NCBI GenBank assembly: GCA_902632595.1
Contig: CACPDC010000008.1
Coordinates: forward strand, 1-64,000
DNA from: an uncultured SAR116 cluster alpha proteobacterium
GTDB lineage: Bacteria; Pseudomonadota; Alphaproteobacteria; Puniceispirillales; Puniceispirillaceae
Direction: 5' to 3'
DNA length: 64,000 nt
Part shown: positions 1-64,000 of the stretch, one piece after another
Layout: the number at the start of each line of letters is the position of its first letter
How positions within the stretch are numbered: position 1 is the stretch's first letter
The notes under the pieces: model-generated
The model's input: only the letters and a program-made list of their open reading frames with translations
The model's database searches: none
Told to the model about the DNA's origin: nothing
Made by a program: the position numbers and the translations under genes

Positions 1-387
1 TTGTTTCTTATACATTTGGGCTTAATATTTGGCCTATCGAGAATTGCATCTTATTATAACGAGTCACTATTTTTATTAAAAAGGCTTAATGTTAAAGTTT
101 ATAAACTACCATTAGCTTTAAATTTTTTGGTAGTTTCTACAGTGATGGCTTTAAGTGTAATAGCATTATCGCAAGGTAAGCTCACTTTCTTTATTTTAAA
201 CGCTGCATTTTTATCCATCTGGTTTTTAGAACTGGGGGTAATATCCGGCAAACATTTTTTTTCATCACTGTTTGGTAATGATTTGCCAAAAGAAATTTGT
301 ATCTTTATTGGTTTTATTTTGGCTATGAATGGTGGCTATTTTACTTTAATGTTTATAGTGAGATTATTTAGCTCATCAACATTTTGA
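1..387 (+). CDS. Membrane protein of unknown function, probably 5'-truncated by the window edge
   Basis: The reading frame is open from the first base; the only start inside the window is a TTG at base 1, so the true start probably lies upstream. The 128 visible residues are strongly hydrophobic with about four predicted membrane segments (roughly residues 1-15, 36-60, 60-80 and 98-122). I do not recognise a family. It ends 10 bases before the next small gene on the same strand, which suggests the two are co-transcribed. Confidence 0.5.
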   Translation: MFLIHLGLIFGLSRIASYYNESLFLLKRLNVKVYKLPLALNFLVVSTVMALSVIALSQGKLTFFILNAAFLSIWFLELGVISGKHFFSSLFGNDLPKEICIFIGFILAMNGGYFTLMFIVRLFSSSTF

Positions 388-397
388 AAGTCTGTGA

Positions 398-607
398 ATG
401 GATAACAAGACCATTTGTGAACTCTTTGAAAGTTCAGTTGAAGCGTCCGATTTTAAAAAATCGTTCATGTGTGCACAAGAGTCTTTAAGGGAGGGCTTAA
501 TGAGCAGTCCATGGCCAGTATTAGTCTATGCACTGAGTGTCATTTTTGTGGCATTTTTAATTCAGCGAGTGGCGACTAGTAATTCGAATCAAAACAAAAA
601 AAATTAG
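398..607 (+). CDS. Small single-pass membrane protein, hypothetical
   Basis: This 69-residue protein has one hydrophobic segment (about residues 38-58) followed by a short Asn/Lys-rich tail, which fits a small protein anchored in the inner membrane. The N-terminal half is acidic and holds two cysteines (positions 7 and 25). It starts 10 bases after the stop of the preceding membrane protein gene, with a weak GAAAG ribosome-binding sequence inside the end of that gene. Family not recognised; the tight spacing is the main argument that it is real. Confidence 0.45.
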   Translation: MDNKTICELFESSVEASDFKKSFMCAQESLREGLMSSPWPVLVYALSVIFVAFLIQRVATSNSNQNKKN

Positions 608-630
608 TTATTTAAGTTTCAAGATAGTCT

Positions 631-1743
631 TTAATTTTTTTCTTTTTGGGATATGTTTTTTGCAAATTCTTGCATGCCTTTAAGTAAGCCACTAAAGACG
701 TCAGGGAACTCTTTTTGAAGTTGTTTTCTAACCTTTCCAAGTAATAATTTTGAGACTAAATTGGTACTTTGCACATCACCAAATCTTATTTTCATAATAC
801 ACCCATCGTCAGTACCGACAAATTCATTTGTTTGATGCAAAATAATTCCAAAGGGTAACGAATGTTTAATTGAGATATACTCGCCAGGGTTCCAGTCGGT
901 AATCTGCATTTTGAATACTTGTTTGCCGTGATGACAATGGAGTTGTGTGCCTTCCCCCTGCGTTTTCTTGCCTTTATTGAATATATCTATTTTATCAGCA
1001 TGAAGATTTTGCTTACGCCATTCTGGTTTAGTATACATGAGAAATGCAATATCAGTAGAAACGCTCAAATCAATAGATAATTCTTCAATTAACTGTTTTT
1101 CGTCTTTTTCAATATAATGTTTTTTTACCTTTTTATTCTGTTTCCATTTCTCATTTAAATCTTCAATCAGAAATTTAACTTCCCCGATATGATCGTAAAT
1201 TTCTAACCCAGCTAAAGGTTCATCCACATTGAAAACAATTTTCATCGCTTCGAGAGCTTTTTCTGTTATCAGCAAATAAGCTTCAACATTTTTTGTTTCA
1301 ACTACATTATTTTTCATTAATCGGAAGATGGTATTAACGTCTGATCCAGCTAATTCCTTGTTCCCATTAAATTCCTGTACTCCATACTCACCATGATGTA
1401 AAAACATTTTTAAATCGAGCTCATTCATATGTTTGCAAGCATTGCATTCACAATCCGTATTAATATTTATGAGCTCCTTTCTATCGGCGAAGGCAGTATA
1501 AATTCGATTTGAAAAATCAATCATAAATTGAGAATTTTCATAGGCGGTATTTTCTGAATGTGCAAAGATTGCATCACCCATAAATTTGGATATTGTAACA
1601 GATTTATTAAATACAGGAACTATTGCATCAAACAGGTCTTTTATTATTCCATTGGCATGTTCAAGCTCAGTATCTGCTAGAAATCTAGTGTAACCAGAAA
1701 TGTCTGCAACTAACAAAAAGAAAGAATAGTCATGAATAAACAT
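631..1743 (-). CDS. DUF2652-type class III nucleotide cyclase-like protein with C-terminal SRPBCC-like domain
   Basis: Residues 8-150 have the class III nucleotidyl cyclase fold. The metal-ligand aspartates are present in VADISGYT (D14) and FMGD (D57), and the transition-state pair is present as DVNxxxR (N137, R141). A lysine (K53) sits four residues before D57, where adenylate cyclases keep an adenine-specifying Lys. A Cys-rich insert (C98, C100, C103, H105) fits my memory of DUF2652 proteins. Residues from about 225 onward resemble an SRPBCC/START-like ligand pocket. Its product is unknown: the fold suggests cAMP synthesis, but members are uncharacterised. The ATG overlaps the divergent aldehyde dehydrogenase start by 12 bases, and no clear ribosome-binding site precedes it. 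Confidence 0.75.
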   Translation of the reverse strand: MFIHDYSFFLLVADISGYTRFLADTELEHANGIIKDLFDAIVPVFNKSVTISKFMGDAIFAHSENTAYENSQFMIDFSNRIYTAFADRKELININTDCECNACKHMNELDLKMFLHHGEYGVQEFNGNKELAGSDVNTIFRLMKNNVVETKNVEAYLLITEKALEAMKIVFNVDEPLAGLEIYDHIGEVKFLIEDLNEKWKQNKKVKKHYIEKDEKQLIEELSIDLSVSTDIAFLMYTKPEWRKQNLHADKIDIFNKGKKTQGEGTQLHCHHGKQVFKMQITDWNPGEYISIKHSLPFGIILHQTNEFVGTDDGCIMKIRFGDVQSTNLVSKLLLGKVRKQLQKEFPDVFSGLLKGMQEFAKNISQKEKN

Positions 1744-3150
1744 GATTTTTATATAAATGGAGATTGGGTAAAATCAGAAAGCCCAGATAAACTTAATGTT
1801 ATAAATCCTGTTACAGAAGAGAGCATTGCTCAAATTAGCCTTGGAAACAAACAAGATGTTGACAAAGCCGTTAAAGCAGCACGCCAATCATTTGAATTGT
1901 ATTCACAGACCTCAGTGGACTATAGATTAGATTTATTAACCACCATAAGAGAAATTTATAAACAGAGACTTGGTGACGTTGCTCACGCGATACAAACTGA
2001 GATGGGGGCTCCCGAGCATCTTGCTTATGGAGCCCAGGCAAAAGTTGGTCTAGCCCATCTTAAAGCAGCAATAGAGGCACTAAAATCTCATGAAACAGAA
2101 TACAAATATGGAGACTTCATTGTTAGGCATGAACCTATAGGGGTATGTGGTTTAATTACACCTTGGAATTGGCCTATTAATCAGGTTTTATCTAAATTAG
2201 CGCCGTGTCTTGCTACTGGATGCACCGCTATTTTAAAACCCTCTGAAATTGCACCTTTATCATCTATGGTAATATGTGAAATACTAAATGAAGCCAAAGT
2301 TCCAAAGGGTGTTTTTAATCTAATTAATGGCACAGGAACAGTTGTTGGGGAGGCAATGTCTTCACATCCTGGTATTGATATGATGTCATTTACAGGTTCA
2401 ACAAGGGCCGGTATTGCAGTAGCTAAAGCCTCAGCAGACAGCGTTAAGCGAGTAAGTCAGGAATTAGGCGGAAAGTCCGCTAATATTATTCTTAATGATG
2501 AACTATTTGAAAAGTCGATAAAAAAGGGAGTTTTAGAATGTATGGAGAATTCTGGACAGTCGTGTAATTCGCCTACGCGCATGCTTGTACCCATTTGCCG
2601 AAAAGATGAAGCGTATTCGATTGCAAAAGAAACTGCTGAAAGTATCTATCCGGGGGGACCTAATAATGAAACAACAACGATTGGTCCTTTGGTAAGTGAT
2701 ATTCAATTTGAAAAAGTACAAAAACTTATTCAAGTTGGTATTAACGAAGGAGCTAAATTAATAACAGGAGGAACTGGAAAGCCAGAAGGATTAACAAAAG
2801 GCTATTATGTGAAACCTACGGTTTTTGGAGATGTCAGTAATGATATGAAAATCGCACAAGAAGAAATATTTGGACCTGTTCTCTCAATTATACCCTATGA
2901 AAATATTGATAATGCGATATCTATAGCAAATGATACCGATTATGGGTTAGCTGCTTATGTTTCTGGAAATAGTCACGAGCAACTGAATTCTATTGCTAGA
3001 CGCTTACGTGCTGGACAAATACACCTTAATTATGGCTCAGGTGGAGCAAAAGCGCCGTTTGGGGGTTATAAACAATCTGGAAACGGTCGTGAGAAAGATA
3101 AGTGGGGATTAGAGGAATTTCTAGAGGTAAAAGCTATCATCGGGATATAA
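1732..3150 (+). CDS. Aldehyde dehydrogenase family protein
   Basis: A full-length (472 residue) NAD(P)-dependent aldehyde dehydrogenase, which oxidises an aldehyde to a carboxylic acid in the cytoplasm. Visible hallmarks are the PWNWP oxyanion-hole motif (N146), the cofactor lysine in LKPSE (K169), the ELGGKS motif carrying the general base E245, and the catalytic cysteine in GQSC (C278). The substrate cannot be read from sequence. The start gives the usual N-terminal sequence of the family, ending in YINGDWV. The gene is divergent from, and overlaps by 12 bases, the DUF2652 cyclase-like gene, so the two must share a very compact control region or use different true starts. Confidence 0.93.
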   Translation: MNKHDFYINGDWVKSESPDKLNVINPVTEESIAQISLGNKQDVDKAVKAARQSFELYSQTSVDYRLDLLTTIREIYKQRLGDVAHAIQTEMGAPEHLAYGAQAKVGLAHLKAAIEALKSHETEYKYGDFIVRHEPIGVCGLITPWNWPINQVLSKLAPCLATGCTAILKPSEIAPLSSMVICEILNEAKVPKGVFNLINGTGTVVGEAMSSHPGIDMMSFTGSTRAGIAVAKASADSVKRVSQELGGKSANIILNDELFEKSIKKGVLECMENSGQSCNSPTRMLVPICRKDEAYSIAKETAESIYPGGPNNETTTIGPLVSDIQFEKVQKLIQVGINEGAKLITGGTGKPEGLTKGYYVKPTVFGDVSNDMKIAQEEIFGPVLSIIPYENIDNAISIANDTDYGLAAYVSGNSHEQLNSIARRLRAGQIHLNYGSGGAKAPFGGYKQSGNGREKDKWGLEEFLEVKAIIGI

Positions 3151-3260
3151 CACTAAATAATTGATTTAGATTATAGTGATAACTAACTAATCATTTATGA
3201 AATGGTGTTCTTGGTTATAAACTATTGAATATATGCATTATAATCGAAATAAAAATACGT

Positions 3261-3596
3261 TCACCTGTTTTCTAACTCCTCAAGCAAAAGCATTAATCTT
3301 TCCCCAGCTGCTGCTGCTTCAAAGCTTTCAACAATACAACCGTCGTTTTCTAACCAGGGTAACTTACAATTGGTAAAAATTTCACTTTTAGGTTTGAATC
3401 CGATGGATTTTTCAAAAACACCTATTGGATATGCTCTCATTCCAGGGAATGCCTCTGCTATAGTAACTATTCTGCAACAACAAATTGGGCAAAAATGCGC
3501 ACTTACATCGCCGCTCCCACCTAAATAGTTATATACTCTGGTTTCTCCAGTAACTTTAATCTCCTCATCTGCATATAACGAATAGATAAAGATAAT
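3261..3596 (-). pseudogene. GFA/CENP-V family protein, C-terminal remnant (5' part missing)
   Basis: The minus strand has an open frame of 111 codons with no start at its upstream end; it is closed by an in-frame TAG at 3597-3599. The translation contains HFCPIC followed by CC, then a GMRAYPIGVFE segment and an IFTNCKLPWLE segment. Together these match the C-terminal half of glutathione-dependent formaldehyde-activating (GFA-like) zinc proteins. The N-terminal half with the first zinc cysteines (GxCxCG and CHCxxC) is absent, and the stop of the neighbouring CMD-family gene lies only about 20 bases upstream. I read this as a gene broken by a deletion. An internal ATG could only give a 59-residue fragment. 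Confidence 0.7.
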
Positions 3597-3620
3597 CTAA
3601 ATTTGTAAAAAACCTTTACG

Positions 3621-4253
3621 CTAAACTTGCTTGGCCCAATAATCTTCAGAATTTTTGAACTCTTGCCATTTTTCGGCTGTCTCAGCTCCCTCTATCATAG
3701 ATGCACTTGTTCCTGTTAGTACTTTGTGATGATCAATATTTAGTGTTCTAAGCCATCTTTGCTGACCCATTGTAATTGAAACGAAATATCCAATCTCAAC
3801 AATCTCTGCTTCAGAAAAATACTGATATAATTGTTCCCACAATTTATCATCACACTCTAAATCCCATACAATTGCCTGAGTGTATCTCAAAGCAGCTTTT
3901 TGTTTTTCATTATATCGGTCTGATTTTTCAAAATTGAGTAAATCTTTATAATCACTCTCTACAAGACCTTTATTTTTAGATTGGATTGAACGTTGATTGC
4001 CACAATATTCACATTTCACTGAATGTGATACGTATACTCTGCATAGTTCTTTAATCGTGTGTTCGGCAATTCCCTCATGGAAAACCGTTTGCCAAGTATT
4101 TGCAAAAGACCAAAAGGCTGCAGGAACGTGAGCTCTAATTGCTTGGCTTTCAGGCCTTGGTGTGCCTCTAACTTTACATCTCTCCAATTCGGCACGCATG
4201 TCTTCATCTTTTATTGTTTCAGGTTTAACATAACTTATACGTTGCGTTGTCAT
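3621..4253 (-). CDS. Carboxymuconolactone decarboxylase (CMD)/AhpD-like family protein
   Basis: A 210-residue all-helical protein of the CMD/AhpD superfamily. The signature stretch around residues 60-90 contains the redox pair CEYC (C81, C84) in the position used by AhpD-like peroxidases, and a C-terminal IVEIGYFVSI helix follows. Such proteins act on peroxides or lactones; the actual substrate here is unknown. A longer frame from a TTG at 4265 exists, but that TTG overlaps a GGAGG ribosome-binding sequence placed five bases before the ATG at 4253, so I use the ATG. The neighbour downstream is the GFA remnant. Confidence 0.8.
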   Translation of the reverse strand: MTTQRISYVKPETIKDEDMRAELERCKVRGTPRPESQAIRAHVPAAFWSFANTWQTVFHEGIAEHTIKELCRVYVSHSVKCEYCGNQRSIQSKNKGLVESDYKDLLNFEKSDRYNEKQKAALRYTQAIVWDLECDDKLWEQLYQYFSEAEIVEIGYFVSITMGQQRWLRTLNIDHHKVLTGTSASMIEGAETAEKWQEFKNSEDYWAKQV

Positions 4254-4373
4254 TACACCCTCCAATTTTTAAACCACATATGTTTAATTTTATGTAAATC
4301 AAAAGTTACTGGCATGATCCACTTTTGAAATAATAGTGCCATAAAAAATGTACAACACAAAGGCAGTTCTTAT

Positions 4374-4574
4374 TTAAGATAGTTTTTTGGAGGAGACCTG
4401 CGAATAAAAATCATTAAAATAGTATCCTGCATCATCAGTTATAAAAAAAAGGGCCGTTTCTAATATTAAACCAAGTGTCAAAGCAGCAAAAAATCGAATA
4501 CGGTCTGATATATCAAATTTAATAAATATTGGTCGGCTTAAGTAATAAAAAGAAATAAAAAAAAGACCTGTCAT
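4374..4574 (-). CDS. Small membrane protein, hypothetical
   Basis: A 66-residue protein with two hydrophobic stretches (about residues 3-15 and 27-45), separated by a charged segment. An AAGGA ribosome-binding sequence lies about six bases upstream of the ATG, which supports translation. It sits alone between the CMD-family gene and the cyclase-TPR gene, on the opposite strand to the latter. No family recognised. Confidence 0.4.
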   Translation of the reverse strand: MTGLFFISFYYLSRPIFIKFDISDRIRFFAALTLGLILETALFFITDDAGYYFNDFYSQVSSKKLS

Positions 4575-4741
4575 AAATTTCCTTTTTTTAATTACACTTT
4601 CGGTATAAGCGGCTTTTGAAAATCTCCTTAAACCGTGCTTAATATAAATGACAGATAAACTATCAATTTTATTTTTAATCTATTTTTGAGTGCTCTTCGA
4701 AAATTAGTCCACATTTTTATCATATTTCGTACATGGAGGTA

Positions 4742-4760
4742 ATTTTATTTTAAATAAAAT
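4742..4760. repeat. 9-bp perfect inverted repeat behind an orphan GGAGGT sequence
   Basis: ATTTTATTT (4742-4750) and AAATAAAAT (4752-4760) are perfect inverted copies around one base. They follow a perfect Shine-Dalgarno sequence GGAGGT at 4735-4740 that has no start codon at normal spacing; a seven-codon frame, including its stop, begins with the ATG at 4733. A stop in the cyclase frame at 4751 rules out that this site directly starts the cyclase at 4790. It may be an operator-like site or part of the cyclase leader. Confidence 0.4.
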
Positions 4761-4789
4761 AAAAAATAATATAGTCTATTTTTATAGCT

Positions 4790-6688
4790 GTGATAATTAT
4801 AGCTGTGCTTAAAAAATTAGACAATATTCCAAAATTAAATCAAAGTCTCAGTGTTTCTATGAATGAAAATGTTGTAAAATTAGAAAATAATTTCAATCAA
4901 GTTATAGAACGCAAAATTGCAGTCATATTTGTTACAGACGTTGTTGGCTTCAGTAAATTAATGGAAATTAGTGAGGATAAAACATTAAAGAGTTTTAGAG
5001 CCTGTAGAGATATATTAGATAATTTATTTTCAGAGCATGGTGGAAGGGTTTTTAATACAGCTGGAGATTCCATTTTAGCTGAATTCCAAAGTGCTGTTTC
5101 AGCAATCGTTTGTGCAAGTGAATTTCAGAAACTTATAAAAGAAAGAAATGATACATTATCAAATGAACCTAAAATTTATTTTAGAGTTGGTCTAAATATG
5201 GGAGATGTCATAGTTGAGGGAGAAAATCTTTATGGTGATGGCGTTAACGTTGCAGCAAGATTGGAGGCTTTATCCCAGTCGGGTGGAGTTTGTTTATCTA
5301 AAAGCATAATGGACTTTGTAAATAAAAAGACTGAATTTTTTTTTAATGATTTAGGAGAACAAAAAGTCAAAAATACTATTGTCCATGCCTTTGATCTTAG
5401 TAACCCTGATTTAGAGAAGCGTTCTAATATTGATGAAACAATAACCGCTGCCGCATCTGCAAAAATAAAAGAAGGCAGCGTGCCTCCAACCATTGCTGTT
5501 CTACCTTTTACAAATTTAAGTGCCGATCAGGAGCAAGAGTTTTTTGCGGACGGGATAACAGAAGATACTATTTCTTATTTTTCAAAATCAAAGACATTTC
5601 CAGTTGTTTCATTAAATTCAGTTTCAAAATATAAGAATACCAAAGAGACAACAAAAGATATTGCAAATGACTTGAATGCAAATTATTTGGTACAAGGCAG
5701 CATTCGAAAAGGTGGAAATAAAGTAAGAATATCTGTTAAACTTACTGATGTACTAGAAGATATTCAAATTTGGTCTCAAAGTTGGGATAGATTATTAGAC
5801 GATGTATTTGAGGTGCAGGATGAAGTATCACAAAAAGTTTCTGCTCTGGCTCAGCCAGCAATAATTATTAACGAACAAAATACTTTACATAATAAGGGAC
5901 TAGAGGTTTTTAGTGCATGGGACGAATACCTTCATGCATTAAATTCTTATGACAAAAATGGCGAGGCAAAAATTGTTGAAGAAAAAATCAAATATATTTA
6001 CGAGGCAATAGAGCACGCAGAAAAATCGATTGCACTCGATCAAAAATTAACTGACGCGTATAATGTTCTTGCTTCAAGCTTATTTTTTCTAAGATTAGAA
6101 TCCTCCCTTCAACATGATCGGGAAAAAAATGAAGCAAGGTTTAAAAAGGTCGCAGAAATTAGCTATAGTCTTGACCCAAATAATCCTGATTCAGTTATGA
6201 ATATGGCATATTTATATCGAATATCAGATGATGAAGCAAAATATCGAGAGTTTGTAAATAAAGCAGTTGAAATAAACCCACATCATCCGAGGTCATTATT
6301 AGCGAAAGGAATGCTTCATTTAAATGAATGTGATTATGATAATTCAATTGAATTATTAAACAGAGCTTATGAAACTAACCCAAAAAGGGTACCTTTTTAC
6401 GAAATTATGCTCTTATTCTGTCATTTAGGAAAGAATGATTGGGTTAGTGCTCATCAATCAGTGGATAGGAGTATGCGGGAAAATGATCATAGCAGATTCC
6501 ATGCTTTTAAAGCTATAATTTTAGCACATGAAGGCAAGATTGATGAGAGCAAACAATGGCTTCAAAAGTATCAGCAAAATAGACCAGAAATTAAAACAAT
6601 AGAGGATTACGAAAACGTGGTTCCAAGTGTAAATGAAGAGGTTAGAAATCTTTTAATAGATGGAATTAGAAAAGCTGGTCTTAAATAA
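4790..6688 (+). CDS. Adenylate/guanylate cyclase with TolB-like domain and TPR repeats
   Basis: A 632-residue signalling protein with three parts. A class III cyclase domain (about 40-205) has metal aspartates D50 and D93 and the transition-state residues N153 and R157 in NVAARLE. A TolB/FlgO-like segment begins near IAVLPF (about 235-370). A helical TPR-like region covers about 380-610. The residues at the nucleotide-specifying positions are asparagines (N89, N146) rather than Lys and Asp, so ATP or GTP use cannot be assigned. There is no signal peptide or membrane segment. The GTG at 4790 lacks a ribosome-binding site; an ATG at 4859 is the alternative start and leaves all domains intact. 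Confidence 0.88.
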   Translation: MIIIAVLKKLDNIPKLNQSLSVSMNENVVKLENNFNQVIERKIAVIFVTDVVGFSKLMEISEDKTLKSFRACRDILDNLFSEHGGRVFNTAGDSILAEFQSAVSAIVCASEFQKLIKERNDTLSNEPKIYFRVGLNMGDVIVEGENLYGDGVNVAARLEALSQSGGVCLSKSIMDFVNKKTEFFFNDLGEQKVKNTIVHAFDLSNPDLEKRSNIDETITAAASAKIKEGSVPPTIAVLPFTNLSADQEQEFFADGITEDTISYFSKSKTFPVVSLNSVSKYKNTKETTKDIANDLNANYLVQGSIRKGGNKVRISVKLTDVLEDIQIWSQSWDRLLDDVFEVQDEVSQKVSALAQPAIIINEQNTLHNKGLEVFSAWDEYLHALNSYDKNGEAKIVEEKIKYIYEAIEHAEKSIALDQKLTDAYNVLASSLFFLRLESSLQHDREKNEARFKKVAEISYSLDPNNPDSVMNMAYLYRISDDEAKYREFVNKAVEINPHHPRSLLAKGMLHLNECDYDNSIELLNRAYETNPKRVPFYEIMLLFCHLGKNDWVSAHQSVDRSMRENDHSRFHAFKAIILAHEGKIDESKQWLQKYQQNRPEIKTIEDYENVVPSVNEEVRNLLIDGIRKAGLK

Positions 6689-6897
6689 TTAAAATAAATA
6701 AAAAACTGATAAATTATACATTCATGATAGAGCAACTCTTATACGCTAAAACAAGAGAGGTTTTCCTTTATCACGCCAAAAAGTTAAATAATTAATGTCA
6801 AAGTTTTAGCGTTCAGAGCTATATTTAAGCTTGATTTATACTTACCATTCTAAAGAATAATCATATTAAAAACATTAATGAATTTCCGGGTATTTGA

Positions 6898-7317
6898 ATG
6901 CTATTAAAATATTTGACCATTCTGGAATTAGTATTTTTTATTTTAGGTATAACTTTACCTCTAATGATCGTAACAGAGTTCTGGTTTTTTACGAATGAAA
7001 TTTCTCTTATTCATATAATCATTGGTCTACTTACAAATGGTGAATACCTTCTAGGTATGATGATAACCGTGTTTGGTGTGATAATTCCACTAATAAAAAT
7101 TACAAGCAGAATTTTAAATTTTCGGCACCTCAACAAACTTCCATTATATAAATTTTCAATGTTGGATATATTCCTGATAAGTTTTATTATATTTGCAAGC
7201 AAGTTTTCTCAAATATTTAACGCTAAAATTGATATTGGCTTTTACTTCCTTTTAGCATCCGTATTAATTGGATTTTTACAGGTCATATTTTCTTATCGCA
7301 AAAACTTTCTCTCTTAA
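6898..7317 (+). CDS. PqiA-like (paraquat-inducible protein A family) membrane protein
   Basis: A 139-residue protein with four predicted membrane segments. The order of a short LGITLPL stretch, a GEYLLGMMI stretch, and the motif FSMLDIF before the third helix matches single-domain PqiA family proteins, in which a [GK]-W/F-SMLDVF signature is typical. Two-domain PqiA proteins work with MCE-domain PqiB in lipid trafficking, but no MCE gene is visible here, so the role is unassigned. It stands alone, convergent with the sulfatase gene. The ATG at 6898 is taken for lack of a better start. Confidence 0.7.
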   Translation: MLLKYLTILELVFFILGITLPLMIVTEFWFFTNEISLIHIIIGLLTNGEYLLGMMITVFGVIIPLIKITSRILNFRHLNKLPLYKFSMLDIFLISFIIFASKFSQIFNAKIDIGFYFLLASVLIGFLQVIFSYRKNFLS

Positions 7318-7411
7318 CTAAGTTTTAATCCTTTAATTGATATATTGATAATATGTCTACAAATAATAAAAATCAGTTTCTAATCACGTGCTCCGGAACC
7401 TCTTATCTTAT

Positions 7412-8773
7412 TTATCTTTTTTCCGATTCCGTTATAAAGTTAGAATCAAAGTTTGGGTTTAATAAAGGCATGGATGCATTAACAGATTGCAAATACGCCT
7501 CGAGCTTATTCAAAAGACTCTTATAGAGTTTAGGTTTTTTACTAATCAAGTTATTCTTCTCAGATATATCCTTTCTAAGGTCAAATAACATATCAGAATT
7601 TTGTCCATAATGTTTTATAAGTTTCATATTATCAATAATTATTGCAGAGGCAGGTTTTTGGTTTTTTTGATAGTGTGGAAAATGAAATATCAGTCCTTCA
7701 TTTGGCCTCGAACTTGGTCTATAACTAGCATCGAAAGTATCAAAAATGTTAATTCCATCTAAATATTCAGGATAATTTTTTAAACCTGCTATGCTCATAA
7801 AAGTAGGGAATAAGTCATATCCTGCTATTGGAGAGTGATTAATCGTATTTTTTGGAATTCCAGGGCCTTTTATTATAAAAGGAACCCTAATACCACCTTC
7901 CCAAAGAGCGCCTTTTCCTCCTTTTAAGGAGGAAAAATTTCGAAATGCCCCATTATCTGCCATATATATAATGAATGTATCTTTTGCTATATTTTTTGCT
8001 TCAAGATAAACTAGTAATCTTCCAATGGATTCATCCATATTCTCATTAAGAGCAAGTCTTTGAATCTCGATCTCCTGAAGACTGTCCTGATATTTTTTAT
8101 GATATTTTTGTATAGTATCATTTAGTGCATTTTCTGGATGATGTAGCGCATGAAAAGAAAGTTGAATATAGAATGGTTTATTTTCCTTTTGTGACTCATC
8201 TATAAATTTTTCTGCTCGCTCTATCATGCCAAATAAATCCACTGGATTAAGACCTGACATATTAGCAGCATATTTATTACCAATGTCTCCATCACTTAAA
8301 TCATAGCCATGACTCTCTGGACCACCTCCAAGCAAATGCCATTTACCAAGATGGGCAGTTTTGTAACCGGCTGTTTTAAGCATTTCACCTATAGTGATTT
8401 CTGCGGAATCTATATTTTTGTCGTGCTGAGGAGGAATCAAATATTGTCCGCTATCAACAAAAGGTGCTGCTTTGGTCCAATTTAACCTTGCTGGAGTTTT
8501 TCCAGTCTGGATACTGATTCTTGAGGGCGAACATACAGGAGAAGGTGCATATGCATTTGTAAAACGTGTACCCTCTGCTGCGAGTAGTTCTAAATTAGGA
8601 GTTTCGTCATAAAAGCTAATCGAATTTTTGACGTTAGGATTCATCAAAACAGATAAACCAGACCATGATTGATCATCAGACAGCATAAAAATAATGTTTT
8701 TCTGAGTTGCCTTAGCAGTAGCAGATAGCGAAAAAATTAATATAAATATTATTAATTGGAATGGATAACCCAC
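7412..8773 (-). CDS. Secreted sulfatase (arylsulfatase family)
   Basis: A 453-residue hydrolase of sulfate esters. The N-terminus is a signal peptide (hydrophobic residues 6-18, cut near ATA), pointing to the periplasm or outside. Metal ligands are in the LSDDQ motif (D33, D34) and near ADNG. The catalytic motif is CSPSR (C81), so it is a Cys-type sulfatase whose cysteine must be converted to formylglycine; no maturation enzyme gene is in the window. The GTG start at 8773 is supported by an AGGGAGA ribosome-binding sequence about five bases upstream. Its minus-strand neighbour is a secreted polysaccharide lyase, suggesting a sulfated polysaccharide as substrate. Confidence 0.93.
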   Translation of the reverse strand: MGYPFQLIIFILIFSLSATAKATQKNIIFMLSDDQSWSGLSVLMNPNVKNSISFYDETPNLELLAAEGTRFTNAYAPSPVCSPSRISIQTGKTPARLNWTKAAPFVDSGQYLIPPQHDKNIDSAEITIGEMLKTAGYKTAHLGKWHLLGGGPESHGYDLSDGDIGNKYAANMSGLNPVDLFGMIERAEKFIDESQKENKPFYIQLSFHALHHPENALNDTIQKYHKKYQDSLQEIEIQRLALNENMDESIGRLLVYLEAKNIAKDTFIIYMADNGAFRNFSSLKGGKGALWEGGIRVPFIIKGPGIPKNTINHSPIAGYDLFPTFMSIAGLKNYPEYLDGINIFDTFDASYRPSSRPNEGLIFHFPHYQKNQKPASAIIIDNMKLIKHYGQNSDMLFDLRKDISEKNNLISKKPKLYKSLLNKLEAYLQSVNASMPLLNPNFDSNFITESEKR

Positions 8774-8938
8774 TATTTCTCCCTAAATCAGTATTTTTGA
8801 ATAACTTATTTAAAAAAATTAAAATTATTTCAATGAGTTGAAAAGGTTAAATAAATATAAGTCTAAACCCATCAACATCCTATTCAAAAAAATAGTATAT
8901 TATTTTTTTTTCCGGTAAGCCTACGTCTTTTTGGCTTC

Positions 8939-8983
8939 AACAACAATAAGAACACCCTCTGGAGCGTCTTAAAGCTTGTTGTT
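8939..8983. repeat. Imperfect long hairpin between polysaccharide lyase and sulfatase genes
   Basis: AACAACAA (8939-8946) pairs with TTGTTGTT (8976-8983), and the inner TAAGA (8947-8951) pairs with TCTTA (8967-8971). This gives 13 pairs with one four-base bulge and a 15-base loop. No T-run follows immediately on either strand, so it is not a standard intrinsic terminator, but it lies just past the lyase stop and could slow transcription or protect the mRNA end. Confidence 0.4.
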
Positions 8984-9037
8984 CCCTCACTTATATCCTA
9001 CTTTAGTTGGTTAGATAGGCATTGCTTGATTTAATAT

Positions 9038-9943
9038 CTAATCTACTGGAGACAACGAAGTGTTGAAATTTATATCAACTTCTTCAATAGAATTCCCAGT
9101 TCTGATTTCATCGTAAAAAACAACTTGTGTTGGCATCTCGTCTGTCTTTCTTCTTTTTTTATATTTCGTTAAAAAACTTCTATAGATTCCGTATTTAAAA
9201 TAGATTTCTTGCGGTTCAAAAAGAATCGGATTTTCATCTATTTGAAATTTCTTTTCTCCATTAAGCCAACCAATCATTTTATGATTTTTAAAATCTAAAC
9301 AAAAAGAAATATCTGTCCATTTAGACTTTAATTCTTTTAACTTCGCGAAAGTTCGTTCAACTGTTTGATCACGCACATTTTTGGGGTCGCCAGATAACTT
9401 ATGCCATTTAAAGACTAGTTTTCCTTTCTTTGCCCCAATCTGGATTAGTGGGGGAAAAGATTTCAAACCCCCAGCTTTTCCCTCAGGACCACCAATTTGA
9501 TGCACCTGGCCTAAATCTGTATTGGTTGGATGAACATCAACAAAGTTGGGTGCGATTTTTAAACTATAAAAATAGCATTTTTGTCCCACTGGTTTCTGCC
9601 TAGGTCTACTAGAAAATTCAAATCTCTCTCTATCATTTTCACAATCATTCCAACCATCCATTGGGAAACAATCCCCGTTCCTTAATTCAAAACGCTGGTA
9701 TTTGCTTCCCATTCTTGCTTCGGATTTATCTATTAGTAATGAAAAATTATAATCCTTTTGCCCCTCACCATATGTGAAATGGTTTGCATACCCAGAGTGA
9801 ATAGGAGCGGTTAAAGCTATTTTACCATTCTCAAAAAAAATAGTTGTTTCATCGGCTTTAGAAAGGCTAACCCCCTCTGCGATAGCAAAAAGGGCAAGAA
9901 AAAATACTACTGTGATATTTAGGCTGATTTGCATGGTTTCCAT
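9038..9943 (-). CDS. Secreted polysaccharide lyase (heparin lyase I-like family)
   Basis: A 301-residue protein with a signal peptide (hydrophobic residues 10-24, likely cut around 30). The segment QRFELRNGDC near residue 85, the central HQIGG region, the KWTDISF segment and a C-terminal YGIYRS stretch followed by VVFYDEIR are typical of beta-jelly-roll lyases of the PF14099 group. Such enzymes break acidic glycans by beta-elimination; the glycan is unknown. Together with the nearby sulfatase it suggests breakdown of a sulfated uronic-acid polysaccharide such as an algal one. ATG 9943 and ATG 9934 are both possible starts; the first overlaps the upstream gene by 25 bases. Confidence 0.75.
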   Translation of the reverse strand: METMQISLNITVVFFLALFAIAEGVSLSKADETTIFFENGKIALTAPIHSGYANHFTYGEGQKDYNFSLLIDKSEARMGSKYQRFELRNGDCFPMDGWNDCENDRERFEFSSRPRQKPVGQKCYFYSLKIAPNFVDVHPTNTDLGQVHQIGGPEGKAGGLKSFPPLIQIGAKKGKLVFKWHKLSGDPKNVRDQTVERTFAKLKELKSKWTDISFCLDFKNHKMIGWLNGEKKFQIDENPILFEPQEIYFKYGIYRSFLTKYKKRRKTDEMPTQVVFYDEIRTGNSIEEVDINFNTSLSPVD

Positions 9944-10248
9944 CTCTTTAATGACACTGATGTAATCACTACACGAAACAATCCATCTAATTTATTTCTA
10001 CAATGTTTTAGATGTTCAATCCGCTCTCTATTACCAATTGCATCTTTCCAAAAATTATTCGACTGATTTTCTGGAAGATTAAAAGTGTCCCAGTAAGGCT
10101 TTCGATCTTTATATTTTAATTGGTCTTTCCAGATTGTTACCGCTACCGTACCCATGTCTTCAGATATAGCACTCCAAGATGTATAAACATTTTTTTGTTT
10201 TGTTCCAAAATGCTCAAATGCGCTTTTTTTGGTGTAATCTTTTGGCAT
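9919..10248 (-). CDS. Hypothetical protein, possibly C-terminally truncated
   Basis: A 109-residue soluble protein containing SWSAISEDMGTVAVTIWKD and a later GNRERIEHLKHCRNKLDG helix ending in FRVVI. I have the impression of an uncharacterised family of about 140-150 residues with this pattern, so the last 30-40 residues may be missing. The end overlaps the lyase signal peptide region in another frame, which fits loss of the original 3' end. Function unknown; whether it is a working gene is uncertain. Confidence 0.45.
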   Translation of the reverse strand: MPKDYTKKSAFEHFGTKQKNVYTSWSAISEDMGTVAVTIWKDQLKYKDRKPYWDTFNLPENQSNNFWKDAIGNRERIEHLKHCRNKLDGLFRVVITSVSLKRWKPCKSA

Positions 10249-10347
10249 ACTGCTACTTACCTCTTTTTTAAACGACTAATGTTTATTTGCTGGAATTATT
10301 TTCTACGGATAGCTTTTTATTGGGTTAAGGTTTTTGAAGATAAAATC

Positions 10348-10569
10348 TCAATTGAAAGGAAAATTAGAGCGCGGCGTATCGGGTATTAAAAGCCTTAGTT
10401 CCTTATCATCTGCAACAGGTATACAAATAAATTTAGGGACAGCCATACCTAAGTCGCGCAGTTCCATACCACTATTCTGGGCTGAAGCGTAACAACTTCC
10501 AGCATCATCAAACCTCAAACCAGAATCTAAAAAGTTTCCAGTTAATACCCATATCAAAAGGAATTTCAT
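10348..10569 (-). CDS. Small secreted protein, hypothetical
   Basis: A 73-residue protein with a short hydrophobic N-terminus (residues 2-14) like a signal peptide, followed by a mature part with two cysteines (C27 in GSCYAS and C49 in FICIPV) that could form a disulfide bond in the periplasm. An AGGGG ribosome-binding sequence lies several bases upstream of the ATG. Small alphaproteobacterial proteins of this build are common and uncharacterised. Confidence 0.5.
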   Translation of the reverse strand: MKFLLIWVLTGNFLDSGLRFDDAGSCYASAQNSGMELRDLGMAVPKFICIPVADDKELRLLIPDTPRSNFPFN

Positions 10570-10628
10570 TCATCACCCCTATGTTTAAAAAACTAATTTT
10601 TATCATAATCCCAAATCTGAATTTTTGT

Positions 10629-10904
10629 CTACATTCTTGGAATTTTTCCTCGCCAAGTATCAATAAGACCAAAGACATACAAAATGTATCTTGTGGCAAA
10701 AAATAATGAAAATAGCATTACCGCGTCTATAATAATCCACACAAAAAGATTGAAGTTACCATTATCTGTGACATGAAATATAAAGGGAAGGATAAATCTA
10801 TCACCTATAACCGTCATAAACAGAAAAGCCACTAAAATAGGTATTCCATTTCTTAGCATATAATCTTTATAAAGAAATTTTCTAATTAATCTATTATATG
10901 GCAT
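10629..10904 (-). CDS. Small two-pass membrane protein, hypothetical
   Basis: A 91-residue protein with two hydrophobic segments (about residues 21-42 and 52-76) flanked by basic residues, fitting an inner-membrane protein with both ends on the cytoplasmic side. No recognised family and no clear ribosome-binding site ahead of the ATG. It is the last gene before the gene-free stretch that leads to tRNA-Pro. Confidence 0.45.
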   Translation of the reverse strand: MPYNRLIRKFLYKDYMLRNGIPILVAFLFMTVIGDRFILPFIFHVTDNGNFNLFVWIIIDAVMLFSLFFATRYILYVFGLIDTWRGKIPRM

Positions 10905-11090
10905 TATAGATGTTCAGTCTTCTGAAATAATTAAACGACGTTAAATTACACTAACGATGACACAAAAACATGATAAAATAGTGGTTCATAAAAATTTAAC
11001 ACAGCGACAAAGCTTACATCGTCGCACGTGCGATCTGTTTTAGATAAGAATATGAATTAATAAAAATGTCTTATACACTGTTTTTATGTA

Positions 11091-11106
11091 TTTATTAATT
11101 AATAAA
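11091..11106. repeat. 16-bp perfect AT palindrome
   Basis: TTTATTAATTAATAAA reads identically on both strands. Being pure A/T it could be chance in such DNA, but its length is notable; it could be a binding site for a dimeric protein or a cruciform-forming sequence. Confidence 0.45.
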
Positions 11107-11131
11107 ATAGCTCCTATATATTACTTATATA

Positions 11132-11251
11132 TACCCTATTCTTCTCATAACATAACCAATTACCGTCCCTTCAATAGGGTAAGGTAATTGGTAATTGGGA
11201 TAATATTCGTATATAACACATAACGATCTGGACTATTAAAGGATATTATCC
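11132..11251. repeat. Interleaved inverted repeats (possible structured RNA or switch)
   Basis: TACCCTATT (11132-11140) is complementary to AATAGGGTA (11173-11181), and CCAATTACC (11156-11164) is complementary to GGTAATTGG, which occurs twice with a period of seven bases (11183-11191 and 11190-11198). The pairs interlock in the order A-B-A'-B', so they would form a pseudoknot or two mutually exclusive hairpins. A third pair, GGATAATATTC (11198-11208) with GGATATTATCC (11241-11251), has ten of eleven positions matched. Strand and function are unknown. Confidence 0.5.
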
Positions 11252-11541
11252 GTATCAGAACTTATCTATATTTATATACTTATACCCTTATATTCACCCT
11301 ACCCTTTGGTGATGTGATGGTTATTGATGAGAACTGATAGTGGAATCTCTTTAGCATCATCTGATACCAAAAACTGTTTGTCAACGACTCAGAGAGCTCC
11401 TGAGAGCCAATAAATGGCATTTAATTGATCACCCGATGGCCAACAAGGGAAGTACTTTGTTTTGGCGTTCGTCTTTAATGCCAAAAAAACTTCTATGTGT
11501 TTGAGAGATCTAACTGTTGATAAAAGAATCAGTCGTATAAA

Positions 11542-11564
11542 TTTTGAACCAGTTTTTGAACCAG
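11542..11564. repeat. Tandem direct repeat of about 12 bases
   Basis: TTTTGAACCAG (11542-11552) is followed directly by TTTTTGAACCAG (11553-11564). Two copies only. It lies 70 bases from the tRNA-Pro 3' end, so a link to an old attachment region is possible but unproved. Confidence 0.5.
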
Positions 11565-11632
11565 ATTATCTTTTTAGCCAAAATATATCTTCGATGAGAT
11601 ACATTTAATATATTGTATTAATTGAAGAAATT

Positions 11633-11709
11633 TGGTCGGAGCGGCGGGATTCGAACCCACGACCCCTACACCCCCAGTGTAGTGCGCTACCAGGCTGCGC
11701 CACGCTCCG
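11633..11709 (-). tRNA. tRNA-Pro (GGG)
   Basis: The minus strand folds as a complete tRNA: a seven-pair acceptor stem (CGGAGCG with CGCTCCG), an anticodon stem CTACA/TGTAG enclosing a seven-base loop with anticodon GGG, and a T-arm with GGTTCGAATCC. Discriminator A and an encoded CCA end follow at 11636-11633. It lies upstream on the map from, and downstream in transcription of, the merR-ihfA genes, a common alphaproteobacterial arrangement. Its 3' end faces the accessory-looking left segment. Confidence 0.97.
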
Positions 11710-11759
11710 TTATCTAAAATTATAAATTTTAACTACAGCATTTATTAGATAGAAATGAG

Positions 11760-12188
11760 TCATTTTGATAACCTGAAAATGATTTCATCTAAGCGTTTTT
11801 CACTTTCTCTAAGTATTTTCAATATTTTCGCTTTGTTATCTGTTCCATTTATCAAGTTAATTTCTTTGCTTGATTTGCTCCCGTCATAATTCTCAACTGG
11901 CTCTGTTTTGCTTATCATTTTGGACTTATCAAGGTTAGATTTTAAATCTGACTTGAGAACTTTTTGTGCTCCTTTTATCGTATATCCTTCTTGATACAAC
12001 AATGTTCTTATGCGGTTAAGTACATCGATATCTTCTGACCGGTAATAGCGTCTTCCTCCACTCCGCTTAATTGGCTTTACTTGGCTAAACTTAGTCTCCC
12101 AAAATCTTAATACATGAGATGGAACATCTATTTTTTTTGATACTTCTGATATTGTTTTATATGCGCCAACCGATTTCTCAGTTATCAT
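11760..12188 (-). CDS. MerR-family transcriptional regulator
   Basis: A 142-residue DNA-binding protein. Residues 10-80 form a MerR winged helix-turn-helix: the [20 protein letters not shown] recognition part is followed by the GGRRYYR wing, then the [10 protein letters not shown] helix. The C-terminal part is short and carries no cysteines for metal sensing, so the signal is unknown. The start ATG overlaps the ihfA stop (ATGA), indicating translational coupling; this pair next to tRNA-Pro is a conserved alphaproteobacterial layout. Confidence 0.9.
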
Positions 12189-12472
12189 TTGTTTACTCTT
12201 TGACGCAGAGAAATGGATGGGTGAAATGATAGTACACGACGAGGTGTAATACGTGCTTCTATTCCGGTTTTTGGATTTCTACCTATGCGCTCTTTTTTTG
12301 AACGCACGCTAAATGTTCCAAAAGATGATAATTTTACATTTTCACCATTAATAAAACAGTTTGTCATTTTCTCGAGCACGTCTTCGACTAATTGAGACGA
12401 CTCGTTTCTAGAAAGACCTACCTCTAGATGTACCGCTTGCGAAAGATCAGAACGTGTCAGTGTTTTTTTCAT
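12185..12472 (-). CDS. ihfA: Integration host factor subunit alpha
   Basis: IHF alpha, the DNA-bending protein that works as a heterodimer with IHF beta in the nucleoid. The protein has the family's [11 protein letters not shown]-terminus, a GLSRNES helix, and the DNA-binding arm [12 protein letters not shown] followed by ITPRRVLSF. Upstream in-frame TTG and ATG codons exist at 12493 and 12487, but the residues between (TMLIFF) do not fit the family, so I start at the ATG at 12472 (95 residues). The end overlaps the merR start by four bases. Confidence 0.93.
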
Positions 12473-12535
12473 AAAAAAAATTAACATCGTCAATTAGTCG
12501 AGTCAACTCTTTGAAACTATTGTGTTGTTTTTCAA

Positions 12536-13510
12536 TTAAACCGGTCGACCATATCTAACTAAACTAGCACCCCAGCTTAAACCTCCACCAATTGCCTCCA
12601 GTGCTAATAAATGCCCAGGTTTAATTTTTCCACTTTCCACTCCATAATTCAGTGCAAGTGGTATAGATGCTGCAGAGGTGTTAGCATGCTCGGATACTGT
12701 TTTGATGACCTTTTCATCTGGTAAATTAAGTTTTTTTTGCATCGCATTGATAATTCTAATATTAGCTTGGTGAGGAACTAACCAGTCTATATCACTTGGA
12801 GTCAAATTGGCCAAAGTTAACACCTCATCCATGGCTGTAGCAAGTTTTTCAACGGCGTGTTTAAATACGTCTCTCCCTCGCATTTTTACATGACCGACTG
12901 TCCCGGTCTTAGACACACCTCCATCAACATATAAAATATCTTTATAACGACCGTCTGAATATAGTTTGTTAGCAATTATACCGTAGCCTAATTTACTATT
13001 TTCCGCCTGCAATACCACTGCCCCAGCACCATCACCAAACAATACACATGTAGACCTATCTTCCCAATCGAGTAGTTTGGTAAAAGTTTCTGCCCCAATC
13101 ACCAATGCATTATTACTTTGACCAGAAGACATAAGACCGTTGGCAACGGAGAGCGCATAAACAAACCCCGCGCACACGGCCTGAACATCAAATGCAAATG
13201 CATTTTCAGCGCCAAGCTTTTGTTGAACTATGGTTGCTGTTGAAGGAAAAGTGTAATCTGGCGTCGTTGTTGCTAAAATAATACAATCAATGTCACTTAT
13301 AGCAACACCAGATTTTTTTAATGCTTGATGGGCGGCTTTTACCGCTAGATCTGAAGTAAGTTCTTCTGGATTAGCTTTTCTTCTGGATACTATACCTGTT
13401 CGCTGCCTAATCCAATTATCATCTGTATCTAAAAATTTACTCAATTCGTCATTAGTGAGAATTCCTTCCGGCAAATAAGCGCCCACACCTGTCATTAAAA
13501 TCTGTTTCAT
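12536..13510 (-). CDS. fabH: 3-oxoacyl-ACP synthase III
   Basis: FabH condenses acetyl-CoA with malonyl-ACP to start type II fatty acid synthesis in the cytoplasm. The catalytic triad is visible: the cysteine in AVCAGF (C113), the histidine in PHQANIR and the asparagine in HANTSAAS. Length (324) is normal. It follows plsX with an 11-base gap on the same strand, the usual plsX-fabH pair linking phospholipid and fatty acid synthesis. Confidence 0.97.
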   Translation of the reverse strand: MKQILMTGVGAYLPEGILTNDELSKFLDTDDNWIRQRTGIVSRRKANPEELTSDLAVKAAHQALKKSGVAISDIDCIILATTTPDYTFPSTATIVQQKLGAENAFAFDVQAVCAGFVYALSVANGLMSSGQSNNALVIGAETFTKLLDWEDRSTCVLFGDGAGAVVLQAENSKLGYGIIANKLYSDGRYKDILYVDGGVSKTGTVGHVKMRGRDVFKHAVEKLATAMDEVLTLANLTPSDIDWLVPHQANIRIINAMQKKLNLPDEKVIKTVSEHANTSAASIPLALNYGVESGKIKPGHLLALEAIGGGLSWGASLVRYGRPV

Positions 13511-13521
13511 TAGATTATGTA

Positions 13522-14556
13522 CTATTCTGCACTAAATTGAATGACTTTTTCTGCGGCAGAAATAGAGTCATTAACTTTTGGAATAAACTCGTGTTTGACC
13601 AAGTCACAGGCGACCCCAATCGCATTTGAAAAACCAATTGAGTCAGCGCCACCATGAGACTTAACACAAACTCCGTTTAAACCCAACAAAATAGCACCGT
13701 TATAATATCGTGGATCAACGGTTCTCCGCATTTTAATAAAAGCAGTTCGGGTGAGTAAAAATCCAATCCTGCTCAATATCGAGCTCCTAAATGTTTTTCT
13801 TAAATGGTGCATAAAGAATTTGGCTGTACCTTCTGCAGTTTTGAGAGCAACGTTGCCTGTGAAACCGTCTGTTACTATCACATCTGTATTGCCAGTTACA
13901 ATATCGGAGCCTTCTATAAACCCAACATAATTGAGGTTCAACGTTTCGTCAGATAGAGCTGTACCAGCTCGTCTTAAATAATCAAAACCTTTTTGATCCT
14001 CTTCCCCAACATTAAGAATTCCGACTGATGCATTGTTTTTACCTGTAATTGCAGAACAAAATGAAGCTCCCATAATTCCAAACTGCACTAAATTTCTTTC
14101 ATCGACCTCTATATTGGCACCTAGATCAAGCATGCAACACAAGCCTTTTAATGTTGGTATAAAACCAGCTATAGCTGGCCTAGTTACACCACTAATCATT
14201 TTTAATTGTAGTTTAGACATTGCCATTAAGGCCCCTGTATTTCCTGCCGAAACGATAGCATCAGCGTTATCTGTTGCAACTTCATTCACAGCCAACCACA
14301 TTGAGGTCTTTTTACCACGTCTTAACACTTGAGCAGGTCTCGCATCGGGTGCAACTATATCATCCGCATGGATAATTTTTGCATCATTCAAATTTTTATA
14401 TTTTTTTATAAGAGCTCTAATTTTTTTACTTTCACCAATAAAACTCAAATTTAAATAGGGATATCGTTTTCGTGCTATACTTGCTCCCGCGATAACAATA
14501 GCAGGTGCATTATCTCCCCCCATAGCATCTAAAGCAATTCTTACATTTGATGACAC
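13522..14556 (-). CDS. plsX: Phosphate acyltransferase PlsX
   Basis: PlsX makes acyl-phosphate from acyl-ACP, the acyl donor for the PlsY glycerol-3-phosphate acyltransferase. The N-terminus IALDAMGGDNAP and the SAGNTGALMA stretch are diagnostic. At 344 residues it is full length. It lies between the DUF177 gene and fabH in a minus-strand run. Confidence 0.97.
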   Translation of the reverse strand: MSSNVRIALDAMGGDNAPAIVIAGASIARKRYPYLNLSFIGESKKIRALIKKYKNLNDAKIIHADDIVAPDARPAQVLRRGKKTSMWLAVNEVATDNADAIVSAGNTGALMAMSKLQLKMISGVTRPAIAGFIPTLKGLCCMLDLGANIEVDERNLVQFGIMGASFCSAITGKNNASVGILNVGEEDQKGFDYLRRAGTALSDETLNLNYVGFIEGSDIVTGNTDVIVTDGFTGNVALKTAEGTAKFFMHHLRKTFRSSILSRIGFLLTRTAFIKMRRTVDPRYYNGAILLGLNGVCVKSHGGADSIGFSNAIGVACDLVKHEFIPKVNDSISAAEKVIQFSAE

Positions 14557-14599
14557 TTTGTAAGACTCCCAAATTTATCTAAAAAAACACTAGGTCGTT

Positions 14600-15112
14600 T
14601 CACTTTTTTAAAATAGCAAGTTTTGCAAACATATTCTCTTTAGTTTCTTCACTTCCAAAAAAGTGGTTTTCAGGGGTGTTCTCGAGTTTCGGAAAAGACT
14701 CTGCTTCAACACCAATAATTTGCGCAACTAGCTCTCCTACATTCAACATGCTTGTTTCCAGCATTTCTACATCAGGACCATTTATATCAATATCCGTTAT
14801 TTTAGAAACATTATTATTTTGAAGAACATATCTTTCTTCCAATCTTATATCTAGTTTTTCTTTTACAGGTTTGCTTGTAACAACACAACTTTGTGTTATA
14901 TTGGCCTTTAAGTTTCCTGCCAACTCCCAGCAATTTTCAGAAATTTTTTCAAAGCTAAATGATAAAACAACTTCTGATAATTCTAAAAAATTGAACCGAT
15001 TTTTTAGTTTGATACAAGCATTGGAATCTAGAACACCTACCAGATTAAGTTTAGAGAAGCGGTCATCTATTGATAAAAGATCTATTTGTTTATCAAAGTT
15101 CATTTTTTGCAT
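14600..15112 (-). CDS. DUF177 (YceD-like) family protein
   Basis: A 170-residue protein of the DUF177/YceD family, recognised by the CVVTSKPV segment around residue 75 and by its place before plsX. The E. coli relative YceD is linked to 23S rRNA accumulation and sits beside rpmF; here rpmF is not adjacent, as is usual in alphaproteobacteria. An AGAGAG sequence lies about seven bases before the ATG. Function in this organism is inferred from the family. Confidence 0.85.
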   Translation of the reverse strand: MQKMNFDKQIDLLSIDDRFSKLNLVGVLDSNACIKLKNRFNFLELSEVVLSFSFEKISENCWELAGNLKANITQSCVVTSKPVKEKLDIRLEERYVLQNNNVSKITDIDINGPDVEMLETSMLNVGELVAQIIGVEAESFPKLENTPENHFFGSEETKENMFAKLAILKK

Positions 15113-15123
15113 AAATAATCTCT

Positions 15124-15714
15124 CTAATTACTGTTGGTAACCTCACTTAAACACGCCACGATCAATAAATTTATATCAAATTCTTCTGAAGTTACATAAT
15201 TCATATCTAAATTTGACATTTTCTTATAGAATTTCAATACAAACCTAGTTATCTTGCTATCTTCATTTACCCTGCCATCTTCCCGATATAAATTTCTAGA
15301 AAGCGCGTCAGCAAGAAGTAATGCGTTATTATTTTCTAAACTTTTTGAATACTTAGTTAGTCTCCCCATAAAGCTCTCTGACATAATTTTAACTCTTTTC
15401 CCCACTCCTAGGTCACCAGCACCCATCTCGCGCAGCGTTTCGTCGATATCCTTAAACATCGTATCAAATAAAAGTTGACTAAATTCCCTTGTTTTATTGG
15501 GTTCTTGACTAAGCTTTTGCATAAAAATGCTAACTATTAGGCAAAGCATATCAAATCTCCCGTCAAACGTATCTGAGACCTGAAATTCAGTATAAAATAC
15601 AGTTTTTCTGCTTGCCTGAAGGCATCTATAATATGCTTTTCGATAAATTTCTAATTCAGTTTTCGAGTTTCTAAACAAAATATCAGATATTTTTTTGATA
15701 AACGCTTTCTCCAT
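15124..15714 (-). CDS. Ubiquinol-cytochrome c chaperone (CBP3/UQCC) family protein
   Basis: A 196-residue homologue of mitochondrial Cbp3/UQCC1, which helps cytochrome b and bc1 complex assembly. The segments FDGRFDMLCL, LFDTMFKDIDETLREMG and GVGKRVK are typical. A GTG at 15717 directly precedes the chosen ATG; an AAGGA sequence lies within range of both. The gene is divergent from bamE and followed by DUF177-plsX-fabH, the standard alphaproteobacterial order. Confidence 0.88.
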   Translation of the reverse strand: MEKAFIKKISDILFRNSKTELEIYRKAYYRCLQASRKTVFYTEFQVSDTFDGRFDMLCLIVSIFMQKLSQEPNKTREFSQLLFDTMFKDIDETLREMGAGDLGVGKRVKIMSESFMGRLTKYSKSLENNNALLLADALSRNLYREDGRVNEDSKITRFVLKFYKKMSNLDMNYVTSEEFDINLLIVACLSEVTNSN

Positions 15715-15803
15715 CACAAATCATCCTTATAATATATTGACCTTAGCTAGTAGAATGAGCATTTAATAGTACGGTAATAGCAGAATAATGCAGGAAACCA
15801 CAA

Positions 15804-16319
15804 ATGGATAGAGTAAAGCTTATCTCAAGTTATATTAACTTTAGCAATAAGAAACCTAAATTTATGACTAAATTTTCTGAGATGATGAGGCTGTTGACCA
15901 CTCATTTTTGCTCAGTTTTAGCATTATTATTTTTTTTGTCATGCGCGGCTGAAGAAACCACTCATGGGAATCAAATTGATAAAATCGATATAGACAAGAT
16001 TCAGATAGGATTTACAAGTAAAAAAGACCTTATATTAATTTTAGGCCCCCCAAGTTTTGAGGGTAGTTTTGAATCAGGCAACATATATTACTCCAACGTA
16101 AAGAGGCAATCCCCTCTTGGAAGAAAAGCAATTATAAATTCTAGTGAACTATTCGTATTTTCCTTCGACAAAAATGACCTATTGTTAGAAATGAAGAGCC
16201 TTCAGGAGTTACCAATACCAATAGATTACGAATCTGGCAAAACTAAAGCACCAGGCGTAAGTTTAAGCATTCTAGAACAGATATTTTTTAACCTACAACG
16301 AAGACAAAATACCGAATGA
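15804..16319 (+). CDS. bamE: Outer membrane assembly lipoprotein BamE (SmpA/OmlA)
   Basis: BamE is the small lipoprotein of the beta-barrel assembly machine in the outer membrane. After a signal sequence ending LSC (C47, the probable lipidated cysteine) the mature part shows IQIGFTSKKDLILILG and GNIYYS, typical of the SmpA/OmlA fold. An AGGAAA sequence about seven bases upstream supports the ATG at 15804, although this gives an unusually long 30-residue region before the hydrophobic core; the ATG at 15864 is an alternative. bamA lies at the other end of the window. Confidence 0.87.
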   Translation: MDRVKLISSYINFSNKKPKFMTKFSEMMRLLTTHFCSVLALLFFLSCAAEETTHGNQIDKIDIDKIQIGFTSKKDLILILGPPSFEGSFESGNIYYSNVKRQSPLGRKAIINSSELFVFSFDKNDLLLEMKSLQELPIPIDYESGKTKAPGVSLSILEQIFFNLQRRQNTE

Positions 16320-16344
16320 GTTGAACCTTAGCTTATTTTTTTGC

Positions 16345-16839
16345 CTATTTTGTGCTGCGTAAAGTCTCATCAGGTCTTAACGATTTCGCATTCTTATCCA
16401 AGATTGCATTAATAAAACCAACATCACAATTATAAGCGTCTGCGATAGCGATATATTCTGCTATAACAACTTTAGCAGGTGTTTTAATTAGATGTTTTAA
16501 CTCACAAATTGCTACCAGAAGTATTGTAAAATCGGCTTTTGATAATCGCTTTACACTCCAACCAAAACTAAGTGAACTTGATATTAGATCTTCTAGCGTC
16601 ATCCTATTTGTTTCACAACTTAAGACCAGTTGCTGGAAGTAAAAAATATCAATTTCCTGCACATGCATTTCTTTTGCTACATCAATAGCATAAAATTCCA
16701 AGTAATCTGCTAATGTAACCTCTAATTCTGCCTCTACAAATAAACGTTGAAAAATAAATTGAACCGATGCTATTCGCGCAGCACTCTTTCGACGCATTGG
16801 AACTGGATACTTTTGTATTCGGATATCATCGTCATTCAT
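16345..16839 (-). CDS. nusB: Transcription antitermination factor NusB
   Basis: NusB binds boxA RNA with NusE (S10) in rRNA antitermination. The N-terminal RKSAARIASVQFIFQ helix and the C-terminal VVIAEYIAIADAYN segment are family hallmarks. At 164 residues it has normal alphaproteobacterial length. Its ATG overlaps the ribH stop by four bases, so the two are translationally coupled. Confidence 0.95.
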   Translation of the reverse strand: MNDDDIRIQKYPVPMRRKSAARIASVQFIFQRLFVEAELEVTLADYLEFYAIDVAKEMHVQEIDIFYFQQLVLSCETNRMTLEDLISSSLSFGWSVKRLSKADFTILLVAICELKHLIKTPAKVVIAEYIAIADAYNCDVGFINAILDKNAKSLRPDETLRSTK

Positions 16840-17264
16840 TGACTAAAATGTTCTTTTATTGAGAGCATTCTAATAGCCGCAAAAGCAGCATTGCCACCCC
16901 TGTTTTTTCTCGACATTAGAGCACGTTCCCATGCTTGCTGTTTATTCTCGACTGTTAGTATGCCATTTCCTATAGCAAGATGCCTATCAATAGAAAGTTG
17001 CATCAATCCTCTCGCAGATTCACCACAAACGGTGTCGTAATGTGAAGTCTCACCTCTTATTACACATCCTAGAGCAACAAAACCTAGAAAACGCCCTGTA
17101 TTTTCTGCTAATGCAATTGCTGAAGGTATTTCCAAAACACCAGGTACTTCAAGGCGTTCGTAACTAAAGTCACTTTTTTCTAACTGACTAACGGCACCCT
17201 CAACAAGACTATCCATTATATCATCATAAAATCTAGCTTCAATAATAAGAAATTTTCTACCCAT
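16836..17264 (-). CDS. ribH: 6,7-dimethyl-8-ribityllumazine synthase
   Basis: Lumazine synthase joins the RibD product with the 4-carbon RibB product in riboflavin synthesis. The active-site segments VPGVLEIPSA and CVIRGETSHYD (catalytic His) are present. 142 residues, normal size. It lies between ribB and nusB on the minus strand within the riboflavin run. Confidence 0.97.
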   Translation of the reverse strand: MGRKFLIIEARFYDDIMDSLVEGAVSQLEKSDFSYERLEVPGVLEIPSAIALAENTGRFLGFVALGCVIRGETSHYDTVCGESARGLMQLSIDRHLAIGNGILTVENKQQAWERALMSRKNRGGNAAFAAIRMLSIKEHFSQ

Positions 17265-17303
17265 TTTTATCCTTTTTTATATTATCTAAATTTTATAAAA
17301 TTT

Positions 17304-18431
17304 TTAATCCATAACAATAGGTTCCCAACCAGATATAGTTAAACCATATCCTTCGAGCGCTATTATGTTTGGTCTTGAATTAGTTAATAAAATCATATCA
17401 CGGACGTCTAGGTCACCAAGAATTTGAGCACCAACGCCATAGTCACGAAGCTCTGGACTATTGATTTTGTCCTGTTCTGTTCCAACTCTGGAAGCAATTA
17501 GTTCGGATATACTGCTTGAGTTAGATTCGCGTAACAAAACTATAAGACCTCTCCCTTTTTTGGAAATAATAGTCATGGCTTTTTGCAACTCACCATATGC
17601 TCTTTGTTGATTAGTTTCAGCCAGAACATCTACCATCATATCAAGCGCGTGCATTCTTACCAAAATGGGTTCTTTTGTTAATAAATCTCCTTTCAACAAA
17701 GCGATGTGCTCTACACCTGTTATGTCATTCTGATAAACCATCATTCTCCACTCTCCCCCAAAACTTGAGTTTATTATGGTCTCGGAAATTCTAGAAATGA
17801 GCGTTTCATTGCCTCTACGCCATGCAATTAAGTCCGCAATAGCTCCAATTTTTAACGAGTGTTTTTTTGAAAAAGCGACCAAATCCGGTAACCGTGCCAT
17901 CCTGCCGTCATCATTCATTATTTCACATATTACCCCACTTGGATTCTTATTTGCAGCTTTGGCAATATCAATTATTGCCTCAGTATGACCAGCACGCACA
18001 AGTGTTCCTCCATCACGCGCAACTAATGGAAAAATATGGCCTGGGGTAGTGATATTATTCATAGTTGCGTCAGATTTTATAGCAACTTTTATAGTATGAG
18101 ACCTATCATGTGCAGAAATACCAGTAGTTACACCTTCTCTTGCTTCTATAGACACGGTAAATGCCGTTGAATGCCGTGATTCATTCCTCCGATCCATAAG
18201 ACTCAGGCTAAGCTCATCTGCTTTCTCTCGAGTTAGTGCAAGGCATATTAAGCCCCTACCGTAAGTAGCCATAAAATTAATTGCTTCTGGTGTTGCGAAT
18301 TCGGCTACAATGCATAAGTCACCCTCATTTTCTCTGTCTTGATCATCAACAAGTATAAATAATTTTCCAGCTTTTGCATCTGCAATCACCTCATTGATTG
18401 GATCTATACCTATTGCATTAAATTCAGACAC
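17304..18431 (-). CDS. ribB: 3,4-dihydroxy-2-butanone 4-phosphate synthase with degenerate RibA-like domain (RibBX type)
   Basis: Residues 1-205 form RibB, which turns ribulose 5-phosphate into dihydroxybutanone phosphate; DDQDRENEGD (29-38) and GVTTGISAHDR carry the metal and substrate residues. Residues 206-375 resemble GTP cyclohydrolase II: LVRMHALD, DYGVGAQILG and LLTNS are recognisable. However, this half has no cysteine at all, so the three zinc ligands are lost, and the LRQEGRG-type loop is replaced by LLRESNSSS. That matches the RibBX variant described in Proteobacteria, which lacks GTP cyclohydrolase II activity. A true ribA should then exist elsewhere in the genome. Confidence 0.92.
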   Translation of the reverse strand: MSEFNAIGIDPINEVIADAKAGKLFILVDDQDRENEGDLCIVAEFATPEAINFMATYGRGLICLALTREKADELSLSLMDRRNESRHSTAFTVSIEAREGVTTGISAHDRSHTIKVAIKSDATMNNITTPGHIFPLVARDGGTLVRAGHTEAIIDIAKAANKNPSGVICEIMNDDGRMARLPDLVAFSKKHSLKIGAIADLIAWRRGNETLISRISETIINSSFGGEWRMMVYQNDITGVEHIALLKGDLLTKEPILVRMHALDMMVDVLAETNQQRAYGELQKAMTIISKKGRGLIVLLRESNSSSISELIASRVGTEQDKINSPELRDYGVGAQILGDLDVRDMILLTNSRPNIIALEGYGLTISGWEPIVMD

Positions 18432-18473
18432 AATTTAGTTCCCTTTTATTTAAACTTATAATTATACTTAATA

Positions 18474-19064
18474 TTAACTTTTAGTTTTTAATAAGCTAGC
18501 GACGTAACGAGCCAACATATCTATTTCTAGGTTTGCTGTATCTCCAATCATACTAAAACCGAGTGTAGTCTCTTTCCATGTATGTGAAATAATATTGACA
18601 TCAAAGCTCCTATCAGTCACGGAATTTACTGTCAAAGATATTCCGTCTATAGCAACAGAACCTTTACTAGCAATGAGGCCCCTCATTGAGTCTTCTATTC
18701 GAAATTTAATGCGATAAGAATCTTTCTCGGGCTTTATTTCACATATTTCCACGATACCATCTACATGACCTGAAACAATATGTCCCCCTAATTCGTCACC
18801 TACCTTGAGAGCTCTCTCTAGATTTATTTTTTTTCCAACTTGCCAATCTTGAAGCGTTGTAACATTAACCGTCTCCATTGATGCAGCCACATCAAAGTGA
18901 TCTTTCTTCACATTTATTACAGTTAGACAAATTCCTGAACAAGCTATGGAAGCTCCAATTTTTATGTCTCTTGTATTCCAATTAGTCTTAATTCTCAATT
19001 GCCAATCACCTCGCTTTTCCAAGGCAGTTAGCTCACCAATATCTGTAATTATTCCTGTAAACAT
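18474..19064 (-). CDS. ribE: Riboflavin synthase, alpha subunit
   Basis: This enzyme (ribC in E. coli naming) converts two lumazines into riboflavin. The MFTGIITDIGEL start and two tandem lumazine-binding barrels are visible; each contains a Gly-His-Val motif region (GGHIVSGHVDG lies at the junction). 196 residues, normal. It follows ribD with a three-base gap. Confidence 0.97.
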   Translation of the reverse strand: MFTGIITDIGELTALEKRGDWQLRIKTNWNTRDIKIGASIACSGICLTVINVKKDHFDVAASMETVNVTTLQDWQVGKKINLERALKVGDELGGHIVSGHVDGIVEICEIKPEKDSYRIKFRIEDSMRGLIASKGSVAIDGISLTVNSVTDRSFDVNIISHTWKETTLGFSMIGDTANLEIDMLARYVASLLKTKS

Positions 19065-19067
19065 ATT

Positions 19068-20210
19068 TTAATTCTGTAATTTCCAAATTTTCACTATATC
19101 GTCTACTAAATTAAATTGTTTATCCAATAAATAGAACTTTGGCGGCGAAAATTCCACGGTTTGTTTCGTATTCTTTATAGAAAGGCCAGTTCTCAATTTC
19201 TTTTGACTAATTATTTCAATAAATTCATCTGCGAGTTTCATAGAAATAAGTGATTCTAGTAATCTCGGACCAGGTTCTACTAAAATATGACCTATTCCTT
19301 GCTCAATTAATACTTTAAAGATATCAACAAGATTATACTTGTCGCCCATCACAATGAGCCTAATATTTTCATATTTTTTTTTGTCATAAACCCAATGCGC
19401 TTCTGATGGCTGATTTTCTGTTACAATGATAAGAGGATGTTCAATACTTGTTTTTACAAGTTTTTTTGACTCACTAATTGCTAACTCTCTATCCAATACA
19501 ATTCTTGTTGTAGTAAGCTTTAAACCATTTATTCTAGCAGTTAAAAGTGGATTATCAATTTCTACTGTCTGTTTGCTAGTTAAGACGGCATCTACCCTGC
19601 TCCTCAGATCATGTACATAGGACGCAGAAACCTGGTTAGATATTTGGCTACCTTTGCCGATAGCTTTACTCATAAATCCATCAAGACTATGCGCTATTTT
19701 AACAGTGATAAAAGGTCTCAGACTTTTTGAATTATTTTCTTCTTTTTGAAAAAAACTATTTCTAGCCAAAAAAGATGGAATAGATTTTTTTACATCCTCT
19801 TGCAGTAATCCGATTTCTACGTCAACACCAGCTTTTTTTAGCAACTTAATGCCCAAACCATTCACCCTGGTATCTGGGTCTAAGCTTCCAATCACCACTC
19901 TTTTTACACCGGCTTGAATAATAGCATCTGTGCAGGGTGGCGTTTTTCCATAATGAGAACACGGTTCTAGAGTTACATATAGCGTACCTCCCAAGGCTTT
20001 CTCACCAGCATCATCTAGCGCTATAGTTTCTGCATGAGGGCGCCCGCCTATCTGCGTAAATCCACTTCCACACAAAAAACCGTTAGCATCTATTACCGCG
20101 CAACCGACATTGGGATTTTCTGAAGTAAGCCCCTGCGATTTCTCACTCAAAGCAACTGCAAATTTCATCCATAACTCATCTTGTTGATTGACAACCTTTG
20201 AAGCAATCAC
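19068..20210 (-). CDS. ribD: Bifunctional riboflavin deaminase/reductase RibD
   Basis: RibD does two steps after GTP cyclohydrolase II. The N-terminal deaminase (about 1-150) has the zinc site HAE and the [11 protein letters not shown] motif; the C-terminal reductase (about 165-380) has [11 protein letters not shown] and the VEPGPRLL segment. 380 residues, full length. Its ATG overlaps the nrdR stop by four bases, and the order nrdR-ribD-ribE-ribB-ribH-nusB is conserved in the class. Confidence 0.97.
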
Positions 20211-20656
20211 TTTTTGAGCTCGTTGACAAATTCCTCAAATTCTTCAGGGTCTGCAAAATTGCGATAAACAGAAGCATATCTTATGTACGCCACCTTATCA
20301 AGCCGAGACAATGCCTTCATTACAAGAGAACCAATATATTCCGAAACAACGTCAGGCTCGCCTGTTGACTCAAGTTTCTTAACTATCTCATTGATTTCCA
20401 TATCTATTCTTTCAGAATCAATGTCTCTTTTGCGCAAAGCTACAGTAAAAGATTTTGCGAGTTTATCTCTGTCAAATAGTACTTTACTTCCATTTCTTTT
20501 AATAACAGACACCTCCCGGAGTTGCACTCTTTCAAAAGTGGTAAATCTTGCATCACACCGATTGCATTGCCGCCGCCTTCTTATTGCTGTTCCATCTTCT
20601 GACGGACGGGAATCTTTTACCTGGGTATCCTCTGATTTACAAAATGGACATAACAT
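20207..20656 (-). CDS. nrdR: Transcriptional repressor NrdR
   Basis: NrdR represses ribonucleotide reductase genes when dATP is high. It has the zinc ribbon (C3, C6, C31, C34) with the [14 protein letters not shown] stretch, followed by the ATP-cone domain starting at VIKRNG. 149 residues. It lies between glyA and ribD, the usual place. No nrd gene is in the window, so its targets are elsewhere. Confidence 0.96.
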
Positions 20657-20701
20657 CTAAAGCATCCTATTTTTTTTAATTTTTTTAGGCAATAAAATGC
20701 T

Positions 20702-21976
20702 CTAATAAATTGGGAAACGCTGACATAATTCAACAATTTGTTCTCTGGCATTCTTTTCAGCCACTGAATTATCATTCTTATTAGCAGAAAGTGCATCGAG
20801 TACATCCCCAATTATATGCCCGACCTGTTCAAATTCCGCCAACCCTAAACCACGTGAGGTTCCTGCTGGCGTGCCAAGTCTAATTCCAGAAGTAACCATT
20901 GGTTTTTCAGGATCGAAAGGCACACCATTTTTATTACAAGTTATGCCTGCCGCCTCTAAACTAACCTCTGCGATATTTCCAGTAAGTTTCTTTGGTCTTA
21001 AATCAACTAACAATAGATGAGTATCCGTTCCATTTGACACTAGTTCAAGGCCACGTTTCCTTAGTACCTCACCTAGTCTAATAGCATTATCAATCACAGA
21101 TTGGATGTATAATTTAAAATCAGGTTCTAAAGCTTCTTTGAAACCAACTGCCTTACCGGCTATTGCGTGCATTAGTGGTCCTCCCTGCAATCCTGGAAAA
21201 ACAGCGGAATTAATTTTTTTTCCCAAGTCCTCATTATTTGAAAGAATAATACCACCCCTACCAGCTCTGAGTGTTTTATGAGTTGTGGATGTAACAATAT
21301 CTGCATATGGGACAGGATTCGGATGCAAACCCGCAGCAACTAAGCCTGAAATATGAGCCATATCAACCATAAGTAAAGCGCCTACCTCATCTGCAATCTC
21401 ACGAAATTTAGCAAAATCTAATTGTCTTGGGTAAGCAGATGCACCAGCTAAAATCATTTTTGGTGTGTGTTTCTTAGCAAGGTCTCGCACTTCATCAAAG
21501 TCTATCAGACTTGTTTGTCTGCTAACACCATACTGTATTGCATTAAACCATTTACCAGAAAGATTAGGTGCGCTTCCATGAGTTAGATGCCCACCAGAAG
21601 CGAGAGACATTCCCAAAACAGTATCATTTGGTGATAATAGTGCAAGAAATACAGCTTGATTTGCTTGCGCTCCTGAATGCGGCTGTACATTCACGAATTT
21701 ACAATCAAATAATTTTTTAGCTCTATCTATTGCCAATGTTTCAACAACATCTATGTATTCGCATCCACCATAATAACGCTTTCCAGAATAACCTTCAGCA
21801 TATTTATTAGTTAAAACGGAGCCTTGCGCTTGTAGCACAGATGAAGACACAATATTTTCTGAAGCAATCATTTCCAATTGATCCTGTTGGCGAACTAACT
21901 CATATTGTATAGCCTCGGCTACAGCCGGATCTCCAATTGCCAAGTTATCAACAAACATTTTTTTGTCCTGACGCAT
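20702..21976 (-). CDS. glyA: Serine hydroxymethyltransferase
   Basis: GlyA interconverts serine and glycine while charging tetrahydrofolate with a one-carbon unit. The PLP-binding lysine lies in the [11 protein letters not shown]-like motif (here [12 protein letters not shown]). 424 residues. The first ATG has an AGGAG sequence seven bases upstream, inside the end of rpiB, so I keep it rather than the ATG at 21958. It starts one base after the rpiB stop. Confidence 0.97.
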
Positions 21977-21977
21977 T

Positions 21978-22442
21978 TTATTTCTCCTGCGGTTTTAATA
22001 GGTTTTTAGGCATACTCAGTTTTTCTACACGTTTAAGATGACGCCCCTCTAAAAAAGGGGTTTTGAGAAATACGTTTACACACGAAAGAGCCGTTAATTC
22101 TCCAATTAGTCGTTCTCCAAAAATAATAACGTTAGCATTATTATGTTCGCGTGATAATCTTGTGGATGTTTCATTACAAACTAGCGCGCCTCTTATCCAT
22201 TCATAACGATTAATTGCTATAGACATCCCTATTCCAGACCCACAAACTAATATACCCTTCGTATCAGGTTGTTTCATTGCATTAGCCAATTTAGCAGCAT
22301 AATCTGGATAATCCACTGAAAAATTTGGGGTATCAGTGCCAAGATCAATTACATCTATGCCCTCGGATTTTAGATGTGTTATCACGGACGATTTAAGCTT
22401 CAACCCCCCATGGTCACTTGCTATCACTATTTTTAACATCAA
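21978..22442 (-). CDS. rpiB: Ribose 5-phosphate isomerase B
   Basis: RpiB interconverts ribose 5-phosphate and ribulose 5-phosphate; the latter is the RibB substrate encoded downstream. The [11 protein letters not shown] start, DLGTD segment and [17 protein letters not shown] motif are diagnostic. 154 residues. It leads the minus-strand run rpiB-glyA-nrdR-rib-nusB; the 260-base gap upstream probably holds the promoter. Confidence 0.95.
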
Positions 22443-22654
22443 CTGCTGTCCCTGATTGTAAAATCAACAAAAATTTAAGTTAATGCAAAGTCTAAATCTA
22501 AACAAATTTAGAAAACTTTAACATAGCCTTATATTGAATTTTATTCCACCATACAATAATAAATCTTTTTTTGAGGTGACAGTAACTAGTCAATCTCTTA
22601 TTATTTTAATATTCGGAACATTTTGAAAAGTGGGTCCGAGTTTAGGGAGAAAAG

Positions 22655-22670
22655 ACACTATATTTAGTGT
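22655..22670. repeat. Short perfect hairpin near the DUF1467 terminator
   Basis: ACACTA (22655-22660) and TAGTGT (22665-22670) form a six-pair stem with a four-base loop. It lies just past the main terminator of the nuo-rnj unit and may be a secondary stop signal. Confidence 0.35.
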
Positions 22671-22673
22671 TGT

Positions 22674-22707
22674 AGAAAAAACAAGGCACAAAGCCTTGTT
22701 TTTTTTA
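22674..22707 (-). terminator. Intrinsic terminator of the nuo-birA-coaX-rnj unit
   Basis: AACAAGGC (22680-22687) and GCCTTGTT (22693-22700) form an eight-pair stem with loop ACAAA. A-runs on one side and T-runs on the other make it a terminator on both strands; on the minus strand the hairpin is followed by a T-run into 22674. The stop codon of the DUF1467 gene (22705-22707) directly abuts it, so it ends the long complex I transcript. Confidence 0.85.
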
Positions 22708-22935
22708 TCTGAAAGAAAAAGTACCCGATTCGATTATAATTTTCACAACAATAAAAAAAAGTGCTGAAATTACAGTTGCAGCTATAACCTTTTTTAAAAT
22801 ACTTGGATTGGCAGGAGCTGAATTTGCATGACCTTTTTCTGGGTTTTCGGGTGGTGCATTTCCGAAAGGTAACGCCATTAAGAATGTCCACCACCAAAGT
22901 AATATATAAACTACGACTGACGACACTAAATCCAT
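22705..22935 (-). CDS. DUF1467 family small membrane protein
   Basis: A 76-residue protein with two membrane helices (about residues 4-22 and 49-68). The WWWTFLMALPFGN segment and the GHANSAPANP stretch are characteristic of DUF1467, an alphaproteobacterial family that normally lies after rnj. Function unknown. It is the last gene of the minus-strand unit and ends at a strong terminator. Confidence 0.85.
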   Translation of the reverse strand: MDLVSSVVVYILLWWWTFLMALPFGNAPPENPEKGHANSAPANPSILKKVIAATVISALFFIVVKIIIESGTFSFR

Positions 22936-22954
22936 TAAAGTTAGCCTCTTTTAG

Positions 22955-24616
22955 TTATCCGGCTATACGTATTACGTGCATGTGAACCTTGGGTCTAATG
23001 CGAAATCGTGTTTTAGTAGCACTTTTAACTTTACCAATAACCATCGTTTCAATGGCACTATCATCTTCAAGCAAATCAATGTTGGCTTTTTCCAGTTGGG
23101 TATCTACCATCATGCTAATATCCGCCAAATAATCAGCCTCTTCTTCGTTAATACATACGCCGTCTTGAGTTACGGTCGGAGCTTGTATCAATGCGCCCAT
23201 CTGGTCTAGCAAAACTGAAACACTAACAGACCCATTCCAAAGCATCTGCCTTCTTGAACGTAACATGTCAGATTGCAAATCAACAATACTTCCTGCCTCA
23301 TGCGTAAATTGTGCGACTTCAACATTATCTATTAATTTGGCTTCATAATCCTTAAAACTAATTACATTACCGTTTTCTGGAATTAGCACTTGAGAAATTT
23401 GACAGGTTTCCGCCAACCTTGCGTGTGCCTCTAGGTGCCTTACCGTTCCATGAACTGGTATAGCTATTTTAGGTTTCACAATATTATACAAATCCACCAA
23501 TTCATCTCTAGCAGGGTGTCCAGATACGTGCACAGGTGCATCATAATCGGTTATTACATCTATTTTTTGGCGTAAAAACGAATTTTGGACTTTAGAAATT
23601 GCATTTTCATTTCCTGGGATTTGCCTAGATGAAAAAATTACCGTATCTCCACTTTGCAGTTTAATATTTTCATGAATACCATTTGCAATTTTTGAGAGTG
23701 CCGCACGTGTTTCCCCTTGAGAACCAGTACAAATGATTACCAAATTTTTTCTTGGCATCAAACCAACATCTCCTTCTGAGACGAAATCTGGTAAGTCATT
23801 GAGATAACCTGTATCTCTTGCAGCAGAAATAGCCCTATGAAGTGAACGTCCTACTACGCAAACGTCCCTATTATTGGATTTAGCGGCAGCAACAATCGAA
23901 CTAATCCTAGCTATATTACTGGCAAAACAGGTGATAGCCACAGTATTTTGCGCTTTTTTTATAGCCTTGGTTATTCCCTCACGCGCGACTGCTTCTGAGG
24001 GTGTTCTACCAGGAACCAACGAATTAGTTGAGTCACCAATGAGCGCAAGCACCCCTTCATCTCCTATCTGTTGTAATCTGTCGATATCAGTTTTGTTGCC
24101 GAGCATCGGCGTCTCATCAAGTTTCCAGTCACCCGTATGCAATATATTACCGTTATTTGTTTTTAAAATAACTGCGGCTGGATCAGGTATGGAGTGAGTT
24201 AAAGCGACAAATTCTACTGTAAAAGCACCAAAGTTATAATCTAGGTTATATTCAATTTCATGCAAGGGAATGTTATCTGTTATCTTTGTATCTGATAGTT
24301 TACGTTTCAGTAAATTTAATGTAAACGCCGTGCCGTAAATAGGAACACGAAGTTTGTCCCATAAATATGGTATAGCACCAAAATGGTCTTCATGTGCATG
24401 CGTAAGAATAATAGCTCTAATATTTGCTTTATGTTGCTCCGCAAATCTTATATCTGGCAAGATTACATCTACACCTGGGATTTCCCCATCACCAAAACTT
24501 ATACCAAGATCAATCATCAACCAATCCGATTTATAGTGATATAAATTTACATTCATTCCAATTTCACCAGACCCCCCTAGTGGAATATAAATAAGATCGT
24601 CCTTTAAAAAGTTCAT
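22955..24616 (-). CDS. rnj: Ribonuclease J
   Basis: RNase J is a metallo-beta-lactamase/beta-CASP nuclease with endo- and 5'-3' exonuclease activity in mRNA and rRNA processing. The metal site THAHEDHFG (about residue 72), GDSTNS and the beta-CASP motif with HVSGHPARDE are visible. 553 residues. It starts immediately after the coaX stop, fitting a single transcript. Confidence 0.96.
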   Translation of the reverse strand: MNFLKDDLIYIPLGGSGEIGMNVNLYHYKSDWLMIDLGISFGDGEIPGVDVILPDIRFAEQHKANIRAIILTHAHEDHFGAIPYLWDKLRVPIYGTAFTLNLLKRKLSDTKITDNIPLHEIEYNLDYNFGAFTVEFVALTHSIPDPAAVILKTNNGNILHTGDWKLDETPMLGNKTDIDRLQQIGDEGVLALIGDSTNSLVPGRTPSEAVAREGITKAIKKAQNTVAITCFASNIARISSIVAAAKSNNRDVCVVGRSLHRAISAARDTGYLNDLPDFVSEGDVGLMPRKNLVIICTGSQGETRAALSKIANGIHENIKLQSGDTVIFSSRQIPGNENAISKVQNSFLRQKIDVITDYDAPVHVSGHPARDELVDLYNIVKPKIAIPVHGTVRHLEAHARLAETCQISQVLIPENGNVISFKDYEAKLIDNVEVAQFTHEAGSIVDLQSDMLRSRRQMLWNGSVSVSVLLDQMGALIQAPTVTQDGVCINEEEADYLADISMMVDTQLEKANIDLLEDDSAIETMVIGKVKSATKTRFRIRPKVHMHVIRIAG

Positions 24617-25405
24617 TTATATAAATCCATTATTTTTTGCTATTTGCCGCAGCCCTATTAATGTTAACTCTGGTTCCTGCCATTTAATTAGTTCGCAGTA
24701 GGGTAAATACAATCCTGCCAATCCTCCCGTGGCGATAATGGCAAAATCACTACCTTCTTCAGTCCTTATTTTTTTTATAATACCCTCTATTAATCCAACA
24801 TATCCCCATATTATACCAGACCACATTGCATCTCGTGTATTTTTTCCTATTATGGTGACACTGTCTGGATATTGATTGAAATCAATCTTTGGGAGCTTTG
24901 ACGCAGCTTTACTTAGCGCATCCACAGAAAGGTTAATACCTGGGGCAATTATGCCGCCGCTGTAAACAGGCTTACCACAAACTGTTTTCACAATATCAAA
25001 AGTAGTGGCGGTTCCAAAATCTACAATAATTACATTTGAATTAGTTAGTTTGAAACCAGCAACAGCATTTACGATCCTATCCGCTCCAACCTGTGATGGG
25101 TCAGGTAGATCAATATCAATCGGTAATTTAAGTGATGGGCTAGGAATAGCTGAAAACGGGATTGAAAGCGCATTTTCTAGAAAGAGAAAACAACTAGAGG
25201 CTTCATTAACAACTGAGGAAAGAATAACGTGTTTTATTTGATGTGGCGGAATGTTGAGGTTTTTTAATTTTTCAAGTAGTAAAATCAGAAAGTTATGATG
25301 ATTACTGGTAGTAAAACTTTTAACACGCCAATGATGGCGCAACTTTATCCCGTCAAATATGCCAAAAACAATGTCTGTATTTCCACAATCAATTGCGAGA
25401 AGCAT
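24617..25405 (-). CDS. coaX: Type III pantothenate kinase
   Basis: CoaX phosphorylates pantothenate, the first step to coenzyme A; type III enzymes are not feedback-inhibited by CoA. The phosphate-binding start LLAIDCGNTDIV, the VGADR motif and the DFGTATTFD motif are present. 262 residues. The start overlaps the end of birA by 17 bases, and rnj follows directly. Confidence 0.95.
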   Translation of the reverse strand: MLLAIDCGNTDIVFGIFDGIKLRHHWRVKSFTTSNHHNFLILLLEKLKNLNIPPHQIKHVILSSVVNEASSCFLFLENALSIPFSAIPSPSLKLPIDIDLPDPSQVGADRIVNAVAGFKLTNSNVIIVDFGTATTFDIVKTVCGKPVYSGGIIAPGINLSVDALSKAASKLPKIDFNQYPDSVTIIGKNTRDAMWSGIIWGYVGLIEGIIKKIRTEEGSDFAIIATGGLAGLYLPYCELIKWQEPELTLIGLRQIAKNNGFI

Positions 25406-26156
25406 TTACCTCTCCCATCAGCACCACGTCCCCAACAGTGATGAGATGAATGTTACCGTCGATATCAATTAAATTTAAGCGACCATCTGGTTCTAATGCA
25501 TCACAAATACCAGTAACAGACTTATCACGTAACTTAACTGTAAGCTTCCTCCCAATAATTTTAGATTTGTCCTGCCATCTCGCAATTAAGGGCGCGGGTC
25601 CACAATCCTGCCAAATCTGATATAGACCCTCAAGATTTAAAAGAAACGAAGAAGCAAGTTGTTCTGGTTCAGGTATGGTTGATTGATACTTAGCAATATC
25701 TGTTGATGCAAAGGGCGAGTCTGCAATATCTGGAGCATTCCTTAAATTTATGCCGCAGCCCACTATAGCATGAGTACTATCAGCCTCAACTAAGATACCC
25801 CCTATTTTTTTATTGTCGGCCATAAGATCATTTGGCCATTTTAAAGAGATGGGTACGTCAGGGCAAATTGCATTGATTGTTTGAATTGCAGCAAGAGAGG
25901 CAACAAACGACAATGTTGGCCACTCAGAGTGAGCACGTTTTGGTGATAATATAACGGATAAATACATCCCGTCATTCTTCCGTGAAACCCAAATGCGACC
26001 CATCCTGCCGCGCCCTTTTGTTTGTTCGGATACAAGAAAGGCATTTCCTTCTGGGAGAAGTTCAGAATTTGCAATAAATTCCTTCGCAACGTCTAATGCA
26101 GAAGTAGCCGTATCCTTCGAATGAAGTTCCCACTTTTTAGTATGCCTTTCAGTCAT
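25389..26156 (-). CDS. birA: Biotin--[acetyl-CoA-carboxylase] ligase
   Basis: BirA activates biotin with ATP and attaches it to carboxylase carrier protein. The KGRGRMGRIW motif binds biotinyl-AMP; SLKWPNDL and GCGINLRN follow. There is no N-terminal helix-turn-helix, so it is the ligase-only type without repressor function. The longer frame begins inside nuoN; the ATG at 26156 has a GGGAG sequence seven bases upstream, giving 255 residues, while ATG 26168 overlaps the nuoN stop. Confidence 0.93.
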   Translation of the reverse strand: MTERHTKKWELHSKDTATSALDVAKEFIANSELLPEGNAFLVSEQTKGRGRMGRIWVSRKNDGMYLSVILSPKRAHSEWPTLSFVASLAAIQTINAICPDVPISLKWPNDLMADNKKIGGILVEADSTHAIVGCGINLRNAPDIADSPFASTDIAKYQSTIPEPEQLASSFLLNLEGLYQIWQDCGPAPLIARWQDKSKIIGRKLTVKLRDKSVTGICDALEPDGRLNLIDIDGNIHLITVGDVVLMGEVNASRN

Positions 26157-26167
26157 AAACGCTCCCA

Positions 26168-27625
26168 TTACAACATACCAGATACAGGAAAGGTTTGTGA
26201 AATACCATGACTCCACTCACGAAGGGGGCCAATAATAAACAAAAATAAAACTGTTACAATTATTGAAAGTGAAAGAATGATAACATTTTCTGTCGGAGCC
26301 CCCTCATCTAGAGGTTGGTCAACATCTTCAAAATACATCAGCTTAATAATACGCAAGTAGTAAAAAGCACCAACGACAGAGGTTAAAACCCCAATTATAG
26401 CCAATGGAATTAATCCAGAATTTACTGCTGCCAGAAAGACATACCATTTGGCAAAAAATCCCGCTAATGGGGGAATGCCAGCCATGGAAAACATAAAAAT
26501 CATTAAACCAAATGACCAATAAGGATGAGTTGAAGAGAGACCAGACAGGTCAGATAATTTCTGCACAGGAAGTCCATCACGCCTCATCATTAAAATGATT
26601 GAAAATGCACCAGCGCTCATGAATACATAGGTCGTCAGATATATCATTACACCAGCAGCTCCCTGGTGTGTTCCAGATGCAAGCCCTGCAAGTGCATAAC
26701 CCATATGCGCTATAGATGAATATGCCATCATCCGCTTTAAATCTTTTTGCATTATTGCCCCAAAAGCACCAATAATCATTGAAGCAACAGATAATGCTAT
26801 TATAACTTGCATCCACTCAAATCGGATGTCTGAAAAAACAAAGTATGTAACATTCATCAATAAAGTGATTGCAGCAACTTTAGGTGTTATCGCAAATAAT
26901 GCCGTTACAGGGGTAGGCGCACCCTCATATACATCTGGGGTCCACATGTGAAAAGGTGCTGCGGAAATTTTGAACGCCAACCCAGAGAGCATAAAAACCA
27001 CACCAACTATTATACCTGAGGATGCAACATTTTGAGAGATAAAAGATGAAATATCATCAAATCTGGTGAAACCTGTATAACCATATACTAGAGAAGCACC
27101 ATAAAGAAGCATACCTGACGAGAGAGCTCCTAAAAGAAAATACTTCAAACCAGCTTCAGATGATTTTAAGGAACGGGTGTGCATAGCGGCGATTACGTAA
27201 AGAGGTAATGACTGTAATTCTAAACCCATATACAAGGAAATCAGGTCATTTGCTGATATCATCAATAACATACCCAATGTTGCTAACATGATAAGGACTT
27301 GATATTCTGGTTTTTCAACACCGTCGGCCCAATCACTAGTAACCATCCAACACGCAAAAAAGGCCCCAATGAGCACAATTGCTTTCATATAAATAAGAAA
27401 ATTGTTTATCCTGAACAGGCCAAAATAGATCGAATGACTTTCCGAAGGAAGTACAAAAATTGAAGCAAAGGCAAGCAGATAACCCACTAATGCGGTTAAT
27501 TTTATAAATCTTTTTGCACTATTCGTGCTGCCTGAAAAGGCTGCCATCAGAACGAGTCCAAGAGCCGTTAACGCCAATATATATTCTGGCAAAGCAGCTT
27601 GAAATGTTATTTGTGTAAACAGCAT
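26168..27625 (-). CDS. nuoN: NADH-quinone oxidoreductase subunit N
   Basis: One of three antiporter-like proton-pumping membrane subunits of complex I. About 14 membrane helices are evident; the conserved lysine region AAPFHMWTPDVYEGAPTPV and the MGLELQSLPLY glutamate helix are present. 485 residues. Last nuo gene, with birA directly behind it. Confidence 0.97.
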   Translation of the reverse strand: MLFTQITFQAALPEYILALTALGLVLMAAFSGSTNSAKRFIKLTALVGYLLAFASIFVLPSESHSIYFGLFRINNFLIYMKAIVLIGAFFACWMVTSDWADGVEKPEYQVLIMLATLGMLLMISANDLISLYMGLELQSLPLYVIAAMHTRSLKSSEAGLKYFLLGALSSGMLLYGASLVYGYTGFTRFDDISSFISQNVASSGIIVGVVFMLSGLAFKISAAPFHMWTPDVYEGAPTPVTALFAITPKVAAITLLMNVTYFVFSDIRFEWMQVIIALSVASMIIGAFGAIMQKDLKRMMAYSSIAHMGYALAGLASGTHQGAAGVMIYLTTYVFMSAGAFSIILMMRRDGLPVQKLSDLSGLSSTHPYWSFGLMIFMFSMAGIPPLAGFFAKWYVFLAAVNSGLIPLAIIGVLTSVVGAFYYLRIIKLMYFEDVDQPLDEGAPTENVIILSLSIIVTVLFLFIIGPLREWSHGISQTFPVSGML

Positions 27626-27644
27626 GATTAAAGACTTATTCCTT

Positions 27645-29150
27645 TTATTCGAGGGAAGCTGTCGCTATTTGTGCGTTTGACACTGTCTCGCTGAGTAAAG
27701 CAACGACAGGATTTAAAACATCCAAAAGTGGTGCGGGAAATATACCAAACCATATAACAAAAATTGTTAACGGTAAAAGAATACCTATTTCTCTATTATT
27801 TAGGACAGGCATTCGCATTATTTCACTTTTTTCAGCTCTTCCAAACACCACACGTCTATAAAGCCACAACATATATGTAGCACCAAGCACAAGTCCCGTT
27901 GCAGCAAAAAAAGCGAGTGAAGAGCTTGACTTATAAGCACCAACCAAAACTAATATTTCACCGACAAATCCTGATGTTCCAGGCAATCCTACAGATGCCA
28001 GCATCATTATCATGAAAAAAACAGCATAATTTGGCATTATATCAGCAACACCACCGTAAGCATCAATCTCTCTGGTATGGAGTCTGTCGTAAACAATACC
28101 AACGCAGAAAAACAGCGCAGCGGATATAAGACCATGACTTATCATCTGAAACATTGCGCCCGTTATACCTTGTTGATTTAAGGTAAATATACCTATGGTG
28201 ACAAAACCCATATGGGCCACAGAGGAATAGGCTATTAGCTTTTTCATATCTGTCTGGGCAAGTGCAACAAAAGATGTATATATAATTGCGATTACAGAAA
28301 GAGTGAAAATAAATGGCGCGAAATATACAGACGCATCAGGAAACATTGGCAATGAAAATCGTATAAATCCATATCCCCCCATTTTCAATAAAACACCGGC
28401 CAAAATCATTGACCCTGCCGTTGGAGCCTCCACATGCGCATCAGGTAGCCAGGTATGAACTGGCCACATAGGTACTTTAACTGCAAATGATGCAAAAAAT
28501 CCAATGAACAACCAAAATTGGTATTCTGGTAACAGATTAAATTTAGATAGAATTGGAATATCTGTTGTCCCAGCTTTTAAATACATAAACATTATGCAAA
28601 CAAGCATTAAAACAGACCCAGCAAGAGTAAAGAGAAAGAACTTAAAGGCAGCATAAACACGTCTTGGTCCACCCCAAATTCCGATTATTAAAAACATTGG
28701 GATTAAAACACCTTCAAAAAACAAGTAAAACATCATCATATCTAGCGAAGCAAACATTCCCACCATCATCGTCTCTAGCACCAAAAAGGCTATCATAAAT
28801 TCACGAATTCGCTGTTTAATGGAATACCAACTAGCCAAAATTGATAACGGTGTAAGAAAGGTAGAAAGTAAGATAAATGGCATAGAAATACCATCTACAC
28901 CCAAATGGTAAGAAATCCCGCTTCCTGAAATCCATTCAAATTGTTCTTCAAATTGATAACCCACAATAGAGTTATCAAATCCTAAATAAAGAAGGAGAGA
29001 TACAACAAATGTAAAACTGGAAACCCAAATGGCTAGCATCTTACAATTATGTTCAGACGACTTATTTTTTCCACTTGCCAATAAAATAAATAATACTCCA
29101 AGAAGAGGCAGAAATGTCACTATCGATAATATTGGCCAGGACGATAACAT
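27645..29150 (-). CDS. nuoM: NADH-quinone oxidoreductase subunit M
   Basis: Antiporter-like proton-pumping subunit in the complex I membrane arm. The FEGVLIPMFLIIGIWGG helix carries the conserved glutamate, and VPMWPVHTWLPDAHVEAPT is the family's broken-helix signature. 501 residues. Four-base gap from nuoL, 19 bases to nuoN. Confidence 0.97.
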   Translation of the reverse strand: MLSSWPILSIVTFLPLLGVLFILLASGKNKSSEHNCKMLAIWVSSFTFVVSLLLYLGFDNSIVGYQFEEQFEWISGSGISYHLGVDGISMPFILLSTFLTPLSILASWYSIKQRIREFMIAFLVLETMMVGMFASLDMMMFYLFFEGVLIPMFLIIGIWGGPRRVYAAFKFFLFTLAGSVLMLVCIMFMYLKAGTTDIPILSKFNLLPEYQFWLFIGFFASFAVKVPMWPVHTWLPDAHVEAPTAGSMILAGVLLKMGGYGFIRFSLPMFPDASVYFAPFIFTLSVIAIIYTSFVALAQTDMKKLIAYSSVAHMGFVTIGIFTLNQQGITGAMFQMISHGLISAALFFCVGIVYDRLHTREIDAYGGVADIMPNYAVFFMIMMLASVGLPGTSGFVGEILVLVGAYKSSSSLAFFAATGLVLGATYMLWLYRRVVFGRAEKSEIMRMPVLNNREIGILLPLTIFVIWFGIFPAPLLDVLNPVVALLSETVSNAQIATASLE

Positions 29151-29154
29151 TAAA

Positions 29155-31092
29155 CTAACCCATAAAACCGCTAAAATACCAAGACAACAACGTCACAACA
29201 CCAATTATCATGGCAAACGCATAGTGATAAACATATCCGGACTGCAATTTTGAAAGCTTGTCAGAGCCTCTTAAAACTAACTCAGACATTCCATCAGGCC
29301 CGAAAGCATCAATCGTTCCCTGGTCCCCTCGAACCCAAAGGATTTTTCCAAAATTAACAAATGAACGAACGAATAAAATGTCATATAATTCGTCGAAAAA
29401 CCATTTATTATAAAACAATTTATGAAGTGGTCTTAGGAAAGAAATCATCATTGCTGGAATAGCTGGAAGTACAGCGTAAGCAATTACAGCAACACCAACA
29501 CCACTTGCTGCTAGCCAAACAGGTAATCGCTTAACCCAATCTGGGACATGGTGAGCATCTTCCATAGCTCGATGCTCAGGTAAAATAAAAAGAGCATCTC
29601 CCCAAAAATATACCATATCATAACCAACAAAAAGTTGGTACCCAAACCATCCTGCAAAAATGGCACCAATTGCAAGAGGGATCAACGGTAATATCATTAT
29701 AGGAGGGGATTCATGAACATGTTCAAAAACTTCCGTACTACATCTAGGCTTTCCATGAAACGCCATGATTAATAGACGCCAGCTATAAAAGGCAGTCAGT
29801 AAAGCAGCCACACATCCGAGCCAAAATGCCATCTGACCTATATAGCTTTGAGAGGCCCATGCAGCCTCTAAAATCATATCTTTCGAGTAGTATCCCGAGA
29901 AGAACGGAAACCCAGCTAGTGCCAGAGACCCAATCCACATTAGGCTATAAGTAAGGGGGATTTTTTTCCAAAGCCCCCCCATTAGGCGCAAATCTTGCTC
30001 ATCCGATAGTGCGTGAATGACAGAACCTGCTCCTAGGAATAGAAGCGCCTTGAAGAACGCATGTGTGGTCAAATGAAACATTGCAGCTGGATAGGCAGAC
30101 ACACCAGCAGCAAAAAACATATATCCTAATTGTGAACATGTTGAATATGCTATAACACGCTTAATATCAAATTGAGTCATGCCAATAGTAGCAGCAAATA
30201 TTGCGGTTAACGCTCCCACTACCGTTATTATATCAAGTGCGATGGGGGCATATTCAATTAGTGGTGACATTCGGCATACAAGAAAAACACCGGCTGTGAC
30301 CATAGTAGCCGCATGAATAAGTGCCGACACTGGGGTGGGTCCCTCCATCGCATCGGGGAGCCACGTATGCAAACCAAGCTGTGCTGATTTACCCATAGCT
30401 CCAATAAATAATAATATTGCTGCCACTTCTAACGCAGGCATCTCAACGCCTAAGAATAGAATTTTTGTACCTTTATACATAAAAGCATCACTAAAGATAT
30501 CATCAAATTGAATGCTTCCAAATAAATAGAATATTACAAAAATACCAAGAGCAAATCCAAAGTCGCCTACCCTATTCACAACAAATGCTTTCATTGCAGC
30601 TTTATGAGCTGACGGCTTATGGTACCAGAAACCTATTAGTAGATATGAGGCTACTCCAACACCTTCCCAACCAAAAAATAATTGAAGTAAGTTATCAGCA
30701 GTTACAAGCATCAACATAGCAAAAGTAAACAAGCTCAAATAAGCCATAAATCTCGCGCGCGCATTATCATTGTGCATATAGCCGATAGAATAAATGTGGA
30801 CGCAAGACGAAACAGATGTAACCACAATTAACATGACTGCAGTCAGTGTATCAAAGCGCAATGACCAGTTAGCAACAAAATTAGCCGAATCAATCCAACG
30901 TGCAATTGTAATTGTTAACTGATTATGGGTAATCGCTATATCATAAAAAGCAAAACAGGAAAGTAAGAAAGATAAGCATATGCACACTACTGAAATGATT
31001 TCGGCAGGCACGTGTTGTTGTCTCAAAGACAGCACTCCAGCAAAAGCCGCCCCAATTAATGGTAAAAATATAATTGCTTGATACAAAATCAC
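29155..31092 (-). CDS. nuoL: NADH-quinone oxidoreductase subunit L
   Basis: The distal antiporter-like subunit of complex I, with the long lateral helix at its C-terminus. The WEGVGVASYLLIGFW helix and LHTWLPDAMEGPTPVSALIHAATM signature region (shown in part) are visible. 645 residues. The start is a GTG one base after the nuoK stop, with an AAGGG sequence upstream inside nuoK. Confidence 0.97.
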   Translation of the reverse strand: MILYQAIIFLPLIGAAFAGVLSLRQQHVPAEIISVVCICLSFLLSCFAFYDIAITHNQLTITIARWIDSANFVANWSLRFDTLTAVMLIVVTSVSSCVHIYSIGYMHNDNARARFMAYLSLFTFAMLMLVTADNLLQLFFGWEGVGVASYLLIGFWYHKPSAHKAAMKAFVVNRVGDFGFALGIFVIFYLFGSIQFDDIFSDAFMYKGTKILFLGVEMPALEVAAILLFIGAMGKSAQLGLHTWLPDAMEGPTPVSALIHAATMVTAGVFLVCRMSPLIEYAPIALDIITVVGALTAIFAATIGMTQFDIKRVIAYSTCSQLGYMFFAAGVSAYPAAMFHLTTHAFFKALLFLGAGSVIHALSDEQDLRLMGGLWKKIPLTYSLMWIGSLALAGFPFFSGYYSKDMILEAAWASQSYIGQMAFWLGCVAALLTAFYSWRLLIMAFHGKPRCSTEVFEHVHESPPIMILPLIPLAIGAIFAGWFGYQLFVGYDMVYFWGDALFILPEHRAMEDAHHVPDWVKRLPVWLAASGVGVAVIAYAVLPAIPAMMISFLRPLHKLFYNKWFFDELYDILFVRSFVNFGKILWVRGDQGTIDAFGPDGMSELVLRGSDKLSKLQSGYVYHYAFAMIIGVVTLLSWYFSGFMG

Positions 31093-31093
31093 A

Positions 31094-31405
31094 TCAACCC
31101 TTCATCACATTGAGATCTTCAACGGCAATGGATCCCCTATTTCGGAAGTAAATTACAAGAATAGCTAATCCTATTGCGGCCTCCGCAGCCGCAACCGTTA
31201 AAACAAAAAGAGAAAAGATTTGACCGGATAAAGTCCCACTAAACGAGGAAAATGCAACAAGGTTAATATTTACTGAAAGCAAGATTAACTCGATAGACAT
31301 TAATATAGTGATTACATTTTTTCTGTTAATAAATATTCCAAATACACCAAATACAAACAATATTGCAGACACCGTAAGATAATGAGATAATGAAATTTCC
31401 AACAT
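31094..31405 (-). CDS. nuoK: NADH-quinone oxidoreductase subunit K
   Basis: A 103-residue subunit with three membrane helices that lies in the proton path between the quinone site and the antiporter subunits. Conserved glutamates are in the [10 protein letters not shown] and [10 protein letters not shown] helices. It sits one base from both nuoJ and nuoL. Confidence 0.97.
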
Positions 31406-31406
31406 T

Positions 31407-32006
31407 TTACGGTTTCCTTATACCAACACCGGTTGGAACCGACACAACTTCTATTGTATCTTCTCGCTTTCTTTCATTCTGTTTTTTGATTGACTGTTTT
31501 CGAACATTTTCTCTTTTACGAAGAGTAAGTGTGATAGCACCTATCATCGCAACTAACAGTATCAAACCAGCAATTTGAAACAGATATATATAATCTGTAT
31601 ATAAAACCCTTCCAAGAGCACGTGTGTTACTTACACCAGTTGTTAAATCCAACCTCTCTGGCATATTTTCGCGGTTGAAGAAAACGAAAAGGATTTCAGT
31701 TAATAATAATCCGCCCACACCCAAGCCTAAAGGCATATAGCGCTGAAAACCGTCTCTCAATTCTGCAAAATTGATGTCAAGCATCATAACAACGAACAGA
31801 AATAAAACTGCGACTGCGCCAACATAAACAACCACAAGCAACATCGCCAAAAACTCGGCACCTAATAAAATGAATAAGCCCGCGGCATTGAAAAAAGACA
31901 GTATCAGAAATAGTACCGAATGGACTGGATTGCGAGAGCTAATAACCATTAAACCAGCCAAACAGGTGACACTTGCAAAAAGATAGAAAAAAATTGTTTC
32001 AATCAT
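31407..32006 (-). CDS. nuoJ: NADH-quinone oxidoreductase subunit J
   Basis: A 199-residue subunit with five membrane helices; the [19 protein letters not shown] helix is the pi-bulge helix typical of NuoJ. The C-terminal 25-30 residues are basic and cytoplasmic, a tail common in alphaproteobacterial NuoJ. It follows nuoI after 69 bases, the largest gap between nuoI and nuoN. Confidence 0.96.
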
Positions 32007-32075
32007 TTTTTAATTTATTACCCTCAAATCTTACAAATAACATTAGAAACTTAAAAAATTATCTCAAAAAGACAA

Positions 32076-32564
32076 CTATCTCCACTTCGAGTCTAATGCT
32101 AAATTACGTGCAATTTCTCCCTCCCACCTATCGCCATTGGCAAGAAGCTTATCTTTATCATAAAAAAGCTCTTCTCGAGTTTCAGTTGCAAACTCAAAAT
32201 TTGGCCCCTCTACGATTGCATCAACTGGACAAGCTTCTTGGCAAAAGCCACAATATATACACTTTGTCATATCGATGTCATAACGGGTAGTGCGACGTGA
32301 ACCATCATCTCTTGGTTCCGCTTCTATAGTAATGGCCTGAGCAGGGCATATAGCTTCACACAACTTGCAGGCTATACATCTTTCTTCGCCATTAGCATAA
32401 CGACGAAGAGCGTGTTCCCCCCGAAAACGTGGTGATAATGGACCTTTTTCATGCGGGTAATTAAGTGTAACCTTTGGCTTAAAAAAATACTTTAATGTGA
32501 GAGCCAGACCTTGAATAATTTCAAGTAACAGGAATGACCTTATTGCATTCAACGCCGCTTGCAT
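32076..32564 (-). CDS. nuoI: NADH-quinone oxidoreductase subunit I
   Basis: Carries the two [4Fe-4S] clusters N6a and N6b at the junction of the two arms of complex I. Both CxxCxxCxxxCP motifs are present, in [12 protein letters not shown] and [13 protein letters not shown] longer frame from a GTG at 32594 overlaps nuoH, but the ATG at 32564 has AGGAG seven bases upstream and gives the usual alphaproteobacterial N-terminus (162 residues), so I use it. Confidence 0.95.
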
Positions 32565-32580
32565 TTTCAAACTCCTCATA

Positions 32581-33606
32581 TTAACTAAGCCCACCGTTTA
32601 CTGGTAACATATCAAAACAAATTAAAAATCCAGCTGTTAAAACAACCCAGACAAGAGAGAATGGAAGGAATACTTTCCATCCCAAGCGCATTAATTGGTC
32701 ATACCGGTATCTTGGTGTTGTAGCTCTCATCCACAAGAACACAAATAACACAAGGCAGATTTTTGAAATAAACCAGATAGGACCAGGAACTATATTTAGC
32801 GGATATATATCCAGTGGAGGCAACCACCCACCTAAAAATAAAATTGTCGTCATTGCACTCATCAAAATCATATTTGCGTATTCTCCAAGAAAGAATAAAG
32901 CAAAACTCATTGAGCTATATTCGACAAAGTAGCCTGCAACCAATTCAGATTCGCCTTCTGGTAAGTCAAATGGAGCTCTATTTGTCTCGGCCAATGTCGA
33001 AATAAAGAAAATTACAAACATTGGGAAGAGAGGAAGAGCAAACCACATACTTTTTTGTGCTTCAATAATATCAGAAAGGTTTAGAGACCCGACGCATAAT
33101 AGTACATTAATGATAACTAGTCCCATAGAGACTTCATAAGAAACCATTTGAGCGGCCGACCGTAGTGCTCCGAGAAACGCGTATTTTGAATTACTGGCCC
33201 AGCCAGCCATAATTACACCATAGACGCCTAGTGACGATATGGCAAAAAGGTACAATATACCTACATTTATATCAGCGATAACTAGGGTATCACCAAACGG
33301 AATAACTGCCCAAGCTACCAATGCCAAGACGAACGTTAGCATGGGTGCAATTACAAAAGTGACTTTATCAGCGCCAGCCGGCAGAATAGTCTCTTTTGAA
33401 AGTAATTTTAAAGCGTCTGCAAATGGCTGCAACAGTCCAAAAGGACCAACAACATTCGGTCCTTTTCTCAATTGCATAAAACCAATCACTCTTCTTTCTG
33501 CCAGAGTTAAATAAGCTACCCCAATCAAAAGAGGTACAACTACAATCAATATCTGAAGAACTATCCAACCCAATTCAAAAAAATAATTCACATTGAAAAC
33601 GTTCAT
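32581..33606 (-). CDS. nuoH: NADH-quinone oxidoreductase subunit H
   Basis: Forms much of the quinone-binding cavity at the membrane end of complex I. Eight or so helices; the [16 protein letters not shown] loop and [18 protein letters not shown] loop are diagnostic. 341 residues. Seven-base gap to nuoG. Confidence 0.97.
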
Positions 33607-33613
33607 TTAATTC

Positions 33614-35674
33614 CTATTCTGCGGCCATAGGTTTTGAATTATTTTCTCTAGACGTTCTGGTGTCAGCCATTGTTTGTGACGCCCTACTCATGGGACAGGT
33701 CATATAAAATTCCGTTAAAGCTGGCAAAATGGGACTATTAAAAACTTTACCCGGCTTACCAATTCTCCTCCATCTTGACTTATGAAGTTGCCCAATTTCA
33801 GCAAAATGCGGATGATTAGTAAAGAGCATTTGTCGGCACGCATCATGGCTGTCAAAACTAAGAGGGTGGCCTATAAATCCAGAAAACGCTCTAATAATAG
33901 ACCAGTCATCTTTTGCCTCACCAGGCGGAAATGTTGCACGCCTTACTTCCTGAACACGTCCCTCAAAATTTAAATATATTCCATTTTTTTCGGTGTATGC
34001 GGCACCCGGCAATATAATATCTGCAATGTGAGCACCAGCATCACCATGGTGTCCTTGATAAACAACAAAAGTATTTTTGAGCTTAGCTGTGTCAATCTCG
34101 TCAGCTCCTAATAGCCAAATCATTTGCATTTTTCCTGCTGAAGCGTCTTTAAGCATTTTTTTGGCAGATTTACCATTTTTACCAGGAAGAAAACTAATAT
34201 CAAGACCAGCAACACGAGAGGCTGCGGTATGCAGAACATTAAAACCATTCCAGCCTTTATAAATAACTTCAAAGTTTTTTATTATCGTTGATATATAATT
34301 AAGTAATGCTTTGGCATCATCACGAATTAGAAGCCCATTACCTACAATAATCATAGGATTTTTAGCTGATTTAAAGAATTTACAAAAAGGGTGTTTTTTT
34401 TCAGCAATTGCTTGTAACACTGAGGGGTCGCTCCCCAGAAAATTAGTTGGATAAGTTAAGTCAACCGTCGGTCCAATGTAGCCTACAGGAATACCAGCGT
34501 TTAAATATCGTTTTCTAATCCTTGCATTTAAAACGGGAGCTTCAATTCTTGGGTTACTGCCAATTATTAATAAAGCGTCAGCATCGTCAATTCCTGCTAT
34601 TGAAGAATTAAACAAATATCCCGCCCTGGCAGAACCTTCGATATTGGCGCCATCCTGCCTACAATCCATGTGCGGAGAACCGATTTTCTCCATAAGGAGT
34701 TTCATAGCAAACATAGTTTCAGCGTCAATTTGATCTCCAGCTATCACTCCAAAATTGTCTGGCTTTACCTTTTTAAGTTGTTTAGCGATAATCTTAAACG
34801 CGTTGTCCCAACTACTAGGCTCCAATTTGCCATTTGTGCCTCTAACATATGGCCTGTCTAGTCTTTGGTTTTTCAAACCATCAATAGCAAATCGCGCTTT
34901 GTCTGTAATCCATTCTTCATTTACCTCTTCGTTAAGCCGAGGCATAATCCTTAATACTTGGTTTCCTCTGGAATCAATCCGGATATTAGAACCCTGTGCA
35001 TCCATTACGTCAACAGATTCTGTTTTACTCAGTTCCCAGGGCCTCGAGATAAAAGCATATGGCTTGCTAGTTAGCGCTCCAACTGGGCATAAATCTATTA
35101 CATTGGCACTTAACTCTGATGCAATCGTTTTTTCTAGATAGGTTGTTATCTCTACTTGTTCTCCCCTACCAATAGCTCCAAGGTCTGGAACACCTGCTAC
35201 TTCTGTAGCGAAGCGTACACACCTTGTGCAATGAATACATCTCGTCATTATAGTTTTGATTAATGGACCCATTTGCTTTTCTTCAACAGCTCTCTTCGTT
35301 TCCTTATAACGAGAACCATCTAGACCATATCCCATAGCCTGATCCTGAAGGTCGCATTCGCCACCTTGGTCACAAATTGGACAATCAAGAGGATGATTTA
35401 ACAACAAAAATTCCATTACCCCTTCCCGAGCTTTTTTAACCCTTTCGGATTGTGTGTCGATAACCATACCGTCTGATGCTGGCATAGCACAGCTAGCAAT
35501 AGGCTTGGGAGCCCGCTCCATATCAACTAGGCACATACGACAATTACCAGCAATAGAGAGCCTTTCGTGATAACAGAAGCGTGGAATCTCGAATCCAGCC
35601 TCTTCACAAGCTTGCAGCACGCTTGCCCCTTGTTCTACTTCAACTTCAATTGAATTAACTGTCAATTTTGGCAT
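33614..35674 (-). CDS. nuoG: NADH-quinone oxidoreductase subunit G
   Basis: The large iron-sulfur subunit of the peripheral arm. The [2Fe-2S] cluster N1b ligands are C34, C45, C48 and C62; N4/N5 ligands include H94, C98, C101, C107, C146, C149, C152 and C196. The remaining two thirds is a molybdopterin-oxidoreductase-like fold without a cofactor. 686 residues. The extra N7 cluster motif of some bacteria is not evident. Confidence 0.97.
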   Translation of the reverse strand: MPKLTVNSIEVEVEQGASVLQACEEAGFEIPRFCYHERLSIAGNCRMCLVDMERAPKPIASCAMPASDGMVIDTQSERVKKAREGVMEFLLLNHPLDCPICDQGGECDLQDQAMGYGLDGSRYKETKRAVEEKQMGPLIKTIMTRCIHCTRCVRFATEVAGVPDLGAIGRGEQVEITTYLEKTIASELSANVIDLCPVGALTSKPYAFISRPWELSKTESVDVMDAQGSNIRIDSRGNQVLRIMPRLNEEVNEEWITDKARFAIDGLKNQRLDRPYVRGTNGKLEPSSWDNAFKIIAKQLKKVKPDNFGVIAGDQIDAETMFAMKLLMEKIGSPHMDCRQDGANIEGSARAGYLFNSSIAGIDDADALLIIGSNPRIEAPVLNARIRKRYLNAGIPVGYIGPTVDLTYPTNFLGSDPSVLQAIAEKKHPFCKFFKSAKNPMIIVGNGLLIRDDAKALLNYISTIIKNFEVIYKGWNGFNVLHTAASRVAGLDISFLPGKNGKSAKKMLKDASAGKMQMIWLLGADEIDTAKLKNTFVVYQGHHGDAGAHIADIILPGAAYTEKNGIYLNFEGRVQEVRRATFPPGEAKDDWSIIRAFSGFIGHPLSFDSHDACRQMLFTNHPHFAEIGQLHKSRWRRIGKPGKVFNSPILPALTEFYMTCPMSRASQTMADTRTSRENNSKPMAAE

Positions 35675-35685
35675 GTCGTGTTTCT

Positions 35686-36972
35686 CTATTCTGCTGCCTG
35701 TGTAACCGTTTTATTTATTTGGATACGTCTTTCTAATTCTGGACGAAAGTTTTTGATCAATCCTTGTATAGGCCATGCTGCGGCATCACCAAGAGCACAT
35801 ATGGTGTGACCCTCAACTTGTTTTGTAATTTCATACAACGTATCAATTTCGTAAGGTTCTGCCTGCCCCCTGACCAGCCTATCCATCATACGCCACATCC
35901 AGCCTGTGCCCTCTCTGCAAGGGGTGCATTGTCCACAACTTTCGTGTTTATAGAAATAAGAGAGTCGGCTTATTGCACGAACAATATCTGTACTTTTATC
36001 CATAACTATCACCCCAGCTGTTCCAAGACCCGTTCCAGCAGCTCTCAATGCATCAAAATCCATTGTCATAGTCTCACACACATCTTTTGTTATTAGAGGA
36101 GTAGATGACCCTCCAGGAATTATTGCTAATAAATTTTCCCATCCTCCTCTAACTCCGCCCGCGTGTTTTTCTAAGAGGTCTTTTAATGGTATACCCATTT
36201 CTTCCTCCACGTTGCACGGCGAATTTACATGACCAGAGATACAGAACAGTTTAGTACCAGTATTATTTTCCTTCCCAAGAGAGGAGAACCAATTTGCACC
36301 TCGTCGAAGAATGGTCGGTGCTACCGCGATAGATTCAACATTATTCACAGTCGTTGGACATCCATACAAACCAACACCTGCGGGAAACGGTGGCTTCAAT
36401 CTAGGTTGCCCCTTTTTACCTTCTAGAGACTCTAAAAGAGCAGTTTCCTCACCACATATGTAGGCACCTGCCCCTCGGTGAACAAAAATATCAAAGGACC
36501 AACCAGAATTCACAGCATTGCCACCAAGTAAACCGGACTCATAACATTCATCAATTGCGCCTTGTAGAACTTTGTATTCATTGACAAATTCACCTCTTAT
36601 GTAGATATAGGCGACATGTGCCCTCATTGCAAAACCAGCTATCAAACAGCCTTCGATAAGTTTATGAGGTTCATTCCTTAAAATATCTCTGTCTTTACAT
36701 GTACCGGGTTCGGACTCATCAGCATTGACCACCAAATAATGTGGTCTATTTGACACCTCTTTTGGCATAAAAGACCACTTTACCCCAGTAGGAAAACCAG
36801 CGCCGCCACGTCCACGCAGCCCAGATGCCTTCATTTGCTCAATTATTTCATCATGTCCGAGCGCCAAAATCGACTTAGTATTATCCCAATCACCCCGTTT
36901 TTTTGCACCTGACAAACTTGCTTCATGCCATCCATAAATATTTGTAAAAATACGATCTTTATCCTGAAGCAT
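35686..36972 (-). CDS. nuoF: NADH-quinone oxidoreductase subunit F
   Basis: The NADH-binding, FMN-carrying subunit. [13 protein letters not shown] (51-63) binds FMN/NADH and [12 protein letters not shown] holds three ligands of the [4Fe-4S] cluster N3. 428 residues. The start overlaps the end of nuoE by 14 bases. Confidence 0.97.
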
Positions 36973-37657
36973 GAACTTTATTCCTGACGTGTTCGGAAAG
37001 ACTGTTAGGTTCTTTCTTTAGTTTTCCTGACGATTTTACTACGTTTTGTTTCTCAGTTAATTTGGTCAATGAAGTGGGACCTGTAACTGCTTGAGAACCA
37101 GAGCGGCTCTTGACAGATCCAATTGGTGGAGGCAAATCCTCGGCAAAAGAGTCGATTAATGATGCCATACTGTCATAATCAAGATCCTCATAAAAATCAT
37201 CATTCACTTGGACTATTGGCGCATTTACACAAGCACCAAGACACTCAACTTCGAGAATACTAAATTTTCCATCTGGGGTTATCTCACCGGAACTTATATT
37301 CAGCTTGTCCTTTACACAACGTGACAAATCATCAGAACCTCTAAGCATGCAGGGTGTTGTTCCACATAATTGAAAAAAATATTTGCCTACAGGTTTTAGG
37401 TTATACATTGTATAAAAACTAGCCACTTCGAGAACCCTTATCTTTGCCATATCGAGCCGTTCTGCAATTAATTCGATTGCGCTCATCGGTATCCAATTAT
37501 CATGCTGTCTCTGAGCTAAATCTAGCAGCGGCATAACAGCAGATGCTTGTTTGCCCTCTGGATATTTAGCTATTATCTTTTTGATTAAAGCTTCATTTTC
37601 AGAAGAAAAAGCAAATTTATCTGGCTGATCATCTGCTACCAAATCATGAATACTCAT
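36959..37657 (-). CDS. nuoE: NADH-quinone oxidoreductase subunit E
   Basis: Carries the [2Fe-2S] cluster N1a beside FMN; ligands are C98, C103, C139 and C143. After the thioredoxin-like core ends near residue 170 there is a basic, low-complexity C-terminal tail of about 60 residues, which alphaproteobacterial NuoE proteins often have. Its ATG overlaps the nuoD stop by four bases. Confidence 0.96.
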
Positions 37658-38832
37658 CTGTCAATCTCACCAAATACAACGTCAAGGGAGCCTATAATTG
37701 CTACAGAATCTGCTAACATATGTCCTCTTGACATATAATCTACCGCTGCCATAAAAAAATAACCGGGTGCTCTTATCTTGCAACGATATGGTTTATTGCT
37801 TCCATCAGAAACGAGATAGACCCCGAATTCACCTTTTGGAGCCTCTACTGCTGTATAACTCTCAGAGGAAGGAACGTGAAAACCTTCTGTATAAATCTTA
37901 AAATGGTGAATTAATGACTCCATAGACATTTTCATGTCACCACGACGTGGGGGTGTAATTTTATTATTTTGGGCGAGAACTGAACCAGGCTGCATTTTAC
38001 TTATAGCTTGTTTGATAATCGTTAAAGATTGTTTCATCTCCTCTACCCGGACTAGATATCTTGCATAACAATCTCCTGTTTTTCCAACAGGAATGTCAAA
38101 GTTCATTTCATCATATGCATCATAAGGGTTTGATTTTCTGAGATCCCAGGGAATGCCTGAAGCACGAATTACTGGCCCACTCATTCCTAATTCAAGCGCT
38201 TGTTCATCTGTTAAAATACCAATGTCAACGGTTCTTTGCTTAAAAATACGGTTGTCCGTAAGAAGTGTCTCCAAGTCTGTGATAAATTTGGGAAATTTAT
38301 CACACCAAGCTAAAATATCTTCAGACAGACCATCTGGGATGTCTTGGTGAACGCCTCCTGGACGAAAATATGCAGCATGTAACCGAGCCCCCGACGCTCT
38401 CTCACAAAATTCCATCAACTGCTCTCTCTCCTCAAAACCCCATAATAATGGTGTCATTGCACCGACATCGATAGCAAATGTAGTCAAATTTAAAAGATGG
38501 TTTAATATTCGTCCGATTTCACAAAACATTACTCTTATGAGTTGTGCTCTTTTTGGTACATCTATCTGCAGTACATTTTCAATTGCGAGAGCCCATACAT
38601 GCTCCTGATTCATTGGTGAAACATAATCTAAACGATCAAAATAAGGCAGTGCCTGGAGATAGGTTTTTTGTTCAATCAGCTTTTCAGTGCCACGATGAAG
38701 AAGCCCTACGTGGGGATCCGCTCTTTGAATAACCTCACCATCCATCTCAAGCACAAGCCTTAATACACCGTGTGCAGCAGGATGCTGAGGTCCAAAATTG
38801 AGTGTTAATGGTCTAATTTGCATCTCACCCAT
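37654..38832 (-). CDS. nuoD: NADH-quinone oxidoreductase subunit D
   Basis: The 49-kDa homologue that, with NuoB, forms the quinone reduction site. The [11 protein letters not shown] start region carries the conserved quinone-site histidine loop. 392 residues, with the usual C-terminal end VVFGEIDR. Two-base gap to nuoC. Confidence 0.97.
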
Positions 38833-38834
38833 AA

Positions 38835-39509
38835 TTAGGATTCCTCACTTTTTCCGAGCTCTTTATTATCTTTTTCTTTGGAACTCAGAGAGTAATGAAT
38901 GCGCTCCTGATCTCCTTCCCATGGACTCAAAAAATCAAAGTCTCTATATTCTTGCGTAAGTTGAACAGGTTGGTAGGCAACGCGTCTGTTAATATCATCA
39001 TATCGCACTTCCACGTATCCAGTTAGCGGAAAGTCCTTACGAAGGGGGTGTCCTTCAAATCCGTAATCAGTAAGTAAACGTCTAAGGTCTGGATGGTTTG
39101 AGAAAAATAGGCCATACATATCCCAAACTTCTCTTTCAGGCCATTCGGCAGACTTATAAATGCTGGTTATAGAAGGCACTATTTGACCATCATCAATGGG
39201 ACAGATAATTCTTAAACGTTGATTATTCGAAATAGACAGAAGCTGATATACGAGTTCAAATCTCAAAAAGCGTCCTGGATAGTCAACTGCCGTTAGGTCA
39301 GTCAGCTGACTAAAATCAAGTTTGTCGTTTGACTTTAAAATCGTTAATATTTGTATCAATTTGTCGAGTTCGCATCTATATACAAGCTGCCCATTTATAG
39401 AGGATATACTCTCAACTAGGTCTCCCAAAACCTCTGATACAGAGTGACCGAAAGATAGTCTTTCCTTTACACTCTTAATCTTCGTATTAAAATTCTCTTT
39501 TGTATCCAC
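38835..39509 (-). CDS. nuoC: NADH-quinone oxidoreductase subunit C
   Basis: The 30-kDa homologue of the peripheral arm. The [10 protein letters not shown] signature and the [16 protein letters not shown] stretch are present. 224 residues. The start is a GTG at 39509 with an AAAGG sequence 11 bases upstream; separate from nuoD, i.e. not a nuoCD fusion. Confidence 0.95.
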
Positions 39510-39549
39510 CGAAATAAAAACCTTTAGGGTAAAATATATATTGAAATTA

Positions 39550-40095
39550 TTAACGAGAGATTGTCTCTGAACGTTTTATTTTTTTCTTTAATTGCAGCAG
39601 ACCATAAATCAAGGCTTCAGCAGTTGGAGGGCAGCCGGGAACATAAACATCAACTGGAACAATGCGATCGCAACCACGGACAACAGCGTACGAGTAATGA
39701 TAGTAGCCCCCTCCATTAGCGCATGAACCCATTGACAAAACCCATCGTGGCTCAGGCATTTGGTCATAGACTCTTCGTAATGCTGGCGCCATTTTATTTG
39801 TCAAAGTTCCAGCTACAATCATAACATCTGACTGTCTTGGGCTTGGTCTAAACAACATACCGTAACGATCCATATCATATCTGCTGGCTGCGGAATGCAT
39901 CATTTCAACTGCACAACAGGCTAATCCGAATGTCATGGGCCAAAGAGAACCAGACCTCGCCCAATTGAAGAGTTTGTCCGCGCTTGCTATTACGAAGCCT
40001 TTATTGACGATCTCATCGTTCACCGCATTCAAGATTAAATCTTGTTCTTTGCCCGGAGGAATTGGTTTATCTAATTTAGAAGGAATCACTCCCAT
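39550..40095 (-). CDS. nuoB: NADH-quinone oxidoreductase subunit B
   Basis: Holds the terminal [4Fe-4S] cluster N2; ligands C60, C61, C125 and C155 are all visible. A longer frame runs back into nuoA, but AGGAG lies seven bases before the ATG at 40095 and the resulting [10 protein letters not shown] start suits the family (181 residues). It overlaps the end of nuoA by 10 bases. Confidence 0.95.
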
Positions 40096-40451
40096 TCCAA
40101 AGCTCCTTTTTTCCATTCGTAGATAAACCCAATAGTCAATACTGCAAGGAAAATCATCATTGACCAAAAACCTAATAAACCAATTTCACCTAATGCCACA
40201 GCCCAGGGAAAAAGAAACGCTATTTCAAGATCAAATATTATAAAAAGAATAGCCACCAAATAAAATCGTACATCAAAAGGCTTACGAGAGTCATTAAAAG
40301 CATCAAAACCGCATTCGTAAGCCGCAAGTTTCTCCACATCAGGCTCGCTGCGTCCCAGCAATACAGAGCCAAGGACGAATGCTCCCGACAATCCTATAGC
40401 TATTATCAAAAAAACAGCAATTGGTAGATATTCGGATAAATAAATATCCAT
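40086..40451 (-). CDS. nuoA: NADH-quinone oxidoreductase subunit A
   Basis: A 121-residue subunit with three membrane helices; the [12 protein letters not shown] loop carries the conserved cysteine that changes exposure during complex I turnover. First gene of the nuo unit; the 0.6 kb upstream up to tRNA-Glu has no gene. Confidence 0.96.
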
Positions 40452-41121
<670 letters not shown>

Positions 41122-41231
41122 ACATAGGTCTAAATTTTTAATAATATTGTATAGATAAATCAACTTTTTTTTCGGCATAGCACATGATTTTTGAAAAAAT
41201 TTGCTGGAAAATAAACATTTAAAATAATTAA

Positions 41232-43049
41232 TTAGTCAAATTGTTTAGCAATATCTTCTATCACGAACTGTACTGACTTTCCACCACGCCATTCATCTTT
41301 TTTCAATTTACCAAGAACCTTAAGTGGTCCTAATTCTCTTATATTTTTTAATATATTGCCTATTGCTGTATTGGCAGCATTGAACATAATAGCCCTTATA
41401 GGGCTAGAAGTACCATCATCTAAAAATGCTGTAAAATGAGAGTTTGACGCTCCAATCCACTTTATATTTTTAAATGAAATGTGAGTGAGCAATAAGTTGG
41501 GTTCTGGCTGTCCTGAGCCAAATGGTCCACATTTTAAAATATTTTCAGCTAATTCAGCATTACAGCCAGCAACTGAAATAGTAGAAGTAATTTCATATAT
41601 TTTTTGCGGAGGAAACGGAATCAGAGCCGATATTTTTTTTGTCAAATATTCTCTAAATGTATCTAATTGGTCTACTTCTAAACTCGCTCCAGCTGCCATA
41701 TCATGGCCACCACCTGAAATTAATAAACCACTTTGTCTTGCCGCTAAAACTAAATTACCGAGAGGAATTGATGGGATGCTTCTTCCAGAACCTTTTGCAA
41801 TATTATCTTTAGATACAGCCATAACAAATGTAGGTCTTGAATAAATTTCTTTTAGTCGTCCAGCGACTATCCCCAACACACCCTCATTATAACTGGTATT
41901 CGCTATAACTAATGCTAAAAGGTCTGGATTTTGACTCAACTGCACCTCTGCTTGTTTAATCGCATCCTCAGTAATTTCTTGCTCAATAGCCCGCCTTTGC
42001 TTGTTCAATTCATCTAAATGAATTGCCAATGAAACAGATTTTTCATGTTCCTGTTCAATCAACAGTTTAACACCAATATCTGATTTTCCCATTCTTCCAG
42101 CTGCGTTTATTCGAGGACCAAGCACAAAGCTGCATTCGTATTCACCAACAGCCTTATCTAAACCAGCAACATCTGCCAACGCTGCCAATCCAGTATTTCG
42201 ACGATGACGCATCACTTTAAGCCCTTGTCTGATAAAAGCTCGGTTGAGATTTTTTACGGGCACAACATCGCATAAGGTTGCAATACCAACTAGATCGAGA
42301 ACAGATAATAAATCAGGCAAATCAGTGTGTCCTGATTGACGCAAAGCCCTTATAAGAGAAACACAAGTGATAAAGCAAACCCCAGATGCACATAAATAAC
42401 CAAATCCGCTTTGGTCATCGAGGCGGTTAGGATTCACTATAGCCAGCGCTTTTGGCAGTGCAGGTCCTGCAAGATGATGGTCAATAACGATAATATCCAA
42501 CCCTTCATCATGAACTACTTCTAAAGTTTCGTGTGCAGTTATACCACAATCTAACGTTAAAACTAGAGTTGCATCATTATCTCTAAGTCTATGTAAAGCT
42601 TCTATATTTGGACCATATCCTTCTGAAAATCTATCGGGGATATGAATGTCAACACTACACCCTAAAAAAGTTAAAACCCTATAAAAAAGGGCTGCAGAAC
42701 AAGCTCCGTCAACATCATAATCGCCAAAGATTCCAATTTTTTCTTTTTGTTTCACAGCTTGCAATAGTCTGTTCGTTGTTTCCTCCATGCCAATAAAAGA
42801 ATTGGGTTCTGGCAGAAGTGATTTTAGCTTTGGTTCAAGATAAGTTTCTACATTATCGGAGAAAATGCCTTTTCTAGCCAAGTAAAGGCAGATTGCCGGT
42901 GGCAAATCATGCGTTTCTTTTATTCGCAATGCCTGACGTCTCACCACGTCAGGACTATGATGGGAAAATTCGCTAACCCATTTCGCGCCGGATAATGAAG
43001 ATGCAACATTCATAAGTTGTAAGGCAGAAGAATTCGTGTAATCAAACAT
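41232..43049 (-). CDS. recJ: Single-stranded-DNA-specific exonuclease RecJ
   Basis: RecJ degrades single-stranded DNA 5'-3' in recombination and mismatch repair. The DHH-family motifs are in order: FGDYDVDGACSA, TLDCGIT, VIDHHLAGP, and later SGGGHDMAAGA of the DHHA1 domain. 605 residues, normal. It starts two bases after the hom stop, so the two are probably co-transcribed. Confidence 0.96.
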   Translation of the reverse strand: MFDYTNSSALQLMNVASSLSGAKWVSEFSHHSPDVVRRQALRIKETHDLPPAICLYLARKGIFSDNVETYLEPKLKSLLPEPNSFIGMEETTNRLLQAVKQKEKIGIFGDYDVDGACSAALFYRVLTFLGCSVDIHIPDRFSEGYGPNIEALHRLRDNDATLVLTLDCGITAHETLEVVHDEGLDIIVIDHHLAGPALPKALAIVNPNRLDDQSGFGYLCASGVCFITCVSLIRALRQSGHTDLPDLLSVLDLVGIATLCDVVPVKNLNRAFIRQGLKVMRHRRNTGLAALADVAGLDKAVGEYECSFVLGPRINAAGRMGKSDIGVKLLIEQEHEKSVSLAIHLDELNKQRRAIEQEITEDAIKQAEVQLSQNPDLLALVIANTSYNEGVLGIVAGRLKEIYSRPTFVMAVSKDNIAKGSGRSIPSIPLGNLVLAARQSGLLISGGGHDMAAGASLEVDQLDTFREYLTKKISALIPFPPQKIYEITSTISVAGCNAELAENILKCGPFGSGQPEPNLLLTHISFKNIKWIGASNSHFTAFLDDGTSSPIRAIMFNAANTAIGNILKNIRELGPLKVLGKLKKDEWRGGKSVQFVIEDIAKQFD

Positions 43050-43051
43050 TC

Positions 43052-44344
43052 TTAACCAAAAGAACCACTATCATATATGGGTATAAGCATTGGACTATCT
43101 AACACATGCTCACTTAGGCTTATTTTACTAACTGCGGCCTCAATAGTTTTTTTGGTACATTTATGAGTTGTTAATACTAAAAATACCGGCCCGTTATCTG
43201 ACTGACCATTTTGTATCATTGACGCCACTGATAATTTATAATCTCTCAATATAGCTGAAATCTCTGACAATACCCCTGGTTTGTCTGTTACAGCTATTCG
43301 AAGATAGAAACATTGCTTAGGTAGATTATGTTCATCTAATTTTTGAACTGAAAGTGCTTTAACCGGACATCCGTAGGCGAAATTGGCGAGTCCAGATGCG
43401 ACATCAATCAAATCCGCTAAAACCGCTGATGAAGTTGGCCCTGCACCCGCACCAGGTCCAATACAAATTGATGACTCAACTGGTACACCCCGATAGCTCA
43501 CCGCGTTAAGAGCACCATTAACAGAAGCAAGTTGTTCTTTTGAGGGTATAAGTGCCATAGTTATTTCAGCACTACAGTCTCGTTTGGCGATGCCGAGTAG
43601 CTTCAAGCAAAAACCCAGTTTTCCTGCAAAATTAATATCGATATCTGATACATGTCTTATTCCAGATACAGAAAGACTAGAAAATTTGATTTGCTGCTTA
43701 AAGGCAATCGCAGATAAAATAGCCAATTTATGCGCAGCATCTACACCGTCTATGTCAACGCTAGGATCCGCTTCTGCAAAGCCTTTTTTCTGCGCCTCTT
43801 CCAATACCTCCTCAAAAGTGTTCTTTGCGGATGTCATTTTAGATAATATATAATTACAAGTACCATTCAAAATACCAGAAACAGTATCTATTTGATTACC
43901 AGCAAGTCCCTCTCGCAGGATTTTAATTGCTGGGATTCCTCCTGCAACAGCAGCCTCGAATTGAATAGTCACGTTATTTTCTTCTGCGAGTTCAGACAAA
44001 CTAAAGCCGTGATGCGCAATCATAGCTTTATTAGCTGTAATAACGTGCTTCCCTGCTTCAAGCGCTCGTTGGCACAAATCAAGTGCAATTCCGCCCTCGC
44101 CGCCAATCAGTTCGATAATTACATCAATATCATCGTGTTCCAATAATTTTAGCGGGTCTTTGTAGAAAGCAATATTATCACGTGAGAAACCACGTTCCTT
44201 TCCCTCATCTCGGGCACTTACGGCGATAATTTTTAGTTTTTTGCCGGCTCTTCTCGAAAGCATGTCATATGAAGTGGTGATTTGCCTCGCAGTTTCAGCA
44301 CCGACAACACCCAAACCAGCAATTCCAATTTGAAACACTGACAT
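43052..44344 (-). CDS. hom: Homoserine dehydrogenase
   Basis: Reduces aspartate semialdehyde to homoserine, the branch to threonine and methionine. An NAD(P)-binding GIAGLGVVGAET fold opens the protein; the catalytic region SGILNGTCNYILSKM and the FAEADPSVDIDGVDAAHK segment follow. A C-terminal ACT domain (about 350-420, beginning RIAVTDKPGVLSEI) points to feedback control, usually by threonine. 430 residues. glpX, often placed after hom in this class, is absent; recJ follows directly. Confidence 0.96.
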   Translation of the reverse strand: MSVFQIGIAGLGVVGAETARQITTSYDMLSRRAGKKLKIIAVSARDEGKERGFSRDNIAFYKDPLKLLEHDDIDVIIELIGGEGGIALDLCQRALEAGKHVITANKAMIAHHGFSLSELAEENNVTIQFEAAVAGGIPAIKILREGLAGNQIDTVSGILNGTCNYILSKMTSAKNTFEEVLEEAQKKGFAEADPSVDIDGVDAAHKLAILSAIAFKQQIKFSSLSVSGIRHVSDIDINFAGKLGFCLKLLGIAKRDCSAEITMALIPSKEQLASVNGALNAVSYRGVPVESSICIGPGAGAGPTSSAVLADLIDVASGLANFAYGCPVKALSVQKLDEHNLPKQCFYLRIAVTDKPGVLSEISAILRDYKLSVASMIQNGQSDNGPVFLVLTTHKCTKKTIEAAVSKISLSEHVLDSPMLIPIYDSGSFG

Positions 44345-44383
44345 GCAAAATAAACCTTTCTAAGATATTCAAAATTAAGGCTC

Positions 44384-44412
44384 CACCTACCAGATTAGCA
44401 GCTTGCAAGGTG
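44384..44412. repeat. Small hairpin upstream of hom
   Basis: CACCT (44384-44388) pairs with AGGTG (44408-44412) on either strand, enclosing the palindrome CTTGCAAG at 44402-44409 in part. It lies in the 114-base gap between the coxG-like stop and the hom start, so it could be a weak terminator or leader structure. No known riboswitch consensus was recognised. Confidence 0.3.
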
Positions 44413-44458
44413 CACTATATTCAAAACTTATAAATTATTTCAAAACAAAATTAAACTG

Positions 44459-45088
44459 CTATTTTGTTCGGCTGAACCAACCTTTTATAATTGCAATCAG
44501 TAATGAGAATACGTTTAATTCATTTTTTGGACTTTTGGCTTTGGAAGATTTATATTGTTGATCCGCCACATTCATCTCATCAAATTTTTGTGTCTCCGAC
44601 TCACCACTATTTTTCTTTGGGTCATTTAATGATTGCTTGTCTAGGATATCTGTTTTGAGGTTTTCAGAAAATTCAGATACTATTTGACCCGCAACAACAT
44701 TAATTAAGCCACTTGCTCTACCATATTGAGCGATTGACCCTGATAGTAAAACATCCGTGCGAACAATCACCTCTGTATGGTCATTTTCAGCCTCTTTAAG
44801 AACAAAAGTCATTGTCGCTTCTGCTTGACCCCGGCCTTTTTTATCGGATCCCTGTGCTTTTACCTGTGCTGTATATAAGTTATTATCGATTGATGTGATT
44901 GACGCAGAACCGGCAAAACTTAACGCAACTGGGCCTAACCTCACGTTTGCCTGACCACTAAACAATCCATTTTCCTCTCCTGTGAGACTTGCCCCTGGAA
45001 TACAAGGAGTAATTCTTGGCACATCTGTTAATACTTCCATAGCAGCTGCCCTACCAAGGGGGACTATAAATCTATTTTCTAATTCCAA
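44459..45088 (-). CDS. CoxG-like (CO dehydrogenase subunit G family) SRPBCC protein
   Basis: A 209-residue protein of the CoxG/SRPBCC family. The PRITPCIPGASLTGE and GQANVRLGPV stretches are typical. The last 20 residues form a hydrophobic anchor followed by basic residues, as in CoxG proteins that tie CO dehydrogenase to the inner membrane. No coxMSL genes are in the window, so this is an orphan member and its partner, perhaps another molybdenum hydroxylase, is unknown. It follows the maiA-like gene by 29 bases. Confidence 0.85.
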   Translation of the reverse strand: MELENRFIVPLGRAAAMEVLTDVPRITPCIPGASLTGEENGLFSGQANVRLGPVALSFAGSASITSIDNNLYTAQVKAQGSDKKGRGQAEATMTFVLKEAENDHTEVIVRTDVLLSGSIAQYGRASGLINVVAGQIVSEFSENLKTDILDKQSLNDPKKNSGESETQKFDEMNVADQQYKSSKAKSPKNELNVFSLLIAIIKGWFSRTK

Positions 45089-45117
45089 TTAACTTCTCCC
45101 AAAAAAAATCTTTACCA

Positions 45118-45786
45118 TTATTGTTTTTTTACAAATCCTGGATGATGTTTAGGATGTGCTCTCTCAAACTCTACATTTTCATATAACGCTGTTTCAACAG
45201 ATATCAATCTGTCATAATTTGACACATCTACCCCGTAATTACGTGCTCCTTGTATGTGAGGGATTAGACACAAATCAGCCATAGAAATGTTTTTTCCAAG
45301 AACATAAGGTCCGTGGGTCTGAAGAGACGAATATTCTTCATGTTCCAATAACCCTTCCATTGCTTCACAACCACGTTTCATAAAATATCTACAAAAATCA
45401 TTTACCTGAACTTCATTAAATTTATATTCACTTGCCAATAAATTACGCACTCTTGGTACAATAACAGGATGAGAATCAGCTGCACTTATTAAGCTAAATC
45501 TTCTACATAAATATCTTAACTTAAGGTTGGTCGGAAGTAGCGGATTTTGCTTATATTTCTCATCAAGGTATTCAATAATTGCAAGAGATTGAGCAAAACT
45601 CTGGTTTCCCAGCTGCAGCACAGGTACCGAATGTTCAGGATTATAACTAGTAAAACTATCGTTAAACTGCTCCCCTTCAAGTAAATTTACAACAGATAAA
45701 TTGTACTCTATACCCTTTATGTTTAGAGCAATACGTACTCGCCATGCTGCTAGAGACCTCCAAAAACTGAATAGAACCGGTTTCAT
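45118..45786 (-). CDS. maiA: Maleylacetoacetate isomerase (zeta-class glutathione S-transferase)
   Basis: Zeta-class GSTs isomerise maleylacetoacetate to fumarylacetoacetate in tyrosine breakdown. The N-terminal thioredoxin-like domain has FSFWRSLAAWRVRIAL, matching the zeta SSxxxxRVRIAL pattern; the C-terminal helical domain ends with HPKHHPGF. The ATG at 45786 has GGAGA about five bases upstream and is preferred to the earlier codons at 45798-45801, giving 222 residues. No other tyrosine-degradation gene is nearby, so the exact substrate is inferred. Confidence 0.82.
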   Translation of the reverse strand: MKPVLFSFWRSLAAWRVRIALNIKGIEYNLSVVNLLEGEQFNDSFTSYNPEHSVPVLQLGNQSFAQSLAIIEYLDEKYKQNPLLPTNLKLRYLCRRFSLISAADSHPVIVPRVRNLLASEYKFNEVQVNDFCRYFMKRGCEAMEGLLEHEEYSSLQTHGPYVLGKNISMADLCLIPHIQGARNYGVDVSNYDRLISVETALYENVEFERAHPKHHPGFVKKQ

Positions 45787-46060
45787 TATACTCTCCATCA
45801 TTTAAAGTATTTCGTCAGATCAAAAGTTGAATTTTGACTACCTAGCCTATTTTCTTATTGTTTAAAGAGTTTAAGGAATCAAAATAATTAAAGCAAGAAT
45901 ATCGATAATCTATAGTGGAACTGTTTTTAATCCGCTGCTATTATCCCATTAGTAAACAAAGAAATAAAAAGTGATTATAGAAGTAGTTTAAAAGTTGTAC
46001 ACAAATAGATTTCATCACGATAAATAACGCATTCAAAGCAATATTAAGGGAATTAAAAAG

Positions 46061-46852
46061 ATGCAACAGATAGATACAAAAGCAGGAACCGCTAATTATG
46101 AAACAAAAGGAAATAGCGAGAAACCCACACTTGTGCTTTTTCACACTTTACTAGCTGATTGTTCTGTATATGACGGGATTATAGACGAACTTGCTAGAAA
46201 ATTTTGTGTCACCAGATTTCATTTTCCTGGATATGGTGCTTCAACAGGTTTATGCAATAGTATTGATGATTATGCTGATTGGACAGCAGAACTGTTTTAC
46301 GCTCTTGATATTTCCAAAAACGGTACCAAACCGATTTCTGTGTTCTCTAATGGATTTGGTGGCTTTGTCTCTTTAGGCCTATGCTTAAGACATGCAGAAC
46401 TAGTTTCACATCTAGTAATTTCTAACAGTGGAGGGGCATTTCCAGAGGAACGAAAAGCACCTTTACTTGGAATGGCTGAAAAAGTTAGGACCGCGGGCAT
46501 TGACGCTGTTTTAGATATCGCAATGAGTCGGATGTTTCCGGATGCCTTTAGGCAAGCAAATCCTGATATTATATTGGAACGAAAAAACAAACTTTTAACA
46601 GCCAATCCCGATCAATTTGCGAAAGCCTGTCAAGCACTCTCCCAGTTAGACTATTTATCAAAAGCTAGTCAGATAAAGTGCGATGTTGATGTAATTGCGG
46701 GTTTGCAAGATGAAACAACTCCACCAAGCATGGCAATTGAATTAAACGAACGAATAAGCCAGGCAAATTATCATGAAATCGCAAATAGTGGGCATTGTCC
46801 TCAGATACAGCAACCTAAAACATTATTGCAACTTATCTCAAAGATTTTGTGA
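46061..46852 (+). CDS. Alpha/beta-hydrolase-fold protein lacking the usual nucleophile
   Basis: A 263-residue alpha/beta hydrolase-fold protein. An oxyanion segment LVLFHTLLAD, a likely acid D217 (GLQDET) and a catalytic-position histidine H245 (NSGHCP) are present. At the nucleophile elbow, where G-x-S-x-G is expected, the sequence is SNGFGG (96-101), so glycine G98 replaces the serine. It may be non-hydrolytic, or use another mechanism. The stop overlaps the start of the following Old Yellow Enzyme gene (TGATG), so the two are coupled and probably act together. The divergent maiA start lies 274 bases upstream. Confidence 0.8.
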   Translation: MQQIDTKAGTANYETKGNSEKPTLVLFHTLLADCSVYDGIIDELARKFCVTRFHFPGYGASTGLCNSIDDYADWTAELFYALDISKNGTKPISVFSNGFGGFVSLGLCLRHAELVSHLVISNSGGAFPEERKAPLLGMAEKVRTAGIDAVLDIAMSRMFPDAFRQANPDIILERKNKLLTANPDQFAKACQALSQLDYLSKASQIKCDVDVIAGLQDETTPPSMAIELNERISQANYHEIANSGHCPQIQQPKTLLQLISKIL

Positions 46853-47925
46853 TGCTTTTTACTCCGCTAGAAATTGGACCTTTGACGCTCTCAAACCGTA
46901 TCGTAATTTCTCCTATGTGTCAGTATTCCGCAGATGATGGCTGTATGAATGATTGGCATTTACAACATGCGATGCAAATGGCAATGAGTGGCGCAGGAAT
47001 GTTTGTTGTAGAAGCAACAGCAGTAGAGAGACGTGGTCGAATTACGCATCATTGTGTGGGTCTTTATTCAGACCAAAATGAAGACTCTATTCGAAATGTA
47101 TTAAATGCAGCGCGCTCTGTTGCAACTAACGATTTGAAATTTGCTATTCAGCTGGGGCATGCTGGTAGAAAGGCCTCTCATAATGTGCCATGGCAAGGCG
47201 GAAAAGCTTTAGCTATGAACGAAGATTCATGGATTACAGTAGCCCCGTCTGCTCTTCCATTTACCCAAGGAGCTCATTTACCAGAGGCACTAAATAAAGA
47301 AGGTTTGCAACAAATTATTCAAAATTTTGTTAATGCAGCAATACGTGCTGTTAGGTTAGGATTTTCTGCAATAGAACTTCATGGCGCACATGGCTATCTC
47401 ATTCACGAATTTATTTCGCCTATTTCAAATCAAAGAGAAGATGAGTATGGAGGAACATTAACAAACCGAATGAAATTTCCACTAGAAATATTTGATAACG
47501 TTCGTAAAGTTGTACCAGCAAATATACCATTAGGGATTAGATTGACTGGCACAGACTGGCGTGACGACGGCCTTTCAATCAAAGATTCACAGGTAGTAGC
47601 TCAAAACTTCGCAGAACATGGTGCAGATTATTTATGCATTTCAAGTGGTGGAATTACAACAGGACTTGAAATTCCGATTGCGCCGAATTATCAAGTGCAT
47701 CTTGCCAAAGCAGTCAAAGATGTTGTCTCAATACCAGTTCGAGCTGTTGGTCTTATCACAACAGCCGAACAGGCAAATAAAATCATTATAAAAGAAGATG
47801 CTGATATGGTTACACTAGGCCGTGCTTTTTTAGCAAATCCGAGATGGGTTTGGGACGCATCAATTGAGCTTGATTTTCCAATAAAAGTTCCGCCACAATA
47901 TGAACGAGCTTATAAAGCGCCGTAA
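46852..47925 (+). CDS. NADH:flavin oxidoreductase (Old Yellow Enzyme, YqjM-like)
   Basis: An FMN-dependent ene-reductase of the YqjM-like class: it reduces activated C=C bonds with NAD(P)H. The PMCQYSA cysteine, the QLGHAGRKAS segment, the paired histidines in HGAHGYLIHEF and the EYGG-TNR stretch are class hallmarks. About 357 residues. ATG 46852 overlaps the hydrolase stop by one base; a GTG three bases earlier is also possible. The physiological substrate is unknown. Confidence 0.92.
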   Translation: MLFTPLEIGPLTLSNRIVISPMCQYSADDGCMNDWHLQHAMQMAMSGAGMFVVEATAVERRGRITHHCVGLYSDQNEDSIRNVLNAARSVATNDLKFAIQLGHAGRKASHNVPWQGGKALAMNEDSWITVAPSALPFTQGAHLPEALNKEGLQQIIQNFVNAAIRAVRLGFSAIELHGAHGYLIHEFISPISNQREDEYGGTLTNRMKFPLEIFDNVRKVVPANIPLGIRLTGTDWRDDGLSIKDSQVVAQNFAEHGADYLCISSGGITTGLEIPIAPNYQVHLAKAVKDVVSIPVRAVGLITTAEQANKIIIKEDADMVTLGRAFLANPRWVWDASIELDFPIKVPPQYERAYKAP

Positions 47926-48090
47926 TAATGTCAGTGATTAATTCAATAACCTGATTAATTTTGGAAAAGCTCATTACCCGACAAATAAGCATTGTTCTAA
48001 TTAGCTGCCAACAGTTATCAACACTTTGTCAGTAAAAAAAAGGGCGTTAGAAAAACTAAACTTTTTTTGATAATATGTTGAATAGGTATT

Positions 48091-48600
48091 TTATCTTTTT
48101 GAAAACTGGAATGAACGACGTGCTTTCGCCTTTCCATATTTTTTCCGCTCTACTACGCGGGGATCACGAGTTAGAAAACCACCAGCCTTCAAAGGAGGTC
48201 TGAGACCCGGTTCAAAATTAACAAGCGCCCTACTAATCCCATGTCGCACCGCGCCGGCTTGCCCTGAAAGGCCACCACCTTTTACAGTTGCGAAAACATC
48301 AAATTCACCTTCTCTACTTGCTGCCTGGAGAGGCTGTACTAACAACATTTGTAGCACTGGACGCGCGAAATATTCCGCCAATATTTTTCCATTAATCATT
48401 ATGTTTCCAGAGCCTCGTTTGACCCATACACGAGCAGCGGCGTTTTTCCGCCTTCCGGTTGCATATGATCGACCGAGCTCATCTATTTTAGGTTCTACAA
48501 TCGATACTAAAGTTGATTCTTGTTCAGACTCATCTTTTAACGCAGAAAGGCTAGCTAACCCTGCTTTTTCATTTTCTTCTAAAGATGTTTCTTCGGACAT
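48091..48600 (-). CDS. rpsI: 30S ribosomal protein S9
   Basis: S9 touches the P-site tRNA with its basic C-terminal tail. The [14 protein letters not shown] core start, [19 protein letters not shown] segment and the terminal [11 protein letters not shown] are diagnostic. An acidic N-terminal extension of about 44 residues is usual in alphaproteobacteria. 169 residues; it starts two bases after rplM. Confidence 0.97.
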
Positions 48601-48602
48601 AC

Positions 48603-49070
48603 CTACCTCTTATTTTTTGGATTGAATTCCGCAACATTCAAAAATTCTGGCTGCTGCGCTTCGTGCGGATGTTTATTCCCTGGGTAAACATACAAATGCT
48701 TTAACACTTTTCGCCCTAAAGGCCCACGAGGTACCATTCTTTCTACAGCTTTCAAGAGCAATCTCTCTGGGAATTTACCATCTAAAATTTTATCTGCTGT
48801 GCGAGATTTTATTCCGCCCGGATATCCAGTATGCCAATAAAAAGTCTTTTGGGTAAGTTTATTTCCCGTAAGTTTAACTTTCTCAGCATTAATCACTATC
48901 ACGTGGTCTCCACAATCCATGTTAGGGGTATAACTAGCTTTATGTTTTCCACGAAGACGCATAGAGATTATCGATGCAAGCCTTCCTAACACAAGCCCGT
49001 TGGCATCTATTAAAACCCACTTTTTTTCAATCGTGGCAGGTGTTTCCGAAAAAGTTTTTGGCAAAGTCAT
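48603..49070 (-). CDS. rplM: 50S ribosomal protein L13
   Basis: Early-assembling large-subunit protein, always paired with rpsI. The [19 protein letters not shown] stretch, [11 protein letters not shown] segment and [17 protein letters not shown] end are diagnostic. 155 residues. The 236-base gap to the divergent trpG must contain both promoters. Confidence 0.97.
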
Positions 49071-49306
49071 AACGAACTCCTAGCCGTTTTGATAAATTTT
49101 TTTCGTTATAATTTTTTTTTCCAAATTTTGTCAATGTTTTTTTTATTTAAGACATTTTTTTTCGAAAAAACAATATATTAGCAATACGGTAACATGGTAC
49201 CTTATAGTGTTAATGAAAAAGGAAATTGACCGTCACAGACCAAATTGCGTATGATACATAAATTTTTTTATTGAAATAGTCATCCATTTAACAATTTATA
49301 ATACTT

Positions 49307-49963
49307 ATGATTATATTGATCGACAATTATGATAGCTTCACCTGGAATTTGTGGCATTTCTTGTCTGATTTAGGAGAAGAGGTAAAAACAGTCCGGAACA
49401 ATACGTTCACAACCAATGAGGTTTTAAAAATGGCCCCAAAAGGGATCGTTATTTCCCCTGGGCCAGGGCGACCAGAAACAGCAGGAATTTGCGAAGAATT
49501 AATCATCAAGGCTGCTCCGAATATTCCTATATTAGGAATTTGTCTAGGGCATCAGGGTATTGCAACAGCATTTGGCGGCTCGTTGCGCATACTTTCACCA
49601 CCAGTACATGGAAAATTATCTCTTATAAAGCATAACAATAAAGATATTTTTAAAGGTTTAGAACAATCTTTTCCTGTAACCAGATACCATTCACTTACGG
49701 TAGATGAAAAGAATTTACCGGATGAACTAGAGGTCATTGCACAAACAGCTGAAGGCCTAATAATGGGATTAAAACATAAATATTATGAGTGCACTGGAGT
49801 TCAATTTCATCCAGAATCTATTGCATCCGTAGGCGGATATAGAATCTTTGCGAATTTTCTCTCAAAGATAGGTAAAAATAGAATCTCTGAACGAAGAATA
49901 AAAGAACTTGAAACACAAACATTAAGGCTGGATATTCGCTTTCCAGAACAAATTCATGTCTGA
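49307..49963 (+). CDS. trpG: Anthranilate/aminodeoxychorismate synthase glutaminase component
   Basis: A class I glutamine amidotransferase that supplies ammonia to TrpE (tryptophan) and possibly to PabB (folate). The catalytic cysteine is C79 in GICLGHQG; the His-Glu pair is in GVQFHPES. 218 residues. trpE is not in the window. The end overlaps trpD by eight bases, the first of several overlaps in this plus-strand run. Confidence 0.94.
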   Translation: MIILIDNYDSFTWNLWHFLSDLGEEVKTVRNNTFTTNEVLKMAPKGIVISPGPGRPETAGICEELIIKAAPNIPILGICLGHQGIATAFGGSLRILSPPVHGKLSLIKHNNKDIFKGLEQSFPVTRYHSLTVDEKNLPDELEVIAQTAEGLIMGLKHKYYECTGVQFHPESIASVGGYRIFANFLSKIGKNRISERRIKELETQTLRLDIRFPEQIHV

Positions 49964-50972
49964 TATTTTAAAGCCAATTATTTCAAGATTATGTGATGCA
50001 GAACAACTCTCTTTCGAGGAAATGCAAAATGCATTCTCTATATTGATGAGTGGAGAAGCCACAGTGGCACAAATAACAAGCTTTATGATCTCATTAAAAA
50101 TAAGAGGTGAAACCGCTACTGATATTGCTGCTGGCGCTTCACAGATGCGGGCGAACGCAAAAACAATAAAGGCACCATTAAATGCGATAGATATTGTTGG
50201 CACAGGCGGAGATGGTTCACAAAGTCTAAATATTTCTACTGCGTCTGCGATAATTGTTGCTGGCTGCGGAGTGCCTGTTGCAAAACATGGTAATAAGGCT
50301 GTGTCTTCCAAAAGTGGTGCTGCTGATATATTAAATGAGTTAGGAATAAACCTCGAGAGCGAATTCAGTATGATTGAAAAGGCGATTTCACAAGCAGGAA
50401 TTGGTTTTTTAATGGCCCCAAGGCACCACCCAACACTCCGCCATGTTGGCCCGACAAGAATTGAATTAGGTGTACGAACGATCTTCAATCTTTTAGGTCC
50501 ACTATCAAATCCAGCTTTAGTGGATAAAGCGCTTATTGGTGTTTATGATGAAAAATGGGGGCGCCCTTTTGCTGAAGCGTTAGACCTTCTTGGGACAAGA
50601 CATGCTTTTGTAGTGCATGGTGATGGAGGCCTTGATGAAGTTTCTTTGTCTGGTCCAACAATCGTACATGCTCTTAATTTAGGTAAAATCAAACGTTTTG
50701 TTATTAGTCCCTCTGATTTTGGTGTGGCGAAGAAGCCGCTTAATGCTATTAAAGGAGGAGATGCAGTTTATAATGCGCAAAAATTGCGTGAATTATTGGA
50801 TGGTAAACCTGGCGCATATCGCGATATCGCTTGTATAAATGCAGCAACAGCACTTGTTGCAACAAATAATGAGCAGCATCTTGGTGATGCGTTTAAGCGG
50901 GCTCAAACTGCTATTGACTCAGGCGCTGCCAAAGGCGCATTAAATCAACTCGTGCGTATTACTAATTCCTAA
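49956..50972 (+). CDS. trpD: Anthranilate phosphoribosyltransferase
   Basis: Attaches phosphoribosyl to anthranilate. The glycine-rich PRPP loop DIVGTGGDG and the KHGNKAVSSKSGAAD stretch are hallmarks. 338 residues. Overlaps trpG and is followed by trpC after 14 bases. Confidence 0.97.
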   Translation: MSDILKPIISRLCDAEQLSFEEMQNAFSILMSGEATVAQITSFMISLKIRGETATDIAAGASQMRANAKTIKAPLNAIDIVGTGGDGSQSLNISTASAIIVAGCGVPVAKHGNKAVSSKSGAADILNELGINLESEFSMIEKAISQAGIGFLMAPRHHPTLRHVGPTRIELGVRTIFNLLGPLSNPALVDKALIGVYDEKWGRPFAEALDLLGTRHAFVVHGDGGLDEVSLSGPTIVHALNLGKIKRFVISPSDFGVAKKPLNAIKGGDAVYNAQKLRELLDGKPGAYRDIACINAATALVATNNEQHLGDAFKRAQTAIDSGAAKGALNQLVRITNS

Positions 50973-50986
50973 CAAGATGGTAAAAA

Positions 50987-51802
50987 ATGACAAATATTCT
51001 TGAAACCATAACCGCTAAAAAAATAGAGGAAATAGAGAAGCTTAAACAATTGACTTCATTGGATCAACTTGAAAAAAAAGCTGCTATAGCAGATCCACCA
51101 CGCGGCTTCAAAAAAGCTTTATCAGGCGCCTCTCTAACCGGTTATGGCCTTATAGCAGAGCTAAAAAAAGCTTCCCCATCTAAAGGACTAATTAGAGCTG
51201 AGTTCGATCCGATTACTTTGGCAAATCAATACCAGGAGGGTGGCGCAACATGTTTATCAGTCTTGACAGACGAGACATGGTTTCAAGGAAGCAATAGATA
51301 TCTTCAACTTGCCAGAATGGCAACTTCTCTTCCGGTGTTGCGAAAAGATTTTATAATTGACCCTATCCAAATCATAGAAGCGCGCGCACTGGGCGCTGAT
51401 TGTATTTTGCTGATTATGGCGTCATTAAGTGATGAACAGGCAAAAGAGCTGGAAACAGTAGCGATCTCTCTTGAGATGGATGTGCTTATTGAAATTCATG
51501 ATGAGATAGAGCTTGAACGTGCAATGCTTTTATCATCTCCAATGATTGGAATCAATAATCGAAACCTCAAAACGATGGAAATCTCGCTTGAAGTTGGACT
51601 TTCTTTGCTTCCAAAACTTCCAAACAATAAAATTGGTATCGCAGAGTCAGGCTTATTTACATCTAATGACTTAGAAAAGATGGCTAAGGCAGGCGCTCGA
51701 TGCTTTTTAATTGGTGAATCTCTCATGCGCCATGAAAATATTACTGAGGCAACCAAGAGACTACTCTCCAAGCCTTATAAGATGGTTCAACATGACGAAT
51801 GA
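50987..51802 (+). CDS. trpC: Indole-3-glycerol phosphate synthase
   Basis: Closes the indole ring. The catalytic stretch AELKKASPSKG, the LRKDFIIDP segment, GINNRNLKT and GIAESGL are in the normal order of the TIM barrel. 271 residues, not fused to TrpF. Its end overlaps moaC by 11 bases. Confidence 0.97.
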   Translation: MTNILETITAKKIEEIEKLKQLTSLDQLEKKAAIADPPRGFKKALSGASLTGYGLIAELKKASPSKGLIRAEFDPITLANQYQEGGATCLSVLTDETWFQGSNRYLQLARMATSLPVLRKDFIIDPIQIIEARALGADCILLIMASLSDEQAKELETVAISLEMDVLIEIHDEIELERAMLLSSPMIGINNRNLKTMEISLEVGLSLLPKLPNNKIGIAESGLFTSNDLEKMAKAGARCFLIGESLMRHENITEATKRLLSKPYKMVQHDE

Positions 51803-52271
51803 GTTCACTCATTTTAATTCGGACGGTCAGGCTCATATTGTCGATGTGGGCAATAAGGCTATTACAAAAAGAGAAGCTATTGCCAAAGCTTGTATTTTTA
51901 TGGCTCATTCTACGATAGATAAAATCGAACGTGGGGCTTTTGCCAAAGGTGATGTTTTGAATGTAGCACAAATCGCTGGCATATTAGGTGCAAAACACAC
52001 TGCCACACTCATTCCACTTTGCCATCCCATAGCACTCGACCATGTTGATTTAATATTTAACATTAATAACAAATCAAAAGCGGTTGAAATATCTGCAAAA
52101 TGCAGTACTATTGGAAAAACTGGCGTAGAAATGGAAGCCTTAACAGCAGTAAGTATTGCAGCCCTAACCATCTACGATATGTGCAAATCTGTTGATAAGA
52201 AAATGAGAATTGGTGAAATTCGTTTAACACATAAATCAGGTGGAAACTCTGGAACGTTTAATGCAGAATAA
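51792..52271 (+). CDS. moaC: Cyclic pyranopterin monophosphate synthase MoaC
   Basis: Second step of molybdenum cofactor synthesis, with MoaA elsewhere. The LIPLCHPIAL and KTGVEMEALTAV motifs carry the active-site residues. The frame is open further upstream inside trpC, but the ATG at 51792 gives the normal N-terminus (159 residues). It overlaps trpC and moeA by 11 bases each. Confidence 0.95.
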   Translation: MTNEFTHFNSDGQAHIVDVGNKAITKREAIAKACIFMAHSTIDKIERGAFAKGDVLNVAQIAGILGAKHTATLIPLCHPIALDHVDLIFNINNKSKAVEISAKCSTIGKTGVEMEALTAVSIAALTIYDMCKSVDKKMRIGEIRLTHKSGGNSGTFNAE

Positions 52272-53481
52272 TACTCTTTTATCTGTTTCTGTGGCTAGAG
52301 AGAAAATCTTACAAGGTATCTCACCGCTAACAAGCGAAAAATGTTCAATTCATAGCGCACATAATAGAATAGTAGCTGAAGATCTCATAGCCTTAATATC
52401 TCACCCGGCTCAGGCTGTATCAGCAATGGATGGATATGCAGCACGTTTATCTGATATTGTCACTGTACCTACCCTATTGCCAAAAGTTGGAACATCAAGA
52501 GCAGGTTGCATGTATGAAAAGCCGCTTTTAGCTGGAGAGTTGGTTCGAATCTTTACTGGAGCAGTCATTCCCGACGGCTGTGACACCATAGTATTACAAG
52601 AAGACACAGAAATAGTTCAGGGCAAGATTCAAATAAATGAGCAGCCTAAATTAGGCCAATACATCCGCAAACCTGGGTTAGATTTTTTAGCAGGGCAAAA
52701 AATTATCACTAAATTAAGCCAACTCACTTCTAGATCGTGCGCTCTTATTGCCCTAGCAGGCTTTAGCGAAGTAAATGTAATCAAAAAACCTCAAATAGGG
52801 ATATTAACAAGTGGCGATGAATTAGTGGCACCTGGTCAGTTTCCGAAGCCTGGACAATTGATTAATTCTAATAATCTTCTTCTTAGTTCATTAATTCGGT
52901 CTTCTGGTGGTGAGCCATTTGACCTTGGTATATTACCGGATAAACCCGGCGCATTGATTGAAAAATTAACAAACTCAACGGACCTTGATTTAATCGTTAC
53001 GACTGGTGGTGCTTCAGTTGGTGACCACGACTTTATAGCAGCTGATATCAAAAATGACCCTAATACTGCTCTTTATTTTTGGAAGATAGCAATGCGACCT
53101 GGAAAACCCCTTTTATTCGGAAAATATAAAAACACACCCTTGCTTGGATTACCTGGAAATCCAGTTTCTGCAGGTGTATGCTCCGTTTTGTTTTTAACTC
53201 CAATTATAAAAAAATTTTTAGGGTTAAATCCAAATCTTTCTTACTCAAACGCTTTGATTACCCAAGATTTAACTAAGAATGATAAAAGAGAAGAATATTT
53301 GCGCGCAACACTCTTTGAAAATAATGAGGGTATTCGTTATGTCACTCCAGCAAGTATACAGGATTCTTCTATGCTAGCAATATTGAATAAGGCCGACTGC
53401 CTTATTCAACGCCCAGCGTTTGCGCCCAAAATTAAAAGAGGCTCTGTAGTATCAATACTTAATTTCCCAAATTTATTTTAA
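52261..53481 (+). CDS. moeA: Molybdopterin molybdenumtransferase MoeA
   Basis: Inserts molybdate into adenylylated molybdopterin. The SAMDGYA motif, GDELVAPG, TTGGASVGDHDF and GLPGNPVSA are all present. An in-frame GTG at 52240 exists, but the ATG at 52261, with a GGAA sequence upstream, gives the usual start (406 residues). It overlaps the moaC stop and is followed by lexA after 64 bases. Confidence 0.95.
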   Translation: MQNNTLLSVSVAREKILQGISPLTSEKCSIHSAHNRIVAEDLIALISHPAQAVSAMDGYAARLSDIVTVPTLLPKVGTSRAGCMYEKPLLAGELVRIFTGAVIPDGCDTIVLQEDTEIVQGKIQINEQPKLGQYIRKPGLDFLAGQKIITKLSQLTSRSCALIALAGFSEVNVIKKPQIGILTSGDELVAPGQFPKPGQLINSNNLLLSSLIRSSGGEPFDLGILPDKPGALIEKLTNSTDLDLIVTTGGASVGDHDFIAADIKNDPNTALYFWKIAMRPGKPLLFGKYKNTPLLGLPGNPVSAGVCSVLFLTPIIKKFLGLNPNLSYSNALITQDLTKNDKREEYLRATLFENNEGIRYVTPASIQDSSMLAILNKADCLIQRPAFAPKIKRGSVVSILNFPNLF

Positions 53482-53493
53482 ATATTCTTGATT

Positions 53494-53526
53494 TGTTCTA
53501 TTTTTGTGTTAGAACAAAATAAGAAC
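53494..53526. promoter_or_regulatory. lexA: LexA operator (SOS box) of lexA
   Basis: GAAC-N7-GAAC at 53512-53526, i.e. GTTC-N7-GTTC on the other strand, is the alphaproteobacterial LexA box. It overlaps a second element, the inverted repeat TGTTCTA (53494-53500) and TAGAACA (53510-53516). It lies 20 bases ahead of the lexA start, so LexA very probably represses its own gene. Confidence 0.85.
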
Positions 53527-53545
53527 ATCATTAAAGAGGTTTATT

Positions 53546-54214
53546 ATGTTGACCATTAAACAAAGTGAATTGTTGAACTTTCTCGAAGAATTTCAAAATA
53601 AATATAAAGCCTCGCCGTCATATGATGAAATGCGGCAAGCTCTAGGACTTGCCTCTAAGTCTGGAATTCATCGTTTAATAAGTGGACTAGAAGAGCGTGG
53701 TTTCATTCGTCGTCTTATCAATCGCGCCAGAGCCATAGAAATAATTAAAACTGAAAGCGAAATCAGACCGGTTTTATCCAACAGACAAAATGAAACCAAT
53801 ATTATAAGAACAGAATTTGGTATCTCTTCTCAAATAGAATTGCCTATGTTAGGCAGAATAGCTGCAGGTACGCCAATTGAGGCTATTTCTGACCCCTCAT
53901 CTTTTTTGTCGATACCTGCTAATTTTATAAGCTCGGGCGAACACTTTGCACTTGAAATAGTAGGTGATTCAATGATTAACGCAGGAATATATGATGGTGA
54001 TACAGTCATCATTCGTAAAACAGAAGAAGCATCAAATGGTGATATTGTAGTAGCACTAGTAGACGGACAAGAAGCAACTTTAAAAACGTTCAAAAGAGAG
54101 TCTGGACGTATTGCGCTTGAGGCCGCAAATCCAATTTATGAGACCCGTTATTTTACGTCCAATCAGGTGAAAATCCAAGGAAAGTTGAGTGGTTTAATCC
54201 GAAAATATCGTTAA
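53546..54214 (+). CDS. lexA: LexA repressor
   Basis: The SOS response repressor and self-cleaving protease. The winged-helix domain covers residues 1-65; the cleavage site A107-G108 lies in RIAAGTP, and the catalytic dyad is S142 (GDSM) and K180 (ATLK). 222 residues. A LexA box sits just upstream. comEC, commonly the next gene in this class, is missing and gltX follows. Confidence 0.97.
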   Translation: MLTIKQSELLNFLEEFQNKYKASPSYDEMRQALGLASKSGIHRLISGLEERGFIRRLINRARAIEIIKTESEIRPVLSNRQNETNIIRTEFGISSQIELPMLGRIAAGTPIEAISDPSSFLSIPANFISSGEHFALEIVGDSMINAGIYDGDTVIIRKTEEASNGDIVVALVDGQEATLKTFKRESGRIALEAANPIYETRYFTSNQVKIQGKLSGLIRKYR

Positions 54215-54427
54215 AATATATAAAAAAATTTTCAAAATTTATTTAAAAAAGTTTTAAGCTCAAGATTTTTATTATTTTGATTAAATAAAAATACAGTTGT
54301 TATCAATTGAGCTAGCTAAAACTAGAGGCAGAATTATACAATTGTGCCAATATTATGTTAATAGTGTCATGCGAATGGCAAATTTAACTAAGTAACATGA
54401 GAATACTCCATATGAGGATTAAGAAAA

Positions 54428-55816
54428 ATGAAAGTTGTAACCAGATTTGCACCATCGCCTACTGGGCTTTTGCATATTGGTGGCGCTCGAACTGCCCTTT
54501 TTAATTATTTATACGCAAAGCACCACAAAGGCCGCTACTTACTTAGAATTGAAGATACAGATAAAGAGAGGTCAACAGAAACATCTTTAAAAGCTATTTT
54601 TGATGGACTGAAATGGCTTGGGCTCTCTGGAGATGAACCTGCAATTTATCAATCAAAACAAATAAATCGGCATAAGGAAATAGCTAATGAGCTGGCTATT
54701 TCCGATAAAGCTTACTTTTGCTATCTTTCTCAATTGGAAATGGAGAAAATTCGTAAACGAAACAAAGAACAAGGCAAACCATTTCGTTCTCCATGGAGAG
54801 ATCCTTCCTTTAACGGAGATAGACAGGAAAAACCGGTCTTAAGACTTCGCATGCCAGATGAAGGGCATACAATTATTCAAGATTTGGTACAAGGAAATGT
54901 CAGAGTTTTGAATAAGCAGTTGGATGATTTAGTGCTTATGCGAAGTGATGAGTCACCTACCTATATGCTAGCAGTCGTTGTAGATGACCATGATATGGGT
55001 ATAACCCATATTCTCAGGGGAGACGACCATCTAAATAATGCAATTAGGCAAACCAAAATTTATGAAGCGCTTAATTGGCAACCTCCGGTTTTTGCTCATA
55101 TACCACTTATTCATGGAAGTGATGGAACTAAACTATCTAAACGTCATGGCGCTATAGGTATAGATGCATATAAAGATATGGGTTTTTATCCAGAGGCTAT
55201 GATTAATTATTTATCTAGGCTAGGTTGGTCTCACGGCAACGATGAATATTTTTCGAAGGACCAAGCGATATCTTGGTTTAATGGCAATTCGATAGGCCGT
55301 TCCCCAGCAAATTTCGACATGAAAAAACTTATTACGATAAACGCATATTGGTTAAGAAAAGAGAGCTTTGAAAGCTTACACACACAAATATTGGCGCATC
55401 AAAATTTACATGAAAATAGACAAGTTAGCACTAAATTTAAAGAGAGATTAAAGATATTGCTTCCACAACTTTTAAAAAGAACATCAATGATAGGAGAGCT
55501 TGCATCTCAACTAGACTATCTCGTTTATGACGGCAGACCCAAAATTGAAAGTGAAAATTGTAAATTTTTAACTAAACAAAGTTGTGAAGTCTTAAAATTG
55601 TTCTCTGAAGTTATTGATTTACTCCCGTCTGATTCCACATCTTTCCAAGCTTTCATAAATGAGTGGCTAGTAGAACAACAATTAACGATGAAAGATTTAG
55701 GTGTTCCTCTAAGAGTTGTATTAACTGGAAGTAAAAATGCTCCTGCTATATTTGATATAATTCAATCATTAGGTTTTGATGAGGTAAAAACTCGGATTAA
55801 CGAAATTTGCATTTAA
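54428..55816 (+). CDS. gltX: Glutamyl-tRNA synthetase
   Basis: Class I synthetase charging tRNA-Glu. The HIGH motif is LLHIGGARTAL and the KMSKS motif is GTKLSKRHG. 462 residues, full length. Many alphaproteobacteria have two gltX genes and use one to charge tRNA-Gln for amidation; only one is in the window. An AGGA sequence lies about 10 bases before the ATG. Confidence 0.96.
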   Translation: MKVVTRFAPSPTGLLHIGGARTALFNYLYAKHHKGRYLLRIEDTDKERSTETSLKAIFDGLKWLGLSGDEPAIYQSKQINRHKEIANELAISDKAYFCYLSQLEMEKIRKRNKEQGKPFRSPWRDPSFNGDRQEKPVLRLRMPDEGHTIIQDLVQGNVRVLNKQLDDLVLMRSDESPTYMLAVVVDDHDMGITHILRGDDHLNNAIRQTKIYEALNWQPPVFAHIPLIHGSDGTKLSKRHGAIGIDAYKDMGFYPEAMINYLSRLGWSHGNDEYFSKDQAISWFNGNSIGRSPANFDMKKLITINAYWLRKESFESLHTQILAHQNLHENRQVSTKFKERLKILLPQLLKRTSMIGELASQLDYLVYDGRPKIESENCKFLTKQSCEVLKLFSEVIDLLPSDSTSFQAFINEWLVEQQLTMKDLGVPLRVVLTGSKNAPAIFDIIQSLGFDEVKTRINEICI

Positions 55817-55923
55817 GGCGCCTTTATGAATATAATGTTCCCAAAATATCGATTTTCTAAATTATAAACGTATTTATGATTTGCTGTTTCAGCAATATCT
55901 TAATTAAGTTACTGGGGAAAAAA

Positions 55924-57234
55924 ATGAATAATCTGCCGAACAACAAACATACGATGACGCTGACCGATGACCAAACGGGTGAATCTGTCAAACTCCCTAT
56001 AATAAAAGGGACAATTGGTCCGGATGTAGTAGATGTAAGGGCACTTTATGGATCAGCAAATATATTTACTTTTGATCCGGGATACGGCGTTACTGGTTCA
56101 TGCGTATCTGAACTGACCTATATTGATGGTGATGAAGGAATACTCCTTCATCGTGGATATGCTATTGAGGAGTTAGCGGAAAAATCAGACTTTCTGGAGG
56201 TAGCTTATCTTCTTCTAAATGGTGAATTGCCAAAAAGTAAAGAAAAAGACGAATTTGTAAATGCGATTACGCATCATACAATGGTTCACGAACAGATCTC
56301 TACATTTTTCAGGGGGTTTCGTAGAGATGCCCACCCCATGGCAATTCTTTGCGGTGTGACGGGCGCGTTATCGGCTTTTTACCACGATTCCACTGACATT
56401 CAAGACCCACATCAACGGATGATTGCATCGCGTAGGCTTATTGCAAAAATGCCCACTCTCGCGGCCATGGCATACAAATACTCTATTGGCCAACCATTTA
56501 ATTATCCAAAAAATCACTTAAACTATGCTGAAAATTTTCTTCAGATGTGCTTTTCGGTTCCAGCGGAAGATTACATTCCAGACCCAATAATTTCAAATGC
56601 TATGGACAAAATATTAATATTACATGCCGATCATGAGCAAAATGCATCCACGTCAACTGTTCGTCTCGCTGGCTCATCAGGAGCAAATCCATTCGCTTGT
56701 ATTGCTGCTGGAATTGCATCACTATGGGGTCCCGCACACGGAGGAGCAAATGAAGCTGTTTTAAATATGTTACAAGAAATAGGAGATAAATCAAATATTT
56801 CAGAATATGTGAAACGAGCTAGGGATAAGGATGACTCATTTCGTTTATTTGGTTTTGGACACCGTGTTTACAAAAACTTTGATCCACGCGCTAAAGTAAT
56901 GAGACAATCCTGCCACGACGTTTTAAACAAGCTTGGCATAAATGACCCACTCCTTGAACTAGCTATGGAATTAGAAAAAATTGCTCTAAATGACCAATAT
57001 TTTATCGATAAGAAACTTTACCCCAATGTTGACTTTTACTCAGGTATAATTTTAAAGGCAATGGGATTTCCGACATCTATGTTCACTGTCCTTTTTGCTC
57101 TCGCAAGAACGGTAGGTTGGATATCACAATGGAAAGAGATGATAGAGGACCCGATGTTCCGAATTGGGAGACCAAGGCAGCTATATAATGGCCCAAATAT
57201 GAGAAAATTCACTTCTATATCTGACAGAAAATAA
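55924..57234 (+). CDS. gltA: Citrate synthase (type II)
   Basis: Joins oxaloacetate and acetyl-CoA at the entry to the citric acid cycle. Catalytic residues are in [29 protein letters not shown] and the aspartate of NVDFYSG. The long form with an N-terminal domain is the NADH-sensitive hexameric type found in Gram-negatives. An upstream in-frame ATG at 55876 exists, but GGGGA precedes the ATG at 55924, giving 436 residues. Convergent with lpxB, two bases apart. Confidence 0.96.
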
Positions 57235-57236
57235 TC

Positions 57237-58406
57237 CTAACATAAATCATTCTTTTCTAAGTGATAGGCGATTGAGGCCTGAAAATTTCTATCCCCGTCC
57301 ATTAATGCTTGCAAAAGCTGCTCTGAATTGTGTTGCATCGTTTGACGATAAGCAGAAATGTTGTCGTAAATGTCAATTAATGCCGATGATAAATTTTTTG
57401 GGGTTTGAGCTGACTGTAGAAAGCATGGGTAAACCTCTTTTTGTAAAAGAATATTAGGCAAGATCGGATCTTTCTGTTTAAACACTATCCGCATCAATAA
57501 ATAATTTAAAGCGTTCGTCTTGTAACAGGTAACCGCTGGAATCCCACTCAAACTCAACTGTAAGGTTGCCGTCCCTGAAACACAGATAGCAGCTGAAATT
57601 TTTGACAAACTATCTTCAAATGCTTCCCTACCCACAACAACTTCTATAGGTAATCTATAATCCTTTACCTGCTCATTAATTAACTTTTCAAGGTTCGATG
57701 TTGTAGGTAAAATAAACTGGCATTTTGGAAAGTGGTTAAAAAATATTTCTGCAGAGCACATTATATCAGCAAAGTTGAACGCAATTTCACTTCTCCTGCT
57801 TCCGGGCATCAATCCAATAAAATCATTTTGACTCACCTGTTTGGGAGGAAGTGTTTGCTTATTTATTTCCAGAGCCTGGTATGCTGAGGGATGACCCACA
57901 AAAACAGCATGTGTTTTTTTTGGGTGAAAATAAGATGGCTCAAATGGAAACAGACATAAAATAGCATCAAATAATTTTTCAAACTTTTTAGCCCGCCAGG
58001 GGCCCCATGCCCAAACAGTTGGGGCAACAAGTTGAATGATTGGAACATGCCAACCAACTTGATCCATTTTTTTTCGGAGAAGAGATACAAATTTTAATGA
58101 AAATTGTTTGGTATCTACGGTGAAAATTGCTTTGGGTCTAGACTGAATTATCTCCTCAATCTGTTCTTTTGCTATTTGCAGCAATATGCTATAAGAAGAT
58201 ATTGCCTCCAAAAAGCCAACCACAGATAATTTTGACATATCCTCATTAGAGGTAAACCCAAGCTTTTCCATTTGCTCGCCACCAATACCTATCCAATCAA
58301 CTTGCGACTTTGTATTTTTTTGTACAGCACGCATAAGATGCGACGCCAAAAGATCTGCCGATGTTTCACCAGCTAGTATATAGTAACATTCTCTAGCCAT
58401 AATCAA
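57237..58406 (-). CDS. lpxB: Lipid-A-disaccharide synthase
   Basis: A family GT19 glycosyltransferase joining UDP-diacylglucosamine and lipid X at the inner membrane. The YILAGETSADLLA N-terminus, VAPTVWAWGPWRAK segment, FVGHP and GLMPGSRRSEI motifs are typical. 389 residues. The start overlaps the end of lpxI by 14 bases. Confidence 0.96.
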   Translation of the reverse strand: MIMARECYYILAGETSADLLASHLMRAVQKNTKSQVDWIGIGGEQMEKLGFTSNEDMSKLSVVGFLEAISSYSILLQIAKEQIEEIIQSRPKAIFTVDTKQFSLKFVSLLRKKMDQVGWHVPIIQLVAPTVWAWGPWRAKKFEKLFDAILCLFPFEPSYFHPKKTHAVFVGHPSAYQALEINKQTLPPKQVSQNDFIGLMPGSRRSEIAFNFADIMCSAEIFFNHFPKCQFILPTTSNLEKLINEQVKDYRLPIEVVVGREAFEDSLSKISAAICVSGTATLQLSLSGIPAVTCYKTNALNYLLMRIVFKQKDPILPNILLQKEVYPCFLQSAQTPKNLSSALIDIYDNISAYRQTMQHNSEQLLQALMDGDRNFQASIAYHLEKNDLC

Positions 58407-59226
58407 CTGAATACAAACTAATTCCTGAGTCTAATACTGCCGTTTCAATATCACCTAAACTCTCAGCCAGTCTACATTTTTCAGCATGTAAACATGCAAA
58501 ATTAATGTTGCTAGAAACTAGTTGTTTTATTGTATTAAGTCCGAAAACAGGTAAATCGTGTGCCAAGGATTGGTTCTTTTTCGCCATTTTAATGAATATG
58601 GCAGGTGAATTATTTTTGTCTATTAACTTTGACGTCCTTTTTATCATCTCGTCAGTACCCTCTACCGCCTCAATAGCTAACAATCTTCCTGACTGAATAA
58701 TTAAAGACTGCCCAATATCAAAAGAACTAGATTGTTCCAAATAACGAATACCTATTCCAATATCCGCAAGCATTCGTTTGTTAGGCAATTTTCCATATTT
58801 ATAACCTTTTGGCAGAAATTCTCTTGGACTAATTTTATCCTGAGGAACAATATTAAATCCTTTTTTTAGAAAAAAATTTGACACATTTTCTAATAGCGAA
58901 TTATCTCCCGATTGACCTTGTTGAGCTAAAATTTTTGAAGCAGAGACGTCAGGCTGTATATTAAGCAGGGATAAATTTTTTATCTTTCCAGACAAAATTA
59001 GCTCTGTACAACTTGCTTCCGTAAGTTCTTCGACCATTTTATCTAACTGACCAAGTTTTAGCTCAATGTTACAAAAACTAGTATAATCAGCGTCAGCTTC
59101 ACCAAATAATTTAATAATAAAAACTGGATAACCGTCTTCAACTAGTTTTCTAACTATTTTGAGCGGTTGTTTTCCACCACCACAAATCACACCATATTTG
59201 CAAAATGATTTGCTTATATTTGACAT
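58393..59226 (-). CDS. lpxI: UDP-2,3-diacylglucosamine pyrophosphatase LpxI
   Basis: The alphaproteobacterial replacement of LpxH; it hydrolyses UDP-diacylglucosamine to lipid X. The GVICGGGKQPL start, the DIGIGIRYLEQ segment and EAVEGTDEMIKR are recognisable DUF1009 features. 277 residues. It lies between lpxA and lpxB, with no gap to lpxA. Confidence 0.94.
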   Translation of the reverse strand: MSNISKSFCKYGVICGGGKQPLKIVRKLVEDGYPVFIIKLFGEADADYTSFCNIELKLGQLDKMVEELTEASCTELILSGKIKNLSLLNIQPDVSASKILAQQGQSGDNSLLENVSNFFLKKGFNIVPQDKISPREFLPKGYKYGKLPNKRMLADIGIGIRYLEQSSSFDIGQSLIIQSGRLLAIEAVEGTDEMIKRTSKLIDKNNSPAIFIKMAKKNQSLAHDLPVFGLNTIKQLVSSNINFACLHAEKCRLAESLGDIETAVLDSGISLYSVDYG

Positions 59227-60045
59227 CTATTTGCCTTTTTTAGCGTCGTAGGATTTTGCCTGTTTGCAGATAGGCTTATTTTGAGCTGTATCTATAAAGT
59301 GAAGCATATTTTTACCAAGACTGTCATCATGAGTTATAGACTTTTTAACATCTATCAATCGTGATGAAAATTCTCCTCTACTATTAAATAACAATTTAAA
59401 AACTTCTTTTATTCTTGAGATTTGCTTTTTTGTATAATTTTGGCGCTGAAGTCCTATAGAATTTACATATCTTAACTTGCAGGGGGAACCATCTGCTATG
59501 GTGTATGGAATAATATCCTCAGTAACTTTCGACATCGCACCTATCATTACAATGTCCCCAATTCTTACAAACTGCTGCACACCAGAAAAGGCGCCAAGAT
59601 TACAATAATCGCCAACAGTAACATGTCCACCCAAGGCAACTCCATTAGCCATTATATTATAATTTCCAACTCGGCAGTCATGGGCTATATGGCAATCAGC
59701 TAAAATAAAGTTGCTATCTCCTATAGTTGTTTTCATACCCCCTATTTTGGTACCACGATGAATAGTAACTTTTTCCCTAATTATATTATTTGCTCCAATT
59801 TCTAACACAGCAGGTTCACCAACAAAACGAACGTGCTGGGCTGGAGTACCTAATACTGCAAATTGGAAAATCTCTGTATTTTGGCCAATAGAGGTTGGGC
59901 CCTCAATAACAACGTTTGAGTGTAAAAAAACACCGTCGTGTAGAGTGACATTTTCACCAATAACGCATAATGGACCAATCCTCACGCTTTTGCCTATCTG
60001 GGTATTTTTATGTATAATTGCACTTGGGTGAATGTTAGGGAGCAT
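59227..60045 (-). CDS. lpxA: UDP-N-acetylglucosamine acyltransferase
   Basis: First acyl transfer of lipid A synthesis. A left-handed beta-helix of hexapeptide repeats fills residues 1-185; the catalytic histidine is in the IAHDCRVG stretch. The C-terminal helical domain is normal. 272 residues. Confidence 0.96.
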   Translation of the reverse strand: MLPNIHPSAIIHKNTQIGKSVRIGPLCVIGENVTLHDGVFLHSNVVIEGPTSIGQNTEIFQFAVLGTPAQHVRFVGEPAVLEIGANNIIREKVTIHRGTKIGGMKTTIGDSNFILADCHIAHDCRVGNYNIMANGVALGGHVTVGDYCNLGAFSGVQQFVRIGDIVMIGAMSKVTEDIIPYTIADGSPCKLRYVNSIGLQRQNYTKKQISRIKEVFKLLFNSRGEFSSRLIDVKKSITHDDSLGKNMLHFIDTAQNKPICKQAKSYDAKKGK

Positions 60046-60075
60046 TTAAAGTCCTGTATTGATATAAAATTTACT

Positions 60076-60531
60076 TCACGCGTTCGCAGATACAACCATT
60101 GCTGATAGTTCTGCCTCAGCCATCTTATTCCCATTAACTTCTGCTAAACCATTAAATTTTTGCAATGCCCCCTTCCCACCGGTCTTTTCTATTTTTAAAA
60201 AAAGCAGGTCCCCTGGTCGAACAGTTTTCCTAAACTTAGCCCTATCAACGGACGTTAAAAAAAACAATTTTCCCTGTGTTTCCTCTGACAAAAATTTAGA
60301 AAACATGCAACCTGCGACTTGCGCAAATGACTCAATAATAAGAACCCCTGGCATAACTGGGTTACCTGGAAAATGGCCTTTAAAATAAGGCTCCCCCCCA
60401 CTAACTGCCTTAACCCCCGTAGCTGATTGACCTGGGACAATGTCAATTACTTTATCGATAAGAAGAAATGGCGGACGATGAGGTATTGCAAGTTCAATAT
60501 CACGATAATCCATTTCAAGCAATTCACTCAT
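60076..60531 (-). CDS. fabZ: 3-hydroxyacyl-ACP dehydratase FabZ
   Basis: Hot-dog-fold dehydratase of fatty acid elongation. The catalytic histidine is in GHFPGNPVMPGV and the glutamate in LIIESFAQ. 151 residues. Its position between lpxD and lpxA reflects competition for the same hydroxyacyl-ACP. The start overlaps the lpxD stop by four bases. Confidence 0.96.
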   Translation of the reverse strand: MSELLEMDYRDIELAIPHRPPFLLIDKVIDIVPGQSATGVKAVSGGEPYFKGHFPGNPVMPGVLIIESFAQVAGCMFSKFLSEETQGKLFFLTSVDRAKFRKTVRPGDLLFLKIEKTGGKGALQKFNGLAEVNGNKMAEAELSAMVVSANA

Positions 60532-61586
60532 TTATCTACCCCATGATTTTTTTTTGAATTTTTAGTTAATTGGCTGAGCTTTGCTTGCTCACTCCAAAAT
60601 ACTTTTGATTTTTTGGCTGGAAACCCCGCATAGACACCAGCAGCATTTATTGTTTTCGTAACACCTGAATGTGACAAAATTACTGTGTTTGGAGCGATTT
60701 CTATGTGATCAGCTAATCCTGTTTGACCACCGATGATACAATTCTCTTTAACAACACTACTACCTGCAATACCTACTTGCGCCAGAATAATGCTTTTTCT
60801 GCCAATCTGTACATTGTGCGAGATATGAACAAGATTATCAATCATTACCAGATCAGCTATTCTTGTATCTTGAAGAGTACCTCTATCAATACAGCAATTA
60901 GCCCCTATAGTAGTTTTACTACCAACCAGAACACGACCGAGATGAGGAATTTTTAAAACATGGTCTTCATTTGTTGCAAACCCAAAGCCAGATTTACCAA
61001 TCACCGTATGCTGACCAATGGATACATCATCATCAATCACTGCCTTTTCTATTGTAACATAATCACTTATTTGACAGTTTTTACCAATCCTTACAGAACT
61101 TTTGCAACTAACACCAACTCCAAGCCTACTTCCACTTCCAATGTTTACTCCATCCGCGATGTTACAGAAAGGTCCAATTGAAACATCCTCTGCGATGGTA
61201 GCACTTTTATCGATCTGAGCTGTAGGGTGCACAAAGCCTATTTTCTCCGTTTCATTCGAATATAAAAAGGAACATACCTGTGCAAACGCATATTTTGGGT
61301 TATTTGAAATTAAGATCACCTCAGCATTTGATAGTATATTGTTACCGAATTGTTCTGCTAATTCAGAGGTACAAATTACAGCGTAACCAACTGAATTCTC
61401 CAGAAATGTAATTATATCTTTATTCAAGGCGAAAACCAAAATATTTGGAGAGGCGTTTTTAATCTGCCCAACATTTTGAACAATAAATTCGATGGGGCCT
61501 CGATACACGGAACTATGGCCAAATTCAAGTATATCGGCAATTGATAGCGGATTTGGTTTTGGAAAAAAACTATGGTCTATAGTCAC
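60528..61586 (-). CDS. lpxD: UDP-3-O-(3-hydroxymyristoyl)glucosamine N-acyltransferase
   Basis: Third lipid A acyltransferase step. An N-terminal uridine-binding domain is followed by a hexapeptide beta-helix (about 105-300) with the catalytic histidine in the LVHISHNVQIG stretch. A longer frame overlaps skp by 44 bases, but a GTG at 61586 lies after the skp stop with AGGAAGA eight bases upstream and gives the usual DHSFFP start (352 residues), so I use it. Confidence 0.94.
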   Translation of the reverse strand: MTIDHSFFPKPNPLSIADILEFGHSSVYRGPIEFIVQNVGQIKNASPNILVFALNKDIITFLENSVGYAVICTSELAEQFGNNILSNAEVILISNNPKYAFAQVCSFLYSNETEKIGFVHPTAQIDKSATIAEDVSIGPFCNIADGVNIGSGSRLGVGVSCKSSVRIGKNCQISDYVTIEKAVIDDDVSIGQHTVIGKSGFGFATNEDHVLKIPHLGRVLVGSKTTIGANCCIDRGTLQDTRIADLVMIDNLVHISHNVQIGRKSIILAQVGIAGSSVVKENCIIGGQTGLADHIEIAPNTVILSHSGVTKTINAAGVYAGFPAKKSKVFWSEQAKLSQLTKNSKKNHGVDK

Positions 61587-61590
61587 TAAG

Positions 61591-62193
61591 TTATTCTTCC
61601 TGTATTTCCAACCTGGCATTTTTGGTGCGCTCATTTAACTTAATAATTACATACTCCGTAATATCTAAATCTTGCCTGAAAACTAATGCTGCATTTTTGT
61701 TAAGTACAACATCTAATTTTTGTTGTCCCGCGATTTCTGCCACAATTTCTGCTGCTAATGATTTTATTTCATCCTGGGCTTCTTGAAATGCTTTATCAAG
61801 CGCCTGACGCTTGAATTGAATTTCTTGCTGTATCGATGCCACTTCATTTTGAAACTGGTTGACCTCTGCACGATAAGCTTCTTCCGAAAGTATTGTTCTT
61901 TTGGATTGTAAATCCTTTTCTATCTGGAGAAGGCTAGCTTCACGGGTGGCAAAATCATTCTGAAATTCTTCCCTTTTATCATCTAATAATTCTCTCACAC
62001 GTTCAGTTGCTTTTGCGTCTCTTAATACCTTATCCATATTTACAACCGCCACTCGTTCTAGATTGAATATTTCTAGTGGCTGTTCAAATGACGATTCTTG
62101 TGTAAGAGACTTTTGACTTGGCAATAAAAAAAATACAAAAACACAACAAAATACGCATAATAAGCGACTTTGAATATTTATCATATCCAACAT
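61591..62193 (-). CDS. skp: OmpH/Skp family periplasmic chaperone
   Basis: A periplasmic chaperone that carries unfolded outer membrane proteins to the Bam complex. A signal peptide (hydrophobic residues 11-24) is followed by RVAVVNMDKVLRDAKA, typical of Skp, and then a long coiled coil (about 75-150). 200 residues. It lies between bamA and lpxD, the usual place. Confidence 0.92.
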   Translation of the reverse strand: MLDMINIQSRLLCVFCCVFVFFLLPSQKSLTQESSFEQPLEIFNLERVAVVNMDKVLRDAKATERVRELLDDKREEFQNDFATREASLLQIEKDLQSKRTILSEEAYRAEVNQFQNEVASIQQEIQFKRQALDKAFQEAQDEIKSLAAEIVAEIAGQQKLDVVLNKNAALVFRQDLDITEYVIIKLNERTKNARLEIQEE

Positions 62194-62232
62194 TTTCCTT
62201 TCTATAGGCTTATTACGATAATTGTATTATTT

Positions 62233-64000
62233 TTAGAGCCTTGTGCCAATTGTAAACTGAAATTCCCTCAATTTATCATAGGTTTGCTTCGCAATTGGCT
62301 CTGCCCAATAAAAAGACAGTGGGCCTATTGCGGTATCCCAAAGCAAACCAAAACCCACGGACCGTCTCATACTATCATCCTCAGCACCAACCACACCGGT
62401 AGGGAAATCAGTACCCCATGCAGAGCCATAATCTGCAAATAATGTCCAACGCATACCCAAATCAGGGTTAAATCCAACATCACTAATGACTTCAAAGCTA
62501 CCAGCATAATAATTATTACCGCCAACGGCACCTTCGCTTGTGTTGTCCCGAGGACCAATCCCCGCTCCATCAAAGCCACGCACCTTGTTGCCACCAAGCA
62601 AAAATCGGTTTGATTGCGTTACATTTTCTCCCAATCCATTTATATGGCCGATTTCGGAACGGGCGCCTAAAACAAATCTGTCGAATGAAATAGGTTTGTA
62701 ATAAGCACCGCGCAGTCTACTTTTTAAAAAGTTCACATCTCCTCCAACACCAGAATATGTCTCTGATATTTCAGCGAAAAACCCTTCTGTTGGATCAAAT
62801 CGGTTATTTCTTTTTTCAATGCCTAAAATGTAACCTACTGCAGAGCTTATAAGTCTTTCACTACTTTCACCTGTTGAAGAGGAAGAATTATTTGAGTTCT
62901 GATTAGTTTTATTTTCTGCAAAATTATAGGTTAGCCTGTGATAAACGTCATTTGCTGCTCTAAAACCTAGACCAAATCCGATTCCTTTAGTGCTTGTGGT
63001 AGCAGAACCCCCTTCAACTTTTTTTGAAAAAATACTCGTGGATGCGCTAAGATTTCTGTTCAGAAAAAATGGTTCTGCTAATGAAAGATTGAAATCAGAT
63101 TTAGTGCCTGATAAGGATGCCGAAAAACCAACGGACCTTCCAGTGCCTAGAAAGTTTTTCTCATTTAAATTTAATGAAACAGAGGACTTGTCAATGCTTG
63201 AGTAACCAAAACCAACTGCTAAGGAACCCGTTGATTGTTCTTCAACATCAATCTCTATAATTGACTGATCAGTTGAACTACCCGGTCTTGTTTCAACAGA
63301 AACATCCCTAAAAAATCCAAGATTCTTGATGTTTCTAACGGATTCTTGAAGTTTTACCTGATTATATGCGTCCCCTTCAACAAGTTGCATTTCTCTTCTA
63401 ATAACAAAATCAGCGGTACGAGAATTATCTATGATTTCAATACGTTCTATATAATTTTTCCTTGACGTATCAATTGTGAACTGTATGTCTAGTGTTGCTT
63501 TTTCAGGATTTGTAATTATATCAGGAGTTACGTTGACAAAAGCAAACCCAAGGTCTCCTAAATTATTAGTTATATCTAGTAGACTTTCTTCTATTTTCCT
63601 TACATCATATTTATCGCCAGTTTTGAATGAAATATTCTGCAATAGTGTTTTACTTTCTACACTCTCAATATTGGACACAACATTAATCTTATCGAAAACA
63701 TAAATTGGTCCTTCTTCAAGGATGAAGGAAATCGCAAAGCCTGTTCTATCTGGAAGCAATCCTCCACGTGCTCTTTTTATATCTATATCAGCGTGACCTC
63801 TTGTTTTATAAAATTGACGGAGAAGACGTATGTCATAATTCAATCTATTTTCGTCATATTTATCTGATGAAGACGCAAAAGCCCACCATCGTTTTTCTCT
63901 ACTTGCAATAACCTGTTTAAGCCTTCTATCGGAAAACCGCTCATTACCATTAAATTTGATTGAGGTAATTTTAATAAGGGGGCCCTCATCAATTTCGAAA
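62233..64000 (-). CDS. bamA: Outer membrane protein assembly factor BamA (5' end outside window)
   Basis: The Omp85-family barrel that inserts beta-barrel proteins into the outer membrane. The frame stays open past base 63843 to the window edge; residues there include FEIDEGPLIKI and FNGNERFSDRRLK, a POTRA repeat. POTRA repeats fill the N-terminal part and the barrel the last 330 residues, with the VRGFDG lid-loop motif and a C-terminal phenylalanine-rich FTIGTRL strand. 589 codons are visible; the first one or two POTRA domains and signal peptide are cut off. Confidence 0.96.
   Translation of the reverse strand, partial: FEIDEGPLIKITSIKFNGNERFSDRRLKQVIASREKRWWAFASSSDKYDENRLNYDIRLLRQFYKTRGHADIDIKRARGGLLPDRTGFAISFILEEGPIYVFDKINVVSNIESVESKTLLQNISFKTGDKYDVRKIEESLLDITNNLGDLGFAFVNVTPDIITNPEKATLDIQFTIDTSRKNYIERIEIIDNSRTADFVIRREMQLVEGDAYNQVKLQESVRNIKNLGFFRDVSVETRPGSSTDQSIIEIDVEEQSTGSLAVGFGYSSIDKSSVSLNLNEKNFLGTGRSVGFSASLSGTKSDFNLSLAEPFFLNRNLSASTSIFSKKVEGGSATTSTKGIGFGLGFRAANDVYHRLTYNFAENKTNQNSNNSSSSTGESSERLISSAVGYILGIEKRNNRFDPTEGFFAEISETYSGVGGDVNFLKSRLRGAYYKPISFDRFVLGARSEIGHINGLGENVTQSNRFLLGGNKVRGFDGAGIGPRDNTSEGAVGGNNYYAGSFEVISDVGFNPDLGMRWTLFADYGSAWGTDFPTGVVGAEDDSMRRSVGFGLLWDTAIGPLSFYWAEPIAKQTYDKLREFQFTIGTRL

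Follow-up and report, generated by a model that had tools for sequence, protein, structure and literature searches.

A noncoding block of 624 nt (11009-11632) in the window, i.e., the whole 64-kb stretch of DNA analysed here, is the tRNA-side end of one type of integrative island, which has been transferred between species at a tRNA-Pro(GGG) gene. The block contains a cluster of interlocking inverted repeats (11132-11251), whose core is the best-conserved part of the block. We put at about 50% the probability that this island end brings its own tRNA 3' half and that the repeats serve as a cis site at the DNA level. The core is most likely, though not proven to be, a DNA site that acts in recombination or replication.

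Interlocking inverted repeats in a noncoding block

On the plus strand two perfect 9-bp pairings interlock in the order A-B-A'-B', as the original prediction had stated and as direct reading and a repeat search confirmed. Arm A (TACCCTATT, 11132-11140) pairs with A' (AATAGGGTA, 11173-11181), and arm B (CCAATTACC, 11156-11164) can take either of two partners, since the B' arm (GGTAATTGG) occurs twice with a period of 7 nt (11183-11191 and 11190-11198), just as predicted. The third, near-perfect pairing of 11 bases was also found: its left arm (GGATAATATTC, 11198-11208) and right arm (GGATATTATCC, 11241-11251) match at 10 of 11 positions, with one T-G and nine consecutive perfect pairs. When 11155/11192 is counted, arm B and the first B' copy form 10 bp. 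A CCCT/AGGG stem, on which the prediction was silent, is nested inside this pairing, so that a single nested hairpin (11155-11192) is favoured.

The hairpin (10+4 bp) has a predicted energy of -20.5 kcal/mol; the lone stems reach -8.1 (A:A'), -10.7 (B with the second B' copy) and -6.4 kcal/mol (third pairing). For the RNA of 11100-11290 the ensemble of nested folds, which by definition holds no pseudoknots, gives the hairpin a probability of 0.998, the third pairing 0.49, and A:A' and B with the second B' copy zero. The z-scores of the RNA fold of 11125-11260 are -2.95 (plus strand) and -1.03 (minus strand), that of the DNA fold is -3.23.

A shuffled-sequence control had been named beforehand as a possible refutation, and the observation withstood it. 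The region 10905-11632 (728 nt) holds five perfect 9-bp inverted pairs within 70 nt, compared to a mean of 0.37 in dinucleotide shuffles (n = 3000), none of which reached five, and an interlock was present in only 7 of the 3000. For the 120-nt stretch alone, which was picked post hoc, none of 5000 shuffles reached four pairs and one contained an interlock. Over the 64 kb, 39 pairs of the same kind were counted vs 23.8 in shuffles, and the only two interlocks both lie at 11132-11251, with arm A in common; at least one interlock occurred in 3 of 20 shuffles of the full window. To find one interlock within 64 kb is thus only mildly unusual; it is the clustering that is rare. The case for the repeats rests on local density together with conservation.

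The description of the stretch as gene-free and rich in structure proved real. The block in which it sits abuts the 3' end of the tRNA-Pro(GGG) gene (11633-11709, minus strand, detected by ARAGORN and Rfam), which is the insertion site. Beyond the tRNA lie genes for a MerR-family protein, a bacterial DNA-binding protein of the HU/IHF type, a ketoacyl-ACP synthase III (FabH) and a fatty acid synthesis protein of the PlsX type. On the other side of the block are small ORFs without Pfam match and genes for a polysaccharide lyase, a sulfatase, a PqiA-type protein and a cyclase with TPR repeats. The sulfatase and polysaccharide lyase genes (7412-9943) are adjoining cargo. Genome G009 has lyase DNA that is 87% identical and lies ~1 kb from the block copy there. 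A segment of 325 nt at 10279-10603, containing a 73-aa ORF without Pfam match, is 92% identical to L058 3173-3496, near the far end of the island of genome G003; relative to the tRNA the two stretches are oppositely oriented.

At the edge of the block, 11012-11062 (plus strand) may be the C-terminal relic of a DUF5681 or terminase-small-subunit-like gene, with the tail LTSSHVRSVLDKNMN followed by a stop. In G003 the frame ends in the same tail and opens at an MRNA start, a start region 87% identical over 47 nt to that of the intact G003 gene; the window lacks this MRNA start. The similarity of the relic tail to GVRKVLGARK and GVRKVVDARK is weak. A further candidate, a relic of a dihydrodipicolinate-synthase-type gene matching from 11344 (33-35 nt, 88-89%, genus g14), was dropped as probable chance; by tblastn the window matched over 20 residues (45%, E 0.008), but the top three matches of G003 and of G009 did not include this part with a similar score.

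Copies of the block and conservation of the core

The block is found at length in three genomes of one SAR116 genus: that of the window (G000), G003 and G009. This holds for a search of its first 392 nt in 136 genomes of the order, and the same three were recovered when the whole of 10905-11632 was searched in 101 genomes. Other matches were short and weak. Genome G002 matches only 11009-11106 (98 nt) and the 79 nt adjoining the tRNA, and has the A-form tRNA (see below); the block thus keeps its two edges there, but the core is gone and the middle is replaced. Searches of phage and plasmid collections gave short matches only (E 0.05 or worse). In viral contigs neither the hairpin with AGGGTA inside nor two other block patterns had any match; a looser hairpin pattern occurred in two contigs.

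When the three copies are aligned, only one of the 67 columns of the core is variable, compared to 72 of 552 in the rest of the block (Fisher p 0.0023, gap columns excluded). Of 554 windows of 67 nt, the 42 with at most one variable column all start within 11117-11158. Arms A, B and A', the first B' copy and the left arm of the third pairing are identical in all three copies. The second B' copy reads GGTAAATGG in G003, and the right arm of the third pairing differs at 11241 and 11243 in G009 and at 11242 in G003, with no matching change in the left arm. The loop of this pairing carries a 13-nt insertion in G003, apparently a tandem duplication (L013 2230-2242, between window positions 11225 and 11226).

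The block of the window is 93.6% identical to that of G003 and 91.5% to that of G009, whereas for fabH these values are only 76.9 and 77.6%; because the block is this much more alike than the gene beyond the tRNA, it must have moved horizontally. Among the five genomes compared, G002 is nearest to the window in fabH (80.5%), yet it is without the middle of the block. Between G003 and G009 the block (91.2%) diverges like the core genome (fabH 91.1%). The neighbouring genes differ among the window, G003 and G009, except for the lyase common to the window and G009, so that horizontal movement with variable cargo, as expected of an island, is seen.

The tRNA-Pro gene as a hot spot for island insertion

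The surroundings of the tRNA gene were searched in ten genomes of the genus. The 3' half of tRNA-Pro occurs in two forms, which differ at five of the last 52 bases. The A form is present in the window, G002 and G003 and in truncated copies in G004 and G009, whereas the full genes in G001, G004, G006, G007, G008 and G009 have the B form; this count omits another tRNA-Pro(GGG) in G008 (C61), which is more diverged, and G005 showed no matching 3' half. All three copies of the block are linked to the A form, and so are the block edges in G002. A 25-nt pattern was found at 14 places in the ten genomes with up to three mismatches, and its reversed control at none.

In G003 a displaced 52-nt half of tRNA-Pro lies on the same strand, 12,774 nt from the A-form tRNA, and matches the B form at 48 of 52 positions and the A form at 43. 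Because tRNA-Pro and this displaced half bound a 12.8-kb island with genes for sulfur oxidation (L058 2123-14949; G003:C6:24122-36948), the block forms the end, on the side of the tRNA, of an island of the integrative kind. The 13 ORFs of at least 80 aa in the G003 island include a DUF4379 treble-clef protein with PHROG matches to endonucleases, SoxY, SoxZ, a molybdopterin oxidoreductase, cytochrome c, flavocytochrome c sulfide dehydrogenase (FCSD), copper-binding, thioredoxin-like and rhodanese proteins, a phosphoesterase/5'-nucleotidase protein that is probably of the SoxB type, and three ORFs without Pfam match. Of these three, the ORF by the far att copy has a best PHROG match without known function and as second match the terminase small subunit (E 3.5e-5). 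Relatives of this protein occur in 14 of the 136 genomes, itself included; the two that were scanned score above the Pfam cut-off for DUF5681 in G015 and below it in G006. Two viral contigs also encode relatives, at 39-44%.

No integrase was detected by Pfam among the 13 ORFs of the G003 island or among all ten of at least 80 aa in 1-11632 of the window. For the island of the window no second att copy was found, either in the window or elsewhere in the G000 genome (73% complete). An apparently complete element is present at tRNA-Pro(GGG) of G015 (C1; L120 4035-5438, L121 10272-10872), with an integrase carrying Arm-DNA-bind_3 next to the tRNA and, at the opposite end, a DUF5681 gene; its att copy of 116 nt (93%) is 21.7 kb away. 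In G015 and G058 the integrase ORF begins ~150-165 nt from the tRNA, where the block-bearing islands have the block.

One FkbM cassette is common to G004 and G009 (96.7% over 1255 nt). An A-form partial tRNA copy terminates it, and right after this copy the two genomes diverge. The FkbM methyltransferase cassette lies at L052 6849-8651 and L051 1-1231; the full tRNA-Pro gene is on its other side in G004 and on another contig in G009. These results show that tRNA-Pro is a hot spot for the insertion of islands and for the exchange of the tRNA 3' half.

Arm-like repeats at island ends

Two tandem 12-bp repeats, TTTTGAACCAG(T/A), are located at 11542-11565, 68-91 nt from the tRNA, and are candidate arm-type sites of an integrase. 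Both read GCACCAG in G003, which is a concerted change. As an exact match CTGGTKCAAAAACTGGTKCAAAA occurs only in the three block copies (window, G003 and G009), and with three mismatches it has 22 matches, compared to 5 for the control.

Related elements are marked by a 19-mer of 11-bp direct repeats, found at 11 places in 9 of 136 genomes vs 5 for the reversed pattern. The direct-repeat motif TGTC(G/T)ACACTATGTC(G/T)ACA is located near integrase or DUF5681-type genes in SAR116 islands at tRNA-Pro and tRNA-Val (L056 6607, L058 2245, L104 8129 and L123 7728-7757). The 19-mer lies within ~75 nt of a DUF5681-type gene in G003, G006 and G015, within ~70 nt of the predicted start of an integrase gene in G015, G058, G060 and G086, and ~580 nt from an integrase fragment in G007; near the copies in G001 and G044 neither type of gene was seen. 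Since the window does not contain it, even with up to three mismatches allowed, the block end must use other sites.

Possible functions of the core

The original prediction offered a switching RNA, a recombination site or a replication-linked element. A switching RNA is not supported, as no compensatory change is seen in the named stems, the second B' copy is broken in G003 and one hairpin dominates the ensemble. The absence of compensatory changes in relatives is one half of the refutation that had been set out beforehand. The arms barely vary, however, and three such close sequences give this check little power. The recombination site fared better as regards its setting, which is that of a mobile element: the stretch lies at the tRNA-side end of a moved island, and a relative carries an att-type duplication of the tRNA half.

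Read as a DNA site, the core would belong to an island type that uses site-specific recombination to enter tRNA-Pro(GGG) in SAR116 and supplies its own tRNA 3' half, and the copy in the window would have arrived by the same kind of integration. The interlocking repeats would most likely be a cis site bound by proteins during recombination, replication or packaging; the iterated GGTAATT and its inverted copy would then be recognized by proteins instead of forming RNA stems. An integrase of some other element could act on the block. Against this reading speak the failure to detect an integrase in the block-bearing islands or a second att copy in the window or the rest of its genome, the missing 19-mer, the loss of the core in G002 and the number of known copies, which is three. 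The core is also 435-501 nt away from the tRNA, which is the far edge of usual att arms.

A core without present function would be decaying island DNA, which seems conserved because the block was shared recently. The resemblance of the block edge to a gene relic, the replaced middle in G002 and the equal divergence of block and fabH between G003 and G009, in a set of three sequences in all, agree with such decay; the concentration of invariant columns in the core (p 0.002), where all of the best-conserved windows lie, makes it rather unlikely. We regard it as distinctly unlikely that the block is a structured RNA, transcribed on the plus strand, in which the core would form a hairpin or an H-type pseudoknot (A:A' with B and the second B' copy). 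The plus strand of all three blocks does fold better than 40 of 40 shuffles, with z-scores of -5.1, -3.2 and -3.8 (minus strand: -2.3, -2.1 and -2.6), and in a helix at alignment columns 499-544 most of the varying pairs are kept, one by a two-sided change. However, of 188 pairs predicted by RNAalifold (covariation term +3.14) only two show two-sided changes and 21 are broken in at least one sequence, and the nested ensemble gives the pairs of the pseudoknot no weight. The invariant arms A, A' and B and first B' copy are uninformative on RNA. When the local substitution density was kept, the retention of the fold was not significant overall (p 0.09, 0.025 and 0.43 for the plus and 0.07 for the minus strand). 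One of 32 control windows reaches a z of -4.1 (15 shuffles each), the G002 counterpart has +2.1, and at the gathering score Rfam finds only the tRNA in the block region. Three close sequences cannot tell a core conserved as a DNA site from one conserved as an RNA.

In Rfam no usable RNA family turned up apart from the tRNA. In the whole window it gives two matches at the gathering score, both tRNA; at E up to 5 the best non-tRNA match in the block region, HPnc0260, has 40.4 bits vs 59 and overlaps the tRNA. An RNA model of 11130-11255 (R1) scored strongly in the three known genomes, and its four other matches had E 0.18-0.49, two of them being the window's own reverse strand. The uncontrolled values for fold conservation (p 0.13, 0.007, 0.027 and 0.007 for the plus strand, 0.18, 0.02, 0.027 and 0.24 for the minus strand; 4 of 6 comparisons) were weakened by the density control and we make no claim from them.

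It is improbable that the hairpin is a transcription terminator or insulates the tRNA operon from the island. The 10+4 bp stem is stable enough to suggest one and lies ~90 nt past the open-frame tail ending at 11062, but a T run follows on neither strand, a terminator scan omits the hairpin (its sole hit is 11021-11034), and the duplicated arm and A:A' would be left unexplained. Still more speculative, and in our opinion quite improbable, is a spreading cis element of an unclassified kind, either structured DNA or an RNA of ~600 nt, that would mark and control the tRNA end of integrase-less SAR116 cargo islands and let foreign integrases move them in trans. If it is true that the core is read in trans, integrase-less islands could be counted and tracked by it.

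Comparison with known systems

Through the block it becomes possible to approach the way in which marine bacteria with small genomes trade metabolic cargo, such as sulfur oxidation and polysaccharide breakdown, at a single tRNA gene. The process itself is a known one, and we regard the window as a well-placed example of it with one unexplained conserved structure. In the literature on SAR116 genomic islands, taken at the level of titles and the beginnings of abstracts and leaving aside most subscription papers and the founding works on tycheposons and encapsidated elements, the block is not described.

With tRNA-integrating islands that encode tyrosine integrases (PF13356 and PF00589) the block-bearing islands share the variable cargo, the horizontal movement and, in G003, the duplicated tRNA 3' half, and differ from them in that Pfam detected no integrase. 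Cis-mobilizable elements (CIMEs) have att sites without an integrase. The G003 island, which lies between tRNA halves and in which no integrase is seen, resembles them, whereas its two ends bear different types of repeats and mobilization in trans is here only putative.

Cassettes of Methylophilaceae with repeats at tRNA ends are described together with tycheposons in PMC10872708. Such additive flexible genomic islands and tycheposons resemble the SAR116 islands in that tRNA 3'-end repeats set off the cassettes (here in G004 and G009), in their aquatic hosts and in carrying cargo; the tRNA border is shared, but in the block-bearing islands Pfam detected no tyrosine recombinase. Marine satellites are treated in PMC10803314, which also mentions encapsidated integrative elements. 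Compared to phage satellites (PICI/PICMI), no primase, AlpA-type regulator or integrase was detected by Pfam in the G003 island, whereas the DUF5681-type gene that both the G003 and the G015 element carry at the far end is a feature in common with satellites such as PICMI.
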